Shown in pieces: positions 1 to 35,170 of a DNA stretch of 35,170 bases. Position 1 is the stretch's first letter. Each line of letters begins with the position of its first letter. Where the stretch lies: positions 1 to 35,170 of the forward strand of contig JAKMFX010000020.1 in the NCBI GenBank assembly GCA_022425195.1, written 5' to 3'. Made by a program: the position numbers and the translations under genes. The notes beneath the pieces were generated by a model that was given only the letters and a program-made list of their open reading frames with translations, did not search any database and was not told the origin of the DNA. This DNA is from Flavobacteriales bacterium. GTDB lineage: Bacteria > Bacteroidota > Bacteroidia > Flavobacteriales > UBA7430.

Positions 1-957
1 CTCTTCAGGTAGATCAAATGAGGTCTTTTCCAACAAATAATCTACAGCATCGTTCTGGAATTTTCGATCAGCTTCGCCGACAAACATATTTTCAGACTCT
101 GCGGTAATCTTCTCGCGGAATTCTTTCTCATTCTTCACAACACCTTCGCCGTATATTTTGTCGTACAATTCTACGTTCAATTCGGCAGGCTCCATGCGAC
201 TGATGTTGTCAATCGTAAAAGAAAACTTTGCATTCAAAGCGGCATAAGCTTCTTTATCGATGTTTAGCATCGCTGCAGCATCCGTATCATTTTCAAAAGA
301 TTTCTTAGGATCTAGAACGATCACAGCACCTTTTTCAGAACCGATGAATTCGTTCTTCAACTTCTTCGTCTTCACAGCATCAAGCGATACAGAAGCTTGG
401 TTGGTAATTCCTTCTTCAACGGCAGAACCATCAGCATCTAACTCTTGAAAGGTTCCGTAAACCAAATCTTTCTCCTCCACTTTTTCTGGACTCGACATTT
501 TACCATAACGCTTCGCAATATCTTCAGCGTAACGGTCAATCATGGCCTTATCAGCTTTAATTTTGTATAAATCCAGTTTGTTCTTTTTCGATAACTTCAC
601 CTCAAATATTGGAGCCAAACCCAACTCATATTCAAAAACAAACTCCTCTTGTCGTTCCCAATCAATTTGAGCTGATTCTTTAGGAAGGGGATTTCCTAGA
701 ATATCTAATTTCTCATCCACAATGAATTTTGAAACAGAATCCGAAAGTATCTTATTAATCTCTTCTACTTTTACAGGGATACCATAGCGCTTCTTAACCA
801 CTCCCATGGGTACTTTCCCCTTACGGAAGCCCGGCATATCAGCAGTTTTTCTGTAATCCGCCAATACGGTAGCGACACGCTCTTGATAGTCGGCAGCAGA
901 AAGTTCTATTTTCAATACTGCGTTTAAAGAATCAATGTTTTCTTTAGAAATGTTCAT
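1..957 (-). CDS. tig: Trigger factor, ribosome-associated chaperone (C-terminal part beyond the window)
   Basis: Reading the minus strand from the ATG at 957 gives an open frame of 319 codons that runs off the left edge, so the 3' end is missing. The N-terminal domain carries the ribosome-docking signature GFRKGKVP at about residues 40-47, within MPGFRKGKVPMG. This loop contacts ribosomal protein L23 at the exit tunnel in trigger factors. The following residues fit the Bacteroidota form of the family, with an acidic central region and weak similarity to the FKBP-type domain. The protein holds nascent chains at the ribosome and may act as a prolyl isomerase. A TATATTTG -7 box lies about 70 nt upstream. 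The call rests mainly on the GFRxGKxP motif and overall pattern; the N-terminus is complete and no frameshift is seen. Confidence 0.93.
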   Translation of the reverse strand, partial: MNISKENIDSLNAVLKIELSAADYQERVATVLADYRKTADMPGFRKGKVPMGVVKKRYGIPVKVEEINKILSDSVSKFIVDEKLDILGNPLPKESAQIDWERQEEFVFEYELGLAPIFEVKLSKKNKLDLYKIKADKAMIDRYAEDIAKRYGKMSSPEKVEEKDLVYGTFQELDADGSAVEEGITNQASVSLDAVKTKKLKNEFIGSEKGAVIVLDPKKSFENDTDAAAMLNIDKEAYAALNAKFSFTIDNISRMEPAELNVELYDKIYGEGVVKNEKEFREKITAESENMFVGEADRKFQNDAVDYLLEKTSFDLPEE

Positions 958-1027
958 CAATTAATTATTTTGATGGTTAAACCTTGTAAATGAGGATTTT
1001 AAAATCTAAATCCCACAAAATTGGGCG

Positions 1028-1035
1028 CAAATATA
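1028..1035 (-). promoter_or_regulatory. Probable -7 box of the tig promoter
   Basis: On the minus strand this reads TATATTTG, an exact match to the Bacteroidota -7 consensus TAnnTTTG. It lies 70 nt upstream of the tig start. A well-placed -33 TTG is not obvious; the nearest upstream TTG is about 24 nt away. Confidence 0.5.
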
Positions 1036-1150
1036 CGTATTTTTTAAACAGCAGAATAACAATGTTTTAATTATTACCCATCAACTCTAAATTCAAATAA
1101 CTAATGGTGTGATGAATGGGAATAATGTCAAATGGTAAACTCATAAAACC

Positions 1151-1158
1151 TATCTTTG
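1151..1158 (+). promoter_or_regulatory. Probable -7 box of the fbp promoter
   Basis: TATCTTTG matches TAnnTTTG exactly and lies 64 nt before the fbp start codon, in the divergent tig-fbp spacer (958-1222). No clear -33 TTG is seen at the usual 19-21 nt spacing. The rest of the spacer is AT-rich without another recognisable site. Confidence 0.5.
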
Positions 1159-1222
1159 TGGCCAACAAAACTCCCTACCAGAGAAAATAGATCTATTTCA
1201 AAATCAAAAACAGAACCGATTT

Positions 1223-2212
1223 ATGAATAACAGTCATGAAACTCTCTTAGGTCAATTTATCGAAACTAGGAAGGAACTTCACACGCCCGATCCACAAGCA
1301 GCATCCGACATTTTGAAAGCCGTTGAAAAGGCTTCAACGAAAGTCTACGAAGTCATCAGTAGAGCTGGCTTAGCAAACGTATTGGGTGCTGTAGGAAGTG
1401 AAAATGTTCAAGGGGAGCAAGTTCAAAAACTGGACCTTTTTGCCAATGATCAATTTATCGATGCGCTTACATCTTGCGCTTCAGTAGCTGCTATTTTAAG
1501 TGAAGAGAATGAAGAGATCATCACGCTAAACCCTTCTGGAGATTATTTATTTGCCACAGATCCTCTGGATGGATCATCAAATATTGACGTCAACATTTCA
1601 GTGGGCACCATATTTTCCGTTTTCAAACGCAAGAAAAAAGGAACACCTGAAAAGGAAGAATTTCTTCGCGAAGGTCATGAGCAAGTGATGGCCGGATATG
1701 TACTTTATGGCACGTCCACAGTATTGATATACACCTGTGGACATGGCGTGCATGCCTTTACCCTAGAACCGAGTACTGGAGAATTTACCCTCACCAATGA
1801 GGCCCTAAAAACACCTGTAGATGGAAATATATTCTCCATCAATGAGGGGAACTATCACACCTTAGAAAAAGGCATTCAGAACTACATAGGCTTCTGTAAA
1901 AAGCTAAACGAAAAAGGCAAAAGAACGCATACCGCACGATTTATGGGCTCATTGGTTGCAGACTTTCACAGAAACCTACTCAAAGGTGGCATCTTCATCT
2001 ACCCCGCAACAGCAGACGCTCCCGAGGGAAGACTGAGACTGCTTTACGAATGCAACCCCATAGCCATGATTGCTGAACAAGCAGGAGGAATGGCTACCCA
2101 AGGAAAAGAACGCTTACTCAACAGGAAGGCAAAAGAAATTCACGAGAGATCCCCTTTTTTCACAGGCTCCAAAGTGATGATGGAAACAGCACTTCGTTAT
2201 TTAGACGAATAA
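1223..2212 (+). CDS. fbp: Fructose-1,6-bisphosphatase, class I
   Basis: A 329-residue cytosolic enzyme that hydrolyses fructose-1,6-bisphosphate to fructose-6-phosphate, the committed step of gluconeogenesis. The class I signature DPLDGSSN sits at residues 113-120 and supplies metal-binding Asp residues. NEGN (207-210), ARFMGSLVADFHR (238-250) and LRLLYECNP (271-279) are the usual substrate and active-site segments. Length is close to the E. coli enzyme (332 aa), and the ATG at 1223 places the N-terminal helix as in homologues. The gene stands alone between the divergent tig promoter region and mfd, with its own candidate promoter. Two hairpins follow the stop codon. No truncation or missing catalytic residue is seen. 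Confidence 0.97.
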   Translation: MNNSHETLLGQFIETRKELHTPDPQAASDILKAVEKASTKVYEVISRAGLANVLGAVGSENVQGEQVQKLDLFANDQFIDALTSCASVAAILSEENEEIITLNPSGDYLFATDPLDGSSNIDVNISVGTIFSVFKRKKKGTPEKEEFLREGHEQVMAGYVLYGTSTVLIYTCGHGVHAFTLEPSTGEFTLTNEALKTPVDGNIFSINEGNYHTLEKGIQNYIGFCKKLNEKGKRTHTARFMGSLVADFHRNLLKGGIFIYPATADAPEGRLRLLYECNPIAMIAEQAGGMATQGKERLLNRKAKEIHERSPFFTGSKVMMETALRYLDE

Positions 2213-2290
2213 CTCAATCTTTTCTTTTAAGAGATTGAGAATAAATACAAGGTAAATAGATGCACCCCGGTCAGTAAACTGATCGGGGTT
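2213..2290 (+). other. Two tandem hairpins between fbp and mfd
   Basis: The first hairpin is CTCAATCT (2213-2220) paired with AGATTGAG (2232-2239), starting right after the fbp stop. The second is ACCCCGGTCAG (2264-2274), loop TAAA, CTGATCGGGGT (2279-2289): 11 pairs with one G-U. Neither is followed by a T-run, so they are not textbook terminators. The second ends 14 nt before the mfd ATG and could affect mfd expression, or act as a weak fbp terminator or 3'-end stabiliser. Confidence 0.5.
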
Positions 2291-2303
2291 AAGCCATTAA
2301 AAT

Positions 2304-5300
2304 ATGAAAAAGAGCGAGTTAATTAACGGGTATCTAAAAAGCATTCAAGACCGATGCATTCAAGATACTTTAGATCGTGATCACACCATCCACTTAAGTG
2401 GCTTGACAGGTTCCATGACACCGATCATCGCCAGTCAATGTTTCAAATCCTCAGAGCAGACCTACATATTCATTTTATCCGATAAGGAAGAAGCCGCTTA
2501 TTTCCACAATGACTTGGAGCAGTTTATACCAGAAAAAGACCTTCTATTTTATCCCGGATCCTACCGCCGACCTTATCAAATTGAAGAGACGGACAATGCC
2601 AATGTACTAATGAGAGCCGAAGTCTTAAACAGATTAAGTTCCCGAAGAAAACCCTGCTGCATCGTCACCTACCCGGACGCCTTATTTGAGAAAGTCATTA
2701 CTCAAAAGGAGCTTCACAAAAACACGCTAAAACTTATTGTAGGCGAAGAAATAGGAATCGACTTTTTAAATGAAACCCTATTCGAATATGGATTTGAATA
2801 TTCCGACTTTGTGGTGGAACCGGGGCAATTTTCTATCCGCGGAGGAATCGTCGATGTATTCTCCTTCTCTAGCGAAGACCCCTATCGGATCGAGTTTTTT
2901 GGTGATGAAGTTGAAAGCATTCGAAGCTTTAACATCAACACCCAACTATCTATCAGTGAGGTTAAGAAATTGAATATTATTCCAAATGTAGAAAACAAAG
3001 AAATGATCGAAGCGCGGGTTTCTTTCATGAATTACCTGAACGAAAAAGCGGTGCTGTGGATTAAAGATGAGGAACTCTGCAAAGCCCACCTGGACAAACT
3101 CTATCTAAAAGCCTACGATGCATATGAAGAATTGGACGGCAGCATCAAACACCTCAAACCCGAAGCACTTTTTATCAACTCAAAGATATTTTCAAAAGCC
3201 ACCCAAAACTTTCAGAAAATTTCTTTTGGAACCCAAAAGGAAAACTCAAAACAGAACATTGAATTTCAAACTTCATTTCAACCCAGCTTCAACAAACAGT
3301 TTGATCTGATTATTGAGCACTTTAATGAAATGTCAAGCGAAGGATATACCAATCTCATCTTGTGTTCTTCACAAAAACAAGAAGAGCGATTTCATCATAT
3401 TTTTGATAAAATTGACGAGAATTTCGAATACAGTACCATCCTCCTCCCCCTTCATGAGGGATTCGTTGATCATGAGAACAAAATACTCTGCTACACCGAC
3501 CATCAATTATTTGAGCGGTACCATAAATTCAACCTTAAGTCAGGCCAACAATACAAAAAAACCATAACGCTTGATGAAATCACGAATCTAGAAATTGGAG
3601 ATTTTGTCACCCATATCGATCACGGAATTGGAAAATTTGGCGGACTTCAAAAAATAGATGTACAAGGGAAAAAACAGGAGGCGATAAAGCTCATTTATCG
3701 AAATAATGATCTGCTTTACGTAAGCATACATGCACTTCATAAAATCAGCAAGTTTAATGGCAAAGAGGGAAAAGCACCCAAGATTCACCAATTGGGCTCT
3801 CCACAATGGGCAAAAACAAAAAGCAAGACCAAGACAAAAATCAAAACCATTGCCTACGACTTAATACAACTTTATGCCAAACGTAAAGCAGTAAAAGGTT
3901 TTGCTTTTAACCCCGATAATTATTTACAATACGAGTTGGAGGCCAGCTTTCTTTATGAAGACACCCCCGACCAACTCAAAACCACCCAGGCGGTCAAAAA
4001 GGACATGGAGTCGAACACGCCTATGGATCGTTTGGTGTGTGGTGATGTAGGTTTTGGAAAGACCGAAATTGCAATTCGAGCCGCATTTAAAGCCGTGTGC
4101 GACAACAAACAAGTTGCCATCTTGGTGCCCACAACTATTTTGGCGCTACAACACTACAAGACCTTCCGAAAGCGATTGAAAGATTTCCCTTGTGAGGTGG
4201 ACTACATCAATCGTTTCAAGACGGCGAAGCAACAGAAAGAAACCTTACAAAACTTAGCCGATGGAAAGGTAGACATCATTATTGGCACCCATCGCCTTGT
4301 GGGTAAAGATGTAAAATTCCTTGATTTGGGATTATTGGTGATTGATGAAGAGCAAAAGTTTGGTGTGGGGGTGAAAGACAAGCTCAAAACCATCAAGGCA
4401 AATGTTGATACATTAACCTTAACGGCTACGCCAATTCCAAGGACATTGCAATTCTCGCTAATGGCCGCCCGAGACTTGTCAACCATAAAAACAGCCCCAC
4501 CCAACAGGTTGCCTGTACAAACTCAAAATATTGGATTTAACGAGGAAACGCTCAGGGATGCCATACAATATGAAGTATCGAGAGGTGGTCAAGTTTTCTT
4601 CATACACAACAGGATTGAAAACATAAAAGAGGTCGCTGGAATGATTCAACGCCTTTGCCCAGATGTAAAAGTGGGTATAGGACATGGACAAATGGACGGC
4701 CCGAAATTAGAGCGATTGATGCTGGACTTTATCGAAGGAGAGTTTGATTTATTGGTCTCAACCACAATTATTGAAAGTGGTTTGGACATCACCAATGCCA
4801 ATACAATCATCATCAATGACGCTCAAAACTTTGGCTTGAGTGATTTGCATCAAATGCGAGGAAGGGTGGGCCGATCGAACAAAAAAGCCTTTTGTTATTT
4901 GGTAACTCCACCTAGAATTAGTCTAAGTGAAGAAGGGCGAAAGCGAATACAAGCACTAGAACAACATGCTGACCTGGGGGCTGGATTCAACATTGCCATG
5001 CGGGATCTTGAAATTCGTGGGGCAGGAGATATTTTAGGAGCCGAACAATCAGGTTTCATCTCAGACATCGGATTTGAGATGTATCAAAAAATATTAAATG
5101 AAGCGGTACAAGAGCTGAAGGAAACTGAATTTAAAGGCTTGTACACAAAGGAATCTTCTGATTCATTATTTGTAGAAGAATGCCAAATAGATACAGACAT
5201 GGAGATTTTAATTCCTGATGATTATGTAAACTCTATTTCTGAAAGACTTCAGCTCTACAAAGACCTAAATTCAATGGAAAATGAAGAGGAATTAAAAGTG

Positions 5301-5630
5301 TTTGAGGCACAGGTGACAGACCGATTTGGCGCGGTACCTCCTCCTGTTGAAAAGTTGTTTGATTCTATACGTTTGAGGTGGATTGCCAAAGATTTGGGCT
5401 TTGAAAAGGTCATTCTAAAAGCCGATAAGATGATTGCTTACTTTGTTGCAAACCCTCAGTCTAACTTTTTTGAATCACCCTCTTTTGGCCATATTTTGAA
5501 TTTCATCAAACAGAACCCAAAAGCCTGTCAAATGAAAGAACGAAACAACAAACTGAGTTTGGTGTTCGAAAAAATTGATGGGGTTGAAAAAGCTTTAAAG
5601 CAACTAGAACAGCTTAGCGCTACCGTCTGA
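2304..5630 (+). CDS. mfd: Transcription-repair coupling factor (Mfd)
   Basis: A 1108-residue DNA translocase that removes stalled RNA polymerase at lesions and recruits UvrA. Domains in order: UvrB-like N-terminal module (about 20-270, including GQFSIRGGIVDVFSF); CarD-like RNA polymerase interaction domain from about residue 426 (IGDFVTHIDHGIGKFGGL); superfamily 2 helicase core with Walker A GDVGFGKT near 580, DEEQ near 679 and TLTATPIPRTLQF after it; second RecA lobe with IESGLDI and QMRGRVGRS, the last typical of the RecG/Mfd group; and a C-terminal TRCF domain. Length fits the family (about 1100-1150 aa). The stop codon lies one base from the stop of the convergent desaturase gene. Confidence 0.98.
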   Translation: MKKSELINGYLKSIQDRCIQDTLDRDHTIHLSGLTGSMTPIIASQCFKSSEQTYIFILSDKEEAAYFHNDLEQFIPEKDLLFYPGSYRRPYQIEETDNANVLMRAEVLNRLSSRRKPCCIVTYPDALFEKVITQKELHKNTLKLIVGEEIGIDFLNETLFEYGFEYSDFVVEPGQFSIRGGIVDVFSFSSEDPYRIEFFGDEVESIRSFNINTQLSISEVKKLNIIPNVENKEMIEARVSFMNYLNEKAVLWIKDEELCKAHLDKLYLKAYDAYEELDGSIKHLKPEALFINSKIFSKATQNFQKISFGTQKENSKQNIEFQTSFQPSFNKQFDLIIEHFNEMSSEGYTNLILCSSQKQEERFHHIFDKIDENFEYSTILLPLHEGFVDHENKILCYTDHQLFERYHKFNLKSGQQYKKTITLDEITNLEIGDFVTHIDHGIGKFGGLQKIDVQGKKQEAIKLIYRNNDLLYVSIHALHKISKFNGKEGKAPKIHQLGSPQWAKTKSKTKTKIKTIAYDLIQLYAKRKAVKGFAFNPDNYLQYELEASFLYEDTPDQLKTTQAVKKDMESNTPMDRLVCGDVGFGKTEIAIRAAFKAVCDNKQVAILVPTTILALQHYKTFRKRLKDFPCEVDYINRFKTAKQQKETLQNLADGKVDIIIGTHRLVGKDVKFLDLGLLVIDEEQKFGVGVKDKLKTIKANVDTLTLTATPIPRTLQFSLMAARDLSTIKTAPPNRLPVQTQNIGFNEETLRDAIQYEVSRGGQVFFIHNRIENIKEVAGMIQRLCPDVKVGIGHGQMDGPKLERLMLDFIEGEFDLLVSTTIIESGLDITNANTIIINDAQNFGLSDLHQMRGRVGRSNKKAFCYLVTPPRISLSEEGRKRIQALEQHADLGAGFNIAMRDLEIRGAGDILGAEQSGFISDIGFEMYQKILNEAVQELKETEFKGLYTKESSDSLFVEECQIDTDMEILIPDDYVNSISERLQLYKDLNSMENEEELKVFEAQVTDRFGAVPPPVEKLFDSIRLRWIAKDLGFEKVILKADKMIAYFVANPQSNFFESPSFGHILNFIKQNPKACQMKERNNKLSLVFEKIDGVEKALKQLEQLSATV

Positions 5631-5631
5631 A

Positions 5632-6726
5632 TTATTTGGCTAAAATGGGTTGCATACCCAATTCCTTGAGCATTTTATAATGAGAATATACGGCACTCAT
5701 ATACGTTTTGTTGTCATTGTAAATGATGCCATATTCATCCGCTGTAGCCTTCACAATGTCTGATATTTTCTTGTAGTGTACATGACAAATGTTAGGGAAT
5801 AAATGATGTTCAATTTGAAAATTCAATCCTCCAACGAACCAAGTGACAAACTTTGAGTTTTTTGCAAAGTTAGCGGTGGTCTTCAACTGATGAATCATCC
5901 ATTCGTTCTCCACTTTACCTTCGTCAGAAGGAATAGGGAAAGAAACGCCTTCAACAACATGAGCCAACTGAAAAGTTACGGTTAAGATAAATCCTGCAAC
6001 CAAGTTCATCACCAACCAACCCAACACAACTTGCCACCATGAGAAAGGTGAAAAGACCATCGGTAAGACAAAAATGAATGACCAGTAAGCAATCTTGTAA
6101 ACCACCAATTTCCTGAATTGTTTCGACTTGTCTAATTTACCGTCGGGGCTCAAGCCCAACCTGGTGAACCTTCGGTACTGAACAAAGTCTAATATGGCCC
6201 ACAATAGCGTACCCAAGGTGTATAAAAAGAATGCGTAAATATGTTGGTATTTATGTCCTTTTTCCCATTTCTGCTCGGTTGACAACCTCAATAAGGGATC
6301 TTGATCAATATCGCCATCCAAGCCATCAATATTGGTGTATGTATGATGAAGAATGTTGTGTTGTACCTTCCAGTTGTATACATCGCCGCCAATGAGATGA
6401 ATACAAATACCTAATAAGTTGTTGACTTTTGGATTGGATGAATACGCTCCATGATTCGCATCATGCATCACAGACATACCGATTCCTGCCATCCCTAGAC
6501 CCATGACTACAGCCAAAAGTATAGCCCAACCTCCAGAAAGGATGTTCAGATAAACCAGTGCATAAGGCACTAAATAAATCAAAAACATAGCTATGGACTT
6601 AATCACCATATGGCTGTTGGCATTTCTAGAGATATTATTCTCTTTGAAATAACCGTTTACACGTTTCCTCAACTCTCTCACAAAAGTTGCCTGATCTTTG
6701 TTTTGAAATCTTATCCTTGGTATCAT
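5632..6726 (-). CDS. Membrane acyl-lipid/acyl-CoA fatty-acid desaturase
   Basis: A 364-residue integral-membrane di-iron desaturase. Three histidine boxes are visible: HDANH (88-92), HNILHH (123-128) and QIEHH (304-308). The glutamine in the third box marks the front-end (delta-5/6-like) or linoleoyl-CoA desaturase branch. No cytochrome b5 domain is fused, so electrons must come from a separate ferredoxin or reductase. Hydrophobic segments lie at about 42-62, 66-86, 165-182, 208-226 and 232-255. It would introduce a double bond into membrane acyl chains, plausibly for fluidity control. Substrate and regiospecificity cannot be told from sequence. The gene has its own promoter (-33 TTG, -7 TAAATTTG) and ends one base from convergent mfd. 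Confidence 0.93.
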   Translation of the reverse strand: MIPRIRFQNKDQATFVRELRKRVNGYFKENNISRNANSHMVIKSIAMFLIYLVPYALVYLNILSGGWAILLAVVMGLGMAGIGMSVMHDANHGAYSSNPKVNNLLGICIHLIGGDVYNWKVQHNILHHTYTNIDGLDGDIDQDPLLRLSTEQKWEKGHKYQHIYAFFLYTLGTLLWAILDFVQYRRFTRLGLSPDGKLDKSKQFRKLVVYKIAYWSFIFVLPMVFSPFSWWQVVLGWLVMNLVAGFILTVTFQLAHVVEGVSFPIPSDEGKVENEWMIHQLKTTANFAKNSKFVTWFVGGLNFQIEHHLFPNICHVHYKKISDIVKATADEYGIIYNDNKTYMSAVYSHYKMLKELGMQPILAK

Positions 6727-6743
6727 AGACTAAAATTAAAGTG

Positions 6744-6772
6744 CAAATTTACGGCTATTCAATGAAGAACAA
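6744..6772 (-). promoter_or_regulatory. Promoter of the fatty-acid desaturase gene
   Basis: On the minus strand, TTG (6772-6770) and TAAATTTG (6751-6744) are separated by 18 nt, a near-ideal Bacteroidota -33/-7 pair. The -7 box ends 17 nt before the start codon. Confidence 0.6.
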
Positions 6773-6850
6773 GCTTTTTTTTCACGATTAATTAACTTTT
6801 ATCAAGGTTCCAAATGACTTTCATCATCGATGCATGGGGTCCTATAAAAC

Positions 6851-6880
6851 AAAAAAGCCCTTCCACATTGTGAAAGGGCT
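6851..6880 (-). terminator. Rho-independent terminator of sucAB
   Basis: On the minus strand, AGCCCTTTCAC and its partner GTGGAAGGGCT form a GC-rich stem with a very short loop, followed directly by six T residues. It lies 18 nt after the sucB stop and is well placed to end the sucAB transcript before the desaturase promoter. Confidence 0.88.
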
Positions 6881-6898
6881 TCTATAAGTATGAGCGTA

Positions 6899-8095
6899 TT
6901 AAAGCGCTAAGCTTTCTTTGATCTTAGCTTCACCATCCATCAAAAACTCTACTGGATTTTCAAGAGCCTCTTTAACAGCGCATAAGAATCCAACAGACTC
7001 ACGACCGTCGATGATTCGATGATCATAAGAAAGCGCCACGTACATGATAGGTCTAACAACAACTTCACCATCAACAACTACAGGTCGCTCTACAATATTG
7101 TGCATTCCCAATATGGCAGATTGTGGCGGGTTGATGATTGGAGTGGATAACATCGAACCGAACACACCTCCATTGGTGATGGTAAAGGTTCCTCCAAGCA
7201 TGTCGTCCATGGCCATCTTGCCGTCGCGCGCTTTGATGGCCAAGCGTCTGATTTCAGACTCTATGCCTTCAAAACTCAACAGTTCTGCATTTCTTACAAC
7301 GGGAACCATAAGCCCCTTAGGAGAACTCACCGCTATAGATATATCTGCATAGTCGTAGTGAATTACTTCCTTTCCGTCGATCATCGCATTGACGTCAGGG
7401 AATAATTTAAGGGCTCTAGTAACCGCTTTGGTGAAGAAAGACATAAATCCTAAACCAACACCGTGCTTTTCTTTAAAATCATCCTTGTATATCTTTCTGA
7501 GGTCCATGATGGGTTTCATATCAACCTCATTAAAAGTCGTCAGCATTGCAGTTTCATTCTTAACAGAAACCAATCGCTCAGCAACTTTCCTTCTCAAAAC
7601 AGACATTTTCTTGCGCTCTGAACCTCTCGGCCCAGGACCACTTCCCATGGCCGCTTTGGCTTTTACTACATCTTCTTTCGTAATACGACCGTCTTTACCT
7701 GAACCTTGAGCCACTTCTATACCATTCTCCGCCATCATCTTTTTTGCGGCAGGAGAGGCAGTTCCTGTTGCATAAGATGTTTTTGAAGGATTGACACTTG
7801 GCGCGCTTTTTGGCGCATTGGACTTATCTTCAGTTGGCTTTGAGGAAGCCGTTCCTTCTACCGAAGTATCTATGGTACATGCCACATCACCAACAGCCAC
7901 GGTTTCTCCCTCTTCAACCTTAATGGTCACGGCGCCACTTTCTTCAGCAGCAAGGGTTAGAGTAGCCTTATCAGAGTCGATTTCACAAATCTCTTGATCT
8001 TTTTCAACATAGTCACCATCAGCAACCAGCCAAGTGGCTATTTCTACTTCAGAAATCGATTCCCCAGGGGATGGAACTTTCATTTCAACAATCAT
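6899..8095 (-). CDS. sucB: Dihydrolipoamide succinyltransferase, E2 of 2-oxoglutarate dehydrogenase
   Basis: E2 core of the 2-oxoglutarate dehydrogenase complex, moving the succinyl group from lipoamide to CoA. I place the start at the ATG at 8095 (MIVEMKVPSPGES), giving 398 aa; an ATG at 8083 (MKVPSPGES) is also possible. The open frame extends further upstream into sucA, but that part has no lipoyl-domain similarity. Domains: lipoyl domain (about 1-78) with the lipoylated lysine in IDSDKAT (K43); a flexible linker; E1/E3-binding domain (about 110-147, SPAAKKMMAENGI through GRITKEDV); and catalytic acyltransferase domain ending with DHRIIDG (358-364), where His and Asp are catalytic. It lies 31 nt after sucA and ends at a strong terminator. 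No separate E3 gene is present here. Confidence 0.96.
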   Translation of the reverse strand: MIVEMKVPSPGESISEVEIATWLVADGDYVEKDQEICEIDSDKATLTLAAEESGAVTIKVEEGETVAVGDVACTIDTSVEGTASSKPTEDKSNAPKSAPSVNPSKTSYATGTASPAAKKMMAENGIEVAQGSGKDGRITKEDVVKAKAAMGSGPGPRGSERKKMSVLRRKVAERLVSVKNETAMLTTFNEVDMKPIMDLRKIYKDDFKEKHGVGLGFMSFFTKAVTRALKLFPDVNAMIDGKEVIHYDYADISIAVSSPKGLMVPVVRNAELLSFEGIESEIRRLAIKARDGKMAMDDMLGGTFTITNGGVFGSMLSTPIINPPQSAILGMHNIVERPVVVDGEVVVRPIMYVALSYDHRIIDGRESVGFLCAVKEALENPVEFLMDGEAKIKESLAL

Positions 8096-8126
8096 AACGG
8101 TATATTTTTGCCTTCTTAATTTCTTT

Positions 8127-10850
8127 TTACAATTCAAACGCGCCCACCACAACTTTTCGTTGACGTCGGGCAGATCTCTTGGAGGATCCCGAGGCAGGAG
8201 TCGCACTTGCCGATCGGGCTATTACTTGCAATGGCAATTCACGCCAATGCCTTAAGACAAAGCCCCAGCCTCCCATATTTTCAGGCTCTTCTTGGGCCCA
8301 AACAAAAGTGTCAGCATTGGCATATTTTTTCACAATCGCTTCCAGCTGAGCTTTCGGGAACGGATACAATTGCTCTAGGCGAACCAAAGCCACGTCATGC
8401 GCTTCTCGCTTGTCCTTTTCTTCTTGTAACTCGTAGTAGATTTTACCTGAACTAAACACAATCTTTTTGACTTGATCGGGGGTCACATTTTGATCATCAA
8501 TGACTTCTTGAAATCTTCCCTTCACCAATTCATCCACAGAGGATACACATTTAGGGTGACGCAATAAACTTTTTGGGCTCATCACGACCAGAGGTTTCCG
8601 GAAATCTCTGTGAAGTTGTCGTCGCAATAGATGAAAGAAGTTGGCAGGTGTCGTAACATTAGCCACTTGCATGTTGTATTGTCCACAAAGCTGAAGATAA
8701 CGCTCTAACCTTGCGCTGGAGTGTTCAGCGCCCTGCCCCTCGTAACCGTGAGGTAAGAGCATGACCAGACCATTGTATATTTCCCACTTATCCTCTGCAG
8801 CAGATAAATACTGATCGATAAGAATTTGAGCACCATTAGAAAAATCTCCAAACTGGGCTTCCCAAAGGGTTAAAACATCAGGAGATGCCAAGGCGTAACC
8901 ATAGTCAAAACCTAAAACACCATATTCAGACAGGAGTGAATTGTAAATCTCAAACTTAGCTTGTCCATCAGCAAGGTGGTTCAGTAAATTGACCCGTTCT
9001 TCAGTCTCTACATTTCTCAATATCGCATGGCGATGAGAAAAAGTTCCACGCTCCACATCTTGCCCGGTCATTCGAACCTCATTTCCCTCCATTAAGATGG
9101 AACCGTAAGCCAGCAACTCCGCCATTCCCCAATCCAAACGATCAGTTTCATTGAACATTTTTTGTCTGTCTTTTAACAGACGTAATGCTTTTTTATAAAA
9201 TTGATGTTCCTTAGGAGCTGTATAAAGAGCTTCTGCGATACGCGACAACTCTTCGCGAGCAACGCCAGTTTCAGGAGAGGAAAGGAAATCTTTAGCTTGT
9301 GCCTTTTTAATGTGTGCCCATTCTTTCTCCATGAATCGAGTAATACTCGTCGTATCTTCTTTTCGGGCTTCATTTAAATCAACTTCCAGCAAATCTTTGA
9401 ATTGCTTTGCCATCTCCTTCACAATATTCGACGCAACCACACCTTGAGCCATCAACTTTTGATTGTAAATCTCTCTAGGGTTAGGATGTTTGGAAATCGC
9501 TTGATATAATTTTGGCTGTGTAAATCGGGGCTCATCACCTTCGTTATGTCCATAACGACGGTAGCAGAGTAAATCGATAAACACATCTTTTTTAAATTCT
9601 TGTCGGTAAGCTACAGCAAAATCCATAGCGTGCACTACAGCCTCAACATCATCTCCATTAACATGCAAAACGGGGCACAATGTCGTTTTAGCCACATCGG
9701 TACAGTAAGTACTTGAGCGACCGTCAAGATAGTTAGTGGTGAACCCAACCTGATTGTTAATCACCACATGTACGCTACCTCCTGTCTTGTAGGCGGGAAG
9801 TTGGGCCATTTGCACGATTTCATAGACCAATCCTTGACCTGCAACGGCGGCATCACCATGAATAATAATGGGCAATAACTTAGAGTTGTCACCATCGTAC
9901 TTGTGGTTGATCTTTGCGCGAGAGATTCCCTGCATCACAGAGCCAACTGTTTCTAGGTGGGATGGGTTGGGCACCAAACACATGCTCACCTCCTTACCGG
10001 TATCTGTGGTTACATCGTACGAATATCCCAAGTGATATTTAACATCGCCATCAAACTCTTCGTCTTCATAGCCCTTTCCCTCAAACTCCTTAAAAACCTG
10101 TTTGTAAGGTTTTTTGAAGATGTTCGCCAGTACACTCAAGCGACCTCTATGGGCCATTCCAATCACAAATTCTTTAACGTTTAATGAGGCTCCGTATTCT
10201 ACAACAGCGTCGAGAGCTGGAATCAAAGCTTCACCACCTTCCAGTGAAAAACGCTTTTGACCCACATACTTAGTGTGTAAAAAACTCTCAAAAGCAACGG
10301 CCTCGTTAAGTTTTTTTAGAATTTGCTTTTTCTGATTGAGATTAAAGTTGGGTTGATTGTCATTTTGATGAATGTAATTCCCAATCCAATTTCGCTCTCT
10401 AGGATTACGGATGTACATGTATTCAACACCGATGGACTGACAATACACTTTTTTCAAGTGAATAATGATGTCTTTCAATGAAACAGCGCCGATGCCACAT
10501 TGCGTACCCGCCTGAAAAATAGTATCTAAATCATCATCTGATAAATCAAACTGTTCAAGATCTATTTTAGGATTGTAATCTCTACGTTCTCTTACAGGGT
10601 TTGTGTCTGTAAAAAGATGACCGCGCTGACGATAAGCATCAATGAGGTTGATGACCTTAAATTCTTTTTTGAAAGAGTCCGGTAATAAAGCTTCAAACTG
10701 ATCTTCGGTATAAGCTTCATTGGCAAAATCATAGCCCTGAAAGAAGCTTCTCCAACTTGGCTCTACGGAATCCGGTTTTTTGAGATATTGTTCATAAATC
10801 TCTTCAAAAAAAGCGGTATTCGCGGCTCCTAAAAATGAATAATTATCCAT
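8127..10850 (-). CDS. sucA: 2-oxoglutarate dehydrogenase, E1 component
   Basis: A 907-residue thiamine-diphosphate enzyme that decarboxylates 2-oxoglutarate and passes the succinyl group to the lipoyl arm of SucB in the TCA cycle. The N-terminal segment (SFLGAANTAFFEEIYEQYLK, about 5-24) is the short E2-binding helix of OdhA/SucA. HGDAAVAGQG near residue 330 and NNQVGFTT near 362 form the ThDP/Mg site region. MAHRGRLSVLAN and PNPSHLE are diagnostic of the family. The C-terminus (MGGWGF..RHWRELPLQVIARSASATPASGSSK) is the conserved transketolase C-terminal domain. It is co-transcribed with sucB and preceded by a TATTTTTG -7 box at 10879-10886. Confidence 0.98.
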   Translation of the reverse strand: MDNYSFLGAANTAFFEEIYEQYLKKPDSVEPSWRSFFQGYDFANEAYTEDQFEALLPDSFKKEFKVINLIDAYRQRGHLFTDTNPVRERRDYNPKIDLEQFDLSDDDLDTIFQAGTQCGIGAVSLKDIIIHLKKVYCQSIGVEYMYIRNPRERNWIGNYIHQNDNQPNFNLNQKKQILKKLNEAVAFESFLHTKYVGQKRFSLEGGEALIPALDAVVEYGASLNVKEFVIGMAHRGRLSVLANIFKKPYKQVFKEFEGKGYEDEEFDGDVKYHLGYSYDVTTDTGKEVSMCLVPNPSHLETVGSVMQGISRAKINHKYDGDNSKLLPIIIHGDAAVAGQGLVYEIVQMAQLPAYKTGGSVHVVINNQVGFTTNYLDGRSSTYCTDVAKTTLCPVLHVNGDDVEAVVHAMDFAVAYRQEFKKDVFIDLLCYRRYGHNEGDEPRFTQPKLYQAISKHPNPREIYNQKLMAQGVVASNIVKEMAKQFKDLLEVDLNEARKEDTTSITRFMEKEWAHIKKAQAKDFLSSPETGVAREELSRIAEALYTAPKEHQFYKKALRLLKDRQKMFNETDRLDWGMAELLAYGSILMEGNEVRMTGQDVERGTFSHRHAILRNVETEERVNLLNHLADGQAKFEIYNSLLSEYGVLGFDYGYALASPDVLTLWEAQFGDFSNGAQILIDQYLSAAEDKWEIYNGLVMLLPHGYEGQGAEHSSARLERYLQLCGQYNMQVANVTTPANFFHLLRRQLHRDFRKPLVVMSPKSLLRHPKCVSSVDELVKGRFQEVIDDQNVTPDQVKKIVFSSGKIYYELQEEKDKREAHDVALVRLEQLYPFPKAQLEAIVKKYANADTFVWAQEEPENMGGWGFVLRHWRELPLQVIARSASATPASGSSKRSARRQRKVVVGAFEL

Positions 10851-10878
10851 CGTTTCTTTAAACGCAATAAATTTACTT

Positions 10879-10886
10879 CAAAAATA
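10879..10886 (-). promoter_or_regulatory. Probable -7 box of the sucAB promoter
   Basis: Minus-strand TATTTTTG matches TAnnTTTG and ends 28 nt before the sucA ATG. Any -33 element would fall inside the 3' end of the upstream gene, so sucAB may have its own promoter and also receive read-through. Confidence 0.45.
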
Positions 10887-10893
10887 ACATAAA

Positions 10894-11289
10894 TTATTTT
10901 CCCATACCCTCGTCTAAGCTGCCTTTTTCACAGGTTTTGTAATAGTTCCTTATCAAAACTTTTTGCAAACACCTTTTTAAGACGAGTTTTGACAAAACTT
11001 CAGAAAAATCGGAATGGGGAGCCAAAGAATTTGCTTTGGCGACCTGATGTTCTGACAAATCGATTTTGTAGAGCAATTGACGGGTGTAAGAAGACCCCCT
11101 TTGATGAATTAAAGCATCTAACTTAGGGTGTAATTCGTCCACAATTTCTCGAAAAGCGGTTTCTGGATGTATGGGCTTTCTAAAAAACCATTGCTCATGG
11201 ACAAACTCTTTTTCCAACTGGATCAGGGCTTTGAGCATCCATGGTAAATCTTTGGTATAGTCTTCAATATTTTCTAGACCCAAATTCAT
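10894..11289 (-). CDS. Uncharacterised 131 aa protein coupled to polyprenyl diphosphate synthase
   Basis: I do not recognise this protein. The frame is open from 11415, but the sensible start is the ATG at 11289. It overlaps the stop codon of the polyprenyl synthase by one base (TAATG), a translational-coupling arrangement, and gives [19 protein letters not shown]. The product is soluble-looking, with no signal peptide or membrane segment. It is rich in Leu, Glu, His and Lys and looks largely helical; the C-terminal part is basic (KLVLKRCLQKVLIRNYYK) before an acidic tail. The tight coupling suggests a role near isoprenoid or cell-envelope metabolism, but that is inference only. It ends 43 nt before sucA. 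Confidence 0.75.
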   Translation of the reverse strand: MNLGLENIEDYTKDLPWMLKALIQLEKEFVHEQWFFRKPIHPETAFREIVDELHPKLDALIHQRGSSYTRQLLYKIDLSEHQVAKANSLAPHSDFSEVLSKLVLKRCLQKVLIRNYYKTCEKGSLDEGMGK

Positions 11290-12272
11290 TATTGAATACG
11301 GACCATCAACATATCCACAAATTCCGTCATGGTAGACTTCCTGTCTTGAGGGATGGAGATCTGCGCCATATGACTCATGGCCAGCTTGTAGTGCTCTTCC
11401 ATACTTTGGAGGCAATATGCCTTTACATTGAGGAGTTCGTAGACCTTCTTCACCTCAGCGATCTTCTCTTCGGGATCAAAATCTTGGTGGGCAAAGTAAT
11501 GATCCAAAACTTTTCTTTGCGACGCATCAGCAACCTCATAAGCACGAATGTACAAACAGGTCTTTTTGTTGCACAAAATATCTCCGGCAATCTGCTTTCC
11601 AAAATCTTTTTGATTGCCATATACATCAAGCAAATCATCCATTAATTGAAAAGCTATTCCAGTGTGAATTCCAAAATCGTACAAGTGATTCTGATCCTCA
11701 ATAGATGCTCGGGAAACGATGGCACCCATTTTCAGGGAACAAGCCAACAACACGGCCGTCTTGTATTTAATCATCCTCAAGTAAGCGTCCATACTTACAA
11801 GGTCTTGGGTCTCAAAATCCATATCGTATTGCTGACCTTCACAGACTTCTAGAGCCGTCTGATTGAACAAATCAATCAGGTCAGGCAAATGAATAGTATC
11901 TGTTTTAACGAGAGACTGATAGGCTTTCACAAAAAGGGCATCTCCTGAGAGAATCCCAACGTTGGCATTCCACTTTTCATGAACCGTGGTCATCCCTCTT
12001 CGTAGAGGTGCATCGTCCATGATGTCATCATGGAGCAGGGTGAAATTATGAAAATACTCTACACCAATGGCCTGAGGCATTACTTGAGTAATATCGCAAC
12101 CGTACATATCGGCAACCATCAAAACCATCACGGGGCGCAATCGCTTGCCTCCCAAACTTAAAATGTACGAAATGGGCTCGTATAGATTTTTGGGCTCGGA
12201 AGGAAAGTTTTTATTTTCTAGGGCAAGACATAGAGCGTCTTGGAGGTCTGCAATTGATTTTAAATTACTCAT
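11289..12272 (-). CDS. Polyprenyl (geranylgeranyl/farnesyl-type) diphosphate synthase
   Basis: A 327-residue trans-isoprenyl diphosphate synthase that condenses isopentenyl diphosphate with allylic diphosphates. Visible motifs: GGKRLRP (41-47); the first Asp-rich motif DDIMD (82-86), within [15 protein letters not shown]; and the second Asp-rich motif DDLLD (212-216), within [12 protein letters not shown]. The first motif is the short DDxxD form, without the two-residue insertion typical of bacterial farnesyl diphosphate synthases; Phe77 occupies position -5. Product length cannot be fixed from this; geranylgeranyl- or farnesyl-range products are likely. The start overlaps the rfbA end by 8 nt, and the stop overlaps the next gene by one base, so the three are translationally linked. 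Confidence 0.93.
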
Positions 12273-13125
12273 CTAAGTGCATCAAATATTTTCCGTAACC
12301 ACTTTTCAGCAAAGGAGCTGCAATGTGATGTAACTGTTCTTTACTAATAAATCCGGAACGGTAAGCTTGCTCCTCAATACAACCAACTTTGAGACCCTGC
12401 CGCTCCTCGATCACCTGCACAAACTGACTTGCCTGCATCAAAGAGTTAAAGGTTCCCGTATCTAGCCATGCGGTCCCTCGATCCAAAACACCCACCTGCA
12501 ATTTACCGCGACTTAAATAAGCGTTGTTGACATCGGTAATTTCGTATTCTCCTCGCGAAGAAGGCTGTATCGATTTGGCAATATCTATGACGCTATTGTC
12601 GTAAAAATACAAGCCTGGAACTGCATAATTCGACTTCGGATTTTCGGGCTTTTCCTCAATGGAAAGGGCTTTCGAATCTGCATCAAACTCAACCACTCCA
12701 TAGCGGTTAGGGTCAGAGACATGATAAGCAAAAATAACGCCACCATCTGGCTTTTTACAGTCCCTCAGTATTTGAGGAACTTTAGCCCCATAAAATATAT
12801 TATCACCAAGTATCAAAGCCACATCATCGGTACCTATAAAATCCTCACCAATCACAAAAGCCTGGGCCAAGCCGTTGGGCTTTTCTTGTATGGCATATTC
12901 AAATCTACAGCCAAGTGATGAGCCATCACCCAACAACTTTTTGAACAAAGGCATATCGTGAGGCGTCGAAATAATAAGGACTTCAGAAATTCCCGCCTGC
13001 AATAAAGTCGATAAAGGATAATAAATCATTGGCTTATCGAAAACAGGCATCAACTGCTTACTCACCGAAAGAGTGAGAGGATGAAGACGCGTCCCTGAGC
13101 CACCGGCCAAAATGATTCCTTTCAT
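12265..13125 (-). CDS. rfbA: Glucose-1-phosphate thymidylyltransferase
   Basis: A 286-residue nucleotidyltransferase that makes dTDP-glucose from dTTP and glucose-1-phosphate, the entry step to dTDP-L-rhamnose and related sugars. The nucleotide-binding motif [13 protein letters not shown] lies at 6-18, followed by [17 protein letters not shown]. Further family segments are [19 protein letters not shown] and [10 protein letters not shown]. Length is near the usual 289-295. Unusually, rfbB, rfbC and rfbD are not adjacent. Instead the gene is wedged between an MMPL-type exporter (one base away) and a polyprenyl diphosphate synthase (8-nt overlap). Confidence 0.95.
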
Positions 13126-13126
13126 A

Positions 13127-15517
13127 TTATAAATCCTTTTTTATCCTTAATGCGTCCAACTCAATATCCTCTTCTTCATCGAGAATATCTATCAATGGCT
13201 CTCGGAACGAACGAGTGGTAATCACACGTTCTAGAGATAATAATAACGAGGGTAACAACAATAAATTTGCCAACATCGCAAATAATAAAGTTACAGAAAC
13301 CAATAAGCCCAAAGCTACGGTTCCACCAAAGTCGGATGCTATAAAGATAGAAAAACCAAAGAATAAGACAATTGAGGTATAAAACATACTCACTCCCGTT
13401 TCTTTTAAGGCACTAATCACCGCCGGACGAATGTTCCACTGATTTGCTTTTAACTCCTGCCTGTACTTGGCTAAAAAATGGATGGTGTCATCAATAGAAA
13501 TCCCAAAGGCAATGCTAAAAACCAAAATGGTAGACGGCTTAATCGAGATTCCAAAATATCCCATCAAAGCTCCCGTGAGCACCAAAGGAATTAGGTTGGG
13601 CAACAAAGAGACCACAACCATTCTTGAAGAAGAGAACATCCAAGCCATCAACACAGCAATCAAGCCAACGGCCAAAAGTAGACTGCTAAAAAGATTTTTA
13701 ACCAGGTAGGTGGTTCCCTCTAAAAACAAAACACTGGTACCCGTGATGGAAACCTTGTATTTGTTGGGATTGAAAATCTTGTCTATCCTCGGCTGAATTG
13801 AATCTCTTAGTGTGCGCATTTCTTTGGTCCCAATATTTTTCAATCGGGCCGATATACGAGCGACTTGATGGGTCGTATCAACAAAACCCGCGAAAACACT
13901 GTTTCCAGCAGCACCTTTGGTGTTGCTTGCGTATTTTAAAATGGTATTCTTCTCCTGAGAAGAAGGAAGGCTGTAATAGTTTGGATTGCCATTGTAATAA
14001 GCTTGTTTAGAAAACTTAGCAAAGTCTACCACTGAAGTAGGATCAGAGATTTCGGGATAATCCGCCAAAACATTCTCTAACTTTTCGATGCGTTTCAGTG
14101 TGGAGGATTTGTTCACTCCATTTTTCTTTTGCGTGTCTACCACGATTTCAAAAGGCATCACACCCGAGAAATTTTCCTCAAAAAAGTTCAAGCTTACCGC
14201 GATAGGATCATCTTCTTTGATGTCATCTACGATATTACCAGTCGTTTGAATTTTTGACACCCCGTAGATGGCAAACAACAGCAAAACTCCCGACGCAATG
14301 TATACGGATGATCTGTGATACAAAACCACCTTCTCCATCCAAGCAATAAATCGATTCACCCAGGTTCTTTTGAGGTGCCAAAGATGACGCTCTCTGGGGG
14401 CAGGTAAGAAACTATAGATCGAAGGGATAATGATCAGTGAGATGAAAAAAACCAGCAAAATATTAATCGAGGCTACAATACCAAACTCCACCAACATCTG
14501 AGTTTGTGTAATCAAGAAAGTCGCAAATCCAGCTGCCGTAGTGGCATTGGTCATAAAAGTTGCGTTACCCACCTTCTGAATCACCCGCGTTAGTGCCTTT
14601 ACCTTATTTCCATGCAACTTAAACTCGTTGTGATATTTGTTCAGTAAAAAGATGCAGTTGGGGATTCCAATCACAATGATTAAGGGCGGAATTAATGCGG
14701 TCAGAATCGTAATCTTAAAACCCAAAATTGATATGGTGGCAACTGCCCAAATCACCCCTACTCCTACCACAAGCATGGAATAGAACATGGCTGAGAAAGA
14801 TCGAAAGAACAAAAGCATGATTAAGGCAGTAACGCCCATAGCCAAAAATATAAACATCTGAACCTCGGCTTTGGTCTTCACAGCGCCCTTCGTTCGGATG
14901 TAAGGCAATCCTGAATAATGTACGTCTACATTAATTTGTTCGGCAAAAGGAGTGATGATGTCTTCAATCAAATGAATCAGATCGACACGAGCTTCCGAAT
15001 TTAAAAAGCGCTTATCTAGGGTTAAAGCCATCAGGTAGGCCTTCTCCTCATCATTGTAGAATAGGTTATGGTAAAAGGGGAGTTGAGAAAGCTTTTGCTC
15101 AATGCGACTTACTTCCTCCTGAGTTTCGACTCGATCTGGAATCAACGACTTGAACTCAAAAGATTTCAAGTCTGTATTTTTCTCTAGGTCATAGACCTGA
15201 AGGAGTGAGGTCACCTGCTCAACACCTACCACATTTTCCAGTTGATCACATACGTCATAAAATGAGTTGAAATGATCCACTTGGAACAATGAATCGGATT
15301 GAAAGCCGACAACCATAACATTGCCCTCTTGTTCAAAATGGCTTAAAAACTCTTGATACTCTATCGAAATGGGATCATCCTCGGGAAGCAAAGACATGAA
15401 CTCGTAGGAGTACAAAACTTTCTCGGCTTTTTGGGCCATAAAAAAAGTTGCAAGCCCAATGGAAACGAGTAAAAATAATTTGTAACGTAGAATGAACCGG
15501 GAGGTAAGTGCCCACAT
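13127..15517 (-). CDS. MMPL/RND-superfamily membrane transporter
   Basis: A 796-residue inner-membrane protein with the RND/MMPL layout. One N-terminal membrane helix (about 12-28) is followed by a large periplasmic loop (about 30-215), a block of five or six helices (about 220-370), a second helix and loop (about 405-620), and a final block of helices (about 625-770). The duplicated halves and the segment [20 protein letters not shown] in the second half are typical of MMPL and sterol-sensing-type transporters. The family moves lipids or hydrophobic compounds, usually driven by protons. No adaptor or outer-membrane channel gene is adjacent. It lies 42 nt after frr and one base before rfbA, so it is likely co-transcribed with both. 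Confidence 0.88.
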
Positions 15518-15559
15518 ATGTTATATAAAACTAAGTGATCTAGTAAGTGTGTTTTTAAA

Positions 15560-16123
15560 TTACACTTTCATAATGTCTGCTTCTTTATCCTTGAGGATAA
15601 GATCTACCTTTGAGATGTATTGGTCCGTCAGTTTTTGCACAGAAGCCTCGGCATCTTTGACCACATCTTCCGGCAAACCATCCTTTCCTAACTTTTTAAT
15701 TTCATCGTTCGCATCTTTACGAGCGCTACGAATTGAAACTTTACAATTTTCAGCTTCCGATTTTGAACGCTTGGCCAAGTCAATTCTTCGCTCTTCAGTC
15801 AGCGGAGGAATATTGATGATCAACATCTCTCCGTTATCCATAGGGCTGAAGCCTAGATTGGCGTTTATGATGGCTTTGTTCAACTCCACGAGCATGGCTT
15901 TTTCCCAGGGCTGCACTGTCAATGTGCGGGCATCTGGTGTTCCCACATTGGCCACTTGAGGCAACGCAGTCATAGATCCATAGTAATCCACCATCACTCC
16001 GGACAACATTTGAGGATTGGCTCTTCCTGCACGTATCTTCAACAACTCAGATTCGTAGTGAGAAATTGACTTGTCCATGCTTTCCGTTGCACTGTCTAAA
16101 CAAAATTGTACCTCTTCGTTCAT
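15560..16123 (-). CDS. frr: Ribosome recycling factor
   Basis: A 187-residue protein that, with EF-G, splits post-termination ribosomes. Conserved features include the KIRAGRANPQML segment (about 29-40), YYGSMTALPQVANV, and the helical C-terminal stretch ending KDKEADIMKV. Length matches the family (about 185 aa). It lies 20 nt after pyrH, the usual pyrH-frr pairing across bacteria. Confidence 0.98.
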   Translation of the reverse strand: MNEEVQFCLDSATESMDKSISHYESELLKIRAGRANPQMLSGVMVDYYGSMTALPQVANVGTPDARTLTVQPWEKAMLVELNKAIINANLGFSPMDNGEMLIINIPPLTEERRIDLAKRSKSEAENCKVSIRSARKDANDEIKKLGKDGLPEDVVKDAEASVQKLTDQYISKVDLILKDKEADIMKV

Positions 16124-16143
16124 CTCATCTTATTTAATTGTCC

Positions 16144-16851
16144 TTAAAAGTTCACTAAAGTTCCCACTTCTTCCCCTTTAACAGCATTGAGCAAATTACC
16201 TGCTATGTTCATGTTAAAGACAATGATCGGTAGTTTGTTTTCATTACACAGGGTGAAAGCGGTCATGTCCATCACTCGGAGGCCTTTCTGATAGACTTCA
16301 TCAAACGTAATGGATTCATATTTTGTTGCCGTAGGATCCTTCTCAGGGTCGGCCGTATAAATCCCATCTACACGTGTACCCTTCAATATTACATCGGCCT
16401 CAACTTCAATCGCTCTTAGCGTTGCAGCTGTATCGGTCGTAAAGTAAGGGTTACCGGTTCCGGCAGAAAAAATAACGACCCTACCTTTCTCTAGGTGTCT
16501 TACTGCCCTACGACGAATAAAGGGCTCCGCCACCTCATCCATTTTAATGGCAGTCATCACACGAGTTTTTACATCGATGTCTTCTAGGGCAGACTGAAGG
16601 GCCAAACCATTGATCACCGTGGCCAACATCCCCATATAATCGCCTTGTACACGATCCATGCCACTGTTTGCTGCCTGGATACCTCGGAAAATGTTCCCAC
16701 CACCAATAACAATGGCAACCTGACAACCCTGATTAACTATCGTTTGAATGTCTTGAGCATATTCTGATATTTTCTCTGGAGAAATTCCGTATTCGCCGGA
16801 CCCCATCAAAGCCTCTCCACTCAGCTTTAGTAGTATTCTTTTGTATTTCAT
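16144..16851 (-). CDS. pyrH: UMP kinase
   Basis: A 235-residue enzyme that phosphorylates UMP to UDP; it belongs to the amino-acid-kinase fold. The start is the ATG at 16851 ([15 protein letters not shown]). The longer frame to 16935 adds a hydrophobic stretch unlike any UMP kinase, and it overlaps the promoter and a hairpin. Motifs: KLSGEAL (9-15), [19 protein letters not shown] and the C-terminal VGTLV. A TATCTTTG -7 box lies 17 nt upstream of the start, and a terminator for tsf lies beyond that, so pyrH begins a new transcription unit with frr. Confidence 0.97.
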
Positions 16852-16868
16852 AGACCTTAATCGTTTCT

Positions 16869-16876
16869 CAAAGATA
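16869..16876 (-). promoter_or_regulatory. Probable -7 box of the pyrH-frr promoter
   Basis: Minus-strand TATCTTTG matches TAnnTTTG and ends 17 nt before the pyrH ATG. It lies downstream of the tsf terminator, which supports an independent transcription start here. Confidence 0.55.
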
Positions 16877-16924
16877 GATAAATCAGCTAAAGTAAAAATA
16901 AAGAAGCTCAGAATTTTTGAGCAC

Positions 16925-16954
16925 AAAAAAACCACTCAATTTGAGTGGTTTTTT
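16925..16954 (-). terminator. Bidirectional rho-independent terminator after tsf
   Basis: Near-perfect palindrome: seven A, CCACTCAA, T, TTGAGTGG, six T. On either strand it gives an 8-bp stem followed by a T-run. It ends the tsf transcript, which stops 17 nt away, and separates it from pyrH. A smaller hairpin GCTCA/TGAGC lies next to it on the pyrH side. Confidence 0.88.
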
Positions 16955-16971
16955 ATAGGGGTCAAAAGGGA

Positions 16972-17934
16972 TTATCCTAATGCTACTCTTTTAAAGCCTG
17001 CGACTGAAACATCACCATAAGTAGCGAGGTAATCAGCAACACTTTGCTTCTCATCTTTAATGAAGTCTTGATCTAAAAGACACATTTCTTGATCTAGAGT
17101 GGTATTGTCAGCGATAAATCTCGTCAGCTTTCCAGGAACAATTTTATCCCAAATCTTTTCCGGTTTACCTTCAGCCTGTAATTGCGCTTCAATGGCTGCT
17201 TTAGCTTCAGCAACAACCTCGTCGGTAAGCTGAGCTCTAGAAATGTACTGAGGTACATTCTTTAGGGTTTTCCCTAAACGTGCCAGTTCAATATTATCTT
17301 TTTCGATAACGGCAATACGAGCTTCGGTTTCTGAAGCTACGAAAGCAGCATCAAAATCTTTAAATGACAAGGTAGTTGCTCCCATAGAAGCTACCTGCAT
17401 AGATAAATCTTTCGCAAGCACATCTGCGTTGTCAACCACTTTATCCAAGCCCACCAAAACGGCAATCTTAGATCCGTGTGTGTATGAACCTACATAGCTG
17501 GCCTCAACTCTTTCGAATCCTTTGATCTCAATTTTCTCACCGATCACACCAGATTGCTCTGTCAATTTATCGGCAACACTCATTCCACCGAAATCAGCCG
17601 CTAAAAAGGCATCTTTATCAGCGCTGTTTAGAGCGATGTCAGCAAAGTCAGAGGCTAGAGATTTGAAGGAGTCGTTGATGGCAACAAAATCCGTTTCACA
17701 AGCCAAAACGATCGCTACTCCTACAGTGTTGTCTGCATTGATTTTTGTCAAAGCAACACCTTCAGAGGCATCACGGTCAGCACGCTTAGCAGCGATTTTC
17801 TGACCTTTCTTACGAAGTACGTCTACAGCAGCATCAAAGTCGCCTTCAGCTTCTACAAGAGCTTTCTTGCAGTCCATCATTCCGGCACCCGTTTGCTTTC
17901 TTAATTTATTTACTTCTGCGGCAGTAATTTTCAT
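16972..17934 (-). CDS. tsf: Elongation factor Ts
   Basis: A 320-residue guanine-nucleotide exchange factor for EF-Tu. The N-terminal UBA-like domain holds LRKQTGAGMMDCKKAL (11-26), the EF-Ts signature, followed by EGDFDAAVDVLRKKG. The second signature region is ACETDFVAINDSF. It is longer than the E. coli protein (283 aa) because of an extended dimerisation region, as is common in Bacteroidota. It lies 21 nt after rpsB in the classical rpsB-tsf pair and ends at a strong terminator. Confidence 0.98.
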   Translation of the reverse strand: MKITAAEVNKLRKQTGAGMMDCKKALVEAEGDFDAAVDVLRKKGQKIAAKRADRDASEGVALTKINADNTVGVAIVLACETDFVAINDSFKSLASDFADIALNSADKDAFLAADFGGMSVADKLTEQSGVIGEKIEIKGFERVEASYVGSYTHGSKIAVLVGLDKVVDNADVLAKDLSMQVASMGATTLSFKDFDAAFVASETEARIAVIEKDNIELARLGKTLKNVPQYISRAQLTDEVVAEAKAAIEAQLQAEGKPEKIWDKIVPGKLTRFIADNTTLDQEMCLLDQDFIKDEKQSVADYLATYGDVSVAGFKRVALG

Positions 17935-17955
17935 GATAAGGCTACTCTTTAAAGT

Positions 17956-18735
17956 TTATTCAGCTTTCTCAGCTGGTTTTTCTTTTTTCTCTTTTGGAGC
18001 TTCTTCTTTAGCCGCTTCATCTTTCTTTGCAGCAGCTTGAACCTCTTTCTCTTTCTTGCGCTCAGCCAAACCTTCCTTAACACCTTCGTTAATAGAATCG
18101 ATGATGATGGTAATAGCTTTAGAAGCATCATCATTGGCTGGGATAGCGAAATCTACCAACTCAGGATCCGCATTGGTATCCACGATGGCAAAAGTAGGAA
18201 TCCCTAACTTTTTTGCTTCTGCAATGGCAATCGCTTCACGCTTCAAGTCAACTACGAACAATGCCGCCGGAAGACGAGTCATGTCCGAAATTGAACCTAA
18301 GTTTTTTTCGAGTTTAGCACGTTGACGATCGATTTGCAAACGCTCTCTTTTGGAAAGAACCATAAAGGTACCGTCAGCTTTCATTTTGTCAATAGAAGAC
18401 ATCTTTTTTACCGCCTTACGGATGGTAACAAAGTTGGTCAACATCCCACCTGGCCAACGCTCAGTAATGTAAGGCATGTTTACTTCTTTTGCCGCTTCAG
18501 AAACAATTTCTTTTGCTTGCTTCTTAGTGGCAACATACATGATTTTTCTTCCCGAACGGGCGATCTTTTTCATGGCTTCAGTAGCTTCATCTAGCTTTAC
18601 TGCAGTTTTGTTAAGATCGATAATGTGGATCCCATTACGCTCCATAAAAATGTAAGGAGCCATGTTTGGATTCCATTTGCGCGTTAGGTGACCAAAGTGT
18701 ACACCTGCGTCTAATAGTTCTTTAATTTCAGCCAT
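17956..18735 (-). CDS. rpsB: 30S ribosomal protein S2
   Basis: A 259-residue small-subunit protein. Family segments: LLDAGVHFGHLTRKWNPNM (7-25), YVATKKQAKEIV, ERWPGGMLTNF, and AIVDTNADPELVDFAIPAND. After about residue 228 there is a low-complexity Lys/Glu/Ala tail, a common extension in this phylum. It is co-directional with rpsI and rplM upstream (91-nt gap) and tsf downstream (21 nt). Confidence 0.98.
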   Translation of the reverse strand: MAEIKELLDAGVHFGHLTRKWNPNMAPYIFMERNGIHIIDLNKTAVKLDEATEAMKKIARSGRKIMYVATKKQAKEIVSEAAKEVNMPYITERWPGGMLTNFVTIRKAVKKMSSIDKMKADGTFMVLSKRERLQIDRQRAKLEKNLGSISDMTRLPAALFVVDLKREAIAIAEAKKLGIPTFAIVDTNADPELVDFAIPANDDASKAITIIIDSINEGVKEGLAERKKEKEVQAAAKKDEAAKEEAPKEKKEKPAEKAE

Positions 18736-18826
18736 TTTAATTGTCTGTTTACTTTCTTTTTACGTTTTTTTCGCAATTGCTAAGTAATGCCATAGCAGTC
18801 TTAACAATTTAGATACTAAACCAATA

Positions 18827-19213
18827 TTAACGTTTCGAGAACTGGAATTTCTTACGAGCTTTCTTCTGTCCTGGTTTCTTACGCTCGACCATTCTAGGGT
18901 CACGAGTTAGCAATCCTTCTGGTTTCAAGGCTGCACGGTGATCAGGATTTACTTTTACCAAAGCACGTGAGATCCCCAAGCGAATTGCTTCTGCTTGACC
19001 GGTGATACCACCGCCGTCTACGTTAACTGTGATATCGTATTGACCCTCAACACCGGCCAAAGCTTGAGCTTGCTCAAGTTTGTATTGTAGCGTAGCAGTA
19101 GTGAAGTAATCTTTTACATCTCTACCGTTAACCGTAACCGTTCCTTTACCTTCAGAAAGGTAAACACGTGCTATTGCTTTTTTTCTTCTACCGATTGTGT
19201 GAACAACTTCCAT
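18827..19213 (-). CDS. rpsI: 30S ribosomal protein S9
   Basis: A 128-residue protein of the small subunit. It has GRRKKAIARVYL (8-19), GGGITGQAEAIRLGISRAL, and the basic C-terminal tail ending KFQFSKR, whose last Arg reaches the decoding site near P-site tRNA. It lies one base after rplM, the usual L13-S9 pair. Confidence 0.98.
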   Translation of the reverse strand: MEVVHTIGRRKKAIARVYLSEGKGTVTVNGRDVKDYFTTATLQYKLEQAQALAGVEGQYDITVNVDGGGITGQAEAIRLGISRALVKVNPDHRAALKPEGLLTRDPRMVERKKPGQKKARKKFQFSKR

Positions 19214-19214
19214 C

Positions 19215-19670
19215 TTACTTGATATCTTTTAAGTTGATTTGTTTTGGCTTCTGAGCTTCCATTCCGTGTGCATCACCAACGAAGACACGTAAATTTTTGT
19301 TCAATGCAGCCCCTAATTTGTTTTTCGGAAGCATTCCGTAAACGGCCTTGGTCACAAGACGCGTTGGATCCTTCTCAAAAACTTCTCTTGCTGTTGCGTT
19401 ACGTTGACCACCAGGATAACCTGTATGGCTAATGTATTCTTTAGCTTCCCATTTGTTTCCAGTTAACACGACTTTCTCAGCGTTAATCACAATCACGTTA
19501 TCTCCACAATCTACGTGCGGCGTGTAACTTGGCTTGTGTTTACCACGAATCAGAAATGCAACCTTAGAAGCCATACGCCCCAACGTCTGTCCTTCAGCAT
19601 CCACCAACAACCATTCTTTTTGAACGGTCTGTGCGTTAGCTGAAACAGTTTTGTAGCTTAATGTATTCAC
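19215..19670 (-). CDS. rplM: 50S ribosomal protein L13
   Basis: A 151-residue large-subunit assembly protein. Visible family motifs are DAEGQTLGRMAS (24-35), KPSYTPHVDCGDNVIVINA (46-64), SHTGYPGG (81-88) and YGMLPKNKLG. It is the first gene of the rplM-rpsI-rpsB-tsf series and is preceded by a TAACTTTG -7 box, leaving a leader of about 65 nt. The leader contains two GTCCGTTT repeats and a small CCGT/ACGG hairpin. L13 autoregulates by binding its leader in some bacteria; whether it does here is unknown. Confidence 0.98.
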   Translation of the reverse strand: MNTLSYKTVSANAQTVQKEWLLVDAEGQTLGRMASKVAFLIRGKHKPSYTPHVDCGDNVIVINAEKVVLTGNKWEAKEYISHTGYPGGQRNATAREVFEKDPTRLVTKAVYGMLPKNKLGAALNKNLRVFVGDAHGMEAQKPKQINLKDIK

Positions 19671-19738
19671 CTTTTACTGATTTAGGTTAATTAATTATTC
19701 CCTTACAAACGGACATACCATGCCCGTAAAACGGACGG

Positions 19739-19746
19739 CAAAGTTA
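19739..19746 (-). promoter_or_regulatory. Probable -7 box of the ribosomal-protein operon promoter
   Basis: Minus-strand TAACTTTG matches TAnnTTTG, 68 nt before the rplM ATG. No exact -33 TTG is seen. Positions 19747-19872, up to the kbl stop, show no recognisable gene. Confidence 0.5.
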
Positions 19747-19872
19747 AAGTTTTTTTTGAGAAATTACCACCTTACCCCCATTATCTTTTTCTCCGATTTT
19801 GGCAATTGGTTTTCGGACGTTGTATTAGGGGTTTATTTCGTGTGATTTGAAAGTCTAAATAAGACGCACAAA

Positions 19873-21090
19873 TTACTCGATACCCTTGGAATCTAATGAC
19901 TTGGGGATCACCCCCAAAGCCAAACCTACTTTGACGAAAGCGGCGATGGCTTTTTGGATTTGATGGGCTTCATGAGCGGCAGACAACTGCACTCGAATTC
20001 GAGCCAAACCCCTAGGGACAACCGGGTAAAAAAAACCTATCACATAAATGCCTTCCTCAAGTAACTGATCGGCAAATCGCTGTGCCAACTCGGCATCGAA
20101 CAACATCACGGGCACAATGGCGTGTTCTCCTGGGCGAAGGTCAAAGCCGGCGAGCTCCATACCCTGCCGAAACTGCTTTGCATTCCGCGCCAACTTATCT
20201 CTAAGCTCGGTCGAAGAAGACAACAAATCTAAAACTTGAATCGCTGCACCCACCATAGAGGGCGCTAAAGAGTTAGAAAACAAATACGGACGAGAAGTTT
20301 GTCGCAACACATCGATGATCTCTTTTTTTGCCGAGGTAAAACCACCCATGGCTCCACCCAAAGCTTTTCCTAAGGTCCCGGTAATGATATCCACTCGGTC
20401 CATCACCCCCCAATGTTCATGAGATCCTCTACCGGTTTTTCCAACGAACCCCGTAGCATGTGAATCGTCAACCATCACAAGGGCCTTGTACTTCTGCGCC
20501 AGGTCACAGATGGAATCAAGCTTGGCAAGGGAACCGTCCATGGAAAAAACACCATCGGTAACAATCACCCGATAACGAGCCGATTGGGCTTCTTGCAATT
20601 TAGCTTCCAAGTCTACCATATCGTTGTTCTTGTAGCGAAAGCGTTGCGCCTTGCAAAGGCGAATGCCGTCTATGATGGAAGCATGATTTAAGGCATCGGA
20701 TAAGATGGCATCCTCTTTCGAAAATAGGGGTTCAAAAAGCCCTGCATTGGCATCGAAAGCAGCAGCGTATAAGATGGTGTCCTCCATCCCCAAAAAGGCA
20801 GAGATTTTCTCTTCTAAGGTTTTGTGAACGTCTTGAGTGCCGCAAATAAACCGCACCGAAGACATCCCATAGCCGTGGGTGTCTAGAGCCTTTTTTGCTG
20901 CTTGCACCACCTCGGGATGGGAGGACAGCCCCAGGTAATTATTTGCACAAAAGTTAATGACCTCGGAGCCATCACTCACTTTGATGGACGCCCCTTGTGG
21001 AGAGCTCAGCGTTCGCTCTTTTTTGTACAAACCCAATGATTTCATCTCATTGAGCTGCGCCTGTAAATGTGATTTATACTTGTAATACAA
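19873..21090 (-). CDS. kbl: Glycine C-acetyltransferase (2-amino-3-ketobutyrate CoA ligase)
   Basis: A 405-residue PLP enzyme of the alpha-oxoamine synthase family that cleaves 2-amino-3-ketobutyrate with CoA to glycine and acetyl-CoA in threonine breakdown. Diagnostic segments: [69 protein letters not shown], and [15 protein letters not shown] with the PLP lysine. The start codon is TTG at 21090; it aligns with the N-terminus of E. coli Kbl, and no in-frame ATG occurs until residue 16. The partner threonine dehydrogenase gene is not adjacent. The C-terminus has a short extra tail beyond the E. coli end. Confidence 0.95.
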
Positions 21091-21154
21091 TGGAACATTA
21101 TTAAAGGTTCATCTATTTTATTCAATCATTATTATAATAACAAAAGTGCGTGCA

Positions 21155-22498
21155 CTACACCACCCCTTGATCCAACATGGCGTCTGCCACCTTTACAAAT
21201 CCGGCAATATTGGCGCCCTTCACATAATTCACATGACCTTCCTCATCCTTACCGAACTGCACACAAACCTCATGTATATCAACCATAATGGCATGCAAAC
21301 GCTTGTCGACCTCTTCGCGAGACCAAGTGAAACGAAGTGAGTTCTGAGACATCTCTAGACCCGAAACGGCAACCCCACCTGCATTGGATGCCTTTCCGGG
21401 AGCAAACAACAGCTTTTGCGCATCAAAAACAGCAATTGCTTTGGGTGTGCAGGGCATGTTGGCACCCTCACTAACGCAAATACATCCGTTCGCGACCAGC
21501 AGATGGGCATCTACTTCACTCAGCTCGTTCTGCGTAGCACAGGGAAGGGCAATGTCACAAGGAACCGACCAAGGTCTTTTGCCCTCATGGAAATCACATC
21601 CAAACGCATCCGCGTAGGCCTTAATCCTTCCTCTCTTAACGTTCTTTAATTCCATGATGAAGGCCAATTTTTCTTCATCAATGCCCTCAGGGTCATAAAT
21701 GTACCCTGACGAATCGGATAAGGTAATCACCTTTCCTCCGAGTTGAGTTACTTTCTCACAAGCATACTGCGCCACATTTCCAGACCCCGAAATGGCTACG
21801 ACCTTTCCCTTAAGGTCATCCCCACGCATCTTTAACATTTGTTCTGCAAAATACACCGTCCCGTAGCCGGTAGCTTCCGGGCGAATGAGGGAACCTCCCC
21901 AGCCGGCACCTTTTCCGGTTAGAACGCCCGTAAACTCATTTCTCAATCGTTTATATTGTCCAAACATGTATCCGATTTCTCGACCGCCTACGCCAATGTC
22001 TCCCGCAGGCACATCGGTATTCGGGCCGATGTGACGAAACAACTCCGACATAAAACTCTGACAAAATCGCATGACTTCGTTATCGGATTTCCCTTTTGGG
22101 TCAAAATCAGCACCGCCCTTACCCCCTCCCATGGGGAGCGTGGTTAGACTGTTCTTAAAAACCTGCTCAAAAGCCAAAAACTTAAGAACACCCAAGTTCA
22201 CCGTAGGATGGAATCGCAAGCCCCCTTTGTAGGGACCTATGGCGCTGTTCATCTCAATTCTAAACCCTCTATTTACCTGTATTTCGCCCCGATCATCCAC
22301 CCATGGTACGCGAAAAATCATCACCCGTTCGGGCTCTACCATGCGCTCTAACAACTTGGCATGTCTATATTTGGGATTGTTTATGATGAAGGGTATCACC
22401 GCTTCGGCAACTTCCGTTACGGCTTGAATAAATTCCAACTCACTCCCATTTCTAACTTTTACAATATTGATAAACTCCTCTATTTCTTTGCCCATCAT
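21155..22498 (-). CDS. gdhA: Glutamate dehydrogenase, hexameric (probably NADP-type)
   Basis: A 447-residue enzyme interconverting 2-oxoglutarate plus ammonia and glutamate; it has exactly the length of E. coli GdhA. Motifs: PYKGGLRFHP (89-98), LPMGGGKGGADFDPKG (121-136) with catalytic Lys127, DVPAGDIGVGGREIGYM with the catalytic Asp, and the nucleotide-binding ISGSGNVAQYA. The close match to the E. coli-type enzyme suggests a biosynthetic NADP role, but cofactor use is inferred. Two adjacent ATGs can serve as start. A clear promoter precedes it. Confidence 0.97.
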   Translation of the reverse strand: MMGKEIEEFINIVKVRNGSELEFIQAVTEVAEAVIPFIINNPKYRHAKLLERMVEPERVMIFRVPWVDDRGEIQVNRGFRIEMNSAIGPYKGGLRFHPTVNLGVLKFLAFEQVFKNSLTTLPMGGGKGGADFDPKGKSDNEVMRFCQSFMSELFRHIGPNTDVPAGDIGVGGREIGYMFGQYKRLRNEFTGVLTGKGAGWGGSLIRPEATGYGTVYFAEQMLKMRGDDLKGKVVAISGSGNVAQYACEKVTQLGGKVITLSDSSGYIYDPEGIDEEKLAFIMELKNVKRGRIKAYADAFGCDFHEGKRPWSVPCDIALPCATQNELSEVDAHLLVANGCICVSEGANMPCTPKAIAVFDAQKLLFAPGKASNAGGVAVSGLEMSQNSLRFTWSREEVDKRLHAIMVDIHEVCVQFGKDEEGHVNYVKGANIAGFVKVADAMLDQGVV

Positions 22499-22517
22499 TG
22501 TGTCATTAATCGATTAC

Positions 22518-22550
22518 CAAATATAAATTTATCACTTTTAATTCATCAAA
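22518..22550 (-). promoter_or_regulatory. Promoter of gdhA
   Basis: On the minus strand, TTTG (22550-22547) and TATATTTG (22525-22518) are separated by 21 nt. This fits both Bacteroidota consensus elements at the expected spacing, making it the clearest promoter in the window. The -7 box ends 19 nt before the first gdhA ATG. Confidence 0.7.
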
Positions 22551-22561
22551 GACCTGTCTGC

Positions 22562-23639
22562 TCAAGCTTTTGCGTATTCATTCCCTGGCAAAGACCTTAC
22601 CAATCCTTTCAGCTCAAGCTGGAGCAGGACTTGCAGAATCTTGGGGATGCTCAGATTTGCTTGCAAGGCGATGAGATCTATCGAAAGCTTTTCTTTGCTG
22701 GACAAAACGCCCAACAAAGCCTCTTCATCTTTCGTTAAATCAACAAACAGTTCCACTTGCTTTGTGTTCTTATGTTCAGAATCAGCATCCCAACCCATGA
22801 GATAGCCTATGTCGGCAGCAGATTGTATTAGGGCAGCCTTATTTCTTCGAATCAGCTGGTTACAGCCCTCTGAATTTTCGTCCCCCACGCGTCCGGGCAC
22901 GGCAAAAACGTCCCTACTGTAGGAATTGGCAATGTCCGCCGTGATTAGGGCGCCTCCTTTTTTTCGGGCTTCCACCACCAAGGTAGCATCAGCCAAACCC
23001 GCGATGATGCGATTTCGCTTGGGGAAATTCTCTCGCTCAGGGCGAGTTCCGCTGGTGTAATCAGTCAATAAAGCACCTTGTCTTTGCATTTCTTCCGATA
23101 TCTTCTGGTGAACGGACGGATAGATACGATCCAAACCATGTGCCAAAACCCCTGCAGTAGGAACCTTGTATTTCAAACAAGCCTTATGGGCGGCAATGTC
23201 AACCCCATAAGCCAAGCCACTTACGACGAGCACATCCTCGAGTTGACTCAAGTCTTTAACGATTTCCTCTGTCATCCGAAGACCGTAGTCCGTAGCTTTT
23301 CGTGTTCCGACGATGCTGATGACCCTTTTGGTACATCACAATTGGGGAACCTACACATTGCTTCAGGCGAAAGGGATAATCATCATCCTTATAATACAAG
23401 GGCTGCACCCCATTTTGTTCCATAAATCGCAACTCAAACTCAGCCGCTGAAAGCAAATCTTTGGATACAATGGTGTTGGCCAGAACGGAGCCAATACCGG
23501 GAATCCTCATTAAGTTTTTTTTGGGTTCTTTAAAAACCGCCTCCGCAGAGCCACAGTAGGCAATCAATTTTTTCGCAATCACATCCCCCACCTTGGGGAC
23601 CAGAGTTAATGCAATTTGATATATCCTTTCTTTGTTCAT
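22562..23639 (-). pseudogene. dprA: DNA processing protein DprA, disrupted by deletion and frameshift
   Basis: DprA loads RecA on incoming single-stranded DNA during natural transformation. Two frames together make one protein. Codons from the ATG at 23639 give the N-terminal helix-hairpin-helix part and DDDYPFRLKQCVGSPIVMYQKG. The continuation VISIVGTRKATDYGLRMTEE is in another frame, starting near 23326, and runs to 22562. The Rossmann part keeps GLAYGVDIAAH, FPKRNRIIAGLA and GGALIT, and the C-terminal winged-helix domain is intact. At the junction (about 23321-23331) the frame changes, and the 8-9 residues that normally separate YxG from the IVGTR motif are missing. A small deletion of length 2 mod 3 explains both. 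The gene is probably inactive, unless this is an assembly artefact. Confidence 0.88.
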
Positions 23640-23869
23640 GTCACCAACTTCTTTGCAATGGCTATACGGGAAAAGATGACCTTTGTAATTCGCCGCAAGG
23701 GCAACGAAATCTATACCAAGATACGTATCTCAAACATCATTCCAAGGCATTCATGACAAAGCTAAAAAAGAAAGTACACCGACCCGAGAAAACATAGATG
23801 AAAAAAGATTTATACGTATTCGTTAAGATGCTTATATTTACCCCTGAGGAATAAACACCTCTAAACTTA

Positions 23870-24625
23870 ATGAAAAACCCTGTCATGCACATAGGCATCA
23901 TCCCTGCACGTTATGCTTCCACTCGATTTCCGGGGAAGCCCCTGGTAGACATACATGGGAAAAGCATGATTCAACGCGTTTACGAGCAGTGCGTAAAATC
24001 ACAACTCGACCGTGTTGTGGTCGCCACCGACGACCAGAGAATCATCGATCACGTTCAAGCCTTTGGCGGAGAGGTGGTTCGCACGGCATCGACGCACATC
24101 AGCGGAACCGACCGCATTGCGGAAGCCGCTAAAAATCTAGATTTAGCTCCTGACAGCATCGTCATCAACATTCAGGGTGACGAGCCCTTTATCGATCCCG
24201 ATGACATCCGAAAGCTTGGAAAATGCTTCGACAATGAAGCTACACAAATTGCCACCCTGGTGAAGAAAATAGACGATACAGAAACACTTTTCAACCCCAA
24301 CAGCCCAAAAGTGGTTCTGGGAGCCAAGGGTCAAGCGCTCTATTTCTCCAGAGAAGCCATCCCCCACTTAAAAGGGATTAAAAAAGAACTTTGGCTGAGC
24401 CAGGGAAGCTATTTTCAGCACATTGGCATCTATGGATTTCGATACGATGTCCTGCAAAAAATTACGACCCTAAAAAGCTCGGCATTGGAACAAAGTGAAG
24501 GGCTAGAGCAGTTGAGATGGGTTGAAAATGGATATGCCATCCAAACGGCAGAGACCCAAGCCGATGGTGTTGCCGTAGACAGCCCCGAAGATTTAAAAAG
24601 AATCGACGATAAATTCTTTTCATAA
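23870..24625 (+). CDS. kdsB: 3-deoxy-manno-octulosonate cytidylyltransferase (CMP-KDO synthetase)
   Basis: A 251-residue enzyme that activates KDO with CTP for lipopolysaccharide inner-core synthesis. Family motifs: IIPARYASTRFPGKPL (10-25), VVVATDD (49-55), GTDRIAEA (79-86), and NIQGDEPFID (100-109). Later HIGIYGFR and EQLRWVENGY match the C-terminal part. Length agrees with E. coli KdsB (248 aa). The ATG at 23870 is used; the ATG at residue 6 would also keep the fold. It is divergent from dprA, with a 230-nt spacer holding no other credible gene; the segment TATATTTA about 35 nt upstream is a near match to a -7 box. Confidence 0.97.
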   Translation: MKNPVMHIGIIPARYASTRFPGKPLVDIHGKSMIQRVYEQCVKSQLDRVVVATDDQRIIDHVQAFGGEVVRTASTHISGTDRIAEAAKNLDLAPDSIVINIQGDEPFIDPDDIRKLGKCFDNEATQIATLVKKIDDTETLFNPNSPKVVLGAKGQALYFSREAIPHLKGIKKELWLSQGSYFQHIGIYGFRYDVLQKITTLKSSALEQSEGLEQLRWVENGYAIQTAETQADGVAVDSPEDLKRIDDKFFS

Positions 24626-24653
24626 TCCCCGTAATTTCCTAAATTAGCCTCGT

Positions 24654-25625
24654 ATGAAAGTAGAAGCTTACATCAGTGAATTGTTGTACCGACACGATTG
24701 TGTTATCGTTCCGGGCATAGGGGGTTTTATCACCAACTATCGTCCAGCGCAAATTCATCCGGTAAGCCATACGCTTCGTCCCCCGAGTAAAAGCATCAGC
24801 TTTAACGTTCAGCTGCAAAACAACGACGGATTGTTGGCCAACTACATTGCCGAATCTGAGTCCATACCTTATGCAAAGGCGCAAGCCAAAATCGATCGAT
24901 TTGCACAAAAAATTCAAAACGATCTGGAGCACAAAAAAGAGGCTAAGATTTCTAATGTGGGTATCTTATCCAAAGATAGAAACGAGAAAATTTCCTTTGA
25001 GCCTAAGTTCACGGCAAACTACCTTTTGGATTCTTTTGGTTTGGAAGACATTCAGTCTCCAGCCATACTTAGAAAAGCCAAAACCATTCGCTTGCAAGAG
25101 CAGGTCGCTAGAGGAAGTAAAAACATCAAGTCGAAGCAATCTTCCATCAACTGGAGGGTGGCAGCCGTCATCGTTCCTTTGATTGGATTGAGCGCATTTG
25201 TATCCTTGCAAAACAGTTCGGTGAGTGAGAACTTAGCCAGCTATGCCTATCTGAATCCTTTTAAGAAAAAGCCTGCTGCGGTATACGTACCTCGTCATGT
25301 AGAGAAACCCGCTGAAAAAGTAGTGGTTCTCGAAGAGACGGCGTCGCTCGCAAGTCCAGCTCCTAAGGCGGTCGAGGTAAAACCTGCCCTAAGCGCTGAA
25401 AAAATGAATTTCCACTTGGTCGCGGGATGTTTCTCTTCAAAAGAAAACGCAGACAATTTGGTACAAAAGCTGAACGCTGAAGGCTACAAGTCTTCCGTGA
25501 TTGGACAAAATGCAAAAGGCCTTTTCAGAGTGAGCTTTAACTCCTTCTCTACAAGAGAGCTTGCCCTGGTAGAAATGGACAAAATAAAGTCTGTGGGTCA
25601 ATCCACTTGGCTGCTGAAACAGTAG
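24654..25625 (+). CDS. HU-CCDC81-like / SPOR domain membrane protein
   Basis: A 323-residue bitopic protein. Residues 1-60 and about 61-135 resemble the paired prokaryotic HU-CCDC81 domains of Bacteroidota: MKVEAYISELLYRHDCVIVPGIGGF, then LLANYIAESESIPYAKAQAKI and KISNVGIL. A single membrane helix (about 168-186) is followed by a Pro/Ala/Lys/Val-rich linker (about 205-250). The C-terminal SPOR domain (about 252-323) begins FHLVAGCFSSKENADNLVQKL. SPOR domains bind denuded glycan strands of septal peptidoglycan. The HU-like half would be cytoplasmic, so the protein could link a nucleoid or cytoplasmic partner to the division site; that is inference. It lies 28 nt after kdsB on the same strand. 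Confidence 0.85.
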   Translation: MKVEAYISELLYRHDCVIVPGIGGFITNYRPAQIHPVSHTLRPPSKSISFNVQLQNNDGLLANYIAESESIPYAKAQAKIDRFAQKIQNDLEHKKEAKISNVGILSKDRNEKISFEPKFTANYLLDSFGLEDIQSPAILRKAKTIRLQEQVARGSKNIKSKQSSINWRVAAVIVPLIGLSAFVSLQNSSVSENLASYAYLNPFKKKPAAVYVPRHVEKPAEKVVVLEETASLASPAPKAVEVKPALSAEKMNFHLVAGCFSSKENADNLVQKLNAEGYKSSVIGQNAKGLFRVSFNSFSTRELALVEMDKIKSVGQSTWLLKQ

Positions 25626-25657
25626 TCCAAACCATCCGCTTCACACATCTATAAGCT

Positions 25658-26623
25658 TTACGATTCGTTTACGATGTCATCAACATCGTGATCCATGCAT
25701 TTGAAATGCTTTTTTGGGCATTTGGAAAATCCGATTTTGGAACAAGGGCGACAGGATAGATTTTTGACCTCTACCATTTTGGAGCTTGCATCGGACAGGT
25801 AAGGATACATCCCCAGTTCGGGAACAGTATTTCCCCAAACCGAAACAATCCGCTTTTTGAAGGCTGCGGCAACGTGCATCAAGCCAGTGTCATGACTGAT
25901 CACCCACAGCGCCTGCTGAACCAAGCTTGCCGACTCATCCAGCTTAAACTTACCGCAGGCATTGAACACCTGTGGTCCTATCCCATCAGAAATGGCCGCC
26001 CCCTTTTCGGCATCCTCAGGACCCCCCAAAAGAACAACTGGAGATTTTAAGGCCCTGCAAACTTCGATAAGCTTTGCCAGTGGCATCATCTTCGTGGCGT
26101 GTTGTCCGCCAATTACCACCGCCACATAACCTTGGGCATGGGTTTCCGGCAGGTGCTTCAAATCAACCACGGAGCCTTCTGGGATGAAATAATCCAAGCC
26201 TGCTCCATCGTTGAGTACACCCAGATGTTTCACGGTTTCCAAATACCGATCCACTATGTGAACGTCGGGCATCTTTCGGACTTTAAAAGTCACCAACAGC
26301 CACTTTTGAATGTTCAATTTTGGAAAGGACTTTGAGGGAACTTTTAAGGCCCTTTTGAGTCGAAGGGTTCGCAAGTTATTGTGCAAGTCGATGACCTGAT
26401 CAAACTGCTCCGCCTTTAATTTTTCAACCAAGGCTTTGTCAATGTCTTTGGATATGGAGTGAACGCGGTCAACGTAAGGGTTGTTTTCCAAGAGGCCTGC
26501 AAAGGACGCTTTGGTGAGGTAATGTAATTCCACATCCAACTGTTGTTTCACACAGCGAATCACAGGCGTTGTTAAAACAATATCGCCAATAGAGCTGAAA
26601 CGTATGATGAGTATTTTCTTCAC
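25658..26623 (-). CDS. Glycosyltransferase family 9 (heptosyltransferase-like)
   Basis: A 321-residue GT-B enzyme. The N-terminal segment KKILIIRFSSIGDIVLTTP (2-20) and the C-terminal HDTGLMHVAAAF with VWGNTVPELGMYP are hallmarks of ADP-heptose:LPS heptosyltransferases (WaaF/RfaF and OpsX group). It probably adds a heptose-like sugar to the lipopolysaccharide core in the cytoplasm, in keeping with nearby kdsB, but donor and acceptor are unknown. The start codon is GTG at 26623. Near the C-terminus four cysteines (CRPC, KCPKK, KCMD) form a cluster seen in several GT9 proteins. It is convergent with the HU-SPOR gene, 32 nt apart. Confidence 0.92.
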   Translation of the reverse strand: MKKILIIRFSSIGDIVLTTPVIRCVKQQLDVELHYLTKASFAGLLENNPYVDRVHSISKDIDKALVEKLKAEQFDQVIDLHNNLRTLRLKRALKVPSKSFPKLNIQKWLLVTFKVRKMPDVHIVDRYLETVKHLGVLNDGAGLDYFIPEGSVVDLKHLPETHAQGYVAVVIGGQHATKMMPLAKLIEVCRALKSPVVLLGGPEDAEKGAAISDGIGPQVFNACGKFKLDESASLVQQALWVISHDTGLMHVAAAFKKRIVSVWGNTVPELGMYPYLSDASSKMVEVKNLSCRPCSKIGFSKCPKKHFKCMDHDVDDIVNES

Positions 26624-26639
26624 GGAAGTGGATTTGAAA

Positions 26640-26647
26640 CAAAAATA
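26640..26647 (-). promoter_or_regulatory. Possible -7 box before the GT9 gene
   Basis: Minus-strand TATTTTTG matches TAnnTTTG, 16 nt before the GTG start, in the 79-nt gap after ansA. The nearest TTTG upstream is at only about 16 nt spacing, so this is weaker than the gdhA promoter. Confidence 0.4.
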
Positions 26648-26702
26648 AACAAAGCACCGAGAGCAAAAAGAAGAATGTAAAAAAGATTGGACTTGGGAGC
26701 GA

Positions 26703-27719
26703 CTAAAGCGTCATTTCACCGCGAAGGTTCGTGGTGATTAGTGCCATTCGTTCCGAGGCATCCTCGGTTTGTGCCAAGACAAACATCAGTTTGGTGACGG
26801 CCGCTTCAAAGGTCATGTCTTGCCCCGAGAGAACGCCAAAATCTTTCAAAGATTTACTGGTTTCATAACGCCCCAACTCTACGGCACCCCCCACACATTG
26901 GGTGATGTTAAGAACCAGCAGCCCACGAGCAGTGGCCTCTGCGATGGCTTTTAAAAACCAAGGGCTGGTAGGGGCATTTCCGGAGCCAAAAGTCTCCAAG
27001 ATCACCGCTTCCGTTTCGGGGTGGTTCAAGGTGTTTTTTACGATGGATTCCGAGATCCCTGGGTACAACTTCAGCACGCCAATGTTCGGATTGTAGTTCT
27101 TATGAGCGATAAGGCTTCCTTCCCTCCAAGACTTTACAGCCGTCCGATTGAACTTCAGGTGCACCCCCGCTTCTGCCAGCGGTGGGTAATTGACCGAAGC
27201 AAAAGCCTCAAAATTTTCAGCATTCACCTTGTGTGTTCGATTTCCACGATACAGTTGGTATTCAAAATACACACATACTTCCGGAACGACGGGTTTACCC
27301 CCGCGGTAGGAAGAAGCAATTTCAATGGCCGTAATCAGGTTCTCCTTGGCATCGGTACGTGGTACGCCCGAAGGGAGTTGAGATCCGGTAAGGACGACCG
27401 GCTTGTTGAGATTTTCGAGAAGAAAACTCAAGGCCGAAGCCGTGTATGCCATGGTATCCGATCCGTGCAGAATCACAAAACCATCGTAGTCGTCATAGGC
27501 AGACTCAATGGTCTCGGCCAACTGTATCCAGACCTTTGGATGCATATTGGACGAATCGATACTCGGCTCGTACGAATGCACCTCCAGTTCACAATCCAAC
27601 TGCTTCAATTCCGGAATTTGCGCCTGTAGGTTTTCAAAATCAAAAGGGATGAAGGTCCCGCTGTCCGAATCGTGAACCATACCGATGGTTCCTCCTGTAT
27701 ATATGAGTAAAATTCGCAT
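26703..27719 (-). CDS. ansA: L-asparaginase, type I (cytosolic)
   Basis: A 338-residue enzyme hydrolysing asparagine to aspartate and ammonia. The first catalytic Thr lies in TGGTIGMV (8-15); the second active-site segment HGSDTMAYTASAL is at 85-97, and TGSQLP at 111-116. There is no signal peptide, and the length equals E. coli AnsA, supporting the cytosolic type I form. The ATG overlaps the stop of the upstream TatD-family gene by one base (TGATG), so the two are translationally coupled. Confidence 0.96.
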   Translation of the reverse strand: MRILLIYTGGTIGMVHDSDSGTFIPFDFENLQAQIPELKQLDCELEVHSYEPSIDSSNMHPKVWIQLAETIESAYDDYDGFVILHGSDTMAYTASALSFLLENLNKPVVLTGSQLPSGVPRTDAKENLITAIEIASSYRGGKPVVPEVCVYFEYQLYRGNRTHKVNAENFEAFASVNYPPLAEAGVHLKFNRTAVKSWREGSLIAHKNYNPNIGVLKLYPGISESIVKNTLNHPETEAVILETFGSGNAPTSPWFLKAIAEATARGLLVLNITQCVGGAVELGRYETSKSLKDFGVLSGQDMTFEAAVTKLMFVLAQTEDASERMALITTNLRGEMTL

Positions 27720-28486
27720 CAGAGGCCAAATATTTTCTTCGAGTTTTCGGTGGTAACTTCTGCCACCTCATGAAGAGATACCTGATGCAGGTCGGCCACT
27801 TTTTGTGCAATATGAATGAGGTACGCACTTTCGTTTCGCTTCCCTCTGTTGGGGCTGGGTGCTAGATAGGGGCTGTCGGTTTCCAGTACCAAGTGTTTTA
27901 AATCAATCTGTTCGACCACTTTATCCAAACCTGCTTTTTTAAAAGTTACGACACCACCTATCCCCAAATAAAAATTCAGGTCTATGGCTCTCTGGGCCTG
28001 TTCGAGGCTTCCGGTAAAACAATGAAAAATACCTCGTAATTTTTCATCCTTCTCGGATTCTAAGACTTCAAAAACCTCAGCAAAGGCATCCCGACAATGA
28101 ATGGCAATGGGCAAACCTTTCTCTTTGGCCCAATGAATTTGGGTCCGGAAAGCTTGTTTTTGCTCCTCCACAAAAGTCTTGTCCCAATACAAATCCATCC
28201 CAATCTCACCTACGGCAGAGAAGTCACCGGAGTCCAAATGCGCTTTCAGCACTTGAAGTTCCTCTAGGAAATCCGCCTTCACATGGCAGGGGTGCAGGCC
28301 CATCATCGGAAAGCACTTTCCAGGGTGGGCAGCCACCTCGTCCATCATCCCTTTTACGGTATGCTGATCTACGTTGGGAATGAAGATGCGCTCCACCCCT
28401 TCCTCAAAGGCGCGTGCAATCATCTCTTGTCGATCCTCGGCAAATTTCGCATCGTACAGATGGCTGTGTGTATCGGTTAAAATCAT
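27719..28486 (-). CDS. tatD: TatD-family metal-dependent hydrolase / DNase
   Basis: A 255-residue TIM-barrel hydrolase. Metal ligands are visible: H7 and H9 in DTHSHLYD, E94 in VGEIGMDLYW, H130 in IHCRDAF, H155 in FHCFTGS, and D204 in ETDSPYLAP. These match the TatD/YcfH/YjjV family of 3'-5' exonucleases and deoxyribonucleases; which subgroup is not certain. It is first in a minus-strand unit with ansA (one-base overlap). A TACATTTG -7 box lies just 4 nt before the ATG, hinting at leaderless transcription. Confidence 0.93.
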   Translation of the reverse strand: MILTDTHSHLYDAKFAEDRQEMIARAFEEGVERIFIPNVDQHTVKGMMDEVAAHPGKCFPMMGLHPCHVKADFLEELQVLKAHLDSGDFSAVGEIGMDLYWDKTFVEEQKQAFRTQIHWAKEKGLPIAIHCRDAFAEVFEVLESEKDEKLRGIFHCFTGSLEQAQRAIDLNFYLGIGGVVTFKKAGLDKVVEQIDLKHLVLETDSPYLAPSPNRGKRNESAYLIHIAQKVADLHQVSLHEVAEVTTENSKKIFGL

Positions 28487-28490
28487 GATT

Positions 28491-28498
28491 CAAATGTA
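28491..28498 (-). promoter_or_regulatory. Probable -7 box directly before tatD
   Basis: Minus-strand TACATTTG matches TAnnTTTG and ends only 4 nt before the ATG. If used, transcription would begin at or next to the start codon, giving a leaderless mRNA. Confidence 0.4.
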
Positions 28499-28575
28499 CA
28501 CTTTTTGCCTCATGCGGAACATGGGCAAAAGGCTATTCTTTATCAAAAAAAAAGACTATTTTAGCCTCCCATTTT

Positions 28576-28660
28576 AGAGAGGTGGCCGAGTGGCTTAAGG
28601 CGCACGCTTGGAAAGCGTGTATACAGCAATGTATCGGGGGTTCGAATCCCTTCCTCTCTG
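28576..28660 (+). tRNA. tRNA-Ser, anticodon GGA
   Basis: An 85-nt class II tRNA. The acceptor stem AGAGAGG (28576-28582) pairs with CCTCTCT (28653-28659), followed by discriminator G. The D-arm contains GGCCGAGTGGCTTAAGGC. The anticodon stem CACGC/GCGTG holds the 7-nt loop TTGGAAA, so the anticodon is GGA (serine UCC/UCU). A long variable arm (TATACAGCAATGTATC) is characteristic of tRNA-Ser. The T-arm has loop TTCGAAT, with two G-U pairs in its stem. CCA is not encoded. Confidence 0.96.
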
Positions 28661-28666
28661 CAAAAG

Positions 28667-28693
28667 AATCCCGCGATATGCGGGATTTTTTGT
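28667..28693 (+). terminator. Rho-independent terminator of tRNA-Ser
   Basis: AATCCCGC (28667-28674), loop GATAT, GCGGGATT (28680-28687), then a T-run. It lies 6 nt after the tRNA. Confidence 0.85.
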
Positions 28694-28731
28694 TTTTAAG
28701 CCTTTCAAGTGTACTTGTAAAGGCTTAAAAA
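28693..28731 (+). repeat. Long inverted repeat (hairpin) after the tRNA terminator
   Basis: TTTTTAAGCCTTT (28693-28705) is perfectly complementary to AAAGGCTTAAAAA (28719-28731). Inside, CAAGT (28706-28710) pairs with ACTTG (28713-28717), leaving a GT loop and one unpaired T. The total is 18 base pairs. The right half is also the start of a direct repeat found again at 28931. Confidence 0.8.
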
Positions 28732-28769
28732 TAAAAAAGACCAGGCTGCGAAGCAGCGGCGGGATAATC
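28705..28769 (+). repeat. Direct repeat, copy A
   Basis: It begins TCAAGTGTACTTGTAAAGGC, continues through an A-rich stretch and AAAGACCAGGCT, and ends near GCGGCGGGATAATC. It is largely repeated at 28931-28993 with scattered changes. Confidence 0.8.
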
Positions 28770-28914
28770 TTTTGAGCAGCTCCCTACAAGGGATCATCCG
28801 CGGAGCGGATAATCCTGAACCTACACAATTGGTCTTTAAAGGTGAAATACGGATGTCGTAGACATCGGGATTGTTTTGACCCTCTCCCCATTGGGGATCA
28901 TCCGCGAAGCGGAT
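28736..28914 (+). repeat. Array of short triloop hairpins with a repeated unit
   Basis: Six hairpins, all with 3-nt loops, follow one another: GCTGC/GCAGC (28745-28757), TCCCT/AGGGA (28781-28793), ATCCGC/GCGGAT (28796-28810), GATGTC/GACATC (28852-28866), TCCCC/GGGGA (28885-28897) and ATCCGC/GCGGAT (28900-28914). The second-third and fifth-sixth pairs are two copies of one unit; between them the closing T-A pair of the first hairpin becomes C-G, a compensatory change. The first three hairpins are enclosed by AAAGACCA (28736-28743) and TGGTCTTT (28830-28837). No protein function is assigned; the 74-codon minus-strand frame across it looks incidental. Confidence 0.75.
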
Positions 28915-28930
28915 AATTCCTATCAACAAA

Positions 28931-28993
28931 TCAAGTGTACTTGTAAAGGCATAAAAATGAAAAAGACCAGGCTAAGAAGAAGCGGCGGGAACC
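28931..28993 (+). repeat. Direct repeat, copy B
   Basis: This second copy of the element at 28705-28769 again starts TCAAGTGTACTTGTAAAGGC and contains AAAGACCAGGCT and GCGGCGGGA. Its first inner hairpin is degraded (GCTAAGAAGAAGC), and the left arm of the long inverted repeat is absent. Confidence 0.8.
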
Positions 28994-29200
28994 TTTTTTT
29001 AAATGCCTCTGAACATGGATCAGGTGACTTTTGTAACTAATTATCGTTTGCCGGCTGTAACGTTTTAACTCAAGTATTTTAACAAAATCTGTAACAACTT
29101 CCATAAAATAAAATTATATATTTATCATTAAAGTATGTGGTTTAACTAAACGAATTAAAGTTAAATATATAATTTTAACAATACTTTTATTTAACAACAA
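28994..29200. other. AT-rich intergenic stretch without a recognisable gene
   Basis: Between the repeat array and the restriction cassette the sequence is strongly AT-rich, with runs such as AAATATATAATTTTAAC. I see no convincing coding frame, RNA gene or motif. The overall gene-free interval is 28661-29389. Confidence 0.6.
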
Positions 29201-29209
29201 GTTACCTGC
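29201..29209 (+). repeat. Left 9-nt terminal inverted repeat of the restriction cassette
   Basis: GTTACCTGC here is the exact reverse complement of GCAGGTAAC at 34796-34804. The two lie outside the folded repeats flanking the hsd operon. Confidence 0.55.
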
Positions 29210-29222
29210 AAGCTGAAAAAAA

Positions 29223-29280
29223 AGCCAACCGCACGGTCAAGCACATTTGTAGCTCCGTGCCTCCGCCACAAAAGAGCTTG
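29223..29280 (+). repeat. Folded flanking repeat, left copy
   Basis: It starts AGCCAACCGCACGGTCAAGC and ends AAAAGAGCTTG. Fold: CAAGC (29238-29242) with GCTTG (29276-29280); a 3x3 internal loop ACA/AGA; TTTGT with ACAAA; an A-C mismatch; GC/GC; and an 11-nt loop TCCGTGCCTCC. The right copy at 34698-34759 shares the ends, internal loop and loop, but has a different paired stem. Confidence 0.7.
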
Positions 29281-29309
29281 CCCTTCCCCACCACCACCCA
29301 CACAGTAAA

Positions 29310-29326
29310 GTGAGAATAAAACTCAC
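29310..29326 (+). promoter_or_regulatory. Inverted repeat next to the xre-hsd promoter, candidate operator
   Basis: GTGAG (29310-29314), 7-nt spacer, CTCAC (29322-29326), followed by AGTTTTTTG. It sits just 5' of the candidate -33 element. It could be a binding site for the XRE protein, or a short terminator-like hairpin insulating the operon. Confidence 0.4.
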
Positions 29327-29331
29327 AGTTT

Positions 29332-29365
29332 TTTGAGATATAAAATGAAATAATTGCTATCTTGG
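29332..29365 (+). promoter_or_regulatory. Candidate promoter of the xre-hsdMSR operon
   Basis: TTTG (29332-29335) and TATCTTGG (29358-29365) are separated by 22 nt. The -7 box departs from TAnnTTTG by one base. It ends 24 nt before the xre ATG. Confidence 0.45.
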
Positions 29366-29389
29366 TGGCTGAATAAACAACGTCTGAAA

Positions 29390-29593
29390 ATGAACAGAAT
29401 TAAGGAAGTGTTGGAGGAAAAAGGCATTAAACAAATTTGGCTAGCCGAGAAATTGGGAAAAAGCTACAATATGGTGAATGCCTATGTGCAGAACAGACAA
29501 CAACCTAGACTAGAAATACTAATGAGTATTGCTGAAATCTTGGACATAGACGTGAAAGAACTAATAATCTCGAATAAAAAAGACTCTGAATAA
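29390..29593 (+). CDS. XRE-family helix-turn-helix protein of the restriction operon
   Basis: A 67-residue DNA-binding protein. I use the ATG at 29390 (MNRIKEVLEEKGIKQIWLAEKLG), since the 12 residues upstream in the open frame add nothing family-like and overlap the promoter. The helix-turn-helix spans about 13-40: KQIWLAEKLGKSYNMVNAYVQN, then RQQPRLEILMSIAEILDIDVKELI. Its stop codon TAA directly abuts the hsdM ATG. By analogy with restriction controller proteins, it probably tunes expression of the operon, possibly through the GTGAG/CTCAC repeat upstream; this is inference. Confidence 0.9.
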   Translation: MNRIKEVLEEKGIKQIWLAEKLGKSYNMVNAYVQNRQQPRLEILMSIAEILDIDVKELIISNKKDSE

Positions 29594-31060
29594 ATGTTTG
29601 AACAAAGCTTTAAAAATATAGACGACATACTACATAAAGATGCAGGATGCGGAAGTGAATTAGATTATGTAGAACAGACCTCTTGGGTGTTGTTTTTAAA
29701 ATATTTGGACGATTTAGAAAAGGACAAAGAAAATGCGGCTTTACTTTCTGGAGAAGAATACACAAGACTAATTGAACCAACTTACCAATGGACAACTTGG
29801 GCTGCTCCCAAATTGGCAGACGGAAAGATTGATCATAACGCTCAAACAGGTGATGATTTATTGGATTTTGTAAACAACGAACTTTTTCCTTATCTCAAAA
29901 AGTTTAAAGCCAACGCAAGCGGAGCAGATACTATTGAATACAAGATTGGTGAAATCTTTAGCGAGCTCAAAAACCGAATTCAATCGGGCTATAATTTACG
30001 AGAAGTTGTTGCCCTAGTTGATGAACTCCGTTTTAGAACCCACGCAGAACAGCTTGAAATGAGCCACCTGTATGAAGGGAAAATTAAGAATATGGGTAAC
30101 GCAGGGCGTAATGGTGGAGAATACTACACACCCCGTCCTTTAATTAAAACCATTGTAAAAGTGGTTGATCCAAAAATTGGAGAAACGGTTTATGATGGTG
30201 CGGTAGGTTCAGCAGGTTTCTTGGTAGAGGCTTTTGATTATATGCGAAACATCAAAAAACTATCTACTCAAGACATAGAAACACTCCAAAAGAAAACCTT
30301 TTACGGTAAAGAGAAAAAATCGCTTGCATACATTATTGGTATTATGAATATGATATTGCACGGAGTGGAAGCTCCTAATATTGTACACACCAATACCTTG
30401 GCAGAAAACATTGCAGACATACAAGAAAAAGACCGTTACAATGTAGTTTTAGCAAACCCACCTTTTGGAGGTAAGGAACGTGCAGAAGTACAAGAGAACT
30501 TCCCTATTAAAACAGGAGAAACCGCTTCTTTGTTTTTACAACATTTTATTAAAATATTAAAAGCAGGTGGTAAAGCAGGTGTAGTTATTAAAAACACCTT
30601 TTTAAGTAACGGTGGAGCTGGTAGTGCAGAAGCAAGTATACGTAAAGAGTTATTAGAAAATTGCAACTTACATACCGTTTTAGATTTACCAGGAGGAACC
30701 TTTACAGGTGCAGGTGTAAAAACCGTAGTCTTGTTTTTTACCAAAGGAGAGCCGACTAAAAAAGTATGGTTTTATCAATTGAACCTTGACCGTAATTTGG
30801 GAAAAACAAACCCTCTAAACGAAAAAGATCTAGCAGACTTTGTAGCCTTACAAAAAACAAAATCTGAAAGTGAAAATTCTTGGAATGTACGATTAAGCGA
30901 TGTAGACCAAACCACTTTTGACTTGTCTGTGAAAAACCCCAACACACCTGAAGAAGCACCCTTGCGCCAACCCAACGAGATTTTGGAAGCAATGGCCATT
31001 TTAGACGCGGAAAGTACTGATGTGATGAATGATTTAAAATTGTTGATTGGAAATGATTAA
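29594..31060 (+). CDS. hsdM: Type I restriction-modification methyltransferase subunit
   Basis: A 488-residue N6-adenine methyltransferase subunit. The N-terminal helical domain (about 1-150) starts FEQSFKNIDDILHKDAGCGSE. GEYYTPRPL (175-183) is a typical HsdM segment. The SAM-binding motif I reads DGAVGSAGFL (201-210) in place of the common DPACGTGGFL, and catalytic motif IV is NPPFGG (288-293). With HsdS it methylates the recognition site in both strands, protecting it from HsdR. The start is fixed by TAA-ATG contact with the xre gene; its 3' end overlaps hsdS by 8 nt. Base composition is visibly more AT-rich than in the core genes to the left. Confidence 0.95.
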   Translation: MFEQSFKNIDDILHKDAGCGSELDYVEQTSWVLFLKYLDDLEKDKENAALLSGEEYTRLIEPTYQWTTWAAPKLADGKIDHNAQTGDDLLDFVNNELFPYLKKFKANASGADTIEYKIGEIFSELKNRIQSGYNLREVVALVDELRFRTHAEQLEMSHLYEGKIKNMGNAGRNGGEYYTPRPLIKTIVKVVDPKIGETVYDGAVGSAGFLVEAFDYMRNIKKLSTQDIETLQKKTFYGKEKKSLAYIIGIMNMILHGVEAPNIVHTNTLAENIADIQEKDRYNVVLANPPFGGKERAEVQENFPIKTGETASLFLQHFIKILKAGGKAGVVIKNTFLSNGGAGSAEASIRKELLENCNLHTVLDLPGGTFTGAGVKTVVLFFTKGEPTKKVWFYQLNLDRNLGKTNPLNEKDLADFVALQKTKSESENSWNVRLSDVDQTTFDLSVKNPNTPEEAPLRQPNEILEAMAILDAESTDVMNDLKLLIGND

Positions 31061-32291
31061 AAAATTAACAATAGAGAAGACAAGTTTGCCAGCTGGGTGG
31101 AAATTAACTGCACTAGGAAAAGTTTGTGAAGTAATAGCTGGGCAATCTCCTGAAAGTAAGTTTTATAATACGAATGAAAAAGGTTTAGCTTTTTATCAAG
31201 GTAAAAAAGAATTTACTGATAAATACATAGGGCAGCCAACAAAATGGACAACCAAAATCACAAAAGAAGCAATTAAGAACGATATCTTAATGTCTGTTCG
31301 TGCACCTGTTGGACCTGTAAATTTTTCAATTCAAAAATGTTGCATTGGAAGAGGACTAGCAGCTATTAGAGCAAGTGAGAAAATAGATAAAGAATACTTG
31401 TACAACTTTCTAGTAAAATTTGAAAATGAAATTGAAGGAAACGAAGGCGCAGTATTCAATTCTATTAATAAAAGTCAAATTGGAGCAATCCCAATCCCTC
31501 TGCCACCATTACCCCAACAAAAGCAAATAGTAACCATTTTAGACAAAGCCTTTGCGACCATAGCTACTGCAAAAGCCAATGCGGAACAAAACCTACAAAA
31601 CGCTAAAGAACTTTTTGAAAGTTACCTGCAGAATATCTTTGAAAATAAAGGTGATGATTGGGAAGAAAAGACTTTAGAGGAATTGCTTAATGATAATTGG
31701 ATAACTAGCCATCTTGATGGTAACCACGGAGGAGATTACCCAAGGAAGAATGAATTTGTTGAATCAGGAGTTCCATATATATCAGCAAATTGCCTAAAAG
31801 ATGGGTATGTGAATTTTGAAAAAGCAAAATATCTTACTGAAACTAGAGCAAGTAAATTAAGAAAGGGAATAGCCCAAGATAATGATGTTCTTTTTGCACA
31901 TAACGCTACTGTCGGCCCAACTGCTCTGTTAAAAACAAATGAAGCAAAGGTTATTTTAGGAACTTCACTCACTTATTACAGGTGTAACGAAAAATATATT
32001 AATCCCAAATATTTACTTCAATATCTGAGGTCAAAAGAATTTAAATCTCAATATGAGTCAATAATGACGCAATCAACTAGAAACCAAGTCCCTATAACTA
32101 AGCAAAGGACTTTTACTCACATTATCCCTCCTTTAGAAGTTCAGAATAAACTTGTTCCTAAACTTGTAAATCTGATTGATAAAATTGAAAAACTTGAAGC
32201 CATTTATACTCAAAAAGTAGAGGATTTGGAGGAAATGAAGAAGAGCGTGTTGCAAAAAGCATTTTCTGGTCAACTCAATACCGTAAACTAA
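31053..32291 (+). CDS. hsdS: Type I restriction-modification specificity subunit
   Basis: A 412-residue DNA-recognition subunit with two target-recognition domains. The first runs about 10-150, from LPAGWKLTALGKVCEVIAGQ. It is followed by the central conserved region (PLPPLPQQKQIVTILDKAF, then a long helix). The second recognition domain is about 205-360, followed by a matching IPPLEVQNKLVPKLV and a C-terminal helix ending KKSVLQKAFSGQL. The half-repeats are characteristic of HsdS. The ATG at 31053 lies inside the end of hsdM (ATGATTAA overlap); an in-frame TTG at 31047 is less likely. Only one hsdS is present, with no fragments or invertase nearby. The target sequence cannot be predicted. 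Confidence 0.94.
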   Translation: MIKKLTIEKTSLPAGWKLTALGKVCEVIAGQSPESKFYNTNEKGLAFYQGKKEFTDKYIGQPTKWTTKITKEAIKNDILMSVRAPVGPVNFSIQKCCIGRGLAAIRASEKIDKEYLYNFLVKFENEIEGNEGAVFNSINKSQIGAIPIPLPPLPQQKQIVTILDKAFATIATAKANAEQNLQNAKELFESYLQNIFENKGDDWEEKTLEELLNDNWITSHLDGNHGGDYPRKNEFVESGVPYISANCLKDGYVNFEKAKYLTETRASKLRKGIAQDNDVLFAHNATVGPTALLKTNEAKVILGTSLTYYRCNEKYINPKYLLQYLRSKEFKSQYESIMTQSTRNQVPITKQRTFTHIIPPLEVQNKLVPKLVNLIDKIEKLEAIYTQKVEDLEEMKKSVLQKAFSGQLNTVN

Positions 32292-32295
32292 TCCT

Positions 32296-34695
32296 ATGAA
32301 TGAAGCGGAAACTAGAGCAGAATTAATAGACCCAAAGCTAAAAGAAGCAGGTTGGGGTGTGGTTGAAGGTTCTAAAATATTAAGAGAACGCAATTGCCAA
32401 ATTACCGCTGGTCGTATTCAAAGTGGTGGTAGAAGAGGTAAACCACTTATTGCAGATTATATTTTGGTATACAAAGGCATTAAACTAGCGGTAGTAGAAG
32501 CAAAAGCAAGAAATTTAGAAGTTGGTGAAGGTGTAGCACAAGCCAAATTATATGCAGATAAATTAACCTTGGATACTACCTATTCTTCTAACGGAGATGA
32601 GATTTACCAAATCTGTATGCAAACAGGTGAAGAAGGTTTGGTAGACCGTTATTTATCTCCACAAGAATTATGGATAAAATCCTATCCTCTACGAGCAAGT
32701 TCAGAAATTACAGAACTATGGAGAGATAACTTTTCTAGCGTTCCTTTTGAAGACAAATCGGGTACTTGGCAACCTCGTTATTATCAAGAAATTGCTATTA
32801 AAAGAACCTTAGAAGCAATTGCCCAAGGCAAAGACCGTATTCTATTAACACTTGCTACAGGAACAGGAAAAACAGCTATTTCATTCCAAATTGCTTGGAA
32901 GTTATTTCAAACCCGTTGGAATTTAACTGCCAACAACCAATATCAAAAAAGAAGACCAAGAATTTTATTCTTAGCGCATAGAAATATACTAGCCAATCAA
33001 GCATTCAATTCCTTCTCAGCATTTCCAGAAGATGCATTGGTTCGCATCAAACCTAAAGAGATTAAGAAAAGAGGAAAGGTGCCTACCAATGGCAGTATAT
33101 TCTTTACCATTTTTCAGTCGTTAATGGCAAATGACAATACTGCTGATTCAGAAGAAAATGAAGAAGATATTACTGATTACGACACAGAAGCTGCTTACTA
33201 CAATCAATACCCAAAGGACTATTTTGATTTAATAATTATTGATGAGTGTCACATTGGTGGAGCAAATGATGAAAGCACTTGGAGAGGTATTTTAGATTAC
33301 TTCTCTCCAGCTGTTCAATTAGGATTAACAGCAACACCAAAACGAAAAGACAATGTAGATACCTACAAATACTTTGGTGATCCTGTATATATTTATTCAT
33401 TGAAAGAAGGTATAAATGATGGTTTCTTAACGCCTTTTAAGGTAAAACGAATCAACACAACCATTGATGATTATATCTACACTCCTGATGATACAGTTGT
33501 AGAAGGAGAAATTGAAGAAGGTAAGCTCTATGAGGAAAAGGATTTTAACCGAAAAATTGTAATTCCTGCAAGAGAGCGTTATCGTGTGCACACCTTTATG
33601 AAGGATGCCAACGAAAATGAGAAAACAATAATTTTCTGTGCTACTCAGCAACACGCAGCAATGGTGCGTGATATGGTAAATCAGAATAAAAAGATTAGCA
33701 AAAACACAGAGTATTGTGTTCGTGTAACTGCTAATGATGGAAGTATTGGAGATAATGCATTAAAGCAATTTCAAGACAACGAAAAGAGCATTCCAACCAT
33801 TTTAACGACTTCTAGAAAACTGTCTACAGGAGTTGATGCACGTAATGTGAGAAACATTGTGCTAATGCGTCCTGTAAATGATATTATAGAATTTAAACAA
33901 ATTGTAGGTAGAGGTACAAGAACCTTTGATGGTAAAGATTACTTCACTATTTACGACTTTGTAGATGCACACCAACGTTTCCTTGACCCTGAATGGGACG
34001 GAGAACCTGAAGACCCTGTAATCCCTGAACCAAGAGAACCAAAGCCAAATACAGATGAAGAGGATAGTCCTAGTAATGATGAAGAGGAATCTACAAAAGG
34101 GCGTAATAATAAAGTTAAGATTAAGCTTAAAGGTGGCAAAGAGTTAGAAATACAGCATACAACACAAACAATGTTTTGGGATGCTAATGGTACACCTATG
34201 TCTTCTGAACAGTTTTTAAATAATCTATTTGGAGAAATTCCAAACTTGTTTAAAAGTGAAGCGGAATTAAGAGAATTGTGGAGCAATCCAACTACTCGAA
34301 AAACGTTACTCGAAAAACTAGAAGCAGCAGGCTACGGTACAGAAGAATTAAATGCACTACGCAAACTGGTAAATGCAGAAAAAAGTGATTTGTTTGATGT
34401 GTTAGAATATGTGTTTAATAGTGAAATCAAACCAATTACCAGAGCCGAACGTGTTGCAGCAGCAGAAGCTACTATTTTCACTTTAATGAATGACAAACAG
34501 AAAGAGTTTATTGAATTTGTATTAAGCAAATACATTGAAATTGGTGTTGGAGAATTAGACCAATCCAAGCTTCCTGTTTTACTGTCTAGTATGTTCCAAT
34601 CACAACAAGATGGAATTGCAGAACTAGGTGGAGATGTAATGAAAATTAGAAATATGTTTATTGAATTTCAACAGTATTTATATAAGTCAGCATAA
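32296..34695 (+). CDS. hsdR: Type I restriction endonuclease subunit, EcoEI-type
   Basis: A 799-residue motor and nuclease subunit. The N-terminal PD-(D/E)xK nuclease shows Asp54, then Glu68 and Lys70 in VVEAK, with the downstream QAKLYA motif. The superfamily 2 translocase has Walker A ATGTGKT (187-193), DECH (316-319), LTATP (344-348), and a second lobe with IVGRGTRTFDGKDYFTIYDF. An acidic linker and a helical C-terminal domain (LFDVLEYVFNSEIKPITRAERV) resemble the EcoEI R family, whose members are about 800 aa. It should cleave unmodified DNA after translocation. It starts 4 nt after hsdS; a folded repeat begins two bases after its stop. Confidence 0.95.
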   Translation: MNEAETRAELIDPKLKEAGWGVVEGSKILRERNCQITAGRIQSGGRRGKPLIADYILVYKGIKLAVVEAKARNLEVGEGVAQAKLYADKLTLDTTYSSNGDEIYQICMQTGEEGLVDRYLSPQELWIKSYPLRASSEITELWRDNFSSVPFEDKSGTWQPRYYQEIAIKRTLEAIAQGKDRILLTLATGTGKTAISFQIAWKLFQTRWNLTANNQYQKRRPRILFLAHRNILANQAFNSFSAFPEDALVRIKPKEIKKRGKVPTNGSIFFTIFQSLMANDNTADSEENEEDITDYDTEAAYYNQYPKDYFDLIIIDECHIGGANDESTWRGILDYFSPAVQLGLTATPKRKDNVDTYKYFGDPVYIYSLKEGINDGFLTPFKVKRINTTIDDYIYTPDDTVVEGEIEEGKLYEEKDFNRKIVIPARERYRVHTFMKDANENEKTIIFCATQQHAAMVRDMVNQNKKISKNTEYCVRVTANDGSIGDNALKQFQDNEKSIPTILTTSRKLSTGVDARNVRNIVLMRPVNDIIEFKQIVGRGTRTFDGKDYFTIYDFVDAHQRFLDPEWDGEPEDPVIPEPREPKPNTDEEDSPSNDEEESTKGRNNKVKIKLKGGKELEIQHTTQTMFWDANGTPMSSEQFLNNLFGEIPNLFKSEAELRELWSNPTTRKTLLEKLEAAGYGTEELNALRKLVNAEKSDLFDVLEYVFNSEIKPITRAERVAAAEATIFTLMNDKQKEFIEFVLSKYIEIGVGELDQSKLPVLLSSMFQSQQDGIAELGGDVMKIRNMFIEFQQYLYKSA

Positions 34696-34697
34696 AT

Positions 34698-34759
34698 AGC
34701 CAACGCAAGTTCAAGCACATTTAAAGTTTGCTCGTACCTCACAAATTTAAAAGAGCTTT
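34698..34759 (+). repeat. Folded flanking repeat, right copy
   Basis: AGCCAACGCAAGTTCAAGC begins two bases after the hsdR stop. Fold: AAGC (34713-34716) with GCTT (34755-34758); the same 3x3 ACA/AGA internal loop as the left copy; TTTAAA with TTTAAA; a bulged G; TTTG with CAAA; and an 11-nt loop CTCGTACCTCA. Compared with 29223-29280, the stem has changed sequence but stays paired. Confidence 0.7.
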
Positions 34760-34795
34760 CACGCCAACGCTAGCAAGTTTACGGAATAAAAGCCA

Positions 34796-34804
34796 GCAGG
34801 TAAC
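34796..34804 (+). repeat. Right 9-nt terminal inverted repeat of the restriction cassette
   Basis: GCAGGTAAC is the exact reverse complement of GTTACCTGC at 29201-29209. A further GCCAACGC copy lies just inside it at 34763-34770. Confidence 0.55.
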
Positions 34805-35170
34805 AATGTATAAAAAGTATATCCGAGCAAAAAATAAATAACTCATAATAACTTGATATAGTGAGTTATAAATAGTTTTTAAAGCTTCTCTTAAAAACTG
34901 CCTAACATACAAACTACCATACTTTCTATTGTAATATTAAGAAGGAAAAAGAAAATGTTTTTTTTCAAAATTTCTTCAAATTCATCAGATATTGCTTACC
35001 AATTTTTTTCAATAGGCTTCAATCAGGTCTTTTTAGCCAATACATTAGTTTTGTGCGAAATTTATTTTAACACAAAACTTTTGCTTATGGTTAAACTCAT
35101 TGATGACAACGAAAATGACAGAGAAAACATCATTAATTAAATACAAATTATGATATTATAAAGTTACTAT
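34805..35170. other. AT-rich sequence after the cassette, no credible gene
   Basis: Very AT-rich. It contains an inverted repeat ATAACTCA (34838-34845) / TGAGTTAT (34862-34869). A 61-codon frame at 34955-35140 has low-complexity, Phe- and Asn-rich content and no recognisable motif, so I do not call it a gene. The adjoining right flank of the cassette continues beyond the window. Confidence 0.5.

What the first reader, a model, noticed from the sequence alone, without database searches (positions are those of the whole stretch)
28736..28914. Array of six triloop hairpins with a compensatory change between units
Six consecutive hairpins, each closed by 5-6 pairs and capped by exactly three bases, occupy about 180 nt downstream of tRNA-Ser. 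A two-hairpin unit (TCCCn..nGGGA followed by ATCCGC..GCGGAT) occurs twice. The units differ in loop bases and in one T-A to C-G pair change, so the structure, not the sequence, is kept. The first three hairpins are enclosed by AAAGACCA/TGGTCTTT, forming a possible multi-branch junction. This could be a REP/BIME-like or MITE-like repeat, or a structured RNA.
Basis: partly seen in the sequence, partly recalled or inferred. Interest (0 to 1): 0.62.

Follow-up and report, generated by a model that had tools for sequence, protein, structure and literature searches.

The report
tRNA-tail folded DNA repeat array
The six small hairpins are the worn remains of a tandem array of folded, gene-less DNA units that sits on the tail end of a transfer-RNA gene; the same architecture, in very different letters, follows tRNA and tmRNA genes in many Bacteroidota, and its closing junction also resembles the E. 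coli tyrT (RtT) repeats.

Summary
The six triloop hairpins are real (0 of 2000 shuffles reach five). They are not a REP/BIME: the sequence occurs at one locus in the genome and no RAYT-type transposase was found. A structure model built from the units and searched across Flavobacteriales and then Bacteroidota found diverged tandem arrays directly downstream of tRNA genes (Ser in most; also Pro, Val, Gly, Arg, Tyr) and tmRNA. The tRNA end lies 95-128 nt upstream of the modelled part in 26 of 27 loci. Each unit starts at the tRNA 3' end. It carries terminator-like P1, hairpins P2 and P3, then an antisense copy of the tRNA trailer that matches its own locus best in 21 of 27 cases. It ends in a T-arm look-alike, GGGAT-C-[hairpin]-A-ATCCC, sometimes followed by a copy of the tRNA 3' end. 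In one genome a ~182-bp unit lies between 17-bp direct repeats of the tmRNA end. E. coli RtT repeats share the T-arm look-alike and tRNA-tail copy, but not the rest, and the RtT model does not detect these loci. The window holds two units and a third cut short beside a deleted tyrosine integrase. Mechanism is inferred: an att-like, probably folded-DNA element of tRNA 3' ends.

The parts
28576..28661 (+). tRNA-Ser (GGA), the gene to which the array is attached
   Evidence: ARAGORN and Rfam RF00005
28661..28674 (+). trailer segment S1 (CAAAAGAATCCCGC) directly after the tRNA; 5' strand of closing helix P0 and of terminator P1
   Evidence: complementary to 28759-28774
28667..28691 (+). P1, intrinsic-terminator-like hairpin AATCCCGC/GCGGGATT + T run
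   Evidence: inverted repeat I4; equivalent hairpin in the other loci read
28686..28738 (+). P2, long palindrome TTTTTTGTTTTTAAGCCTTT..AAAGGCTTAAAAATAAAAAA with apex CAAGTGTACTTG
   Evidence: I1, 95% complementary arms; equivalent hairpin with apex AAGCTTGCTT in other loci
28745..28757 (+). P3 / hairpin A of unit 1, GCTGC-GAA-GCAGC
   Evidence: 4 compensatory pairs against unit 2
28759..28774 (+). anti-trailer of unit 1 (GCGGGATAATCTTTTG), complementary to S1
28781..28793 (+). alternative hairpin TCCCT-ACA-AGGGA; shares GGGA with the T-arm look-alike
28790..28815 (+). T-arm look-alike of unit 1: GGGAT-C-[ATCCGC-GGA-GCGGAT]-A-ATCC
   Evidence: CM R2/R3 matches; C.A site conserved in 36 of 39 units
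28852..28866 (+). hairpin A of unit 2, GATGTC-GTA-GACATC
28866..28878 (+). anti-trailer of unit 2 (CGGGATTGTTTTG)
   Evidence: inverted repeat I3 with 28661-28673
28885..28897 (+). alternative hairpin TCCCC-ATT-GGGGA of unit 2
28894..28920 (+). T-arm look-alike of unit 2: GGGAT-C-[ATCCGC-GAA-GCGGAT]-A-ATTCC
28931..28996 (+). truncated, decayed unit 3: P2-like palindrome 28931-28949, hairpin A that no longer pairs (GCTAA-GAA-GAAGC), anti-trailer start
   Evidence: direct repeat D1; intact counterpart in L009
28997..29104 (-). remnant (first 36 codons) of a tyrosine integrase gene; intact 274-aa gene in sister species (L009:3776-4600)
29105..29197 (.). integrase upstream flank shared with sister species up to TTTAACAACAAGTTA, where the two genomes diverge (attI-like border, inferred)

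Best explanation
The array is one instance of a phylum-wide class of structured DNA repeat units attached to the 3' ends of tRNA and tmRNA genes in Bacteroidota. SHOWN: each unit begins at the tRNA 3' end. Its trailer and a downstream anti-trailer can form a closing helix (P0) around three hairpins (P1 terminator-like, P2, P3), making a four-way junction. It then presents a T-arm look-alike (GGGAT-C-hairpin-A-ATCCC) whose 3' strand copies the tRNA's own T-arm strand. In well-preserved units this runs on into a copy of the tRNA 3' end and then another terminator. INFERRED: the T-arm look-alike plus tRNA-tail copy is an attachment site. The unit inserts at, or amplifies from, the T-loop/3' end of tRNA genes by site-specific recombination, with the unit folded as single-stranded or cruciform DNA and a recombinase supplied in trans. 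Repeated insertion or recombination between units gives tandem arrays. In the window the array is decaying: two units plus a truncated third, next to a deleted tyrosine integrase of an island at this tRNA.
For: tRNA/tmRNA end 95-128 nt upstream of the modelled part in 26 of 27 loci; own trailer is the best match to the anti-trailer in 21 of 27, about 1 expected by chance. Arrays found through a model trained on 7 genomes reappear in unrelated families and other classes beside tRNA-Ser, Pro, Gly, Arg, Tyr and tmRNA. Covariation in the T-arm look-alike: 6 pairs with double changes, score 0.231 vs 0.064 shuffled. C.A site in 36 of 39. Predicted folds of first units show P0 closing over inner hairpins in 14 of 24 by my reading; z -3 to -10. 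Insertion signature: tmRNA unit of G343 between 17-bp repeats AATCCCACCAGCTCCAC, followed by a second terminator; L093, L102, L110 and L114 also keep most of the tRNA-tail copy. Relatives, including a congener of one carrier, have no unit after tmRNA. Copy number varies between congeners (G047 four or more units, G235 one match). No clear strand preference in pairing (p 0.07; G.T 82 vs 73), as expected for DNA rather than RNA function.
Against: No recombinase identified: the integrase family of the sister species does not track the arrays (8 of about 20 array genomes vs 85 of 296 overall), and homologues of that integrase elsewhere have no array beside them. Clean tRNA-tail direct repeats are seen in only about 5 of 27 first units; in most only AATCC(C) remains, the window included. 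No empty-site/filled-site pair with matching flanks was obtained. Tandem duplication alone could explain copy-number change. Nothing experimental.
Confidence: 0.42

Rival explanations
1. RtT-like RNA element: the units are transcribed past the tRNA, fold in RNA, and are released during tRNA maturation to act as a regulatory RNA or to control trailer processing; the anti-trailer pairs with the pre-tRNA trailer.
For: E. coli RtT repeats share the layout GGAT-N-A..T-A-ATCC + tRNA-tail copy, and RtT is described as an RNA released from tRNA operons and linked to the stringent response (PMC4986893). P0 starts at the tRNA 3' end. Strong, conserved folding.
Against: A terminator-like hairpin P1 with a T run directly follows the tRNA in the loci read, so most transcripts should stop before the unit. 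No clear G.U or strand asymmetry. The RtT model does not match these loci at E<=2.
Confidence: 0.27
2. Passive scar: tandem duplications and template switching at a palindromic tRNA terminator, plus repeated integration and excision of prophages or islands that use the tRNA 3' end, built the arrays; they have no function or mobility of their own.
For: Array recombination is visible: unit 1 of the window is a chimera relative to the sister species. A provirus boundary lies at a tRNA-Ser 3' end with the array on its far side. tRNA-tail fragments precede displaced arrays (L089, L104, L112, L123). Unit 3 of the window has lost pairing.
Against: A scar would not be expected to keep the same P0-P1-P2-P3-T-arm layout, spacing and C.A site across classes with little sequence identity.
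Confidence: 0.22
3. Recombination sites (attC-like) of the neighbouring integron-like integrase.
For: The sister species has an intact XerA/IntI-like integrase touching the array.
Against: The array lies on the 3' side of the integrase, not the attI/cassette side; unit 3 is cut mid-hairpin at the integrase border; arrays in other genomes are not tied to this integrase family.
Confidence: 0.06
4. REP/BIME elements moved by a RAYT (TnpA_REP) transposase.
For: Short GNA-loop hairpins in tandem look REP-like.
Against: Single locus in the genome; no PF01797 protein in G000 or G002 although the search rings in 5 of 14 control genomes; tRNA attachment.
Confidence: 0.02

Closest known systems
RtT (rtT) tandem repeats of the E. 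coli tyrT/tyrV locus, Rfam RF00391
   Same: Tandem ~178-nt units downstream of a tRNA gene; each ends with an exact copy of the tRNA 3' end starting at AATCC; outer stem GGAT-N-A..T-A-ATCC with one mismatch against the A, and T where the tRNA has G57.
   Different: E. coli units have a ~90-nt apical region, a tpr ORF, no terminator hairpin straight after the tRNA, no trailer/anti-trailer closing helix (score 8 against 12-37 in the 27 Bacteroidota loci) and no P1-P2-P3 junction; the RtT model does not detect the Bacteroidota units and R3 does not detect RtT.
tRNA-targeted integrative elements (tyrosine-integrase att sites at tRNA 3' ends)
   Same: Direct repeats of the tRNA 3' end on both sides of the insert; tRNA left intact; second terminator beyond the insert (L090, L093, L110).
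   Different: About 180 bp, no gene, ornate conserved fold, hairpin placed at T-loop position 57 of the att-like copy.
Integron attC sites and cassettes
   Same: Folded att-like hairpin with a conserved unpaired position; tandem arrays.
   Different: No IntI next to arrays in general, no cassette genes; attached to tRNA genes.
REP/BIME with RAYT
   Same: Short stable hairpins in clusters.
   Different: Single locus, tRNA-linked, no RAYT.

Membership tests
RtT repeats (RF00391) | match to the Rfam RtT covariance model | tested here: not met
   No RtT match in the window array or in L058, L059, L108, L128 at E<=2, while E. coli gives 4 matches of 133-138 bits
RtT repeats (RF00391) | tandem units immediately downstream of a tRNA gene | tested here: met
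   26 of 27 loci with tRNA/tmRNA 95-128 nt upstream; tandem in many
RtT repeats (RF00391) | unit ends with a copy of the tRNA 3' end, opposed by a complementary GGAT strand | tested here: inconclusive
   GGAT/ATCC stem in nearly all 39 units; longer tRNA-tail copy clear in about 5 of 27 first units, absent in the window
RtT repeats (RF00391) | RNA product released from the tRNA transcript | not testable with these tools
   no RNA data available
REP/BIME (RAYT-linked) | many dispersed copies in the genome | tested here: not met
   ATCCGCNNAGCGGAT only at this locus; 296-nt array only here apart from its own palindrome
REP/BIME (RAYT-linked) | cognate RAYT/Y1 transposase in the genome | tested here: not met
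   PF01797 absent from G000, G001, G002
tRNA 3'-end integrative element | insert flanked by direct repeats of the tRNA 3' end | tested here: inconclusive
   17/17 in L090, most of the tail in L093, L102, L110, L114; only AATCC in the window
tRNA 3'-end integrative element | empty sites in relatives | tested here: inconclusive
   tmRNA of many relatives is followed by no unit, occupied in G343 and G187; flanks not matched base by base
tRNA 3'-end integrative element | cognate recombinase | tested here: inconclusive
   the one candidate tested, the sister-species integrase family, does not track arrays; other recombinases not tested
Integron | IntI with attI and attC cassettes beside the array | tested here: not met
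   integrase scores below the IntI cut-off (175 vs 265 bits) and the array is on its 3' side

The most novel reading that the evidence does not exclude
A phylum-wide class of gene-less mobile DNA, about 105-185 bp, that recognises tRNA and tmRNA genes through a folded copy of their T-arm and inserts at their 3' ends as a folded strand using a host or phage recombinase. The E. coli RtT repeats, so far treated as an RNA by-product of tyrT, would be a distant member of the same class.
Probability: 0.28. Interest if true: 0.86.

Novelty: new variant of a known kind. Interest (0 to 1): 0.7.

Why it matters
It points to an unannotated structured element of tRNA loci that recurs across a bacterial phylum, with a fixed spacing to the tRNA and a self-matched antisense copy of the trailer, and gives a comparative frame for the long-unexplained E. 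coli RtT repeats. tRNA 3' ends are common landing sites of phages and islands, so a native array of att-like copies there bears on how those sites evolve. The RNA-versus-DNA question is directly testable by 3'-end mapping and by looking for circles or excised units.

Tried and rejected
(1) REP/BIME: rejected by copy number and lack of RAYT. (2) Hairpins as sites of the adjacent integrase: loci around 45-57% identical integrases show no such array within 1.5 kb, and presence does not correlate. (3) Exact-motif scans: genome contigs gave only the sister MAG JAQWKY010000005.1 and a lone, probably chance, Myxococcales hairpin; viral contigs gave none for the window motif; plasmids none for the L102 unit. 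Exact motifs fail because stems diverge; structure models succeeded. (4) Rfam: no family matches the array at a credible score. (5) AAAGACCA/TGGTCTTT multi-branch stem: not conserved in the sister species, dropped. (6) Strand preference as a sign of RNA function: none clear. (7) Some weak model hits are chance: prfC-like coding sequence in L097/L101, and L061, L116, L118, L119. (8) L060 is a different, REP-like array.

Full report
1. Observation. The six triloop hairpins are present at the stated place and are not chance: 6 in 179 nt, against at most 4 in 2000 dinucleotide shuffles and 6 as the contig maximum. The single strand folds well below shuffles (z -5). The window is the whole of contig C32 of a 1.77-Mb genome; its close relatives are Flavobacteriales MAGs. 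The hairpin sequence occurs nowhere else in that genome.

2. Sister species. G002, of the same genus (MAG contig JAQWKY010000005.1), has the same tRNA-Ser and a related array. It also has an intact 274-aa tyrosine integrase next to the array. That protein is Phage_int_SAM_4 + Phage_integrase, XerA/IntI-like but below the IntI cut-off. In the window only the first 36 codons survive (28997-29104, minus). Comparison shows unit 1 of the window is a chimera of two unit types, so the array recombines.

3. Structure models. A covariance model of four units (R1), searched over 396 genomes of the order, found tandem arrays with very different stems directly after tRNA-Val, tRNA-Pro and tRNA-Ser. A second model (R2, 11 units from 7 genomes) hit 57 of 396 genomes at E<=0.01; by my count of the listed matches 20 of them reach E<=1e-5, the 7 training genomes included. 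Of the new loci, 12 had a tRNA or tmRNA just upstream on the same strand, and others carried tRNA 3' fragments or were array pieces at contig ends. A third model (R3, 39 units) found 18 of 395 genomes of the phylum at E<=5e-4, including other orders and classes, again mostly beside tRNA-Ser, Pro and Tyr genes.

4. Anatomy. The anti-trailer matches the trailer of its own locus best in 21 of 27 loci, and the tRNA-to-model distance is 95-128 nt in 26 of 27. Related genomes in this set make the loci not fully independent. In 14 of 24 first units, by my reading of the predicted folds, P0 closes over inner hairpins. The T-arm look-alike shows 6 doubly changed pairs among 39 units (this alignment was fitted to the model, so it leans towards the structure) and keeps a C.A site in 36 of 39. 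The tRNA T-loop region is TTC-G-AATCCC; the unit reads (A)TC-[hairpin]-AATCCC, that is, a T-arm with a hairpin in place of position 57.

5. Insertion signature. In G343 one unit lies between tmRNA and a second terminator, flanked by 17-bp repeats AATCCCACCAGCTCCAC. Tail copies are also clear in L093, L102, L110 and L114 and at the end of the G102 tRNA-Pro array. Most relatives have no unit after tmRNA, and within one genus G187 carries it while G217 does not. Prophages and islands use the same tRNA ends: an IMG/VR contig has a tRNA-Ser tail followed by a unit next to phage genes.

6. RNA or DNA. The terminator-like P1 precedes the unit, pairing is not clearly better on one strand (p 0.07) and G.T pairs are about equally rare on both. 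This leans towards DNA but does not settle it.

7. Known relatives. E. coli RtT repeats at tyrV (fetched) also end in an exact tRNA-tail copy opposed by GGAT, as GGAT-G-A..T-A-ATCC, at 178-nt spacing. They lack the trailer/anti-trailer helix, and neither model detects the other's units. RtT has been described as an RNA released from tRNA operons (PMC4986893), and PMC2965389 notes similarity of RtT to some BIMEs. I therefore file the array as a new variant of the RtT kind by working layout, not as a member of RF00391.

8. Verdict. Anatomy and tRNA linkage are strongly supported. Mobility by site-specific recombination of a folded strand is the explanation I favour at about 0.4; an RNA role and a passive scar are the rivals. 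Literature searches in the held library found no description of these Bacteroidota arrays, but most subscription papers are not held, so novelty is provisional.

Noticed in passing
window 29390-34695: Type I restriction-modification operon (XRE regulator, HsdM, HsdS, HsdR) directly beyond the integrase remnant; probably cargo of the tRNA-Ser island.
   Followed up: partly
window 29105-29200; L009 4601-4705; L016, L017 upstream of integrase: Integrase upstream regions share a block, then diverge exactly after AACAA..GTTA-like motifs, with different genes reading away from the integrase: an integron-like attI border for an integrase without the IntI insert.
   Followed up: partly
L161 6480-6740 (IMGVR_UViG_3300042896_000682): Provirus boundary at a tRNA-Ser 3' tail with a hairpin unit on the bacterial side.
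   Followed up: partly
L060 (G379:C1 about 1104964): A different array of GNA-loop hairpins (GAACCGCGAAGCGGTGAA / AACGCCGAAGGCGT) beside what looks like an IS200/REP-type transposase gene: probably a genuine RAYT-REP system.
   Followed up: no
L089, L104, L112, L123: Arrays preceded by only the 3' fragment of a tRNA, as expected if an island inserted in the tRNA and pushed the array away.
   Followed up: no
L163 (E. coli NC_000913.3 1286600-1287700): The spacer between tyrT and tyrV carries a fourth RtT match with the same GGGGAAGG..TAATCCTTCCCC frame and a tRNA-tail copy.
   Followed up: partly
L006-L008 (G035): Arrays whose units each end in a tRNA tail copy ATCCTTCCGCGATCA with almost no hairpin B, a possible intermediate form.
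   Followed up: no
L046 7044-7065 (Myxococcales PMCK01000195.1): Isolated GGATC-ATCCGC-GTA-GCGGAT-AATT hairpin, probably chance.
   Followed up: yes
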